DNA of 64,000 nucleotides from Leuctra nigra (taxonomy: Eukaryota; Arthropoda; Insecta; Plecoptera; Leuctridae), in NCBI GenBank assembly GCA_934045905.1, contig OW203762.1, positions 22,166,345-22,230,344 on the forward strand, in the 5' to 3' direction. Shown one piece after another: positions 1 to 64,000 of the stretch; within the stretch, counting starts at the first letter, position 1; the number at the start of each line of letters is the position of its first letter. The translations under genes and the position numbers were made by a program. Under the pieces are notes generated by a model that saw only the letters and a list, made by a program, of their open reading frames with translations, had not been told where the DNA came from and did no database searches.

Positions 1-3000
1 GAAGCGGTGTTTTCGGTCTGGACTAGAGAGTTCACTGCGCGGGATTTGTGACAACTTCCCAAGGAATTAGAAATCGCCAGATTGCCGCACGTAAAGTCTA
101 CTTCTATGCCGACTCTTCAATTAGCGGATGTGTATTGATCAGTAAATCATCATGTCGAAAGAAACAAAACCTTGTGTCTGGACATTTTGTGAGACGATGA
201 CCAATTTCCGCAAGTGATACAAACAAAGAAGCTGAGGCTATAGAGAGAAAAGAAAATCGCAAACTAAAACCACAATTCAATCATGCCTTTTTCGGCGGCT
301 ATATTCGTGTTTTGTCTCCCGCCTGGAAGGGTCGTTGAACTGCATTTGTAAGATGGCCGTCTGAAATTGGATGCAATAAGATTTCGTTCGGCTGGACCAA
401 GAAAGTGGGACACGCGCCCAGAGAAAAAAATATTCTCGCCAAACCTGAAAATAGATATAAGTGATTGTAATAAAAAATGTAACTTAATGATCGGCGATAT
501 GAATCAATTTGATTGAGTTTACATTGATAAGGTGGCAAAATAGACCTAATTAATAATTAGCATGTAACTTTTGGGCCTCATCTAATGACATAACACTGTA
601 GTTAACATTTGATAATTAAACTACATATTATTATTCATAATCCAACTTTTATGTAATAATGCGGTAATTTTAATGTCGATCGTAAATTTGTTATTTCAAA
701 TTTAGAACATCACGTTCAATGAAGCGAGACAATATTTATTAAGATAGTGACATAATATCTGAATATAGTTCATGACGAGAAAGTCATGTTTGTCTATTGT
801 TATAAATACTTTAGGTCACAATAATAACAATTATTACAATATTTTCCCGCCGGTGTTCCCCTCTCCCCGCCCCTCGCCTATCGCAAGGAAGTCATCGGGG
901 TACGCCATATAAGGCTGTTCATCTCTCACCGACCATTGTTAATTATCCGCAATTATATTGTCTTCTCTACCATGAGATGATAATTGTATGTTACCGACGA
1001 GATTCTCTGACATTACCCCCCTAATATTTATTCATGATCGCGCATTGCAGATTCAAGTCCCACATTGTTGATGCATGCGAGGGCGGGTGTACAGATGGCC
1101 GTGTTCGCTGCACTCTCAAGCTTGTTATATCGACACCTGTTGCCTAGCGACCAGAATGCATCCCGCATAATCACAGCCTCCTTCAGACACAACATCTCTC
1201 GACGTCAACTCGAGATTTTCTTCATCCAAGATGATTGCCGCTTGATTGGGATGAGAATCGTTGTCCAGTTCGTCGGCTATCGAAGATAGAAGTGTCAGGT
1301 GGTGTCTGTAGATACGAAACCCCAAAGGCTGACGATCGAATGGTATTGACCTTCATCAGAGGCGAGATGCGAGAAGCTGCGATGGACCCCCGACGGCCAT
1401 CTTGAGGTGGATGGGATCACGACTCCACAGTTGCCAACTTTAGAATGAAACAATGGCACGCACGGGACGCCTCTTGATTACTGATTATTGTCTCTCTGGC
1501 TTCGGATCTTGGTATATACACAACACTGGTCACGTACTCCAGGACTCCGTTGCTGAGGCTTTGGGAGCCAATAACAATCAGGTACGGCTAAGTTGTCAGC
1601 CAATTGGATTCGATTATCGGCCGTCTACGTGTTTTTTTTTCTCTGAACCTCCGCCGTGGCGTGCTTGCCGTTTGAAAAGATTTGCCATATCGGGATTCTA
1701 TCAAAGACATGTCGATGCTGAAAAACAATGCGGCTGGATTTTTAATTGCACCGCGCATTCACTATAACAAAGTATTTTCACATAGACAACGCATTAATTA
1801 AACGGATGAAATGATTAACATTTCTGAGGCTATCATTGCCATGCGAACTGCCTCGCGCAGAGATCCTCGAGCTTCTGACTCTTCTTGAAAGTGGCCTGCT
1901 ATGCACGTCCTGTATAAGAAAGAATAATTACTATAATCACCAAGGGTTTGAGATTAATGCCAATGGCGCTATATTTTTAATGGGTCTGCACCGCTAATGA
2001 CGGCCCAGCCGGAGGCGCTGTCCACTGTCTTTGTGGTATGTCCAGCCTCGACGGGCCGAAGAAATGGACCAAACTCCGCTTGTTTATTCCAAGCTGCTTC
2101 CACATTATTAATTGATGGGAAATAATGGTCTTTACAGACTACCATAACGAGATTGAATTCCACTTTGATTTTTACTCCCTGGTACATAGAAAAGATCCTT
2201 TTCCTTCCATTCAATTACATTGTTTTAGAAATCAATCATGATTATAGAGACAATCGAGAAGCAAACGTGATCAATCAGAGGTTTATTGAACAATTACTGA
2301 AAGAAATGTAGCCGATGCTCGTCCCGATAGGCCAAGAGTCTCTATAGTTATGATTCAGTAATAGTTGATTATTTTGATTGGTAACCTGTCTGGGAGCCAC
2401 CTCGACTACGTCATGGTTGTAATGATACGTCATCAAGTGGACCAGGGATCTCAACCTGTTATCCTGCTTTTCCCGCCCCCAACCTTCTGCGCGAGACGGA
2501 TCGCCACTACTAGGAAAAGGAGTGCAAGAAAGACCTTGTGAAGGTGAACACGGTCAACTTTTCGTATTTTTTCCTCTCGTGTTTCCCCCTCTCTCTGGTT
2601 TGAACTCCTGGTTTTGAATCAAACATGCAGTGACGACTATTGTACTTGTTAGGAATCAGAATACGCGCGTGTCGTCGGCTGTTCTAGTTCGAGAAAACGT
2701 GCTCCTCTTCGGCGCAAGCGCATCGCCAACCAGATTCATTCATATTGTTGTTCTGCACAGTCAAGTGGTCATTTGAAATGTAAATCGAAGATGATTTTAC
2801 TTTCAAATATTCACACTGTTGTGTTGCGACGAACTTTTTATGATGTTGAGATGTGTTTTAAAAAATTGGTAGCTCCACCAAAGCCAGATGCAAAAGAGAA
2901 ATTGTGTTGAACTGTCACTGTATGGAACCACGCCCGCTGTGCAATTACCCTCTTTAAAAGATTAACATAAAGTGTATACTTCCTGGCCCGAAGACGCATT

Positions 3001-4042
3001 AGATCATCGTGCATATGTTTAGTTTTTAGATCATTCATTGCGAACTTACCTACACTCAGAACAGATCTCTGCTCGGCTCATGGGGAGAAGAAAAACGTTT
3101 TGCTTTTGTTGATCGATGGGATCGAAACTAAAACAAAGAGAGTTGCATGCAACTTGACTGAACACGATTGATAACACACACATAAAATGCAAAGCAAATT
3201 GCCATGAGTCTGCAATATGCATTATACTAAATAATCAACATTATTATTTTTTATTTTTTTTATTATAAAAGAGTTTTCTAAAAGTACTTACAATATCATA
3301 AAGTCCCGGACGTGAAGTTTACAGGATCGTAAGCAAAGAATCTGTTGCCCGCGATTGATGGCTGCACTTTATGGCTGTCTTCCACTGCAATTGATGCTTA
3401 GCCATTCATGAAAAGATCGGAGAATATCTTTCTAATGATGATGAACTATTCTCGTCGCGATTTTTACCAAGTTTCTAAGGACATAAAGTTGTAGAAAGGA
3501 ATACACAACCGCGGTGGTCTTCATCATTCCCTTTATAAGGCATATATATCAATAGAAAAGTTTCCGAGAGAATAACAAATACAAACTCTCTCATGAATGT
3601 AAATTTGATGTAAGTATTTTACGTCGTCTCTTTCACAATAATCCTGTAAGTTATCATATACTCGCCAATCTATATAGCAATGTTGACCGTTTGACCTTCT
3701 CTGTTCGGAATTCATTCTTAACTTATTCACTGGCGTGCAATGCCGCACCCTGCAGGGATAACACCGACTAGATGTGTGTAGGAAGGTATATAGGCACCGG
3801 CTATTTTCAATCTAGGTTGAACTGGACAAGGTAATTAAATCTTTCTGTTCTGCCGTGTGCAGTGTTAGCGTTGGACGTACCCACAGGGCCTGATCTTCCA
3901 CCCCAGGCAACTGCACTACCAACCATGCAGTATAATCTGTATGTGAGATGTGTAGAGGAGATTAGAAGCCACACACAGAAATCAAGTAACTATTACACCG
4001 TGGCGAATTGGAAAATTGATGGTTCCTGAGAGTAACTACACG
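1..4042. other. Noncoding flank, no gene recognised
   Basis: AT-rich sequence with only short open frames (about 100 codons or fewer) in either direction, none resembling a protein family I know. Patches near 840-1,420 and 2,400-2,720 are somewhat richer in G and C but show no coherent exon with acceptor and donor. I see no RNA gene here. It could be intergenic or a distal intron of a neighbouring gene or of grh. Confidence 0.6.
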
Positions 4043-4325
4043 CCAAGTTAGGACTTGCTCAAGTGATTGCTTCTTGAAGATTTGTTCTAGTATTTTGTCG
4101 CTATAAGATTGCTTCTTGAAGATTTGTTCTATTTGTCGTAATAATAAAAGTTAGCTAAGTTAGAACTTGGTCAAATGATTGATAATTGAAAATTTGTTTT
4201 AGAATTGTATCGTTTTAATGAAAGTTAGGCAAGTTAGAACTTGGTCTAACTTAGAAATAAAGTGATTGCTCTTGAAGATTGTTTTTCTTGAATATTTGTT
4301 GAAGTATTTTGTTGTTACAGAAACA
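4043..4325. repeat. Degenerate tandem repeat, about three and a half units
   Basis: The phrase AAGTTAGRACTTGSTC recurs near 4,043, 4,157 and 4,229, each time followed after a short gap by a variant of GATTGCTTCTTGAAGATTTG and then a T-rich ATTTTGTYG segment. The middle part has an extra partial copy near 4,107. Copies are diverged and of unequal length, so this is an old tandem duplication. No coding potential is visible and I cannot link it to a named element. Confidence 0.65.
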
Positions 4326-6666
4326 AAAATGTGTCTACACGTTAACGCTTTCATTACCTATGCTTGTTATTATTTGTCTACTCTTAACAATTCAAAATAA
4401 TAATGTATTCTAAGAAAATTGACCACACACTTGACTTAACGCTTTCAGGCGACAAATGTAATAATTCTCTCAGCTCGAATTGACCGAAAAGAAGAGCTAT
4501 TTTTTTGAAGTAATTTCATCTGTAACTGACATTCTGTATAATTTAGTCTTCTCTGTGGAAAGATACAGATCTCGAGATGGCGTTGCGTGCAGCTTGAGTG
4601 CATACTCTTCCACGTACACGCAATGCGTTGTAACGTCTCCCTGAAGAGCTCCGAGCTCTCAACAAGAGGTTTGTACATCGTCATCGTGACTATAGAGAGG
4701 AAGAACACAATTACAAATCTGGCCTTTCTTCGTTATGTAGAAGGATCTGAAGCTCAGATGTTTTCTTAAATAATTTGAGCCAACCTTAACTTTAATTCTC
4801 TTGGATTTTGATTCATAAGGGTACTTGTTGCTGAAACGATTCTTGAAGGCTACTGAAGTTAATATAAGGTATTTTTGTTCCTTGATTTTTAATAATAATT
4901 CATTTAGATTTATCACATACGATTTTTTGTTCTGTATCAGAAAAATCGTATTCATTAAATTAAAAATGGGTTTGCACGAACAATTTTAAAGGATTGAAAC
5001 ATGGGAACGATTTATAGAGAACAAAAAATGTTCTAAAGTTATGTGAGTTATTCAGGAATTGTTATTTAAAATCGAAGAGAAAAAAGTACATAAGTATAAC
5101 AACATGATTTCAAGCGCCAGGAACCTGTTTACCCTCAGTCAAACTTTAACCAACTTTCAATGATCCTGGAAAAAAATAGCTTTTCATCATAATTCATTCA
5201 TGTTAATTGACTAATAGAAAATATTCATCAATATTCTCTATTCCAACATCCATTTTATCAAGTTTTCAGTTAATTTTAAAAAATACCCCCCATCGAATTA
5301 AAACTTCCACGCAGGATGTATACGAATCATTTTATATTACTTTTAAGTTTTCGTAATGAGTAGGAGGTCCTTTAAGGAACGTTCACTGTTTACCGTTAGC
5401 CAGATCCCCTGAAGGCGTCTAGAGAGTACATTCGCTTTGCAAAATGTTCCATCCTCTTTCATATCATCTATTATGTTCTTAATGCGCGAAGCCTATACTT
5501 GTGTTGGGTTTCTCTTTTTTAGGCTCACAACACACACTCTTGAAAACAGATAATTATTTGCAAATCGACTCGCGAGCTATACGATACAAAAAAACGTTCT
5601 CGAGTGATGCAACGTCTTTGTTGCATGTCCTACTAGCAGTCGGCATGTTATCAAGACTGGTTGGCGACCTATCACATTATGTGGACATTAATTGCGCCTA
5701 ACATGAATGCTGAGAATCTAATTATATGGAATGGATAGTTTTTCTATACGAGTTTGCTGAACCGTAAGTAGTAGTTTGGGCTTTCAAATGGGGTGAAAAT
5801 ACATATATTTTTGGTGTGTTTATAGCTTTTAGTTTTGTAAACGTAAAAAAATAAACGCAGCCAACCTAAAATAAGATTATCGATGTACATATCAAGAGCA
5901 TTCTAAAAAACTGATTATAAAATGTGATCTTAAATTTAGAATAATTGGAACATTTTAATGAATGGACCTGCAAAAAAGTGGCAATTCAACAAATATTATA
6001 ATATCAGGTGTTGATAAATCACAAAAAAACGCAAATTTCTCCAAATGGAGAAGAAAAAGGAAGGAATTAAACCCAAATATAACAAGTTCGTATAATTTTA
6101 TTCTCGAAAGTCTTAAGATATGGTACATCCACGGATAAAAAAATTACACATCTTCCTCATGGACAATAACTCGCAATTTTTGTGTCCGTGGGTGTTCATT
6201 ATTGGAAATTGTGTTCCGAAGAAGCGTGAGAGTAGTGTTTATATTCTATATTGTTATTCCACTGCATCTTGTATTCTCTTGTTGTGGTTACTGCACGACT
6301 GCCATAGAAAAACACACAAAAGCCAATCAAAATATCATTACAGAATATCATTGCGGTATATCATAAGATTGTTAGCGCTAGAAAGATGTAATTTCGGTCC
6401 GCCCTTCGGTGGTGTTTTCTTTCTCTTCTAATGTCACAGTTGCAAGTTCAACGATTGAATAAGCGAGTCTTCAAGATCGCACTAAATGCTCAAGGATCAA
6501 GTTCAAAGGGGTGCGTCCGAGCGTTAAAATCATGCACAAACGCTCTTCACTTTTTATGCGAAATTATAGTTTATCTCTGACAATCATTCACAGTCGTCAC
6601 AGTCACTCAGATTACGTGATTTAATCTGAGTTAATTAGTGCATTTAACTGTGTCTAATATACATTC
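4326..6666. other. Noncoding, nothing recognised
   Basis: AT-rich sequence with short open frames only. I found no repeat with clear ends, no RNA gene and no exon-like segment. Confidence 0.6.
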
Positions 6667-6945
6667 CACGAGCAGAGCAAGTTGGCTCAGGAACTTGACT
6701 TGAACTCGAGAGGTACCAGGTTCGATTCCCGCGATGTGCTTCCTGTTGATGGTTTCCCTCAGTAGAGAGAAATTCCTGGAAGATTCTCTACTAATAAGCC
6801 ACAACCGCCTCCTCGCACCTTCCTTCAATACTAATTCCTTATTATCGTCTCCCTTTCATCATAATCATTATTTATCCGGCGTTATTGGCCTACAGTTGCA
6901 GAACTGTGTGACTTTAAGACCATAAAAATAAATTAAAAAAATTCT
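6667..6945 (+). mobile_element. tRNA-derived SINE
   Basis: The head resembles an RNA polymerase III internal promoter: an A-box-like TTGGCTCAGG at 6,682-6,691 and a B box GGTTCGATTCC at 6,719-6,729, a spacing normal for a tRNA. A roughly 190-bp body unrelated to tRNA follows, ending in an A-rich tail at about 6,925-6,945 (AAATAAATTAAAAAAA). The same head, GAGCAAGTTGGCTCAG, occurs in reverse at 13,684-13,699, so it belongs to a dispersed family. The head cannot fold as a full tRNA, so it is not a tRNA gene. Ends are approximate; I saw no clean target-site duplication. Confidence 0.7.
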
Positions 6946-9900
6946 AAGAGAGAAAGGGAAGTTAATTTCTTGGGATTATACAAAGAAATACATTTATATA
7001 TTTTTTTTCTTGTGAGTCGTTGAAACTCTACTAAAAGGCAAAAAAGCTCGACCAATCAGGATTGCCTGACTTTGAAGTGGACTTTGACAACTTAAAAACT
7101 GTGAAACGCATAATTATCCCAAGAAATTGAGACTTCTTGTATGTATTGTACCTATTACCTTTCTCTCATGTGATGAATAGTGTGCATAATGAATAATAAC
7201 CGCGTTGTTGAGCGAGCACGGGCAGATTTAGTTGGACTCACTTTTGTCGAGATTATTAAATCAAACAATTGCTATGTTATTCAAAGGGTTATTTTCTTGC
7301 ACTAATGTGTCCCTTGAAATTCATGAACCAGTTTGATAAAAATGCAGGCTGTAAACAATTAGCCAGCCTACAGGATAACTTTATTGTAAATGTAAATTAC
7401 AAATAATCACAAGTTCTTTAAAATATCAAATAACAAAAAAATAAATCATGGGCACCTTAAAAACTTATAAATTCCCAAAATATACACAAAAACACTATAT
7501 AATATACCTAGGTACACAAAATTAAAAAAATCAAAGGAAGTGAAATGTAATTCGATATCCAAAAAGATAAAAAGCATTATTAAAACAAATTTCCTTTAAA
7601 ATGGCGAGTAGAAAACCCCAAAAAGGCAAATAAAACATCACTTACAAAATTGATGAAGGTCATTGTTAAATTTAAAATTCACTTGTTTTCTAGACCAGTT
7701 GTGTAATCTCCCTATAGGGAACTGATAGCTATCAGCCAGACAGTGTTCGTATGATAACTACAAGTATGTCTGTCTTATAACTCATTGGAAGTCTTGTAGG
7801 AGTTGTAACAAATGCACTGTCAATTCCTGGGGTCTGTTGTTTTAATTGACCCAGAAATCAATGTCAAGTCGTGTGGTGCGGCGTCAAGAGGGCAAAGATT
7901 TGGTTCAAGCGTCATGTAACGTGAACTTTATATTGTTTGATTGTATCTTTTTATCAAGTCAAACCATAACCAAAACAAACAAGCATAAATCATGTAACGG
8001 TCAATGTTCAAACTCCATTCACTCACTTGAAACACTTTCAAATTTTGCCAAACGTGCTATATTTTGACATATGTGTCTCGCCCTGGATAAAATATAGGCT
8101 TGACGTCATCACAGCAATTGTTTCCTTCACCTTCTCAAAAGCTATTGATCATTTATTGTGAAAATACGCCCGAAACTACATGTTATGAAAAAAAAATTTG
8201 GTTGGCTACAAAACAGTTTAAAACGTCACTACTGGAAATAAGGTCCCTACTGTATGTTAGAATCTAACGTAGATAAGTACGTACAACATAATTTATAGAT
8301 GGTTATACAATAAAATATTCCTAAAACATTAAAACCAAGCAATACAACTCAATTATATAAAAAAAAAACTATGAATATATCCAATTTCTTTCTACCAAAC
8401 TAAAAAATCAAACACTATGGTCAACAACGGTAGTAATTACTGATTTAGTCAGGTACGAACAGAAGAAATGGTTTCCAGATTCACTGCCCCTTTAATTAAT
8501 AGAACCTAACCTTACCAGAACCCTTCCACTTCCGCCGCTCTGTAATCCACAACATCAAAAGATGCAAATTTAACTTCTAACACACTGTGTAGCCTCCAAA
8601 ATAAAAATGATGTGCTGTGTTTTCTCATCCCTTGATCGGCCCAATAGCAAGTGATGTTTTCCAGATGGTAAAGGCAAATGCTGGAAGGGTTCCATCCAAC
8701 CAGCACACATGACCATTCCTTCCCACCATCCTTCCTGCCCTTTCATCGTCTCTAAATCACACCTAACTCGAAATAGTTGTCGTGTTTTATCAACATCTTT
8801 TTAATATGAAGTGCGGTGGGTAGATGTAGAATATGTACTTTTCTATATATGCCACTTAAATTATCTCCGATATTTATTAACACCCACAATTTTGGCAACG
8901 TAGCAGATAAAAAAACATAATACTTTCCAAACCTCCATAAAAAATAGTCCGTCGTCTCGTATGAATCGCGCGGGCGTATGAATACATCGGGAACTCTATT
9001 ACGACGCCGAATGCATTCTGGTCCAAGTATAGGGCAGAGACTTCACATCGGTGGGTGTTGAATTTAGCGCCTTCAAAGTTATATCTCATACAGAAAATAT
9101 TGTTACAATCTAGTGACGGCCCAACATGGTATGGAAGTAAGCCCCTCTGGCTTTAGGGTGTGGCTACCAATAGTTTTAATGGGCAGCAAGGATGTGTCGA
9201 TACCATCGTCATCGTCTCTCGGGGGAAAGAGACACGATGTAAAGACGAATTCACGTGGGCTACGTCGTACTAACGTCACAAACATAGATGCATTATTTCA
9301 AGATACAGTCAAGATTGAATTGGGAAAGGTTTCGGAAAACATCTGTCATTTCACTTCCATAGTCTTTCAAATTCAGTTTAAAATTATTTACATGTTTATT
9401 GCTCTAGCTAACGACGATGTGATATTTAAGAATATTAATTCAAAATGTTCGGATATAATTAAAGTTTAGTAATTGTGATTTGAATTTGGCGCGTTCTGCT
9501 TCCGATTCAGTAGCATGTAGCTCCTCCTACATTGACGTAGCTGTGCGTAGCAAACAGACTAGCGGGACACTTCCCAGAGTCTAGGAAATACGAGACATTT
9601 GCGTACTAAGGGCTATGTACCTTCTCAGTGTATCACGTACCTAAAGTTGTTTTATACGCAATAAAGGGCATTTCATCCGGTGATTGCCCGCATGACTTCA
9701 ACGCAAGTTGCAACCGTTTATACGTATATATTTTTTTTAGTTAATGAATTATTGATTACATCCCAGCCAGCTAGTGCAGCAAGCAATAAATAATAGTGTT
9801 AATTATATTATTAATTATCACAAAGTCGCAGATAGTTGTTAGAAGTAAAACAAGGCATAGTGGCACTTGAATAGGTAGTAAAATGAACAAAACATTACAG

Positions 9901-11412
9901 TAATAAAACTATGTGGATAAAACAAAGTTCGCGCAGAGTCATTAAAAGATGGAAAGACGATATATACGTTAGTCTAAAAGTCGTCAAAAAAACATTACGT
10001 TCATTAAATTATTTTACCTTGATGAAAATTTTTAACTTGAATTAATCGTGGGAAGAACGTGATGGTGAATATTTAATCAGTGTTTTAAATCTCGTAAATC
10101 GCGTCGTATGCAAATAGCTTTTAACTTAGTGAAAAGGTGTGTTTGCGGTTACGACAGACAATGAACGCTCTGGCTACATTGATACGTGTTGGTCTGTCAT
10201 TATCTCGCAGCCTCTCGCTTCCATCGTCAGATTCATCCCAGACTCATCAATCTTCTGCTTGAATGATGTTCATTACTGCTCGTGGTCCTAAACAAATACT
10301 CCGTGTGTCTTTCATTAGCGAGTGCACTTTCGAACATTATCCGCTAATCTATACACTCATTTGGTACTCGGAATGGGGCAAGATGAGAATTGCACCTAGA
10401 GTCTTATAAACGGCCGTAAAACAGTGGATTACTTTTTTTAAACTGGAGATAAATTTTATCTCCCAACGTAATAAATGAAATGGGAGTGGACCAAAAGGAA
10501 AGTTGGCATGTCGGGTTGTTTTTTTAAAAGACGTATTAAAATTTGTTATTATCTTTATGACGCTAGACGTCAAAAAATTTATATTTTATCTATCAGATTT
10601 AAGTCGATGACCTTTAACTGCTTCCATTACCGAGTGGCCGCACAATTTCTCTTCCTCAAATTATTATTTGCGATCCTCGGTGTTTTTTTATTATTATCAA
10701 AGGTATAACCGAACTGACCCTTAATTTTAACGGTGATGGATGGCTCTCTATTAGGGGCTAGCTCCCAACAAAGGATTGACCCCAATGTCTGCCGGACATT
10801 AGCGAGCATGGCATATTGTGCGTTGCAATGGATCCCAGCTAAGTAATGAGGATTTAGACAAAGCTGGACATCGGCCCAAACGTCAGCGCCCTCACGAACC
10901 CAACAAACTTCCAGACCAACTGACCACCACATACATTATTATCACAGCAAGGGATAGTTTTTGTAGCTTGTATTTTAGTGGGGGATTTTTTTGGTCGACC
11001 AGACGGGCGTTTCTCGGCCCCGAAATTTCCCGCTGACCGAATTTCACACTTTATGGTACCATTACAATTTACAATTATCGCCGTACTCGAATCCTATCAC
11101 TCTTGTATTTATTACTGATATCTATCTTGGTAACGGACGTGTCAGATAAAGTACGTAGCTAAATGGCATTGCCGAATCATAAACGGCGACTAAGGTGGAA
11201 CTGTTATATGTAAAATCCTACACAATTCTAGCGTGATAATGCGGTGTGAGTGTCTTTCACAGATCTGATATGGCTCTGTACAACCCAGCCCAAGGGTTCA
11301 CTTTGCAGCTCAAGTTCACAGATTTTATTACAAACTCTCCATAACAATGCTATTGTAAAATGAAAATTTGATACAAGTAATATTTCACTTCTCATATTGC
11401 TACTCGAACATT

Positions 11413-11420
11413 AACCGGTT
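11413..11420. promoter_or_regulatory. Candidate Grainyhead binding site
   Basis: The perfect palindrome AACCGGTT matches the consensus bound by Grainyhead dimers. It lies upstream of the grh exons in this window, so autoregulation is conceivable. About one such octamer is expected by chance in a window of this size and composition, so the site is only a candidate. Confidence 0.25.
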
Positions 11421-12392
11421 AAAATATTAACATTTGTACAGGTATACATTTCCTCTTTACATCTAAAAAGTGTGTATTTATTTGCAAATTTGAATATTTG
11501 ACCAGTCTTCTTGCAACTACCCTTTTCTAAAGGTCATTATGCGAGGTGTTTACTTGGGGTATGGGACTCTTCTAACTTCTACCGTCCGAAGCGAAACCTC
11601 ATACACTGCGATTCGACCCCAATGTGCATTTCTATTCATATGCTAATCCCAATCATACGACACGCATGGTTTTTGCTTGTGTGTTTCGAATGTCTTAAGG
11701 CTATATACCCCCTTAACTCAATGCAAGAACAGATGCGTTCACTATTGATGCATGTGTGAAAATTCTTAACATCGAATATAAAAATAACATTTTTATTATA
11801 CACAGTTTGATTTAGTTTTTTATGTTATTCATCTTTGCTTGTGGAAATATTTGATTGTCTTTAAATGCAGCACGCAATTTTATTGCCTTTTATAATTGCA
11901 ACATGGTTTTGCACAAAGTATTGTACCTAGTTGCAGTAAAGACAAAGAGTACATCAATTAAATGCAAGATACGAGCATTACTCATCTAACAAGGCAGGGT
12001 AATAACATCGTAAACCATATTTGTTTAATCGACTGCTGTGTTTTCTGTCAGTTGATGTAGTTAGAGTAATTAAAAAAATTATCCAGATTACATGAACAAG
12101 CAGCAACTGCCAGTACTCAAGAAAACATTTTCTGTGTTGTGTCATGCTAATTCTGTTCGTTTCAATCTTTATGCTAGAAAAATGCACAGTGTAACTTCGA
12201 AATTATGTGAAATAAACTTTAATGTCAATAACAGTTCGCTAAAATTAAACAAAAAAAGTTTTGGTGACCTTGCAAAATTTGAGCTTGATCGGAGCTTTTT
12301 CACTTTTTCAACCAATCAGAGGATTAGTTTTTAATTTTCAACCAATTTAATGAGTTAGTTTAAAAGACTGTAGAGGCATAGCAGACAATTGT

Positions 12393-12432
12393 TATATGCA
12401 AAATTTCATCTCAATCTGAGAAACGATGTGAC
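12393..12432 (+). repeat. Dispersed repeat fragment (copy 1)
   Basis: The segment contains GCAAAATTTCA, then CAATCTGAGAAACG, and shares this layout with 37,565-37,605 (plus) and 22,783-22,822 (minus). The shared core suggests fragments of one interspersed element family. Full element limits cannot be drawn from three short copies. Confidence 0.45.
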
Positions 12433-13246
12433 CTGTATCGCACTCCGAAAAAAACGAACCAAAAGAGTCAAAGATGATTGTAAAAATACTTTCATATTCT
12501 AGAAAATAGTTTCAGATTTGTTTATATATTTACATTGTGAGATAAAAGTAATATTTCAAGTGTACCAAAAATGGATTCACATTTTCAAGCATCGAGAGAA
12601 GCGAGGATCAATGAATGTATAAGTTTCCTGCATCTGAAAGAATATTGCTAATCACATCTGAGACGCCTGCATGCGTTGCACTCGAGTGCAATGTTGCACA
12701 ATCTGCATCCCCTAGTTCCTGACGTCACTCTATTCACAAGAAGCAAACAAATTAGGCCGCTCATCTAGAAAGCATTCATCTCCAGGCGAGAACTGCCAGG
12801 CCTGACCATTACTAAACGAGAACAATGTCTTTTCATCAGGCAAGGAGATTTCAGTATGAAATATATTCAAACATTTTGCCGGATGCTGCGAAGAACATTT
12901 TCTGTTCACTTGGATGGCTCATAAATTATTTAAACCTATATAGTTTCGTGACAGATATAATAAATTATATTCTTAAATTCAGAATTGAGCTGAGGTTGCT
13001 GACACTAGGTACTTTATGTGGCGAAAACGTTTTGCATCGAAACGACCAAAATTTTTTTTTTTTTTTTTTTTTAATGTTGTTTAACTTTTCAATGTACTGC
13101 AATGCAACTAGAATAATGGCAAAGGATTATAAAAAGATTAAGGTATGATTATAAAGAGTATTGAAAGACGATGATGAAGAATAGGTAAAAATGGATGGTG
13201 GGAAGAAGGCGTCGTGGCTTTAGCAAGGAAGCTTTGCAAAGAGCAA

Positions 13247-13620
13247 TTCTAGAACATTTGTATTCCCAATTCTGATGGAATTCGATTTCATGCGATGTTA
13301 ATCCTTATGGCAGTGACTATAGATTCCATCAGAATTGAATTGGGAAAACGTTCTAGTATAGACCTCCAGGAGGCGTATTCTAGAACGTTTTCCCAGTTCC
13401 ATTCCTGATGGAATCTGGTCACGGCCATAAGGATTAACATTGTACCGAATCAGATTCCATCAGAATTGGGAATTTAAAAGTTCTAGAATACGGCCCCAGG
13501 GAACCTATTCTAGAACGTTTTCTCAATTCCATTCGGATAGGATTCGATTCACGGCCACATGGATCAACATTGCAAAAAAAATCCAATTCCATCAGAATTG
13601 GGAATTTAAAAGTTCTAGAA
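13247..13620 (-). repeat. Three tandem units, each an imperfect palindrome
   Basis: Units lie at 13,247-13,356, 13,378-13,498 and 13,508-13,620 (110-121 bp). Each begins and ends with TTCTAGAA or a variant and carries inverted copies of a segment like CCAATTCTGATGGAAT near both ends, so a single strand can fold into a long hairpin. A central AATGTTAATCC-like block followed by GGCCGTGA is shared. Adjacent units are joined by short linkers containing GGCCCCAGG or CCTCCAGGAGG. The block directly abuts a reversed SINE head (13,621-13,705) and may be the body of that composite element. Confidence 0.7.
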
Positions 13621-13705
13621 TAGAGCCCCAGATTCGAACCCGGGATCTCCGTAGTGTACAAGTTCAAAGCTTTACTGCCTGAGCCAACTTGCTCCGTTGA
13701 TAATT
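13621..13705 (-). mobile_element. tRNA-like SINE head, reversed
   Basis: Read on the minus strand this begins GGAGCAAGTTGGCTCAGG (A-box region) and reaches the B box GGTTCGAATC at 13,640-13,631. The first 16 bases are the same as the SINE at 6.67 kb, but the region between the boxes differs, so this is a related subfamily. Reading on along the minus strand leads straight into the palindromic units, suggesting one composite retroposon transcribed towards lower coordinates. Confidence 0.6.
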
Positions 13706-16243
13706 CGTAGAAAACGAAACGCAGAGCTTTGCTAAAGATGCGCAAGCTCAGTGATTATCAGACACTATGACTCGTCATGTCTCGTTAACTTCATTTTCTC
13801 GCGGTCTTGTTAATCCTTGTTTTTTCCCTAAGTAAATTGTTAGTTACTGCGTTAATGGGACTTATTTGTATATTAAACTGATGCAAGTGGACAGGAAATG
13901 CGTTTTACTGCGTCTGTGTTGGGTTCCTCCGATATGGTTCTTTAAACACTGTTGATTAATACAACACCACGGTCAATTACATCACGACACAACGAGAGGA
14001 TAATAATTAAACCAGACGCATTGTTCGATCATTCTCAGAGCATTCCCATTGTTAACAACAATACGAAGTACAAATACAGTTTTAGATTCAAAATCAAATC
14101 CTCTTTCCACTTGCTCGATATTTCAGTGACTCAACAAACATGGGGTAAAAACTGTGCTCTAAGGTAAACATTCAAAAGTAAATTTGTATAAACTGGAACT
14201 TTCTGATTTCTGATACAGGTCTTTATTCAAACTACATTTGCCACAAATTTGCGTCTTGAATTTCACAAAAACTGGCCAAATGGTTGAGTGGATCATATTC
14301 AAGTAAGTGGTCCTAATTGTTTGTATATTTTTATTTATTCTCTAAATTGACCATGAAGATATACCTGAACATCAGTAAACACCCTCTTCTTCTAATAAGT
14401 TCAATTAGTGCACTCTAATTTGTCCCTATATTTTTGAAACTAATATACAACTTGTGAAATCTGCAATTTCATTGGTTGATTTCGTAGTAATTGTTGTAAC
14501 AATCCGTTGGCATAAAAACTCTAATGAATGCATTATAATAATAACAAGCTCATATAAACCACTAACTACTTTTCTTAGAAACCATCAATTTTATTTTAAT
14601 GGCCATTCAAATAACAACTTCACAAAATATTACGACACAAAAGTTTTAATATTTTTTCGTTGCCATAAATCACCCTGAAAAGTATTGAGCATCAGAGATT
14701 TTTTTCTTGCTAAAGGACAATGTTGCACAAACTGTTCGTGATGGTCTTTTTGAGTGCTATCGGACATGCGCAATGGGACATTATATTGAGACATTAAATA
14801 ATAGCAAAACGATGTTTCGTCGTGCGCGCATGCGCCACGGTTACAATAGTCAATCGATGACATTTTAGAAAGCAACGTGGTATTTTTATATGTTATCTAT
14901 ATAGCCGAATGAAATGTTCGAGAGAGAAATGAAATATGAGAACAATCACGAAGCTATTATAATATTTTGTTTTATATATTATTTATATTGCAAATAATAC
15001 AAAGTAAAACGATTTATTTCTCTTGAGGAGTGATCATTGTGGAGAAAGTCCCACCCCGATTGGATGCATTGTGCCATGCAAATCGAGTCGATGTGAACAC
15101 AATGGATTTCTAACTTAGAACACAAAATTAATGGTATTCTAATCTTGGATCTCGGAGTTGTTAAAGCCACACAGTTCTGTTCATAGCCACGTTTACATGG
15201 AAAACACATTTCGCGATGCGTTTGGCCGAGCCGTGCTGAACTCGCCGCAGTTTATTGCGACAAGAGTTCGATTGCGTAAGAGAAACAAAAATGGTGGTTG
15301 TAAGAATGCCCCAAATAATTTGGACCAAGACAAAAAAAATACATGATGTCATTTCACGGTTTATTGAAGCTGTTAATTTTTAATTAGTTCGAAAATAGTT
15401 GATTTTGCAATATGTCTGAGTTTGAAAGAATGTCACGTTTTTGCTTAGCAATCCAGGCTCTAGATTTGGACGACTTTTATGGGCTGTTTGATTATTGATT
15501 TAGTAGATTTCCGAATTCTACTGACATTATATAACCACCTTTAAAACTGATGTCGGTTTTGATTTATTCTATCATTAACTTATTCAGGTCTCGATAGCAG
15601 GTATAATAATTGAAGATTGATCATTTAATTTATTGATAATTTCAACCTGGGTGGCTTGGAATCATGAAAACCACTCGTGCAAATACTATAGTCCTTTAGG
15701 TTGACGAAAAATATATTGAAATATTTCATGTAAAAATCTTCGTTTCGTACCCCGATATAAGTTCGTTTTTCTCCTCAATCTTCCTACCTTTGCATCAATC
15801 TTGGATCTGGGGTTGTTAATCCGATTAGCCCACTGTGTTGCATGGACCAGGGGGGGGGGGGGGGGGGGGGGAGAGAGAGGATCATCGGAGAAGGGAAAGT
15901 GATGATCGGAAATCGATAAGAAAACCGACGTTATTTATTTGTCATCGACAACCGCAGCATCAGTAAGTTTGAATAATCCTCGAACTGAAATTACAACACA
16001 ACGTGGTTTAAGGTGTACGTTCATTGCGGTTGTCTGAAAACAACAACAGTGAGTCAGAGGGAAATGATCTGGAGGATCGTCTTCCACACTTCTGCGTCGA
16101 CGCAACCGACTGGAAGAGAATGATCCAGAGATCATATCCACCAGTTTGATTCCCCATAGACCCCTTTTGATCTCTCATTTCAGGAATAGTGAATGAGAAA
16201 GTACAGTGAGAAAACTGTTACAACCGATAAAAAGCCGACAGAG
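13706..16243. other. Noncoding, nothing recognised
   Basis: AT-rich sequence with short open frames only. The one notable point is a homopolymer G run at 15,850-15,871. I see no exon-like or RNA-gene signal. Confidence 0.6.
15850..15879 (+). repeat. G homopolymer followed by GA repeat
   Basis: Twenty-two consecutive G are followed by AGAGAGAGG. This is a simple-sequence tract, capable of G-quadruplex formation; its exact length is likely to be unreliable in the assembly. Confidence 0.85.
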
Positions 16244-16388
16244 ATAGATTATATTGGTATGATACAGATTTTCTCACTTTTTTCATTCTCACCATTCTCT
16301 AATTTCAGGGACCCTATTCCTGAAAAAAGTGAGAGTGAGAATGAGAAAAAAAATTGAGAAAATCTGTATCAGCCAATATTGAATCTAA
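16244..16388. mobile_element. Short hairpin element (MITE-like)
   Basis: Two inverted arms of about 55-60 bp, at roughly 16,244-16,302 and 16,330-16,388, match closely. The left arm contains TGATACAGATTTTCTCA and the right arm its complement (TGAGAAAATCTGTATCA). The loop carries a smaller inverted pair around TTTCAGGGA and TCCTGAAA. The whole is about 145 bp with no coding capacity, as expected of a foldback or MITE. Limits and target-site duplication are not certain. Confidence 0.65.
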
Positions 16389-19300
16389 GCCTGCTGGATT
16401 CCTATTGGTTGATAACAATTTTTTAACAATTTTTTTGTCATACTAACTCTTTTATTTCAGGATTAAAGCTCCATCTACTCAAGTATTACAACAATAGGTC
16501 AATAGATAATTGGAAAATTAAATGCACGTGACTTTTTAAATAAATGAGAGCCACCCAGATTTCTTGATTTGTCTAAATAGTCGCGGTTTTTAATCTTCTG
16601 GGCGACGCTCAAACTGACAAAAAAACATTCGAATTCGAGACCTAATTAAATATAATTGATTACATTTACATAAATTACTCTAAGCGAAATGTTCTCCGCG
16701 GTAATCCTTCACTACACTTTGATTTGCTTAAGATATTAATCAATTTCGTAACGGTTGAACAACATTTCGTTCTAAATTAACTGCAGCATAAAACGATTGA
16801 TTAGATCTGCCAAGTTCTGACGGTCGCGTTCCGCATTGTGTTTGTTTTTCTAATTCTTCATTCACGAATTTTATTAATAAACATACCAAAGATTATATAA
16901 CATAATTTGACTTTAATTGATTAGTTTGGTAATAGTTGGCACATCTCTCTTTCTGCTACTATTTGGTAATATGTGATGATTTTCCTAATTCTGTTGATTT
17001 GTTGCTACTCAAGGAAGAATTTTAAACGTATCGTATACTTACATAATCATTAACCTATTCTTCTTCTTCTTATACATGTTCACTCAAAATACGTGCTTTA
17101 AACTTCCAAGAATACCAGAAAAAAAATAAGAAAATGATTTTAAAAAAGTACTACTTCAACTCCTATCAAGTTTATAAAGGTGCTGTTGAACCGTGCAGGG
17201 GAGGCGTTTTTAGTCTTTTATTTAAAAACACATAAACAAGATTTTCTTACGTCCACGCACCTGAGACGCCGCCCCAACTACAATCGTGGACCACGAATCT
17301 TGGTAATTACATTGTTGTACGTGAGGAGCTGACTCGAGACTTCGGTTATTGTTTCAACTCACGTGAAGGAAAACGATTCCTTCCAATGTGTGAGGAGCAG
17401 ACACTTTTCACGACAGAAGAATAAGACACAAGTTCCTTTTGCTGTTTGGTTTAGTGTAACATTCTGGATTGGCATACGTGAACAGTTACTCACTCTATTT
17501 TGCTTTGTATAATGTAAACAAAATACCAATATAAATAATACAAAATATTAAAATTGGCTTGAGCGTTAGTTACAGCAAACGCATAGGTGGTTCAAAATAA
17601 GAAAATGTCCCTATAATTTTTTTTATCAGTTGGCCCTCTGAGTATAGATTTTTTTATTTCAATGTAGATTTTCGAAGACACTGAAATCTCTGAAATTGAA
17701 AGTTGTATGGTATTTCTTTTTGTACCAATTTTGTTGAAAAGTGGAAACGAATTTTAATATTGTACATGTTTTAACAAAACTCCAGAACTCGTCTTAATTA
17801 ATTTGATATTGAGTTTTATACATTCTGATTGTCTAAAGATTTCGTTTTGACGAATTTCCGAAGCTCTTGAGACGGCGCTAATTAGACAAGTCCTCTAAAA
17901 AGTAATTAATTAAATAATCTAGTGATTAATTATTGCTACAATAAGGACCATTGTTAAGCGTTTATCTGCTCACTCAGGATTTTACCGTGTAAACTACCTA
18001 GTAGACATATCTACCACAATAACTCATCAGATGACAAAAGAAACGCATTTTATGTAATGTTCATTTCCAACTCTACCAAGAAAAGATACTCCGTTTGCGA
18101 CCGTGGGACAAGAATGTATTTATAAGAAACAGATCTTAAATCTTAGTACAGTATCTTGTAATTCTTTGAATGCTTTTTATACCCATATGTTTAAGCCATA
18201 GATATACCTTCTAATAAATTATATTTAATTTATAAGTGAAATGTGATGTCTGTATCTTATCTTCTTCAAATACCTTTCGTGCCTTCGTTTGGAAACGCCA
18301 TCAAGACGCATTTCGTCCTGGCTCGCTGAATTCTCCTCTAGTGAACAAAGGGGGGGACCAAATAGATTGGAATAAATTAATCCCGTCAGTGTAAGATGTA
18401 AGAAGCTTAAAGAGCAAGGACGTTTCCTACCAAGGACGTGTTGAGATAAGAAATATTGAAAATGCGCAGTGTATAAACGCAGGAGCCAGCTTCGATTTAA
18501 TGAAGACAATATATTATTTTATAATTGCCAACTATATAAACGGATAATAGGTTGTTGCGGAGACACCATACTGAAATGTTAGCTTCGAGAAGCCAAAAGA
18601 AAAATTCTCCAAGGCTTATTATAAAAAGAAAGTTAATTCTTTCGGGATGGATTTATTTTTCAAGTAGGGGAATTTTAGAATGCGAATGGTTAAATGTTTT
18701 GGTACAACAAACGTTTTGCAATAGAAATAATTATTGTTTTTGTCAACTATCCAAGACGAAAGATTATTGTAGTATACTTACACTAAAAAAATGTAGGCCA
18801 GGGAACACTTTGGACTAACATCCGTTTTTTATAAGTTTCCCATCAACATTGTTAACTATAGTAATTAAAAATAATACATCGAAATGCACACCTGTGGCTG
18901 TTTTGTTTTTCTGTCATATAAAGCCAAGGTTAGTATGGGATGGACATGTGAAATGCGACGAATAGCATAGCGATGCGATTGGGATAGTTGCGTCTCCCGC
19001 GTTGAACTCTCCGGTCTCGACAGATCTTCCTCCCCCGCGTTTCTTCACCCGCCCTCCAGCCCCCGCGCACAATTCACACCGATAACTTGAAAATCAAGTC
19101 AAGACCCAACTTTCCGGTAAAAAGCAGGTACTGTAATTATAAAGTCAAGTAGTTAATTGCCGTCAAAATATCGGGACACGCAAGAAACAGGGATAATTTA
19201 CACACAAGAAATCGCACGTGGCGAAAAGTTTTACAATATTATGTTCGCCAGTATCCAAAATAGTACAACAGATTTTAGAATAAAGTCTAATGTGATGTGT

Positions 19301-20049
19301 CTAATAAAAATAAAAATGCATCTATAAAAAGTACAAAAATGTAAACAATGAAATAAGATTAAGAGTTTGAAGATATGTATACATCTTGATATTACATCAT
19401 ACAACGGATGTTAGCTGATAGGAATAGAGAAAATCAAAATGTGAGCAGATGATCTCTGAAGCAATAGATTATATTCTAAAATAAATCTAATGCACCGTTC
19501 AGGCGTTAATCCGAAGTAATCAGTTAATTACATCTTGACAACTCGTAAGTGACCTGATCGGAAGGCTATTGCCCACGGCAGAGGGCAGCAGAGGAGAAGA
19601 GAGCAGGGGGGCAGTTCATTGAAGACGTTCACAGGGGGTATCTAACATGAAGCAATAGGACAGGGGGGGTTTTCAAATCGACTCACAAAGAGGGGAGAGG
19701 TCATACACACAGTGGTGGGGATGTAGGGGGCAAAACAACAATGCCCTTTAGCATCTTGCACCAATGTCCCGCTAGATAGCACTAGTGGACTGAAGAGGGT
19801 CACATGTAGGCCGGCCAAGAGCGAAGAGCAGGCTGTACACAGTATCTCGCAAGGTCTACGCAATTGCACAGGTGCGAGAGTTCGGCTGCGCTGGCTCGTT
19901 TTATTTACCTCAACCGCACTCGACTTGCCAGTGTGACATTTCAAAACTGATAACAATATATCGCGGGGACAAGTGAACACAGAAAAACAGTTGATTTACA
20001 CATTATTATTTTACTTTCGATATCGAGTGATTTTGTTTGTGTTTACATT
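16389..20049. other. Noncoding; possible upstream region of grh
   Basis: AT-rich sequence becoming richer in G and C from about 19,000 onward. No open frame resembles a known protein. If the candidate exon at 20,050-20,270 is real, the last kilobase would include the promoter, but I find no convincing TATA box or initiator. Confidence 0.45.
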
Positions 20050-20270
20050 TACTTGCGGTTTGTTATTAATAGCATCGCATTGCAGTGTTGTGTGACATCG
20101 GCGGTAGAATTGTTGTGACTTTGTCGCAAATGTGTGGTGTTTCTGGTGCAGACTGGAGTGTAGGGTGTTGGACTGTAGTTCGACAATACTAATTAATTAT
20201 TTGGACGATACAGCTTCATCGTGTATACCTATTTCGGTGATTTCGGGCCTACCGGCGCCACGGAGCATAG
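20050..20270 (+). other. grh: Candidate 5' untranslated exon of grh
   Basis: A stretch richer in G and C than its surroundings ends in CATAG followed by GTAAGAT at 20,271, a good donor. Its open frames end in phase 1, which does not match the phase-2 entry of the exon at 44,164. If it belongs to grh it is therefore untranslated or needs an intermediate exon. A second donor-like site, GTGAGTAC at 20,791, follows a 70-codon frame (from 20,581) ending in phase 0. The assignment is inference from composition and donors only. Confidence 0.2.
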
Positions 20271-22564
20271 GTAAGATAGGATTAATTAAATATAAAATTA
20301 CCCTACAGTCATTTCTATGCAGTTTTTAATTCGAAGGAAATTGCGGTGATTAAAGCTTATATAAATATAAATAATTGTCTAATTAGTGGGTTTAATTAAT
20401 TCAATACAAGTTTATTGTTTCCTTGGGAACCTTGATTAAGGTGCGTTTTCTCAAAACTCTTTTATATCATCAAATTACGCATTTATAATCTAATTTCCTT
20501 TGCGAGGGTATAGATAATTAGAAACGCATTGGTGTTTAAATTTAGACTGAAACGACATAAAAATTAAATAGGAATTAAACTTGATCTTTATCATCATCGA
20601 GCAATCTCTGGTTATAAACTGTCCGTTCGTCGCGGCTCATAAGCTTTGTCGGCTGTGTCTTGAATTACCTCCGCGTTTGTCTCTCATGGGCAATGACAGA
20701 CCTGGGCTGTTGCTCGACCGCTCGTCCGGCAATTCAATGGGAGATGGAATTGTAAGCCTGCCCGAGGGCCAGGGTAATGCATGGGATGGGGTGAGTACAT
20801 AAACGCGAGTACAAAGGTCCGTTCGGCCCGTACAATTCACAGCCAGCCGTGCCGTGGACATTAGCAAGGGTATTTTACTTCGGTTACCCTTCTGCAGGAA
20901 GGAAGGCCAGGTCATGCGAAGTGATTTCATTTGTAATTACAAGAAAATCTCAGACGTAAAAATTAGAAGCTCACATCATCAATATTCTTATCGGTTTTTT
21001 TCTCCTTGAATCAATTATGATTACCGGCTAACACGAACATGTATATGAGTATGTGAAGAATTTGTTTGATTAACAAGTTTAAAAAGAACAGGAAGGGTTG
21101 GGTCAGCGGGGTAGCTTCCCGGTTTTAAAACGAAAATAATTCATATAGGTAGTAAGAAAACGTAATATAAAATCAGTGTTGTTATTATTTGTGTCTGTGG
21201 TTTATGTTTGTATAATAGTTATTAGCTTGAAGTGATATTTGATTATTATTGAGATATTTAATCTTAGATCGAGCAAGAAATACAATTGTCATGCGCGTTA
21301 TATGGCTCATGTTAATCCCGAGATAATCGCATCTAAGTAATGACTTTAATACTTAGTACAATGCAAAAACAATTAGCATAGAGAATAAACGATACGGTAA
21401 TTATTCGGTTATTAATCATTATTCATGTACGTAAAATTAATTTTAATGCAGTGTATTATGGTGATATTTTCATAGTCGTCTATTTCTGCAGTCGAGTAAC
21501 ACTGCAGGTGTTTCGTTTGATGTGGTATTATATTGTAAATTATAGTTTACCATGTATAGTTGTAGCATAATGTTTTAATTGGATAAATGGGTAATTGCAT
21601 TTTGGTATGTCACGAAAATTCTTCCCATTTCCGTTGGGAGTTCTGAAACGACTTAACAATTTAGCGAGAATATTTTTTTCCTATTGAGACACGAAGCGTT
21701 TCCACGAAATCAACGATGGATGCTTCGGCGCCGTCGATAAATTTATACTCCTAGATATATTGTAAAGAACTCTTGTCATTGGCCAGTTCGCAGAAGCCTT
21801 CGTTTATCTCATGGGACGCAATATATCTTAACAATCCTACCAGCGAAATGCTTAAAATACTTTCAAGATTATTAAATACGTTTTGCACTAGTTTTATTTA
21901 TTTTCCTGAACAAGCGTAACATAATTAGTCTGGTCGCTGGTAGACATGCATGCAGCACACAATTCACTTATTGAACACACAATGAGAACTCCCTGGTGTA
22001 CGGCGAGGCACGCGTGATTTTCACACGAGTTCTCTCACGGAGTGCTCGACGGAGTCCTCCAGACGTCGTGAGAGTTGGTCGTGAACTTGCAGCAGTTGCA
22101 GAGGCAATAAAGTGCAACAAGTGGTTGCCGCCTGACTTTCCCTCCACCCGCACTGCACACGGATCACTGCCGTGCGAATAGAAGAGAAATAACCATGCCT
22201 ACAAGGTCTTTGTTTTAAGCTTTCAAGATTTATCTTCGGTGTTCTCTTCTTTATAGCCGACGACCAATCAAAGTGGGCCCCTAACATTCTTTTATAATAG
22301 ATTGTATCAACCAATCAGAAATAATATTGTTATCAAAACAGAGTCCCCAAAGACCCCTATTGTTTCTTTATCTATTAATGTTTTTTTACGATTGCACTTA
22401 GTTATTATAAAACTAATGGCGGATATGATGACCAATCGGAAGAGTACCTCCATCCTTTATTGGACTTGCGCCAACCAATCCTACCAGCTAATTTAAAAGT
22501 TGATCGGTTCTATATCTCTAATCAAAACGTTCATGACTTTTCTCCAACTCGGTGAAGCAGTTCT
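20271..22564. other. Probable intron, nothing recognised
   Basis: AT-rich sequence with short open frames. Apart from the second donor-like site at 20,791, I see no exon, RNA gene or bounded repeat. Confidence 0.5.
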
Positions 22565-22669
22565 GTAATCAGATAATTCTCTCGCTTCCGTGGACCAAAA
22601 GCAGATGCATATTCCTAATTAAAGGTAGCCGTATTATTGGTGAATGCAGAGATTGAAAGTTATCTTCGT

Positions 22670-22724
22670 GTAGTTGAGCGAGCGAAGCGAGCGTCTCCTT
22701 TTGGCTCTTTTGGCACGGACCTCT

Positions 22725-22762
<38 letters not shown>

Positions 22763-23470
22763 CTGTTACTGACGATATACAGGTCAGAGTTTTTCTTCGA
22801 TCGAGCTGAAATTTTGCACACAAGTACGTAACATTTATGATTGTTGCAGACCCTAATTTTTTTGAAATCCCCTGATTGGTTCAAATTTAAAAAAAATTAT
22901 CTTTCGATTGGTTGGTTTGATCAATTTGAAATTTAGCAAAGACATTGCAACCAACATTGTACCCAATCATAATAAATTTCAGCCAAATCCACCCATTGGT
23001 TCAAATTTGAAACCATTTTTCCTGTGATTTTTGAAATTTAAACTAGAACCGATTGACCGATCAACTAAAAACTTTGCATGGTCATTGGTACCAACATTTA
23101 AGGTATTTTTGCCAATTTTCAGTCAAATCTGTAGTTATTTTCAAAAGGTTTTGTAATTTTAGTGACATTTTGCGTGTTGGCTGTCAAATTCACGGCGACT
23201 TCGAATCTTCAGTTCAAGGCAAGGTAGTTAGAGCAGAAACTTTCAAACGCAATGAAACTAATAATGACCGTTCAACAGATTGATCTGATATTGTGTACAC
23301 ACTAATATCATATGATTTGAGTGGTCCCAGGTATATTTTTTTAAAGAGATCCTGTGATTTTTGAATATTAACAAGGAACAGTTCAATCATAAGGGTTGAT
23401 ACTAACATTTTAGGAATATTTAGAGATTTTTATTCAAGTCTGACGAAATTCAAGATTTATTGGCTTTTAA
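22670..23470 (-). repeat. Retroposed or interspersed repeat with 37-base T run
   Basis: A run of 37 T at 22,726-22,762 (a poly(A) on the minus strand) lies beside GAGCGAGCGAAGCGAGCG, a low-complexity motif. Beyond it, 22,783-22,822 is the reverse-strand copy of the GCAAAATTTCA dispersed repeat. From about 22,860 to 23,460 loosely repeated phrases such as ATTGGTTCAAATTT and GTGATTTTTGAA occur several times. This looks like an old interspersed element with a poly(A) junction; no coding frame survives. Confidence 0.45.
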
Positions 23471-26400
23471 TGATATTTTCGATAGACATAATTTCGGTTC
23501 GAGGTGTTCCGCGTATCCGTGCTCGCTCATCAACGCGTTACTCAGAGCGTTTTCCTAGTTTAATTTAAACTCTGGGTGGTCGGGGAGCGGAGAGGAGATC
23601 TCTCTTGGGTCCAGCGCAGCATCAGTACGTGATAGAAATGGCGCTCCAAGTGGCCACGAAACACCGATTGTTCGCGGAATGAAACTATTATTATTATAAT
23701 AATAAATCCGATTCTTTTGTGTACGAGAGCTTTGCGTAATTATTGTTTAGAAGTTTGACACAAGTATACACGGAAATGTATTGACCACTTTTAATATGAT
23801 TTGGATATTTAATTATAAATTGACCCTTGTTGTAAAACTGAATGACGTCTCTTATCACTTAGTTAGCAGCCCCGTTAACTTAATCACCATTTCGTCAATA
23901 ATGAGCGAGGATTCCAACACATTATTAAAGTAATAATAATAAGTCTAGAGTATAAAACCAGATACCTGCTAGGTCGAGATGAATTTCCAGTTTCGCTCTA
24001 ACCAGTCATTTATTTCCTCTTCCACCAGACGACTTGAACAACGCCTCCCCCACACGACCGGGCCCTTCCACTACGTTTCGACCAGTTTTTCATTCCATTA
24101 TATAACAGAGTAAACATATAATGTGGTCGGGTCAGTATTAAGAAGCAGAGCCGGTTCCTATGTTATAGTAAATATCCATTCATAAAGTCGAGTGAGGATA
24201 GTTTCTCGGTATATATGGCTAGAAACCAGTTCATTTCATGGAGTGTTTCGAACACCTACAGGCAAGATGAGATGAAACGAGGAGACGCGCGCGCCTGGCG
24301 CAAGCTTCGACGGGATGCTGGGGCTCCTTGGCACGACAACTACCAACAGATAAACACTGGTTTTAGACGATTAGAGAGACGCGATGATACAGAGACAGAA
24401 TCACGACTCGGAATCCGTGATCTGCATACAGTAGGAAGCCGAAGCGTTTGATTTACAGCCGGTCGAAACGCGGAATTATCAAAATTGAAATGACGAAGGT
24501 GAAGTTTGACGTGAGTTAGTCCACAGCGTAGGATATTTTTTGCAATTTTACACGCGACTAACGGAATATTTTAATGAAATAAGATGATTGATGACTGGAC
24601 TCAAAACAATTTCAATTCCATTCATGTAAATTAGTTAGCAATAAATAATTTATAAAAAAATTGTATAAATTATCAGTAGGTGTTTTGCACAAATCATTAT
24701 CAAAATATGTTAATTTTGCAGCGTGCAACACTGGATAAATGTAGGTATAATTATAATAAATTACTTTAATATTCGATTCAGAAATGTACTTTAATAATAA
24801 TTACTCTCCGATTAGCATTATATTTATAAACATTCTACGCTATATCTATCAAGGCGCAAAGGAAATTTTATCTCGTCTCGTTTTTAGTTTTAAAATAAAA
24901 TTCTAGTATCCAATAAAAATATTACAAAGCTATTAGTGTATAGATTTTTAAAAAATTACCACATTTTCTTCTCTACACTGTCTATGTCACGACCAATAAT
25001 AGCACATTAATTGTTCATTCCTATACGAGGAAGCCGACTGCTAATAGGCACAGGGGTCAACCCGACCCCGTCGTGACCTCCTCGAGGTCAAGTCTGACCT
25101 TCCATCTATCCACCTACAACACATGAAGGAAAAGGTGCGTGATGCGATATCCCAACCGTTGCTCTTATGTTTTCCCAAGACCTTTTGAAGCGCTTAGGGG
25201 GGCCCTCGACGTTCATTACATATGCGAGAAGAGGAGGGGAGGGATGACACCTATCTATAGGGTTACGTGGCGGTCCGGGGGTGGGGGACGCTTGAATATT
25301 ATCGCCGACGTATATTTCGATGGTTTTACAGTGACAGTGTAATTTATTACAAGATGGAAATTGTATCCACTGAACCTTACATCACGTAAAATAATAATGT
25401 TATTAAATCTTTTTGGATAGCTGAAATGTAGTATCTTGAAATCGAAGTGTTACGTGTGTTATGAACTGAGCTATGTGGTATTTTGAATGAATGTAGTTAT
25501 GGTTTATCGAGATGTTATATCGTAATGTAATAAATATGAAATGGTTCTAAAGACGTGCGATCATGATTGGCGCGCGGTTGTCGCTCGAGTGCTTTCCGTG
25601 ACTTCTGACTAACCGGGGTAAATATTAATAACTACTATTCTATTTGATTCATAACTAATTGTTAGGAAACAAACGTGATTCGGTGTTGAGTTGAGATGCG
25701 GCAACTCCCTCGATATTTATTCCGTCGGGACTGAGATTATTCTAAAGGCTAGAGTGTGAATTGAAATGCAATTAGATTCCTAACAGGTCGGAGTTTCAGT
25801 GGTTTCACAATGAAACGAAACTTATCAAAAGAAATTGCCAGTAATCTATTAATACTCGCTAGTTGGGAGATAGAGAAGAACGGTCAAACTTGAAGCGGCA
25901 AGTGAAAATTTTAATGTAAAGATAAAAAATAACATTGGACCTAAAACTGACCCTTGATGTTAAGATTTTTCCTTATTTAAATTTCCCTAACAAACTATCA
26001 TGACCAATGACTAAGAACGGTTAATTTTAAGTATTGCCGTAAGCAAGGATTGTTCTGGCCAAGTATTATCGACTACGGATTGTACTGACCGAGGATTGTC
26101 CTGCAGGACGGTCAGACAAGATGTATCGATGTCTTGAAGTATAACGAGATCCTGCGAGCTAACATCGCGTGTCTCCGAAGCTTTTGTTGTTTCGCGTGCG
26201 TAAATCTAAACCTAAAGAGAACGAATGTCAACTTATTTGTGGGCGAATTGAAGACAAAGAAACAATAAATCGTCTTGTGAGCAGAAACGAACAGTGGAAA
26301 TGATGATCAGATTCAGAGTTTCGAGACTAACAAGAGAAAGCAGCTTCTAGGACAGGAGTAAATAATTATCAATTATTTAAATATTCTGGTACATAAATAA

Positions 26401-29400
26401 TAATGACATGCAAAAGATTTGTCACCGTATTTTGATTTTTTTAAAGAGTTATGAGTGGTTGTTGTAGATGAAAGTATACCTACTTACGTAATTATTTAAC
26501 TCTCTTATAAAAATTTAAATTGCTTAGTAATGAAAAATCTGGAGTATTTTGTCGCTAAACGCATATAATTGTGAATAATCATTTCCATCACCTAAGTGTA
26601 AAATGACCATCTTTTGTACAAAGCGATGCATGCAAAGTAAATCCTTCAGCCCAGAGTCAAGCTAACGCCGTTACCCTCTCGAGGATGATTATTATTTTCA
26701 TCTCGTCCACCACTCGAGCCGAAAAGATCGGGTTACACTTGACGATGACGATGACGTATACGGTTTGTTTAACGAAGCATCAACGTTAGCGCGTCAATGA
26801 GCACCTTTTGTTCGACGACGTTTCAGGTGATTGATGATGCTGGAATGACGAGACCCAGTTGTGAACCCAAGACTTCTAGGAACTCACATTTCATTATAAT
26901 AAGGTACACATTTCATTACTGAATTGTTGTGATTTATTCATTATGAGTTCAAGACTAAGTATACACGAATTGCACTGCGTATAGTGACGTATGGTTTAGA
27001 TTGACAGTTATTCGCCAACTCATATTTTGACTTACCTATGGTCTTTGAGGTAAAAATGATACCTGCTCCAAATCCACTGGCCAAAATTAATACAACCAAA
27101 TAATTTACTATCCTTTTATTTTAAAATAACCAGAACAACTTCTCAGTAGAATTATACAAATTTGTAAATTATTTCAGTGGATTTTTCAACGAATATTTTG
27201 ACAGTAATATAATATTGTAACTTGTTTTGTATGATGATGAATCACTTTTGACCATTGGATTGAGTATCTAATTTTTTCCTCATGAGACCATACTTGCGCT
27301 TATTTTAATAATAAAATTTGATACGGCGCCACTCAAAATTATTCCAAAGAGGAGGCCAAAATATAAACTCAATTTCTTCCCAGTGCCGAGCTTCGCCTTT
27401 TGATTTCCAGCGGCAATGTATGTTTTAGTCTGACTAAAACATTTAAAACAAACAAAGTCTGCTTGTGTTCACAATCAGTGACGGAGGAGCGCTTTGTTGT
27501 CAGTTGGCTATAATACCTGGAAACATCCTGTCCGAACACGGCTCGATACCATGTTTTCCCATGTTAGTGAGCATCTTCAAGAAATTGTCGCTAAGGGAAA
27601 AACACTCTAGAAAAAGTACTAGACATGAGCGAACTCCGTGGGAAATAGTAATTATATACGTTTTGTAATGATTATAATGCTTGGTAATTGAAATTTTCTG
27701 TGGGTGAACTAATTGTTTAATTGACTTGACGATTGGGGGAGCTTTCCGCACATTACTTCGACTCTAGGTCTAGTATGTAATTACCACAACAACTCCAGTA
27801 AAGTACAGAATAAACCACTAACTAGCTGAAGCGCATTGAACAAAATGTTCTACAGATGATTATTGTTGATATTTTTTATAAACCTTCAAGAATTTTTCAA
27901 GTTCAATAATTTGGTAACATACATAAAGATCATCTTAGAATTACGCTAATCATTTATGGATACAATATGCTATATTCACAAATAAATAACACAATCTTTC
28001 GTCATGACTAGCAAGTACGTTTGTTGAAGTTATAATTTTTCGACTTTCTTGTGTAAGCGAGCGCTGAAGGTGGTCATTTTGAAAATAAATAATTTCTCCG
28101 ACTAAATGACAAAGCAAAGTAACATTTAATGGGTCTTAATCCAGTGGCAATGTCCGAGTGCGGACAATTGATGGACACAAATCCACGATTCTTTGAGTGA
28201 ACCATCGTCGCGAACCGTCTTGTCTCGAGTTCATCAGAAGAGGTCCATGAAGTCATGACGGAGATGAATCTCACCAAACAGCGACAGCCGAGATGTGAAC
28301 CAGCGGTCCTCCACAAGCAATTACTCAAACCCATTCCATTGTCGATCACAATCACGATTATCTACACATGTTCGAAGAGCCGAAAAGTACTTGTTGTTTA
28401 TTCGTTAATCATTTTTAAATCAATTACGAGATTTTTTTCTTCAACTTTGATAAATGCGGGTTTCGTTTCCACGGGCTCAATTTTGTTCGTGTAAGTGGAG
28501 GTGTGATTAAAAATTGTGCTTATTCACACAAATTACGTTCTAACTAAGTCGAGAACAGTATAATTTTAGAGTATTTCACACTAATTTGAAGACGAATGCA
28601 AAGCGTTGTTAGCCACATTTGCATATTTCATTACCATTGTTCCGATGGAATAATCATCTTATTTAGTAAGTTCGCCGTGAAATTGGCAAGGCCACGTGTG
28701 ATATTCCGGGGGAAATTGGCAACAGTGCATCGGATTGTCTATTTACACAGCGCAGGTCTATTGACACTCGTCCTCAGACAACCGAGTTAGCTACTCCAGC
28801 ATCTCGTTCTCGGCCACTGGTCAAATATTGAGATAGTCTCTTCTACCAGGCACATTTCATCTTCAAAACGTGCCAGTCCAAGATTCCACTCAATCATTCA
28901 ATTTACACACTTTTCCATTATCCAGAAAGACCTGCACATTTTTTTGTCTCATTCCAGATAACTCTGAATATTATTCCACGGATTTAAATTAAACGCAAAG
29001 TTTGAATACATAGAAAGTGCAAGGGCCCATTTTTTTAAAATTGTATGAAGTGATGACAAACTAAGGAAACGCTTTGAAGAACCGCGACCTTCTTGCTTTC
29101 TTCTATAACTTCCGTAAACTTAGCATTGCAGAAGAAATGCTAATAAATAACCAACCTACAATTGAAGGAAAGTGGCATAAAGAGCATGTTTGACGAACCC
29201 AAGAGAGGTGAATTATGAACTCATTGTAAAGCAATGCATTCATAACAAGACCGATCAATTATTGACGTACGATCGGCACTGACATTTACACCACGTCGAT
29301 ATGTCAAAAGACCTATTGTAAACCTATCGAAAGGGTTGATTATATTCGATAAGGGTGTTATTTTTCTATATCCCTGTAGTGCTTGATGGACTAACACTGT

Positions 29401-32400
29401 ACCATATCAACCCTTCCTTACCCCCCGGATATAAGTATATAACTTTCAATCTCAGCCGAGCATCCCGCAACCCTTGGCCCTGTCATAACTTACAAGACTG
29501 TACCTAGGTGGGCTGCGCCAAATAAGGGATGCAAGTCAAATCTAAGGGGTGCGAACGGATCTTTCATCACGCATCTCGCCTTTCTCTTCGTCTGGACTAA
29601 TTTTCCTGTCGTCAGCTTTCAAAATTTCATATTCAGATTGAGAGAAGTGAATTTAGTTAAATTGGTTAAACGGAAGCTGTGAATAACTAAGGGTTGTTGG
29701 TGTGTATATAGGTATGCCCTTTATCAAGGATTCTTACCTCCTGTGAGGGATGAAAAAGCCAATATTGTAACATAATGGGAAAAGGGTATGGTCAAAATTA
29801 ACGGGAGCGGAAAATGATCAATGTTGGTGCACTAGATCCCCTCCCATGACATTGGCTCTGTGTATTCGTGCGTTCACGTCACCTGTACAAACATCTTACG
29901 AGCATTGTTAGATCTTGAATAATACGAAGAAGTGGATGGGGTGGAGGAGATGGGAACCAATACTGTTCATTGCCGATTGCTGGAAGGTGGAAAGTAGTAC
30001 TGGCAATGATTGTGTGAAATTCTCCAATTGATTGTCGTTTAATTATGTTTGCTACGAACGTAGTAAATAAAGTAATAAAATATTTGATTACTTCCGCTGA
30101 TATTGATTTCTACACGCGTGAATTTTATATCAAATGCTCCACTCCACATACCAATAGCTTCTGTTTATAGGTTCGATTTAATTATCGCGGAAAATGCTTG
30201 TAATAGAGAGAAATTACTTTTAATAGTTCAATTATTTTACTATATCGGTGTAAGCAGTGACAAATCATGCATAATTACATAGAGTTTATTTTTATTTTCG
30301 CGTTGAACGTATCTACATAGTTTTCCATCTCTCGTGGCTGCTGTACGAGTAGTTTGTCACCACATTATTGCAGTATAGCTATAGCGTAATTACTACAATG
30401 TCGATTAGACAATTATTTCTCGGAGACCTTCGGACATAATTTTACACTGAAAGTCACTCAATTGAATTGTAAATGTAATAATCTAGTCTTGTGGTAGTAT
30501 GTTACACTGCTCTCCATATAATAGTCTATAGCAAGGCGAGGCGTGGCAATGGCAAAGTGTTTCACATTCAATTTTATTCTCACCCTTGCTCTTACAGCAG
30601 TTTGTGAGGAGACTAAAACCGGTAGACATTTTCAATAAGCTCCCGTTTAAATGCAACCAGCTCAAGAAAACCGGTTCGGAGACAAAACCTTAACTATCAT
30701 TTCATTCTTCTCATCTTCTAATTAATTATAACATTCATTTTATTCTCAGGAATCATCCCCCTATTTATATATGTAGTGCAGAAGATTTGGCTTAGATCTT
30801 TGGCGGGTACAGTCGGTGGTAGAGAAATCTGGAGAGATGGATTACTAAAGAAAATTACTTTGACGAACGTATGATCCATTTGCCTTACATCCTATTTTAT
30901 CGGGGGTCGTGTATACAAAACCATATTTGGTATTTGGACAATGACAGTATCAAGAAGATGAAATTAGGGTACATACCATTTTTTGAAATCTAATAATGAA
31001 ACAATATTTCATTCATGTCTGTCTCTAAAGTCTTTCACAATAATATCTTGCGTAGCATGAGTAAAGGTGTTCTGAAAATAAATGCTTCCATATTTTTTCC
31101 CCTCTCGCTCGTGAGTTTCTAAAAACATTTTCTTTTTCTCGTAAGTTGGATGCAGTGAAGAGCACCTAGCAACGCAATCATTCATAATCAAGCTAATTTT
31201 AATAATTCGTGGTTGTAAACTCTCAGTGCTGGCTCGAGTCTGCGATGGCTGCGGTAAAACAGTTCTCTCCTCGAGGGCAGTGTTTAATCTCCGCTCTAAA
31301 CACATGTATTAAAATGTTACAAGTCTAGAGATTCTCTTCATGCCTCCGGGGCATAATGCACACTTAGATATTATTGTAGTCGTGAAATTGCAGCACCAAC
31401 CTTGGAACCATCGCAAAGAGACGTCGAGATATAATCACTTCTGCTACCCTTTCTAACAACCAATGTGTACATTATTTTAGATTCGATTTTACATGACTCT
31501 CAAAACCTAAGGCGATTTTTTTTTCTAGAACTGTCTTCAAATACGAAAAAAACGTAATTTAAATTTCGAATCGTTTATACTTCGTGTACGCTCTCGGCTC
31601 AAATCTATTGCCTTTTGAACTTGGAGTATTGAATGTGATGTACGTATCGATAGCTTTCAATGAAATGGCTCACGATCCTCGGACATTTTCCATTGTCTTG
31701 GCTCGGTTTTTCTCATCGAATCGTCTGCTCCGAAACTTGGCTCTTGTGATTAATGATGGAGATTGATACGGCAGGGAAAAGCTCTTGTGGCTGTCATGCG
31801 ATAATAACACCCAATGTCCAGTCGCATTATATTGCATGTAAAGTATTTAGTTACAAAAAAGCAGACAGTGTTTCAAACAGGAGAAAATTAATCTGTCAAT
31901 ATTTGATACGTTTACTAAATTTCATCACAATTTCTTGATCAGGTGCTTAAAGAGAAATTTGACAGGCAGTCAATGTGGTATAAACGTTATGCCGTTTTGC
32001 AATCCGTTACTGCTTACGTTTGAAGGGGAGTGTATATTATACTATAAATTATGTATTCACTTCACAATTTTTGCGTACCTATTTCTGAAAGCTTCTACAG
32101 AGTCCTCTCGAATCGCTGCAGGACATAAGCTGGCACTAAAACGTTGCACTCTTGGAACCGCACAATAACTCATCATGGGTGTAATTTGGCGGGATATAAA
32201 TTTCAAATGTGGTCGTTTTTATCGCGGCGCTTTCCCTAAAATAATGCACTTCTAGAACCAATGCCGTCACGATGCATGATGCAGGATGTGACCGCGTTTT
32301 TTGAACTTCTTGGTACTAGAAGCCCTGGGTGAAAGAACCATTAAGGATAAATTCAGATTTCATCTGGGACGTGAAGTGGTTTGAAGAAACAATAATCGGT

Positions 32401-33072
32401 GTCATCAAAACCTAAAATTGCACAAGGCAAATTTGGATCCTTTCGAAGTAGTCTCAGAAATATACATTTGAAGCCAATACACGTAATAACCTAATCGAGA
32501 AATTGTGATGAAATTTGTGAACATCCAATATAGACAACTTGATTTTCCCCTGTTTGAAATACTGTCGGTTTTAGAAACAAAATATTTAATAAATACGTAA
32601 AATTATTATGTTATGTTAAAATGTATTTTGATTCAACTCTCGTGTTGGTATACTTATAGTCCGCGATAGATATTGTTCTATACTGAGGTCACTGATTAAG
32701 AATACATATACAGTGGTTCATGTCTAAGACCTAAAACAATACACAATTTATTGCCTCCGTATGTTTGTATGGGACTAGGAGAGACAGACGGGGTGGAGAG
32801 GAGAGATTGTGCCACTTATTGAAATCACCACACCCATATATAGAACCAAGACGTGTCGACGATGTAGCGGTCACCGCCGTTGACAGATTTGGGGTAAATC
32901 CGCATAGAGGACGAGGTGCATTACGTATGGAGGAGATGAAAGTTTAGAGATTGTGAAAACATTTAAAAAAACTAACGAGAAGAAGTCGGTGTATCTGAAC
33001 AATTGTATCTAATCTGAAACTGGTTTTTCTTGAAAAAAAAAATACGAACTGAGAAATTATTGGCGTGATTAT
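23471..33072. other. Probable long intron, no gene recognised
   Basis: AT-rich sequence with short open frames on both strands, none with a recognisable domain. Slightly richer patches occur near 24,230-24,450, 25,030-25,290 and 32,760-32,940 but lack coherent exon structure. A perfect Grainyhead-type octamer lies at 30,669. Confidence 0.5.
30669..30676. promoter_or_regulatory. Candidate Grainyhead binding site
   Basis: This is the second perfect AACCGGTT in the window; a near match, AACCGGTA, lies about 50 bases upstream at 30,616. Two related sites close together inside the probable first intron are more suggestive than one, but binding is not shown. Confidence 0.25.
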
Positions 33073-33269
33073 TATTTTTTTTTTTATTTATTTATTTATT
33101 ATTGTAAACACACAAAAATACATACATTCCGTTTTCCACAAAGCCAAAACGGCTTTTCTGTGGATTAATTTAAAGAAAATTAGTGGATACAAAAATGTTT
33201 AAACAATATACAAGAAAAGAGAGAAAAATACATAATAAACTGATTAACAAAGAAGAAAAAAATAATATT

Positions 33270-36236
33270 TTATACATCATCAGAGTATTCATACAACCAA
33301 GATTTCACTTCTTTCTTAATACTACTATAATTATCTAAAGACTTAATTTCTTGAGGCAACTGATTGAAAATAAAAGGGACAGAGTAATTTAAACATCGCT
33401 TTCCATACTTATTAGTAAATCGGGGGAGTATTAAAGAAACTGGATTCACCATTGATCTAGTGGCCCTGGAATGATTGTAGATAATTTTAAGTTCGTTCGA
33501 ATAAAAATATTTGATTATGAATTTATATTTATACAAATCAGATATTGGAAGGAAGTTAAGATGATCGTACATTAAGAGAGTGTTATTGTTACATTTGAGC
33601 TTAACGGCATCAGGGGTCAAATTCTTGATCATTCTATCCTGTATAGATCGAATGACTTGAAGGTGAACATTGGATGTGCTGCCCCAAGCAAGTAAACCGT
33701 AAGAAATTACAGATTCCACTAAAGCAGAATATATTAATTTTAAAATTCTAACAGGTAAAAAAGATTTTACATGAAACAATTGAAACGAGCAAGAACGTAA
33801 TTTGGAAGCTAAGCTATTTATATGAGGTCTCCAGGAAAAGTATTTATCAATTGTTATACCTAAATATAAACAAGTATCAACCTCCTCAATCAGATCAGTA
33901 CAAGTACACAAAGCAAAATCTAATGTATGTAAACAATTAAAACTATGACACAATAATGTTACAGGGTCTAACCTACTTGCAATTGAAGGTGAACAAATGT
34001 GAATTAACTTAGTTTTTGTACTATTTACTAACAAATCATTATCATGAGTCCACATCAACAATGTATTGAAATCAGACTGAAGAATTATCTGAGCCTGTTC
34101 TAAATTTTTATGAGCAGATACTAGAACAGTGTCATCTGCGTACATATAAATTTTACAATTTTGAATATAACTAGGCATGTTATTCACATATAAGAGATAA
34201 AGAATTGGACCCAATATTGACCCTTGAGGTACACCAGAATTACATACCCCAGCTATACTCACAGTTTCACCAACTTTAACTATAATTTGCCTATCCGTTA
34301 AATAATTGTGAAACCAACATAAGAGGGGACCCCGAATACCAGCATTTTCAAGAGATGTTAACAATTTTGTATGGTTTAACGTATCAAATGCCTTTGAAAA
34401 GTCTATAAAAAGAGCCAGAACGTGCATATTCTCATTTAATTTAGAATTTATGTAATCAGCGAAAAGAGTAAGCAGATCAGTGGTGCTTCTACCTTTTTGA
34501 AAACCAAACTGATGTGAATTGATGATTTTAAACTTTGATAAATAATCAGTTAATATTTTTGCAACACACCGCTCCATAATTTTCTCAATAGTAGGGAGCA
34601 AAGCAATTGGTCGGTAATTATTGAACTCGAGGTGGTCACCTTTTTTGTAAACAGGTCGAATTATTGACATTTTTAATTTAGATATAACAACACCTTCTGA
34701 AATTGAAGTATTAATAATTTTAGCAATAACTGGGCTTACTTTTTCCGCTATATTTTTCAAATCAGTTATTCGTATCCTGTCAAAACCCGGTTGTTTGTTA
34801 GAGTTTAATGAATTTATAATATAATTTATGCGGGTGGCACACACTGGAGGCATGTATAAAGACTGAAGCTGAACTACATCATAATTGTAACTTAAAGTAT
34901 GAATGTTGCAAACATGTTTCAAAGATTCTACCTCACTGATGAAACAGTGCAAAAATCTATCTGCAATCTGCTTATCATTGAATTGTTTCCCTAAATATTT
35001 ACTTAAAACCTGATCTACAGTATCCTTTTTCTTTTTACCAAGTACATCATTAATAGATTGCCATGTGTCCTTAATACTTCCTCTAGACTTCTCAAAGACA
35101 CCTGTATAATAAATTTTTTTGGCATTACGAATAGCATTATTTATTTTATTTCTGAATTTTTTGTACTCGACGCCATAGTAAAATTTCAATACACCGTTAC
35201 AATTCTTCCATTTCTTAAATAGACGGTCTCTTTCTTTACAGGATTTAATAATATCAGCCGTCAACCAAGACTTTTTCTTACGTTTCCCCAGCTGGTAATT
35301 TAGGTAATAAGATTCATCATAACAATAATCAAACTTGGCAGTTAGGTTGTCAAAAACGTCAGTGCATGTATCATATGTCATAGGCTCAAGCCAATCACAC
35401 TCTCTCAACAAACGTGTTAATTTAACTTCATTAATGCATTTTTTTACTGGAATTTGATGTTGAAATTTCTGAGATGAGCCATGAAACATGATTCCGGCAA
35501 TAATTATATAATGATCAGATATCTTGGTAGTGTACACAGCCGACTTAATATCATGGCAACTAGACTTAATAAAAATGTGATCAATGCAAGTACTCGTAAA
35601 AACATCACCTCTACATTCCTCGCGTGTTGCATCATTAATACAATTAATATAACCATTTGCAGCCATTAGCGATAAATATGAACGAACATTGCAATCATCT
35701 GAATCGAACAGATTTAAATTCATATCTCCTAATATTACAACATTATTTACTTTGGAATAATTTCCAATGTACATTTCCAATTCCTCCACGAAACCACCTC
35801 TATTTAAATTAGGTGGCCTATAAATTGCCAACAAGGTAATAACATTTCCATTTGCCAGAGAAAAGATTCCTCCTACTCCTTCAAAATACTGAAATTCATC
35901 ATCATTTACAACAAAATGCCATACAGATTTTACAAATAACAATATTCCTCCTCCACCCCTATTTACACGAGTATAATGAAATCTATCATAACCTTCAATG
36001 CTAAAGAGAGAAATAGGTGTGGTTGCAGTTATTGCGATTTCGGTTATCGCAATGACATCCACAACCCCTATTTGCTTACATAATATACCATTTAATTGGT
36101 CCCAATTTTTATTTATTGATCTGATGTTCACATGTAAACAAGTGAAAAATTCCTCTACTTTAGAAAACCAACTGTCAATATCTGATATTACTTCCCTCTC
36201 GACTTCTTCTGTAAACACAAATTCTATGTTTTGCAT
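33270..36236 (-). CDS. LINE ORF2: endonuclease and reverse transcriptase
   Basis: This 988-residue frame encodes the replication enzyme of the LINE: it nicks the target and copies the element RNA there (target-primed reverse transcription). Residues about 30-250 form an apurinic-type endonuclease: LHVNIRSINKN near the start, GDMNLNLFD near 172 and the catalytic SDH near 240. Residues about 480-760 form the reverse transcriptase: NYRPIALLPTIEKIMER, then FIDFSKAFD near 610, GVPQGSILGP near 670 and the active-site YADD near 698. A C-terminal region with CLYLGITID and LIYSALVESVISYGLLAWG is typical of this group. No RNase H domain is evident. It starts 16 bases after the ORF1 stop. All catalytic motifs are present and there is no frameshift. 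Confidence 0.95.
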   Translation of the reverse strand: MQNIEFVFTEEVEREVISDIDSWFSKVEEFFTCLHVNIRSINKNWDQLNGILCKQIGVVDVIAITEIAITATTPISLFSIEGYDRFHYTRVNRGGGGILLFVKSVWHFVVNDDEFQYFEGVGGIFSLANGNVITLLAIYRPPNLNRGGFVEELEMYIGNYSKVNNVVILGDMNLNLFDSDDCNVRSYLSLMAANGYINCINDATREECRGDVFTSTCIDHIFIKSSCHDIKSAVYTTKISDHYIIIAGIMFHGSSQKFQHQIPVKKCINEVKLTRLLRECDWLEPMTYDTCTDVFDNLTAKFDYCYDESYYLNYQLGKRKKKSWLTADIIKSCKERDRLFKKWKNCNGVLKFYYGVEYKKFRNKINNAIRNAKKIYYTGVFEKSRGSIKDTWQSINDVLGKKKKDTVDQVLSKYLGKQFNDKQIADRFLHCFISEVESLKHVCNIHTLSYNYDVVQLQSLYMPPVCATRINYIINSLNSNKQPGFDRIRITDLKNIAEKVSPVIAKIINTSISEGVVISKLKMSIIRPVYKKGDHLEFNNYRPIALLPTIEKIMERCVAKILTDYLSKFKIINSHQFGFQKGRSTTDLLTLFADYINSKLNENMHVLALFIDFSKAFDTLNHTKLLTSLENAGIRGPLLCWFHNYLTDRQIIVKVGETVSIAGVCNSGVPQGSILGPILYLLYVNNMPSYIQNCKIYMYADDTVLVSAHKNLEQAQIILQSDFNTLLMWTHDNDLLVNSTKTKLIHICSPSIASRLDPVTLLCHSFNCLHTLDFALCTCTDLIEEVDTCLYLGITIDKYFSWRPHINSLASKLRSCSFQLFHVKSFLPVRILKLIYSALVESVISYGLLAWGSTSNVHLQVIRSIQDRMIKNLTPDAVKLKCNNNTLLMYDHLNFLPISDLYKYKFIIKYFYSNELKIIYNHSRATRSMVNPVSLILPRFTNKYGKRCLNYSVPFIFNQLPQEIKSLDNYSSIKKEVKSWLYEYSDDV

Positions 36237-36252
36237 AAACTGGAAGCAAGTA

Positions 36253-37149
36253 TTAACCCGCTAAATCTGACTCAGCCTGCCTATCAGAAACCAAAAGGTC
36301 AATATCCTGGTAAGAAGTAATTCTAAATACTTTACGGGAATTTTCGTCCTTGCGCACCAAGACCTTTCCGTGGCTCCACCAAACGAACTTGTAGCCGGTT
36401 TCCTTTGCCCTAGTCTTGACCGACCAGAGGAGTTCGCGGAAGAAAGGAGCCAAATTCTCGTTGATGTATATGCGGGACTGACCCACTTGTACAATATCTT
36501 GACTCTTAATTGTAGCTGCTACCTTCTTTTTGTTTATAATTTCGTCTCTCTTCTTTCTGTTTACGAATCGAACAATGATTCTAGGAGGTCTGACTGAATT
36601 CCTCGACGGAAGGCGATGCGCTGCCTCAATATCACTTGCAGACAAATCCACGGATAGTTTTGCCGCCACTTTAATAACGATAGCTTCAATATTTTCCCCC
36701 ACGACTTCAGATACGTTGTCAATCTCAATGTTATTGCGCCTACCGTATTGGTCAAGATCGTTGACCTGCTGCACCAGAAACTCAATCCGCTCGTCTTTCT
36801 CGTCGCAACGTTGTTGCAAGTCAGCCACCCCAGCCTCAATGGCAATAACTTTCTTCGCTATGTCGTCTTTGAAACAGCGCAAATCTTCAGACACTACTCT
36901 GAAACTCTCCAGAAGTTCACGCTTTAAATCAGCAATTGCCGCAGTAAAGTCAGGAAAAACAAACGGTGTATCGTCCTTGGGCGTTTTAACTTTACCCTTT
37001 ATGCACTTCGGACAACGCCACAACTTCCTATTTTCCTGCGTTTTCAATTTAGCACAGTCAAAGTGACAATTTAAAGAACAACCTGAGCACTGAATGAAGT
37101 CAGCATCAGCTGATAAGTCTAACTTGCACTTGGAGTTTAGGCACGACAT
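36253..37149 (-). CDS. LINE ORF1: PHD-finger, coiled-coil protein
   Basis: I choose the Met at 37,149 (298 residues), directly before the first zinc-binding cysteine. The open frame extends to 37,239, but the extra 30 residues look like leader sequence. A PHD-type finger occupies about residues 1-50, with pairs CLNSKC, CSGC, H/C and CPKC. A charged helical region follows (about 85-140), ending in DLDQYGRRNNIEI, and then a conserved domain with AAHRLPSR and PPRIIVRFVNRKKRDEI, which is typical of CR1- and Jockey-like ORF1 proteins. Its likely role is an RNA-binding chaperone that packages the element transcript. No interruption is seen. Confidence 0.85.
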   Translation of the reverse strand: MSCLNSKCKLDLSADADFIQCSGCSLNCHFDCAKLKTQENRKLWRCPKCIKGKVKTPKDDTPFVFPDFTAAIADLKRELLESFRVVSEDLRCFKDDIAKKVIAIEAGVADLQQRCDEKDERIEFLVQQVNDLDQYGRRNNIEIDNVSEVVGENIEAIVIKVAAKLSVDLSASDIEAAHRLPSRNSVRPPRIIVRFVNRKKRDEIINKKKVAATIKSQDIVQVGQSRIYINENLAPFFRELLWSVKTRAKETGYKFVWWSHGKVLVRKDENSRKVFRITSYQDIDLLVSDRQAESDLAG

Positions 37150-37260
37150 AATAATGATAATAACACAGTAAATTGTCAATACACTGAAACGATGCGGAGC
37201 TACTGCTAGACACAACCATCCACTACACGGACCAAACAAGGAATAATCTCGACACTTGAA

Positions 37261-40200
37261 TTAAATCTGCGGCAAATGTCGGTGTTCTCTTTCTGTAATT
37301 GCAGTGGTCAATGATTTTATTATCTCGAGGATTGCGGTATTTTTCACTGAGTCGATAAAATTCGAAATTATTAACTAGTCTAGGAAAACGAATGGAAGCG
37401 GTCCCCTGATATAGTGCAAAACATCGAATAAAATACTCTATTTTAAATCAACCCCCCAAGTGAGAAAGATGATAGACTTTTTGACATACCTCTGTGACAA
37501 CTATTTTAAAATACTTACAATGTCAATTAAAGTATACAACAAACCAGATAAATGTTGATTATCTGTGTGCAAAATTTCAGTGCGATCAGAGAAACGTTTG
37601 TGACCAGAAAAGGAGGAGGAGAAGTCAAAAAGAAGACATTAGTTCCGCCTACTTAGTACTTAGCCCAGAGAAATGACCACTGAAATAAATGTCCATTTCC
37701 AGGAGCAATCAATGATCATAATCGTGTCTAACAGATTACCGGTAAAGACACGGAAAATCGATCATCGCTCGTGATCGCGTCTTTCCGAATTGTGCATTCG
37801 CGTTGTGATCTTGCGTCGATCGGGATCGTGCCGATGTTTCGAGAACGATTCTGAAGGACTCGCCAACGCCACCAGTTCAGATCAGTCACGACGTCGGACG
37901 CATCGGCAGGGCATCGGGTCGCCAGGAACTAGTTTACCTTGTTATTCGCACACAACAACGAGTTGCACTTAATTGATGAATGCAGGTCTACACTTCGACC
38001 GGTGATTTAGAAATCGTCGACGCTGTTTTCAAAGTGCTAATAAGAGATTGAATAAGCAGGTGTTGTTAAATGCCTTAGGTTCGAGTGATCTCGCAACTGG
38101 GACAGGGATTCAAGCTATAACAATAAACCGATCGATTTTATTAACTTTTTATATGTGAAAAGAATTCGGTGACGTGATTTTATACTTTAAAAAACGTTCT
38201 TATATACAAAAAAAATATAGTAAAACTGAACTACCTTGGCTACTAGCCCTCAAACAGACAATAGCTTAAAATTTGGGGTAAAATCCTATACCTTTGTTCA
38301 CCTGAAAAACTGAAAGTTTTCGCTATAATAGTGGATAACGATCGGACCTTTGTCACCCATTGCGTCTCGATGGTGGCCCATTGTTGCCCCTCCTAGTGGG
38401 GGGGGGGGGGGGGGGGGCAGAAGGTGAGGTGCACACTACCCGCCCAATTATAGGTGAGGGAGAGTTGCCCTTTTCACAAATACTGTCTGAATATAGAGTA
38501 ACAGTAATACTTATTAACATTGACAGTCGACCCCTTGTCACCCCCCCCCCCCCACCTCACCCCAAACACGGAAGACCAAAACAGGGGCAGAGATTTGGGG
38601 TCAGGATTTAAATCTGTCAAAAATATATGCTCTCGTGTAACCTCAATTTTATACCTAGTATTTAAAAAGTAGGTAATCTATAAAATGAACTAAGATAGGT
38701 TATATTTTAAAAATTATAACGTGCATCCCGCGCCTGAGGGCCCGAAATAGAAAGTACTGTTATTTATTCTCGAATTTACATAACTTGATATCGCCCCTGA
38801 CAATTATATTTGATTTTCATCTAGATTAATTATTGAGGCAGGCACCTAAACTACGAGCAATGTATCATTTTAAAATTTTAATCATACGCATTTTTGACAA
38901 GACGCAATAAAATTTTATTACGATTCTGCAAAAGTAATTGACGTGAACCGAAAGAAGTTGTTGAACTGGCTGTTGGCGTTAGCCTGCCGGATAGGCAACC
39001 CATCTTACACCCGTGCGTTGCGGGTTGCCGCATGCAGTCAACACCCAGGCGGTCTGGACGCGGCATGACGTTCACCCCAACTGTTCAAGGTCAAGATTAA
39101 AGATAAACACGTATTTAATCTCACAGTGTTGGCTAGTTAATTATTCCCGTGTCCCATGGGAGTGACGAAGACGGAGCGATGAGCTCGCAGTGCGAGAGAG
39201 TGAGAGAGGGATGGCGGGGGGCCCGCGCAAGGTGTCCCATGGCTTCCCCCCACACGTGATCCAAGGTAGAAAAACACTAGCGCCCTCTGAGCTTCAGAAA
39301 ATGTCATTTCTTAAAGTGATTAACAAGCTTATGAGCCAGTCACATAAGTTATGTACGACACGGTGCAATATAAAATAGGCGCAGCCATTCGGAGATTAAT
39401 TTCCCCCCTGCAAGATAAAATGTCGTTGGCTCGATGGTATTTATCTTCGTTACTGAACTTAGTTGGGTGCATTTTTTTTTTACTTTGTGGCGAAGTTTTT
39501 TTAAGCCTCATTATTCAGTAATTACAAGACTGGACATGAATGTCTAGTATTAAAGATATAGATAGTAAGGACGTTAAAAATAGCTCCTCGTTTATCATTC
39601 TCGACATTTTGTGTGAGGGGTTGAGTTGAGGTTAGTTTCCTAATGATCTTATTATTCAATAAAGAAAGCACAACTTCTATTTAAACAATTTAGGAAACTT
39701 TATCCGTATATTAAGACACGGCACCTCCACCATCAAGTTTTCGTCTGACATATTCTTTAACTTCCATTGATATAAATTTGATCACGTTTTCTGATTAGTG
39801 TTATCTGCGGGATTATGTAATTTTTAAATGTAAGTTTTTCTCACAGAGATTGTCACCGACGATTTATTTAGTTCATTATAAAAAAATCTCTTCCCACTGC
39901 GGAATGTGACGTCATATTTCTCCGAGACATTTCTAACTAATATTTGTCTTGTACCTTCATCTTTATCCGCACAGAATATTAAAACATTTTTTCCTTCCAA
40001 CATCATTTTGAAATATTTCTTTGACAGGAGCGATTACTTAATTCCGCACACACAATACACGCATAGAACGACGCAAGCTATACGAAACGGTTTATTTGCA
40101 TTACGAGCAAAGAACTGAGTCGAGAAAAAAAAGTGCCTCATCGAAAAATCACCTCGCGTTATACATATGATAACCTTCATCTTCTTTTGTGCTCTCTCTA

Positions 40201-43200
40201 TGAGGAGACGTTGACAAATGACGAACATTTAGCAGGCCCGCAGATGCTAATATGTCCCCAACATCCCTCGGCGAGGTCCATACGGGTCCTGCCACCCCTT
40301 CACCTCCCGATCCCAAATGACAATCGCAACAGTCGACCCCGATGGGCAGTTATCTACTTGAAACATTAATTGAGGTCTTCTCATTGTTGGTACAACAGTT
40401 GCACCAAAAGAGATGAATGATAACTCGAGATCGCTAGATAAGAATTTTCTAAACACATGTCTGACAAAATAATTACACATCATTGAAATGTATATTTTTT
40501 TGAATAGCTTCACGCATTTTGAATCACTCATAAAACTGGCCCAACTTCTGGGTAGGTCCTTGTAAACGAATTTTTAATTAATACAATCATTTAAATGAAA
40601 CATCCTATGTGTCACTTGGAGCCAGCAAGAAAATAAATGACGAGAATACTAAATAGGCATTTGTCATAATTTTAATTAAATAAAATAGGTACGCAGGAAA
40701 AAAGTGACAGGTAGCTTCATCAAGGAGAAATTGTCAGATATACGAGGTATGGAAATATAGAATCGTGTGACAGATTTAATGAACCATGAAGCGGACTTAA
40801 AACACTTGTACATGCCACTATAATTTTCACGAAACGCCGCCTGAATTGTCAAGTTTTGATCGCGGCTATCTGTGACAATATTTGTGTGCCACGTACGACG
40901 AGCCACGTACGTGCGTACGACACGAGCTGAGACGCTGTCACGTATGATGGACGTGTCGGACGTGGCACGAGGAAGATGTTCGAGAGATGATCTAAGTGTT
41001 TTATGGCGTCATTACTCAGCGCTGAGATGGACCGGAGGCACGCGACGCCTGGAGGGACGTCACGACGCCTCGGCATCGGCGTCCAGGCGCCCAGTTCTTC
41101 GCTAACATTGCTCCCAGCGATAGGTTTAGCTTAATACAACTGATTAACGTAATAAATTGAAAACAATTCACGAAATGAAAAGAATTTAAAAGTCTCCTAG
41201 CGTATGAGCCTGCATCGTGAGAAAAACCCACACTGTTCGTATAGATTTACATGAATATATTTCGAGGATGTTTTAATTTTGCTTGTAGCGTTGCTTAATA
41301 TCGCATAATTTCGTTCAAAATCGTGAAATTTCTCAAAATATTTTTATTGTCGACGAAACTTTTATGGACTGGTAAATTTTTTTGTTGAATAAAATAACGC
41401 AGTTTAGTGTTGCAGAAAATATTGAATTGATGTGAACATCACGAAGCAGTGGCGAAGTTTGCTGGAGAAGTGAACAGGTGGATCGGCAATGCCCAGTAGA
41501 AAGTTACTAAGTCGATGAACTGGGATGTATCCTGCGGGCATTCATAGTAAATAATGACAATAAAAATAGTACTTTTCCCCATGAAATAGGCTCGGCAATT
41601 ATCGACACGAATATTGAAACCGTAATCGTTTTGTGGGGTAGATAATGATAGACCCTTCATCGACAACCATCCCATATTCGATTCATTTAAATTCGTTTTT
41701 TAATGAAAATGATGAGTTTTCGTGGCACGCGAATCGAAAAAATTAAATTCCTTATTTGGTTTTTAGCAAACGTTTGTTTTTGAGTTCCGAGTAGGTCAGA
41801 TATTTATTATCATTAATTTGATAACAAATTATAAATGTTTTAAGTCGCCATCTACGTTTTGCTGTCATTATGTGCGTCATTAAAGAGCATTTATCCCAGC
41901 GCCACATTGACTCTAAGTATCAATGTAATTGGTCGAGAACACGAAGACCAATAAATATTTTATATTTGCCATTTAATAGCTGTTAGTACTGTTTTTTGTA
42001 ATATTTGCAATATACCGTCATGCAAGGGAAAATGCCTTTATTGCGACTAATAATCATATATGTAATATTTTTATTGAATAACACAAAAATTACACCAAAT
42101 TGGGTCAAACCTAAGAAATTACCTTGATTCTGAGAAGACATTTGAAAAGATTATAAGCTAATCATCACCTACAGTATCGGCAAGAATAAAACAAAATATA
42201 CTAATACTCACCTATGCTGGTTCTTTTCGGAAAAGCAATCATGAACCGTGTTGAACTGTTGAAGACTTTCCACTTTTCTAAACACATGCATTTCCTGCAC
42301 GAAAGGAGAAATATAATTTACAAGTCTATGCTAGTTTCTGAAGTTCATATGAAGGTTTAATTATAGTTTTTTCGTGCCTTTATGCCATCCAAGACAGAAT
42401 AACCAAGACCTTCTAACTTCGTATGTGAGAAATTTAGATGCATTTGCATACTGCATTTCAACTCCCACGTTTTTCATGTCTCTAATAAGCAAAAGCTCAC
42501 AATTTTTTTTTTGGTATAAATTTGACTTTGAATACAACACTTTCAAGACTAATGCTCTGACTGCAGGTGTTTCCAAGTCTTCGTCTCACTAAATGTCTTG
42601 AATGTTGTGGTCACGCAATGGCGTGTAAAGAACACCCTTCGTTCCACCTTCAGAAAAACAATGCGATTCAGATATCTCTGGGCAGAGAGCTCAGATGATA
42701 CAGCTTTGAAGATGAAGCTTTTTGACGTGTCTAACGGGGATATTGAATTTCTTTTCTACTTCGTCGAGCTTGATTCTTCATCGGAATCTGATATTCTGTT
42801 TGTAATAAAAATGATTTTCTTCTAGTTTGATCTAAAACGTACAATGTCGAAACTTCCTTTGCCAGCGGCAGGAATTCTACATTCTCGGACGTTTACTATT
42901 TGATCCTGCCGACAGATACAAATCAAATCATTGACTCATTTACGAAGAGAAACTTATATTTCACAATTTAAACTCATTTTGATTCAATAAATATACCTAC
43001 AGAATTATCGCCGATGTGGGTACGGCTGATAAGTTAAATTTCTGCGAATGAGCAAAATTTTTTATGATGCTATATTATATAATTTCGTTTTATGTTATGT
43101 CATTTGATGCTATAAAATGTAGTACCATCTCACATGAACATTATTTTTAATTTTTAATTGTGGTACCTGTACATATAACCAATGCGTGTGTAGTGTTGTA

Positions 43201-44163
43201 GGAACACAAATTGAAATGTTCAACAATATTGAATTTCCTTGAACCGTATAATGTTTTCTTATCCAGGTCCATGGCCAATCTTGATTCCCATCTTGATTCT
43301 TACGATTTCTGAACGGAAACTGTTCATCATCTCTGCGCGTTTAGTTAGATTGCTCGTTATTGCGCATCTTACAAGCATCGCACTTCCTTCACTGTCAGGG
43401 TCGTGAGAGATTCACAAGAAAGAGATGGATATCTGAGAGATAACGTAACAGTGGTGGAGGAGCCGGGTTTCATAGCCACACCTCGATAAGATCGCGTCGG
43501 AGGTTTAGGACTTTAATTGAAGGGTCTGCAGATGAGCGTATATCTAATGATTGACTTATAACCTTTTATTAATTGAAAAATAAGGCTCGATACGATGTAT
43601 GGTATATAAAAGTTCATTAATATTAGACACGAAAACTCAACGTGAGTTACGTACCTATACCTACCTTTGTCAATTATTAAAATATCGCTTATAAAGTGTA
43701 TAGAATTAATAGAATATGTACCTATAGAAGAGTGTATAGAATTGGAGGCGGAAAATTCGTAAAAATTAATTTTGACATCTCAGGGACAAATGTTGCTAAC
43801 TTGTGTCTTATCTTGAAATCGGGCAGACGTTTGTTTTGGCAGGTTTATAGTGACAAGTCCAGCAGGTAAAGTCTTGTGATGATATTTACAAATTATTGTC
43901 ATAAAATTTTAACCATTCAAATTATTACCAAATGTTTGCGTAGATCTTGAGTCAGAAATAAAAGTCATCAACTTATCGACTGAAGAAATCTACACAAACT
44001 ATTTTGTAAATTTTTAATGATTTGAATGGTTGAAAAGTAATGACGACATTAAAAGAAGTATGACCACAAGAATCGACCTCGACGTGCAGGGTTGTGAACG
44101 AGTAGGTTCGCGCATGCCCCATGACCTCGCGGTCACTCAGTCTCTCTTTCCTGTTGCCCACAG
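37261..44163. other. Probable intron, no gene recognised
   Basis: AT-rich sequence with several simple tracts. At 37,565-37,605 is the second plus-strand copy of the GCAAAATTTCA dispersed repeat. A CpG-rich patch at 37,740-37,960 and another at 40,890-41,100 (two copies of CCACGTACG within 30 bases) could be regulatory, but neither reads as an exon with matching phases. The last 25 bases are the pyrimidine-rich acceptor of the following exon. Confidence 0.5.
38398..38553. repeat. Paired G run and C run
   Basis: Twenty G at 38,398-38,417 are followed about 120 bases later by thirteen C at 38,541-38,553. On one strand the two can pair to form a GC stem. This is simple sequence; exact lengths may be uncertain. 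Confidence 0.8.
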
Positions 44164-44463
44164 GAAGCGCAAAGACGCGACCGCCGACGAGTACCTGACG
44201 TCGTCCCCCCTCGGCTCCCGGTCCAGTACGCCGCTGGCCCGCATGGGGGACATGCCGCCCTCGGAGGCGGGGGGCGGCGGCGAGGACGGGGGGTGGCGGG
44301 CCTACTACGAGCACCCACTCACGGCCGCCACCTCCGCCATGATGAACATCAGTACGGGAGGTGGTGGCGACGAACAGGGACAGTCCATGGGATTCATTTA
44401 CGAATATTACAAACTCCCGCAGCTCGCAGTCGGTGATAAGGACAAGCTAGCTGATATTTGGCC
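44164..44463 (+). CDS. grh: grainyhead exon with N-terminal activation motif
   Basis: Grainyhead is the CP2-family transcription factor that controls epidermal barrier and epithelial genes. This 300-nt exon carries the conserved N-terminal motif [17 protein letters not shown] (residues 44-60 of the exon), matching the ENPLTAATKAMM motif of vertebrate GRHL proteins, followed by [10 protein letters not shown] (76-85), matching GLLYDYYKVP. The acceptor is strong: a pyrimidine-rich run then CCCACAG at 44,157-44,163. The donor is GTGAGT at 44,464. The exon starts with the third base of a codon and ends with two bases (CC), so it is phase 2 at both ends and could be skipped without a frameshift. 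The open frame continues upstream of the acceptor to an ATG at 44,030, but that part is unlike Grainyhead and I treat it as intron. The upstream exon with the start codon is not identified. Confidence 0.93.
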
Positions 44464-47400
44464 GTGAGTTTTCAATTTATACAATTATATATACATACAC
44501 TTTTGGCCATGGGTTTGGATGATATATGACTTTTAAACGCGATGTTCCATCGAAAACAAAACTATAAATTACTCGAGCGTTGTAAAAGTGTAGCTACATC
44601 AAGTAAGCTAGTCATTAGTCAGGTATGTTCCATGCCGCCACCTCAACCAACGCCAATACCTCACGATCTCTTAGAAATCTCTCCATACTCCGTACATGTT
44701 GCACATCCTTTACCATCTAAAAAACTTTAACTTTATCTTTACATCTCTGTAATTTGATACTGATACCCATCGTCGCCTGAACAAACGAACAATATAACAA
44801 GAAAACCCTATGCCCTAATTTTTTTATTATTATTTACTACCTCCTAAATCTTAAATCGGGGCGACTTAACAAATGACATTAACATCAACCGAGCATAAAG
44901 AAGACAGAGACGGAATCCGAGCAATAGAATTTGAATGAAAGGGATGAGAAAGAGATAAAGGATGCGAAGTGGTTTGGGTAGGTAAGGTTGATATTGCAAT
45001 AGTTGTCAGAGATAAGCCTGTTGGATGGTGGATATGGAGCAGAGAAGCTCACAGTTTCATTCAAGACTCAGTGCAGCGTGCAAGCAGTTATACCCCCGGG
45101 GAGATTACTGCCGTACATGGAGGCTGCGCTCCAGACCAGTGTTAGCTTCCAGGCATTGCGTTCTTAATCTATTGATCTTCATGAGAAGATGGAGTAAGGT
45201 GTGCGGTTTTTTATCTCGCTTTATTGAACTCGTGTATCATCAACGGAACTCATTTGGTGGATATATTGGTTTTGCACATCTTTTTGGGGTCCTTGAACCT
45301 TGAGCATACATTATGTAGCTGTTTTGTGTGATGGTAATTATGTGAAGCTGGGGAGAAATGTTATCACTTATTTTTATACTTTGCAAATCGATTTAATCAT
45401 AAATTTGAGTCCATTGGAATCATTTATAATTTTATACAATCAAGTTTAACATGATTAAAAAAAAGTATCTAGTTTATACAATTGAATTCAACCCACGCTT
45501 TAATTGTTTGAATAAATCGTTACGTTCATATCTGATCTCATCCACTACAGTCTACGTCTACCACCCACGTGTATTTTGGTAATAGATGTAAACAGACTCT
45601 GAATATTTCTCTCTCGAATCTTGATCCCGCGTTTTGAATAATAAACCAGCCGAAGTTTTGAGCACAGCGTTAACAAACATCTAACGATCTCGAATTCAAT
45701 TCAGTGGGCGTGATTTAAAGTGTTGTTTCGGGCGAAAGGGTTGCGGCGCGAATCGTGTCTCGCAAATATTTTGGCAAGTCGGAATAAAATCAAGTGTTGT
45801 TCTGCGGTCGTGACTGGAGCTGTGCAAGTCGGGTGTCGCCGCGCGCTTCTTCTCGGCCCCGCGAAGATGTTTCGCCCAGAGGAGCACAGCTTCCTCAGGA
45901 TCGATCTGCACCGGCGACGCCCCTTATTAGTTATTACTCTACATGCGTTTGGCCGCGAGGAGACATCGTCAAGCCACGTTCTGCAGACGAGAGCAAATGG
46001 AAGGAAACAGACACATTTATTCTGCAAAATTTAATTGAACAAATTGTCTTATTGGGCGCCCGAGAGAACTTTCACACTCTTTCGGAGGTTACACAGTGCC
46101 GTTTGGTCAGACATGCTAGAAGAAATAAACTCGCAACATGCTTTTTTATTATACTTCTCGCCATAATTCGAAACAACTTATGGAACGCTTTATATTAATT
46201 ATTGAGAAATACCTAATCATTTAGCAACGAAAAACAAAGAGGGTTGTGGAATTGGAAGGATCTTTTTCAGATAACTTGATTGATTAAATTCTATCTTCAA
46301 CCCTTAAATATAGTTATTATTGTACATAGCACAAAACTTCACTTACGTATAAAATACAAATTCAAGCCCCTATCCACGTTTACACTCTACTTATAGTGTT
46401 TATTTATATTGCATGTCTCTTTTAAGTCCAAATTACAGAATAATAGCTATTTTTGTAATGGCGCGTTTTAATCTACATATCTAGTGTATCATTATACTTT
46501 ACCTACTTCATCCTTGACAATGGAAATTACAGACCCGTTAGTTTCTTTTGGGGCAACTCGCTAATTTCCTTGTAAAAACTGTAAGCTTCTAATTATTTAA
46601 TTGCACAGGACATCTCACACTATAATTTAAATGATAGTTTTAAAGATTCACTACTTATAAAAAAAAATTAGCTATTCCCGATCAACATATTTGCTAGAAA
46701 GCGTTGCAAAATAATAATATTCATACTTTCAACGCTGTCTCCCAAAATAATTTATATCTACATTTATATAAGAAAAGAAACTATTTTCAACAATGGGCCG
46801 CGATTGTCGATGTCTACATATGGACCTAACCTACATACAACCAGATACATTAGACACCCATGAGTCCAATAAATCGTCTACATATCTGGCCCACATGGGT
46901 CCTTAGGAGACGGTAGTTCAACTTTGCAGTGCATTCGATTGTTCGACTATGCACTCCCTGTAGAGAAACCGGTCGAGAATCTGACAATTCAAACCCCCCA
47001 GTCACTTTACAATGGATAGATATTCCGGATACATTCTGCAAGGAAGTATATTACGAGCTTTAGCCCACATTTGCTAGAATCACGTTGGAAACATTGAGGA
47101 GGTTGATGTAAATACCTTTTTTACATGTATGATCGCATATTGTCCGGAATGGCCTAGATAGCTTTATAGGCTTCTCCGATGATGCATTGCCCCTTTAAAA
47201 TCTGGCATACCTACATGTTTGCCATGTATCCCACCTTTAACCCAAGATCAGATTAAAGATGACCGGTTGAGAAGTACGAACGTAGGTAATATATTATATT
47301 TCCGTCATAAAAGGACTGTTCAAGAAATGATGTTAAAGAATACAGAAGACAATGGTTATGATTATTGTATTAGCTAAACGTGGAAGAAAATAGTTAGTTG

Positions 47401-49465
47401 CACATGTTCGGTTTTCGTGTAAACGGGAAGAGTGACACTTCTAGGAAAAGGTGTGAAATGCATGCAATTAAACTATTCAGATGACAATAAACCTCATGGT
47501 TGATATAACTGGTATGATGAGGTAATAAAAGATAATTGCTGGTTGATAGCATGGACTTTGTGAATGTCCTGGAAACGCAGTGTGTGGTATAGGATGTACG
47601 AAACACTTGAAAGCTTTGTTTCCAGTCTCCTATTCACAACTACATAAAATATTACTAATAACTTTAATTATGCATGATTATACAAACAATATGCTTTATT
47701 TATAATTGTAATTGTTGTCATGGTTGTGGTGCTGTCGTTTAATAGTTTATGTGAGTGTAGGAATGAAAACAAAGCTCAAGTGGAAGAAAAGGTTGGCTCC
47801 TGTAAATGTTAGCATCTCTGTTGCTTCGATCACGTTAGCTTTTCTCTGATTAGTCGATAATCTTGCGGCAGATGCTGTGTTCAAAGCTGTATAACTCTTT
47901 TCAAACTGTTACGTGAATGAATATATTTTTTTATATAGTTATAGGGAATGCTTTTATTATTATAATTATTGTATAAAATGGCGTGATAGAAGAATATAAT
48001 ATGTTTATGTATTTAATTGTGAGACAAACGTTCTTCCCATAACGCTCGGTTCGACAAGAAAATATCGTGATATCAACACTTTAGTGATATAAAATTCATC
48101 GTTCACGAATAACTTACGAATATTTAATAAATCGTAAATTCACGGATTTTCTTACGTGAATCTCATCGCTGGCAGGTATTAATAAAATAATAATATTGAA
48201 TCGTTAATAAAATAGACCTGCAAACGTCTTGGCATTTTTTTTCAGTCGAATTGATTTTTATCTAAGTCTGTTTTAGAACTATTTTAGGGGTGCATAAGTA
48301 TCCCGAGGAATTATATCTACACAAAATTTAAACTAAGGTAGTCTACAATTATACCTTCAGTTCGACAGGTAGGCATATTAATTCCATTCTTCTATACGTT
48401 TAAAACAAATAGACGTGGTGATCAAAGTTCTTTGTTGCATTCAAGTTCGTCTCAATGGAATACAATATGTAATTTAAATTGAGTTAAAATTCTATACCCT
48501 CAAGATAAAACGAAACAAGAAATAAATGAATTCCAATGCGATGGCACCCTACACTTTGCTTTCTAATAATAACTAACTATAATACTCTAATGCCACTGTC
48601 CGTACGAGGGAATCAAATCTCGAGACATATTATTAACAAGTGCTGTACTCCAAACTCGAGCTAACATGGTTTCAGACTCGTTAAAGGGTTGTGTATAGCT
48701 TTTATTTGTTGAGATGCATCAAAATTATTGTATAAATTACATCAAAGTTATTAATACTTTTAATAATTTCGAAACTATAAAATAGCATCATTTTTCATTT
48801 CTTTTGAGCAACACCGAAAACCGCAAAAGCTGCAACATTTTATTAGTCATAAATTTGTAATTTATGTAGGTACCTACACTCAGATATAAACTACATTTTT
48901 TCTACAACCAAAGGTCATAATTTGAAATGTCGCATCCTCCCTATATTTTCGAAATGCATCTCTTTTCGTGTCTTACCTGGCGTGACCTAGGAGAAACACA
49001 CTACTTTAAAAGTGATTAATGCTCATTACATGAATCAGGAGAGTGTTATCCGTTGGTCGAGATGCTATAGGCTCGAGGGCGAGTGACTGTGAATTGTTTT
49101 TAATCGCCGTCTTCTCATCGCTCCTGGCTGCGAGCAAGACCTGAATAATTGATAGTTACCTATCTCCTTGATTGAACGCGCAACTGCAGTGTGCACTGCA
49201 CACGCGATTTCGTTGCTCCACGGGAACTGTAATTGATATTAACTTCGAGACGTTGTAAATCATCCGGAGAACGCGAATAAAATATTAATTACGAGACTTG
49301 ACTTCAAAAGATTTTTTTAGACGTTCAACTGGAGTTAGGATGTAATGAAGTGGTCCGGGGTTCGGTTCAGATCTTTATGACTTCATTCGTTCATCAGATT
49401 ATTTATCTTAGTACTATGTAGTTGGGTAAAATTACAGATTGATTGAAGACGGGATGTCTTGTAGG
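44464..49465. other. grh intron, left part
   Basis: AT-rich intron. A GC- and CpG-rich patch at about 45,700-45,970 contains an ATG frame (45,867) but no donor with a usable phase that I can support. I see nothing else beyond short open frames. Confidence 0.7.
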
Positions 49466-50045
49466 AATGGAGGTGCCGTGTAAATAAGGCAGGTTTGTCT
49501 GGGGAGTGGAAGTGCCATTTGCTTATAGGAGTGGAGGTGCCGGGTTAAATGATGCAAGGTTGCTTGTGGGAGTGGAGGTGCCGTTGCTTATAGGAGTGGA
49601 GGTGCCGTGTAAATGAAGCAGGGTTGTTTGTGAGAGTGGAGGTGCCGTGTAAATAAGGCAGGGCTGCTTTTGGTCAGTGTTGGGGAAGTTCCTTTTCAAA
49701 AAGATCATGAGCAAGCAAGTACACCAAAAAATAAAGGAACTGACAAAACGTTAAGTTCCTTTTTCGATCACTAAAAGCAAAAGTTCAAGTTCACCAAAAT
49801 TTTGTTCAAAAGTTCATTTCAAAAGTTCATTTTCAAGATGCTAATTTTTCTGATGCTCTCCCCATAAAGCAGATTAATTTCAAAACGTAATATTTACTGA
49901 AAGCTTGAAAAATTTCAAAAGTTAGCTTTTGAACTTTCATATTTATTTAAAAAGTAGTGAACCTAAAGCACTCGAAAAAGTAAAGTAAACTTTTCAAACG
50001 TTCCTTCCCCATGACTGCTAGATGGGAGTGGAGGCGCCGTGTATC
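49466..50045 (+). repeat. GGAGGTGCCG minisatellite, interrupted by a MITE
   Basis: The core GGAGGTGCCG starts at 49,469, 49,533, 49,574, 49,598 and 49,638, with a decayed copy (GGAAGTGCCA) at 49,507 and another (GGAGGCGCCG) at 50,030. Spacings alternate between about 40 and 25 bases, so the true unit is 64-65 bp made of two half-units. Linkers share GTAAATAAGGCAGGGTTG or GCTTATAGGAGT. The last gap is lengthened by an inserted element at 49,675-50,017. Confidence 0.85.
49675..50017. mobile_element. hAT-like MITE inside the minisatellite
   Basis: The element begins CAGTGTTGGGGAAG and ends, read inward on the other strand, CAGTCATGGGGAAG; both termini continue into a TTC/AAAAG-rich stretch. Terminal CAG and about 14-28 bp inverted repeats fit hAT elements. 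Its 343 bp contain no transposase and many AAAAGTTC phrases. Removing 343 bases plus an 8-bp duplication restores the normal 40-41 base spacing of the surrounding minisatellite, which supports both limits. The flanks CTTTTGGT and CTAGATGG are not an intact duplication. Confidence 0.65.
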
Positions 50046-52599
50046 AGGACTCCAACCACCTGTTGCATGCTTCTTGACTGAATTCTGAACTAACTACATC
50101 CGCGGTCCTCCGAGTTTGTTCCGACAAACATCAAGACAAACAGAGGAAGTGAAATATTAGACCGATTAGAATCATGTCTCTTATTTCATAATTGTGATAG
50201 ATTAAACGATCGACCGGGGTGGAGAAGGAAGGAAACGCACGGAGAGGTTTTGGGTGTTGGCACCTGTGTGCGTAAGAGTTGTTCGAGCTTTGCGGATCAT
50301 GTCTGAGCGAGACTTGATTGAAATCCAACCGGGACAACCCGATTCATTAATCAACTCCTTTCTCCGTCCATGTTAATAACACGAACGTAAACAATCAATT
50401 AACCACGTGTTGGACGAGTCCATGGATCCAGCACCCGACTTTATAAGCCAAAGTCTTCAACATTCAGCGGGAATTGAAGTTTAAAATTAATCATTATTAT
50501 ACATAGATAGAAAACTAAGGACGTTCTTGCTCTGACGTCACAATTGAAGAATCAAAGTTAACAACCCTTTATCTTGAAGTAAATTGAACGAAATGAAAAT
50601 CAGAACGACAAACTGATCTTCCTGAGTCCCAAATCAAATAACTTATACAAAATAATTGAAGAGAAGTTTTCATGAGCTCTTCACTTGCGTTTATAGACTT
50701 CGTTTTAATATCATTTCTGCAGATCAAGGATTATAAAAACAAGTTCCAAACTATTTTTCTGTTCCCCTAATAAAATGCATCGAATGACAGGGAAAGCTTA
50801 TAAATTCATCTCGTTTGATCATCTTTTAATAATCATCGTCATGCAATATGGCCATTACTGGAAGCTCAAAAAGTACTTTCCGAAAGTCAAATTTGCGATC
50901 AATTATATTTTTATGAGCGTACTAATAATATTGATACGTTTTTAACGATGAGGTCAGCACCCAGCTCTAAAACTAATGGATTACCATTCAGTGGTCATCA
51001 ATTTGATCCCATGTTGCTTTCTCCGTTTCTCTCGAGCGAGATCTCGATCTCGGAGTGACGCTCGTCTCATGATTAGACGATATATTCTAGTTTCCCTTCC
51101 TAGTAGGTAGTCAAGTCTACCTCCAGATTTAACTGTGAAAGAACATGATATTGCCTCTAAAACATGTCAAAGAGAACGCTCGTAAATTTGGCAACAAACC
51201 ATCAATTAATTTTGTGTTTTTATATCTTTTGTATCTCATCAAGAAATGGGGAAGTTGTTAGCTATCATGTTAAAGCATAGATTATTATTCTTGCCTTTTG
51301 ACTATGGGATATAATAAAACTATTTTCTATTCATGTGGTAAATTTCGATTAGGTATATCAATAGAAAAAAGGAATAGAATGAATTTGGCCAAACTAGTCT
51401 GTTAACTTTATTTTTTATATACTTCTATATAAAATCACATCAATAATTCATGAGGTCAAGCCGAACTTACGAATGGGCTATTTTCTTTATAATGGCCTGA
51501 CAGCGTAAGAGAAAGATGGGCTGGAATGGGGAAATGGACCACAGCAGTTATAAACTGCCTCATAAAGATTTCAGAAAGGATATGAGTTTCAAAGACTTGT
51601 GTATAGCGAAGTAATAATAATAATATTATAAAATGAAATATATTTTTTTCCATCAGGATTTAATGTTTTAAAACTCGACGTAAAATTTTTATGATTGTTA
51701 TTAAAATGTACAATCACGAAGTCGTGATGTGCAGCCGAATGTTTTGCTGATTTTCAAGTGTGTGACCGCAGGATCGCGATGATATATCGTCATGACGTTC
51801 AGCATATGTTTCTTGCGAGATTGCAGAACGATGTTAGACGTCATACAGTGCTTGATGCATATAATTATTACACTCGTCTCTCCTCCCATGTTGATAAATG
51901 TCAATGATAAACATGAACAAGGCGGACGGAAATCCTTATCAATTTATTAAATTACAAAGTGCAGCATTTGAACGGTCTTGGCGATGTTTAAATATATAAT
52001 GTATTCAATATTCATCTTAGCCTTTGATGCCATTTAAAACGACTCTGCGTTTCCGGTCAAAAATATGATATCTCTCCTCTTATTAACTTTCATTATTATT
52101 TAAATATGTAATAATATGGTTTGCCAGACTTGTGAGGTGATTTGTGCGCGGTTGAATTTGCGTAATTGCAATTAGTTCGGACTTTCCTCCGAGCGCCTAA
52201 AGCAGCGAGCGCCTAAAGCACAGGCCGAGCTTGCGGATTCTGCCGCGCGCGGCGCTGCGGGACGGTGGAGGTGCCGTGCTCGCGACACCCGGGCTATAAA
52301 CAACTCACGTCTGTCAGACAAACTCTTTAGTCTCGCTAGAAACACACAATAAGTCATCTGTGGAACACTTCATAGACTGTCCTGTCTCTAAAGCGAAAAT
52401 AATTGACTCTGGTTTGTCATTTCCCATCGGTTTTGTGAACAAAAAGCAAGGAAGTGATGAAGTGTGTGCGGACGCTTCTCGTAGCCACTTACCAGTCGTA
52501 AAATGATGATTGGTCGTTTCGAAACAGGAAGAGTATGTTTTTGTGTGCTCGTCTTTTGCCCCCACTGCCTGATGTAACGCCGCTTTGTATTCGTTCCAG
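50046..52599. other. grh intron, right part
   Basis: AT-rich intron without recognised genes, ending in the acceptor TTCGTTCCAG at 52,590-52,599. The last 450 bases are GC-richer and include the promoter-like patch listed separately. Confidence 0.7.
52191..52320 (+). promoter_or_regulatory. Possible internal promoter of grh
   Basis: A GC-rich patch contains a direct repeat of GAGCGCCTAAAGCA (52,191 and 52,207), a copy of GTGGAGGTGCCGTG (52,265), and TATAAA at 52,295-52,300 followed by TCAG at 52,314. The TATA-to-TCAG distance (about 21 bases) is shorter than usual. A transcript from here would run unspliced into the 52,600 exon, where an ATG at 52,535 is in frame with the grh coding sequence, though out-of-frame ATGs at 52,503 and 52,506 precede it. 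This is suggestive only. Confidence 0.3.
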
Positions 52600-53689
52600 G
52601 ACCACGTCATCTGCCAGTGGCGGCGCTCTCTTGGCGTCCCAGTTGAAGCAAGCCAATGGTATCGGCGGTGGGACCGGTCTCGAGCTCATAGCTCCTCCCA
52701 CCTCTGTCGGCTCCTCCTCGCCGGCCTCCGCCGAGCTGCAGGGCCTCTTCCTGCATAATCACCAACAACTTCATCATCCTCACCTTCACCACACCCAGCA
52801 CCAGCTGATCGTCAAGCGCGAGCCGGAAGACCTGAGCAACCCGCGCCACAAGTCTCCAGGGCTACAGGACAACAACAACGGCGGCATCATCATCAGCAAC
52901 AAGGGCGGCGGCAGACACAAGGTGGTGCTCGTGTCGACGGGGAATGGAGGCCCGGGCAGTCAGGGCGATCTCGTCGTGGACATCGTGAACAACAACAGCA
53001 TCAAGGAGGAACTCCATCACGGCCATCATCGCGGTCTCAACTCGCCGCAGCACGGAAGTCGATCCATCAACGGCACGCCGACGTCCTCGACGTCGTCCCT
53101 GTTGGCGGCGGACGGCAGCGGCTCGGGGCCGATCGAGTTGATCGCGACAGCTGACGGACTCAAGCCCGCGATGGCGTACAGCTCGCAGATCTTCGCCTCC
53201 ATGAACAACGCCCAGCATCATGGCGGCAGTGGCTCCCCCTCCCCCATCCCCTACTCCGACCACGTGTCGCAGTACACGACGTCGGCGTCGCAGGGCGGCC
53301 TGAGCGCCGGCGGCAACTACATCACGACGCCGGGAGGCAACATCCGCGGCGGTTCCTCCAACGCGTTCGCGTCCTCCGACCCGTATTATCGTGAATATTT
53401 CACCACCGTGTCGGGTGGCCCCGGTGAACAATACGTGAATCAGATCCGCCAACAGCAGATCCCCTCGTATGTGGACAGTCCCGAGGGGCCGGGAGGTGGC
53501 GGCGGCGGCTCGGCCACCTCCACGGCGTCGTTCGTTGAACGCTATGTGAGGCAGAGTAGTGCCTATCATAACAGTAAGGGGGTTGTGTCGGGCGCCGCGG
53601 CGGGACTCACTGTTGACCTGCCGTCGCCGGACAGTGGGATCGGCGCCGACGCCATCACGCCGCGCGATCAGACGGCGATACATCAACAG
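52600..53689 (+). CDS. grh: grainyhead long low-complexity exon
   Basis: The acceptor is TTCCAG at 52,594-52,599 and the donor GTGAGA at 53,690. The exon begins with one base that completes the Pro codon split at 44,463, then 363 codons, ending in phase 0. It encodes a largely disordered region: a His-rich segment at residues 52-67, then VKREPEDL at 71-78, the counterpart of IKREPEDL in fly Grainyhead and a SUMO-type site (VKRE). A second such site, IKEE, is at 134-137. Gly- and Ser-rich stretches follow, and the end is the insect-conserved block LTVDLPSPDSGIG with ITPRDQT (336-363). It is much richer in G and C than the introns. The 285-codon antisense frame across it is a shadow of its codon bias. 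In-frame reading past the donor to 53,890 would mean intron retention. Confidence 0.95.
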
Positions 53690-56600
53690 GTGAGACCACT
53701 TCACACCACTAATACACACCCTTCACACCGCACCCACACAGGGTTCAAGGCTAAACAGAAGGACCAATGGTTCGAATCAAGACTCAATAAGATAAGATAC
53801 AAGGAAGATACTGTGCAAATTATTCTTTATTTTAAGTGTACTAATCGAAACTCCTCAAGCTCTTCATTCCTTATATTCTTCGATTTATAGTTGTCCTGGT
53901 ATATATCTTGAACTTGAGTATTGATTCAATTCAAAACATTGGTCCGTCTAATTTTCTTTGGCGCTAACGACCTTGTCTAAGCTTTAGCCCGCTGAGCTTT
54001 TTGAGCTTTAGACATGAATGAAAGTATCCGTTTCAATTCAGTTGACTTGCAAAAGATACTTTTCAAGCATCTTGACAGTGCACTTTTAGAGCAAAAAGTG
54101 TCTACATTTTTGCGAATTTCTCTACTAATTTATGCACCACTTCTGCGCCGCGTCAAGTGATTTACGAGTTACAATTGCACCTCGAAGATTAAGTTAAATG
54201 CGGTATTTGTTATCAATTGAATAGTCGAGTGCGCGAACGCGGATGATTAACGAGCAATAACTCGATTGTCGTAAGATCGTAAAGTATCAGTTAACAACCA
54301 CCTCGCGTGGCAACATAGTTATTACAGCATCTGTTGCGTTTACAGGCATTTGCATTGTATTTGTAGGTGCATTATCACGCTGTTAATCGACGAACTAAAT
54401 GTGATTGTTTGAAATTGGTTGGTGTAGCTATACGTTGCAAGCAGAACGAGAACGATATTATTCATTTTGTAAATAAATACAAACATCACGCGAAATTCAA
54501 GTAATTCAATAAACAGGGATAAAATACCGTAGAAGTCCTTCCTAATTTAATTTTCAAATTTTTTAAATTCGGATAAATATGCACGTGCAGGTATTTGATG
54601 TGACAAAATGTTGAAATAATTGGAGTACTACCAATGTTTGTTGTACTATACAAATGTTTACATTATTACCTAAATAAATTTAAAAATTCCAAGAAAAATG
54701 CAATGTTTTCGTGCTAGTCTTTTCATAAGTTGGACAAAAGACTGTAGTAGACATGCAATATTTGTTGGCGTGATCGTTGAACGTCGGCACCTCCACAGTT
54801 GAACAAGGGAGTCCGTGTTAATTACTTTTAATTATTATCCTAATAAACAAACAAACAAACCATTGTCTTCGTGTAGGTATTGTTTCGTGTAATTAATACC
54901 ATATATTCTTTTTAATTAGCTAAAAAATTTAGACGTTAAATAATAATTGTGTTATAAATATATCTTCCTTGAGTGCAGGCGTGCGGACTTCTTTGTTTCC
55001 CTCATCACGCATTTCTCAGTCATTATATGAATATGTAAAGTAATTTAACAGCAGAGTGATTAAATGGGTTCATTATACTTGCTTGTATTCCATTTCATAA
55101 AAGATTAACTATTTCAATTAGTAAAAAATGCCTTCTGCACTTGAAAGATCTTTTGCCACGCTGCTAAACAGATGAAGTGTCAGAATTATCTCAAAGAATT
55201 AAGCCGGAAATAATGTTTAATGCATAAACTAAGTGCGTATTTTAATAAGATATACGGGCTGCGGGTTTAGAAGAATTTCGCATCAGTCGCTTTTTTAATT
55301 ATCCTATTTGTATATCTTTAAAAAAACGAAATTCGAACACTGTAGTTTCTAGAATTAGGAGAGCGCTCGTAAAACCCTCATGGGTTCAGTATCATTCAAG
55401 TGGGGAAGGATCTAGTATATCCTTCCGTAAACATTTTTCTTTGCACTCGCCCCAAAACAGGATATACTTCTTGAGGAATGAAGTTCAATAAGACTATAAC
55501 TGAAGGCACCTGCTCACCCCTCGATCACGGAAAAGGGGTAGTTTACACTGAATACCGCATGTGAGGGGTGCAAACACACCCCAATGCCGGGGGCTGGATA
55601 TGGGTCATACGCGATGATTGTAAACGATGCTAACTAGTTTTTACTTGCCAAAAACAAGTTGACTCGAAAGAATTTTATTCACATTTGATGAGAAGTAATT
55701 CTTTGACCTCAGCCCTTGTCAGTTAGCATTTATTCATCAAGGGTGAGGGGGTCGTATAGTTATTTTTTCCAAAATGCGTGGATTTCTTCTTAATTGTTAG
55801 TGTCCATAAATCCAAGGAGTGTTAAAGGCCATAAAAGATGACTGTTCATTTTCAGCTTTAAAATTTAAAAATCGTTTTAAAGTCCATTCAGTTATTTTTT
55901 TTTAAATCTGAACTCAGATGGTTTCTTTGGAATTGCGCAAGAAGTGCAACTAAACGCAACCGACGCGATGTGCAATAATAATGCAGTTTGCTTGCAGTCG
56001 AGTTGATTGAGACGAATATAAAAGAAGCTGCTCGTTTGGCGGCTTTGCGCAATCGCATCCCCATCCTCTGCTTCTTTAGCTGACGGCCCTTTGCTTCTTC
56101 TAACGGTTTCTCATGTGTGTGGTGACCTCAACCACTGCCCACCAAGACCTTTACTAGAAAACATTCCTAACCCCGCATGCATTCAGGTAACACGCCATAC
56201 AACAATATATTAGAGAGAGAGAGATGGAGTGTGGATGTATGTGAACAAGAGAGAGAGAGAGAGAGTGGTCTCAATACGGTCAGCAGATTATATAGCACAG
56301 GAGAACTGGATTATATGGGTTATGTCAGTGAGATTGGGAAGGGAGACGGAGCCAAAAATGCTGTTTGCTATTTCTATTGGGGCGTTATTTATGAGAAGAT
56401 CAAAGTCAAATTTATATTAAAAAAAGTGTGCTTCTGATTATTTGGTGATGATGACTGACAACTCAACCAGGTGAAAAAAAGGATTAGGATTCGAAATATG
56501 CTGTAATTCATGTAAAAATGTTTGAGAACTTGTGTTTTTGTATTAATCTGCGTTTTTGGTTGTCAGAAGCTTCCAACTCATTGCATTAACACTGATGGGC

Positions 56601-59038
56601 ACCTTTGGCTTTGTTTCTCAAAAGTAATTTAAAGAGAGGTGAAAAAAGTAATCGAGAATCTATGAAATTTTTAATCACGATGTTGTGGGATGCTCACGTC
56701 ATCCTTCTAGATCAATTTTAATTATTCTCGATCTAAAAGGCAGGTGTGGTGTCAGAAGAGCCCGGCGAAATGATGCAAGTATAAATTGGGCTAAAAGTTT
56801 TAAAGGAGGTGCAAGAAAACATGGGAAGCCATTTGAAAGCATCTCTTCGAATAACGAACTGACGCTGAAAATAATAGCGCTGAAACCAGTTCCATTCTTC
56901 CGAGATGCCTTATCTCAGTTCACCTTCAGCTTATTACACGAATATACGCTCAATGTGTGCTTCGCTGGCTAATAAAAAAACCTTCCTCGAAAATAAACTA
57001 TTAACATCTAATTAGTAATTAAGGTGTACTGTATTTCACGAGTTATAATTAAAACGTCAAAGATTATAACGCCAGGAATTAATGACTCCGGGCTACTTGG
57101 GAAATTGATAATAGAGCCATTGAACAAAGATCTTGTGAGGCCTTCTTATTGTAATTTAACTACTGACTCATTAATTTTTGTCTCCCTTTGGCAATATTTT
57201 TTTTATCAAACCTAAAAGCCAGACAGAAAGATTTTTTAACATTTTGCATATGAAAAAATTGAAGAAAGTATAATTGCAAATAAGCGATTGTATATTTATA
57301 TTAATCTTGATTAGATTATACATCATATTTAGAACAGACGTTCCATAAAAAAAATATATCTCATTAAACAAAATGTCATAATTAATAAGTACAATTAGAA
57401 AGACGAGCCGCCTCTGTGGGGCGTGCTGCATAATATTGTATTCCCGCTCTCTGAGCAAATGTCCAGATCCTCATCTCATGTAGAAACCGCATCGTAGATC
57501 ATATCTCGATAACGATCGTTATTACTTTTGCCCGCACGTCTGTGTTGGCTCTCAGAAAACAGCGGATCGCCGAGTCGAGGAAACAACAACACCATTATTA
57601 ACGCCCTCGACAAGTGCGGCACAATTCTCTATCTACTTACCTGCTCACACGCATTCGTAATAAATACAATCCGTTGCCTATGCGATTCGGTCTAAGGAAA
57701 TGGCGCTAATAACAATCATTCCCGAGGATGCATTATGAGTTGTCGTTACGTGATCGGACATGTTCGTCTGCCTGCGCACTCGTCATTGCGCACGATCTCG
57801 AGCTGGTAGTACATGACGCCAAGATAGGTTTCCTATAATTTGATAATAATGGGCTTGGACAAGACCCAGACAGTTGCAAGCTGAAAAATGCATCACGAAT
57901 AATATTTTTTTTAGAGTGTGGGCAACACTTTAGATATAGATTAACGTAATGATTATGCAGCAGTACCTTAAAAATATGGATGCAGTGATGGAGAGATAAA
58001 TGAAGTGCACATTTTAGTTGTTGTACAGAGAGTGAATATGGACACAAGTCACAAAATGTTACACCTATTTACATATTTACATCTAGATAACACGGCATTG
58101 TGTATAAAGTATGTGCTTTGGTATGTTCTTGATAAGTCAATTATTAATTATCATAATTATCATATTAGTAATTTCCATAGATCAATTTATAAGATAGCCG
58201 CTTACTTTTGTCTCTTTAGGAGCTCACTGACTGAGAATAGAAACGAATAACTAATTCGAAGTAAGGAACTGTTCACAACATAATAACAGTGCATTAAAAA
58301 TTGTTTAAATAAATTATAATATTCTCTGACGGACTTTTCCGTGTTTTGGGGAAGCAGCTTTTAAATAGAGCGAGTTCACTATTGTGTGTTGGGAAATGAG
58401 CATGTAAAAGGTCTTTCCAAGAACTTTCATCACATAATTCGTTAGCAACAAAAATCATTTACTCAGTAAAATACCTTAGGTACCACGAATTGATGTTAAG
58501 AAAATGCAGCTTTAAATAATGCATACTTAGTACAAAAAAACATGTCGTTAATAGTTAATCACCTTTTGCCTTCTTTGATACCCTCTTTGCTTAAGACTTT
58601 CTTTATAGCTTAATTTGAACTTTAGTCACCATTTCTGAAAAGAAAACTTAGTTAATTAAAGTTATACTTAAATTATGCTCTTTCAAAGAGTTCCATCTCT
58701 GTGTATGACTGAACTTTTTGATATTCATTTTCTGTTTGAACTGAACTTTTATCAAGCTCATTTTATGTATGTATTAAATTAAGTTAACTTTTAAAAGTTC
58801 AATTTTTCTTAATGAAAAAGGAACTTTTAAAAGTTAAATTTTTCTTAATGAAAATGGAACTTTTAAAAGTTCCTTTTTTATAAAGGAAACTTTTAAAATT
58901 TTCCCCTTTTCTGTATGAACTTACAAACTTACATTTTCTATGTAATCTGATCGTATTAAAAACCTTAATTTTCTGTATGAACTGAACTATTAAAAAGTTG
59001 ATTTTGCAGTGTATTGAATGTGTTCTGTTATGTTCCAG
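53690..59038. other. grh intron with simple repeats and AAAAGTTC palindromes
   Basis: AT-rich intron. It contains GA tracts (56,211-56,223 and 56,249-56,265), a short CAAA repeat (about 54,846-54,861) and a palindromic AAAAGTTC cluster near its end. I found no convincing cassette exon. CAGGTAAC at 56,184 has both acceptor- and donor-like halves but no strong pyrimidine tract. Confidence 0.65.
58786..58873. repeat. Tandem palindromes just upstream of an acceptor
   Basis: The palindromic phrase AACTTTTAAAAGTT occurs three times (58,786, 58,822, 58,858) at 36-base spacing, separated by AATTTTTCTTAATGAAAA-like linkers. The third is a perfect 18-base palindrome, GGAACTTTTAAAAGTTCC (58,856-58,873). 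The same AAAAGTTC phrase pervades the hAT-like MITE at 49.7-50.0 kb, so this may be a decayed relative. It lies 165-250 bases before the 59,039 exon. Confidence 0.6.
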
Positions 59039-59196
59039 AACTTCGACTACACGGACCTGTGCCAAGCGCCCATGCTGAGTGACCCTGCGAGGGTGGCTGG
59101 ACAATCTCCCGGGCAGGTCAGCAACGGGGGGAGGTCACGACCTTGGCACGACTTTGGCAGGCAAAACGACGCCGACAAAATACAGATTCCTAAAAT
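59039..59196 (+). CDS. grh: grainyhead linker exon before the DNA-binding domain
   Basis: The acceptor is TATGTTCCAG, ending at 59,038; the donor is GTGAGT at 59,197. The exon starts in phase 0, fitting the phase-0 end at 53,689, and has 52 codons plus two bases (AT). It begins NFDYTDLCQ, like FDYTELCQ of fly Grainyhead, and ends RPWHDFGRQNDADKIQIPK, nearly identical to the fly protein where the CP2 DNA-binding domain begins. The split codon AT+A (Ile) is completed by the first base after any acceptor in the downstream array, which is why all array acceptors keep frame. Copy GGTGGAGGTGCCGGG of the minisatellite core lies 22 bases after the donor. Confidence 0.96.
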
Positions 59197-61425
59197 GTGA
59201 GTTCAGATTCGGAGTTTGGTGGAGGTGCCGGGTTACCGACATAAACAAAAATATATCGTATCTTTATTATTTTCTCATTTACACTTTGTTATTTATAGAA
59301 AGCATCTCAAGATTCACTATATTACATTTCAGTAGAGGTTACAGATACAAGTAAAGATAGTTAACGTACAAGATAGAAAATACTTTTAAATGGTTAACAT
59401 GATGACTGAATGGCTATTTGAGGTAACGAATTGAATTGTTTGAGCGTCACTGACACCAACTATTCCAGATGCGACAAGAAATGTTGGGCTGGATTTATGC
59501 AAACATCTTTACGCTTTGACGCGATACATGTTGCACAAACGAATTTGTATTGCCCAAAAATAAATAAGAATTTAATAGCACAGTTTGATCTCGTTGGTTC
59601 TAATGGCACACTATAAGTTCAAAGTAAATTAAAATCTAGTTAAGTATGGTATTAAGTTCACGACGCGAAAGAGTTTCGCAGTGGCTGAACGTCTGCAAAT
59701 CATATTAAAAAAAATCCACATTATAACTAATTGAGAACTAGTTGTCAAATGAAATTAATATCGGTCAGTCCATAAATGTTGGCAGCGATACTATAATTTT
59801 TTCACTCCAATAATCGCATCAGACTCATACTGCGTCATCGCAGCAAAACTAGTCCAAATACAGTTATATTTCGCGATTTTTTTCCCTCCCCAAGTACTGA
59901 ACTTAATCTTTATAAAAATGTTGCTTGGGAGTGGTCAATATATAAAACCCAATGACCATCACTCATTAGCATCAGGTCAATGATCTCTGTGATCACTAAG
60001 ATGAATACAGGTGTAAATTATCACCGCAAAAGATGTCGTCTCGGACATGTGTTTAGGTGGGGACTCTTTCGTTTTAATGACTTTGGACCAAAGTGACCGT
60101 GTAAAATGCCCACTGCATTGAGTGGCTGATATCTAAACGATAATGCTCTACACCTAAGACGAACACGTTCTCAAAGGTGTGAAAGGCGAGATTCTAGCTG
60201 GGGAAAAAGAAACTGTTTATTGAGAATGTTCTCATGTAATGGTGACAATGACGAGTTAGCTGCTGGCTCTGATTGTGCGGAGAAATAATGTTAATAATTA
60301 AGGAAGAGGAGTGGAATTAAATCTGCAACGGTCGAGACTTACCAGACCTGTCACGTAGAACCTATAGATTGTCTTCTTTTTTCATTGACTCGAAACGGGA
60401 ATATCGAGTTTCTGGTTTTCACATCATTCGGCGCATAGTTTTCTTCCGGTCCAGACGCTAGTGCATCTTTGTTGACCGCTTTTGACCTCTTTCAAGAGAA
60501 TTCTTTATTCACATGATTTATAAAAAACATTTATTACGTTTGTTAACAATTCTCTGATTTTTTTCTTTTGGGTATGAGTGATTGTGTTTGCCTAATACGC
60601 ATGTGCACGTATTGTAGATACGATCTGCAGCGTAGAAAGCAATGCGACAGGAGGAAAAAGCGTCAGAAGGAGCACGTAAGCTCATGTTTAGGTCGTAAAG
60701 ACTTACCGACACTGCCTTAGAGAGTAACTTGTTCGTTGCTAATAAATTGCAGGAGGCCTTAAAACTTAGATGCACTACAAATTAAAATTTACAAAGCTCA
60801 TTTAGGAGAATGCCGAAAACAGAGATCGATTTCTTCAATATTTTTAACGAGAGGTTTATTTTTAATTTTAGCTAATGAGTAGTTTTAATTGGCTAACGTG
60901 TGGTATGCCAGGACCTTGTAAAGTTATAGCAGCAAGGACTCAAAAGAGGCGCTTTGTGCATTCGATGAAAAACCTTTCTCCCAATTATAAATGACGGTAC
61001 ATTTAGCTACCTTGAAAAAATGCTATGCTTCTGGATTAGGATTCATTATCATTTCGGTTTTTGCCTAAGCGAAGCATTCAGGCCACGCCCGTTTATAACG
61101 TCAAATTTCGTTAATTAGTTTGATCCTGGATGGCAATTAATTAGATGAGAAACTTCTTTCTCGTTAGGTACGATACTAACGCTGCTGACGAGAATGTTGA
61201 TTCCATGTTGTGCGTGCTCAGTCCTCATATAAGATCAAAAACTCTTTTTACGAGACTACGTGTGAGTTTCGAATAAGAATCGGTTGTGTATATTTTCCTT
61301 TTTTTTCAAAGCAACAGATATTATCATCTATAACATATAGGTTTCTAAATCTTTCCAACTCGTAACTTAAAGAATCAGACTCGGTTGAATCACGAAGAAG
61401 AGAAAAGAACTGCGAAAATGAGTCC
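59197..61425. other. grh intron before the acceptor array
   Basis: AT-rich intron without recognised genes. No other acceptor near its end is in phase with 59,196: for example CAG at 61,376-61,378 would shift the frame, and a stop (TAA at 61,363) closes the array frame upstream. The intron end is therefore set within the array. Confidence 0.7.
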
Positions 61426-62769
61426 ATGTTTGTCGGTTTCAGATACTCGCAATACGGTTTCAAGTACAACTTGATGTTTGTCGGTTTCAGATACTCGCAA
61501 TACGGCTTCAAGAACAACTTGATGTTTATCGGTTTCAGATACTCGCAATACGGCTTCAAGTACAACTTGATGTTTGTCGGTTTCAGATACTCGCAATACG
61601 GCTTCAAGTACAACTTGATGTTTGTCGGTTTCAGATACTCGCAATACGGCTTCAAGTACAACTTGATGTTTGTCGGTTTCAGATACTCGCAATACGGCTT
61701 CAAGTACAACTTGATGCTTGTCGGTTTCAGATACTCGCAATACGGCTTCAAGTACAACTTGATGCTTGTCGGTTTCAGATACTCGCAATACGGCTTCAAG
61801 TACAACTTGATGCTTGTCGGTTTCAGATACTCGCAATACGGCTTCAAGTACAACTTGATGCTTGTCGGTTTCAGATACTCGCAATACGGCTTCAAGTACA
61901 ACTTGATGTTTGTCGGTTTCAGATACTCGCAATACGGCTTCAAGTACAACTTGATGTTTGTCGGTTTCAGATACTCGCAATACGGCTTCAAGTACAACTT
62001 GATGCTTGTCGGTTTCAGATACTCGCAATACGGCTTCAAGTACAACTTGATGTTTGTCGGTTTCAGATACTCGCAATACGGCTTCAAGTACAACTTGATG
62101 TTTGTCGGTTTCAGATACTCGCAATACGGCTTCAAGTACAACTTGATGTTTGTCGGTTTCAGATACTCGCAATACGGCTTCAAGTACAACTTGATGCTTG
62201 TCGGTTTCAGATACTCGCAATACGGCTTCAAGTACAACTTGATGTTTGTCGGTTTCAGATACTCGCAATACGGCTTCAAGTACAACTTGATGTTTGTCGG
62301 TTTCAGATACTCGCAATACGGCTTCAAGTACAACTTGATGCTTGTCGGTTTCAGATACTCGCAATACGGCTTCAAGTACAACTTGATGTTTGTCGGTTTC
62401 AGATACTCGCAATACGGCTTCAAGTACAACTTGATGCTTGTCGGTTTCAGATACTCGCAATACGGCTTCAAGTACAACTTGATGTTTGTCGGTTTCAGAT
62501 ACTCGCAATACGGCTTCAAGTACAACTTGATGTTTGTCGGTTTCAGATACTCGCAATACGGCTTCAAGTACAACTTGATGCTTGTCGGTTTCAGATACTC
62601 GCAATACGGCTTCAAGTACAACTTGATGCTTGTCGGTTTCAGATACTCGCAATACGGCTTCAAGTACAACTTGATGCTTGTCGGTTTCAGATACTCGCAA
62701 TACGGCTTCAAGTACAACTTGATGCTTGTCGGTTTCAGATACTCGCAATACGGCTTCAAGTACAACTTG
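61426..62769 (+). repeat. grh: 28-copy, 48-bp array, each copy a splice acceptor
   Basis: Exactly 28 head-to-tail units of 48 bp (1,344 bp). Each unit contains a branch-like TTGAT, a TG/T-rich run ending GGTTTCAG, and then the exon start ATACTCGCAATACGG. Acceptor AGs lie at 61,441-61,442 and every 48 bases to 62,737-62,738. Translated in the grh frame the unit is [16 protein letters not shown] (16 residues, no stop). Units are nearly identical. The main variable base is the T or C of TTT/CTT (Phe/Leu) in the pyrimidine run; single variants are GGT in unit 1, AAC (Asn) in unit 2 and ATC (Ile) in unit 3. The last unit runs directly into [11 protein letters not shown], the conserved DNA-binding domain. 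Long antisense frames across the array follow from its 3-divisible unit and are not genes. Expansion by assembly error cannot be excluded from sequence alone. Confidence 0.97.
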
Positions 62770-62901
62770 GAGACGCCGATCTCCACGAGCCAGAGGAGGG
62801 AAGACGACAGGATAACGTACATCAATAAGGGCCAGTTTTATGGCATCACGTTGGAGTACATCCCTGATCCTGACAAGCCACTCAAGAGTCAAACAGTCAA
62901 G
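62739..62901 (+). CDS. grh: grainyhead DNA-binding-domain exon (minimal form)
   Basis: With the last array acceptor (AG at 62,737-62,738) the exon is one base plus 54 codons and ends with AAG before donor GTAAGA at 62,902, phase 0. It reads [15 protein letters not shown], then [20 protein letters not shown] and [13 protein letters not shown]. Position by position after IQIPK it aligns without gaps to the fly segment LFTNVGFRYHLESPIS, which places the ancestral exon start at this acceptor rather than at the first ATG of the open frame. The segment is the N-terminal part of the immunoglobulin-like CP2/Grainyhead DNA-binding domain. Using an earlier array acceptor lengthens the exon by multiples of 48 nt; using the first gives an exon from 61,443 with 432 extra residues. 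The rest of the domain lies beyond the window. Confidence 0.95.
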
Positions 62902-63690
62902 GTAAGAACTCGAAGATTACACAACAGCAGGACAAAGATGTTGTTGAGAGATCAGTGCTTCAGAGGTAGTAGGCCCGATGTCCATTTTCTCTATTTTGCG
63001 TTGCACACGATTGGAATCGTTAGCCATTTGACTGATGTCAACAAATACAGTTATATTGATGTATTCTCTTACACAATGACTCGTGTCGCCATTACAAATA
63101 TGATTGGATGAGGGCAGAAATACTGCAGGATTTGAGCTCACCTCAAGAATCATTGAAATGTATTTCCGGCCTTCTACCTCTGAGGTACAGATGACGTATA
63201 GCCAAATTGAGATTTTCACTATTTGAGCTAGTGGGTGGTGGGAGAGGGGGGGGGGGCAATAAAACAATGCACCGTTCTGCAAATCAGATGATGATGACGA
63301 TGATGATGACGATGATGATGATGCAGAGTACATAATCATCGCTAATAGTAGAAAAAATAGTTTGAGAAGGAACGACTAACGCCATTTCTATTTTTTTTTA
63401 ATATCACGCTATAAAATCCTCCCCTATAAATCACAGACACTTTTTTGTATAGTTGAGAGTATAGAAATTCGCGACGGCAAAGCGATGAAGACAGGCCACA
63501 TTCAGTACGATCTATAATTCACAATGATAGGGTGTCAACCGCAGTTGTATACGCAAGATATAAGTAATTACTAAATTATGCAAATGAAAAATAAGTTTTT
63601 CTTACTGTCTCTCGTATTGCATACTGCATCCTTGCGTTGCATGCAAGGCATTCTTGGCAGCGTGGTAACTACGTCACGAGAGAAGATTTG

Positions 63691-63736
<46 letters not shown>

Positions 63737-64000
63737 GCTTCGCGTAGCTGTTGTCAAGCCAGAGTGGCGTAAAGGTCAAGTTAATGTATAATCAAAGGAA
63801 ATTGCCATTCCATGTGTCATTTACAATGCATTAGAGGAGATAATGTCTGCGGTAATCTGAGTTTATCCTCCGACACTTGTGCTGATTTTCTAGGAACGTA
63901 TTTTGACATTGATTTCTATGACCCTTGGGCACTGTTTTAGCAATACAGTATTTTAAAAAATAAACAGTTATTGCCATGCCAACAACTAATGGAATACATG
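62902..64000. other. grh intron, continuing past the window
   Basis: Intron sequence with simple repeats: eleven G at 63,246-63,256, a GAT/GAC trinucleotide tract at 63,287-63,323, and a pure ATC tract at 63,691-63,736. No further exon is seen; the next expected Grainyhead exon (starting near SVIMLMF in the fly protein) is absent. Confidence 0.75.
63287..63736. repeat. Complementary GAT and ATC microsatellites
   Basis: A 37-base GATGAT/GATGAC tract (63,287-63,323) and a 46-base ATC tract (63,691-63,736) are reverse complements about 370 bases apart, so the transcript could fold into a long stem. Both are likely to vary in length between individuals. Confidence 0.8.

Follow-up and report, generated by a model that had tools for sequence, protein, structure and literature searches.

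A minisatellite repeats a predicted 3′ splice acceptor 28 times at the edge of the DNA-binding domain of grainyhead in the stonefly Leuctra nigra

The grainyhead gene of Leuctra nigra carries, at the start of the exon that opens its DNA-binding domain, 28 consecutive copies of a 48-bp unit, each comprising 17 nt of intron end (ending in TTTCAG) and the first 31 nt of the exon. We propose, at a probability of roughly 55 %, that among these 28 acceptor-bearing copies of the boundary mainly the last ones are spliced, that copy 28 would yield the normal protein, and that each copy upstream of it would add 16 in-frame residues at the edge of the domain. The window, that is, the whole stretch of DNA analysed, comprises 64,000 nt of contig OW203762.1 (assembly GCA_934045905.1, positions 22,166,345 to 22,230,344). 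In window coordinates, with a slash marking intron-exon boundaries and donor sites, the gene and the array are arranged as follows:

59039-59196, + strand: grainyhead exon A, upstream of the array; ends ...RPWHDFGRQNDADKIQIPK plus the AT of a split Ile codon
59197, + strand: donor of exon A, AT/GTGAGT, read from the sequence
59197-62738, + strand: intron of 3,542 nt that splicing to the last acceptor would remove
59197-61442, + strand: intron of 2,246 nt that splicing to the first acceptor would remove
61366-63111, + strand: open frame, in the frame of exon B, spanning the array, all copies of which are free of stops
61426-62769, + strand: minisatellite, 28 x 48 bp (Tandem Repeats Finder, alignment of the copies)
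61426-61473, + strand: copy 1, which would place the first exon base at 61443; the 12-60 nt before it contain no yUnAy motif
62722-62769, + strand: copy 28, whose boundary yields the conserved protein
62739-62901, + strand: grainyhead exon B, start of the CP2/Grainyhead DNA-binding domain (joined reading frame, domain match)
62902, + strand: donor of exon B, AAG/GTAAGA, read from the sequence

The unit reads ATG, then T or C, then TTGTCGGTTTCAG/ATACTCGCAATACGGCTTCAAGTACAACTTG. Tandem Repeats Finder gives 28.0 head-to-tail copies with 98 % matches and 0 % indels, which bears out the 28 uninterrupted copies claimed in the initial annotation, and a unit of this length (about 10-100 bp), homogeneous and arranged head to tail, makes the array a minisatellite. 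Both edges are sharp, as neither of the flanking 48-base stretches is a half-copy, and with the whole array as query a search of the 536,196,549-base assembly returned a single location, C2 22,227,770-22,229,113. Only four sites within the unit vary across the copies. Thirteen of the 28 share one identical sequence and 12 a second one, which differs by the T/C exchange at unit position 4, while copies 1, 2 and 3 each have a private single change (at unit positions 33, 40 and 7, respectively); copies 25-28 are mutually identical. The confinement of private variants to copies 1-3 gives the impression that the array is oldest at its 5′ edge. The order of the T/C variants has no visible structure: they form 12 runs, where shuffling yields 14.7 on average and 12 or fewer in 19.5 % of cases. 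Furthermore, the predicted RNA fold of copies 25-28 is stronger than that of shuffled sequences (z -2.96, with 3 of 200 shuffles equally good), which repetition alone may produce. At one intron end there are thus 28 TTTCAG/A sites, as expected of tandem acceptors. The unit has no GTRAGT donor, whereas in a tandem exon array of the Dscam type each copy would be a complete exon with acceptor and donor; the GT in its exon part reads CAA/GTACAA, and the donor of exon B is present once, 3′ of the array.

Joined to 62739-62901, exon A opens into an uninterrupted Grainyhead frame, the joined protein beginning NFDYTDLCQ and having no extra residues at the junction. The joined exons match Pfam CP2 at 33.2 bits (cut-off 25), which assigns the gene to the CP2 superfamily, and the best protein matches are the grainyhead products of Zootermopsis and Periplaneta (98 % over the 9 % of the query that is shared), as would be expected for a polyneopteran insect. 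The Pfam match begins two residues ahead of the junction Ile (position 51 in the joined sequence), and the alignments to GRHL1 and GRHL2 chains (5mpf, 5mpi, 5mr7) begin at the fourth or fifth residue past the junction. Both agree with the earlier placement of the array at the edge of the DNA-binding domain; judged by these alignments, inserted residues would fall at, and not clearly outside, its N-terminal edge. More CP2 exons lie downstream on C2, where exons were traced in order to the C-terminal domain and a stop codon, with a probe partly modelled on fly Grainyhead and with some exon boundaries left unplaced. At the sensitivity of a search with exons A, B and C joined, the assembly contains grainyhead once, the 29 matches being three genomic exons and 26 array copies; the same search revealed no processed copy (retrocopy) of grainyhead that could serve as evidence of splicing. 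A second CP2 gene lies on C7, and no array was seen near the first CP2 exon found of this paralogue, the exon boundary there being placed without confidence.

Two further elements lie in the same window. Upstream of the grainyhead exons described here, at 33270-37239 on the minus strand, two adjoining long ORFs of 988 and 328 aa resemble as a pair a non-LTR retrotransposon, the 988-aa ORF being reverse-transcriptase-like by eye. At 49458-49648, a 64-bp unit is repeated three times, imperfectly, and contains GTGGAGGTGCC; the same word, GGTGGAGGTGCC, occurs at ~59218, past exon A.

That the array multiplies a real intron-exon boundary, as had been claimed from homology to the fly protein, was confirmed in relatives by two protein searches. 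Among the best 120 of 212 matches in the first search (scoring was confined to the 7,994 candidates with the most words in common, and several matches are isoforms of one species), a pattern for the end of exon A (...I[PAQST]K-x) joined to the exon B peptide was found in 115; of the other five, P0037 is joined but was missed by the pattern, P0034 and P0066 are read from the intron, P0048 begins at the exon and P0118 lacks the motif. In the best 120 of 179 matches in the second, mostly unspliced ORFs, the residue just before the exon is Arg in 93 and Ser in 20, that is, an AGN codon in 113 (the remaining seven being two that begin at the exon, two spliced models, two others and one without the motif), and Val, the GTN of a donor, follows TVK in 112. 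Since the AGN codon corresponds to the terminal AG of the intron and the Val to the donor, many relatives have the intron at this position, which lies inside the repeated unit. No second YGF[KR][YF] or second G[FY][KR][YFND] was present in the 240 proteins listed (the best 120 of each search); no stonefly was seen among those named.

In the exon frame, 48 bp correspond to 16 codons, none of them a stop; since all copies are open, every acceptor of the array keeps the frame. Depending on the acceptor, 16n residues are predicted to be inserted, with n from 0 to 27, at the edge of the DNA-binding domain, and acceptors 28, 27, 26 and 1 joined to exon A are stop-free through exon B, giving 107, 123, 139 and 539 residues, respectively. 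The 16-residue step exists in two common forms, from which copies 2 and 3 each deviate by one residue; the common variant alters the protein (Phe/Leu), as do two of the three private ones. A period divisible by three arises by chance one time in three and is weak evidence of selection, yet it explains how such an array can be tolerated.

The acceptors were scored with an approximate matrix, which gave 8.3 for copy 1, 6.8-7.4 for copies 2-28, and 8.0-14.5 for nine other grainyhead acceptors, all nine of which lie above copies 2-28. Two sequence elements near the acceptors are given here at their last occurrence:

62719-62723, + strand: TTGAT, branch-site-like by motif match, at the seam of copies 27 and 28; the A is at position -17 relative to the exon
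62708-62722, + strand: TCAAGTACAACTTGA, a 6-bp inverted repeat with a 3-nt loop, completed by the seam; predicted fold of the 15-mer

TTGAT had been annotated as part of the repeat unit. It is in fact formed by the seam TTG/AT between successive copies, at all 27 seams and 17 nt before acceptors 2-28, so that copy 1 alone is not preceded by it. The hairpin predicted for TCAAGTACAACTTGA overlaps the motif, and according to this model the branch-like A, only 17 nt from the AG, may be buried in it.

As alternative starts of the exon we scored every AG between 59227 and 62901, 16 of which outside the array exceed a score of 4. The in-frame AGs at 59469, 59844, 59895, 59976 and 60912 were rejected as main starts, lying upstream of the opening of the frame at 61366 and being followed by in-frame stops, of which the first five from 59845 on were listed. 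Others, including 60455 (9.2), 61168 (8.2) and 61312 (8.3), are out of frame, as is 62794 (5.3), with which the exon start kept in relatives would be lost, and the AAG inside the unit would shift the frame. Nevertheless, AGs rejected as main starts may still compete: the out-of-frame AG before 61312 equals copy 1 and exceeds copies 2-28 on the approximate matrix, so cryptic sites could compete within the same intron.

How the spliceosome would choose among the copies depends on which rule prevails. Exon definition would be expected to produce a strong bias to the last copies and a short in-frame ladder. In a gene with long introns, such as this one (2.2-3.5 kb upstream and 8.3 kb downstream of exon B), it would favour acceptors near the donor, since the last acceptor gives an exon of 163 nt and the first one of 1,459 nt. 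Leakage to nearby upstream acceptors would then generate a 48-nt ladder of in-frame isoforms. Grainyhead is an essential gene, as known from other animals, and the array could be tolerated in it since the frame survives at every acceptor and copy 28 preserves the normal product. If the spliceosome instead scanned from a branch point located 5′ of the array, the first AG would be favoured, following the rule set out in PMC1431707.

If exclusive use of the last acceptor were the case, copies 1-27 would be inert intron and the array a neutral minisatellite with acceptor-like sequence. We regard this as unlikely, though as the alternative most deserving of attention: a normal protein requires just copy 28, the acceptors of copies 2-28 score low for grainyhead, and four other arrays of more than 1 kb lie within the same 224 kb. 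However, copies 25-28 are identical, so that copy 28 differs from copy 27 by position alone, and full exclusivity would demand strong exon definition. At the opposite extreme, use of the first or an early acceptor would turn the array into a coding minisatellite with up to 432 extra residues (27 x 16) of aromatic-rich YSQYGFKYN repeats. The open frame, the score of copy 1, which is the best in the array, and first-AG scanning as described in PMC1431707 are consistent with this, but the yUnAy motif is missing in the 12-60 nt ahead of copy 1, the exon would reach 1,459 nt, and none of the 240 proteins listed has a second repeat; we consider it improbable.

Slightly more improbable still appears a regulated isoform series, in which acceptor choice would vary with tissue or stage and Grainyhead would be tuned through insert length. 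Each step is indeed in frame, and 11 of the 120 listed relatives, mostly decapods, have in-frame inserts at the junction. On the other hand, copies 1-27 give no sign of selection at the protein level, given the residue changes noted above (Phe/Leu and two of the three private variants), and no repeat is found in the listed relatives, among whose names no stonefly was seen. An assembly artefact, or an inflated copy number, is very unlikely because the assembly is a HiFi assembly: for ipLeuNigr2.1, PMC10280035 gives HiFi coverage of 32x, shearing of the DNA to 12-20 kb and a QV of 57.2, and an array of 1.3 kb is short enough to fit well within one read. In addition, the sole run of N in 224 kb is ~87 kb away, and the T/C variants are interspersed along the array.

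In the one 224-kb region around the gene that was surveyed, four more arrays are longer than 1 kb (157 bp x 71, 78 bp x 40, 179 bp x 10.4 and 53 bp x 28, with 96-99 % matches). It is therefore plausible that an ordinary minisatellite captured an acceptor by chance, and we consider this the simplest origin; the array would have grown by unequal exchange or slippage. Most likely, the array is such a tolerated capture, and not an evolved device. Among these neighbours, the 157-bp satellite (71 copies, 98 % matches) occupies C2:22274703-22285877, beginning ~108 kb after the start of the window and ~15 kb past the grainyhead stop codon. The 78-bp array (40 copies, 99 % matches; C2:22142792-22145914) lies before the window, and its period is also a multiple of three.

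Minisatellites and VNTRs in or beside coding exons are known, and the grainyhead array resembles them in its homogeneous, head-to-tail 48-bp unit, the length of which is a multiple of three. In contrast, however, its unit carries the boundary itself, so that extra copies mean extra splice sites and more than additional codons or intron. Dscam, a tandem exon array, likewise repeats splice signals inside one gene, but the grainyhead units lack a consensus donor and, rather than being exons, constitute nested alternative starts of one exon. A further comparison is with laboratory constructs with duplicated 3′ splice sites, in which identical acceptors compete and differ only by position, whereas the array of Leuctra is natural, 28-fold, and located in a developmental regulator.

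Eleven of the 120 listed relatives (P0014, P0017, P0018, P0030, P0031, P0051, P0058, P0059, P0062, P0069 and P0070), mostly predicted models, have an in-frame second block at the junction, of the type KIQIPKI-HTEDDKIHIPK, with a second KIHIPK block following KIQIPK or KMQIPK, and ten of them are named as decapods or a stomatopod. The insert of decapod and stomatopod Grainyhead lies between ...KIQIPKI and the exon B peptide, at the same junction as the array, but it is one extra block, apparently from the upstream exon, the end of which it resembles, and not a repeated acceptor. Furthermore, Portunus isoforms X5 and X2 differ at the junction by VFSCFPR, a peptide with the look of a pyrimidine tract read in translation, which probably reflects an alternative acceptor. 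The decapod and stomatopod models, mostly predicted, suggest that the junction accepts inserts.

Among known tandem acceptors, those of the NAGNAG type, as described in PMC3250501, resemble the predicted behaviour of the array in that AGs compete at one intron end and small in-frame inserts arise at the junction, yet there two AGs lie 3 nt apart, whereas in Leuctra 28 predicted acceptor sequences lie 48 nt apart in near-identical context. The initial annotation knew of no acceptor array of this size; word searches of the open-access literature, with matches judged by title and the start of the abstract, likewise surfaced no equivalent, and the statement holds to that extent. Within the reach of these searches, tandem acceptors and minisatellites, both known kinds, are combined here in an unusual way for which no equivalent was found.

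Whether, among identical acceptors, the spliceosome takes the first AG that follows the branch point or the site closest to the downstream donor is an old question that has been studied with artificial duplications. Here, a genome supplies 28 near-identical predicted acceptors at a fixed spacing of 48 nt in one transcript, all in frame, from which the position rule could be read. A more ambitious reading, which we hold to be doubtful, is that of a length dial, in which an array of 28 acceptors with variable copy number would yield graded Grainyheads with 0-27 aromatic-rich 16-residue repeats at the front of the domain; if true, it would amount to a natural titration of the choice of the spliceosome among identical 3′ splice sites. 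Under the preferred reading of a captured and tolerated acceptor, our analysis suggests a route by which an array may enter a splice site of a key developmental gene, namely a period that keeps the frame and a last copy that retains the original junction.
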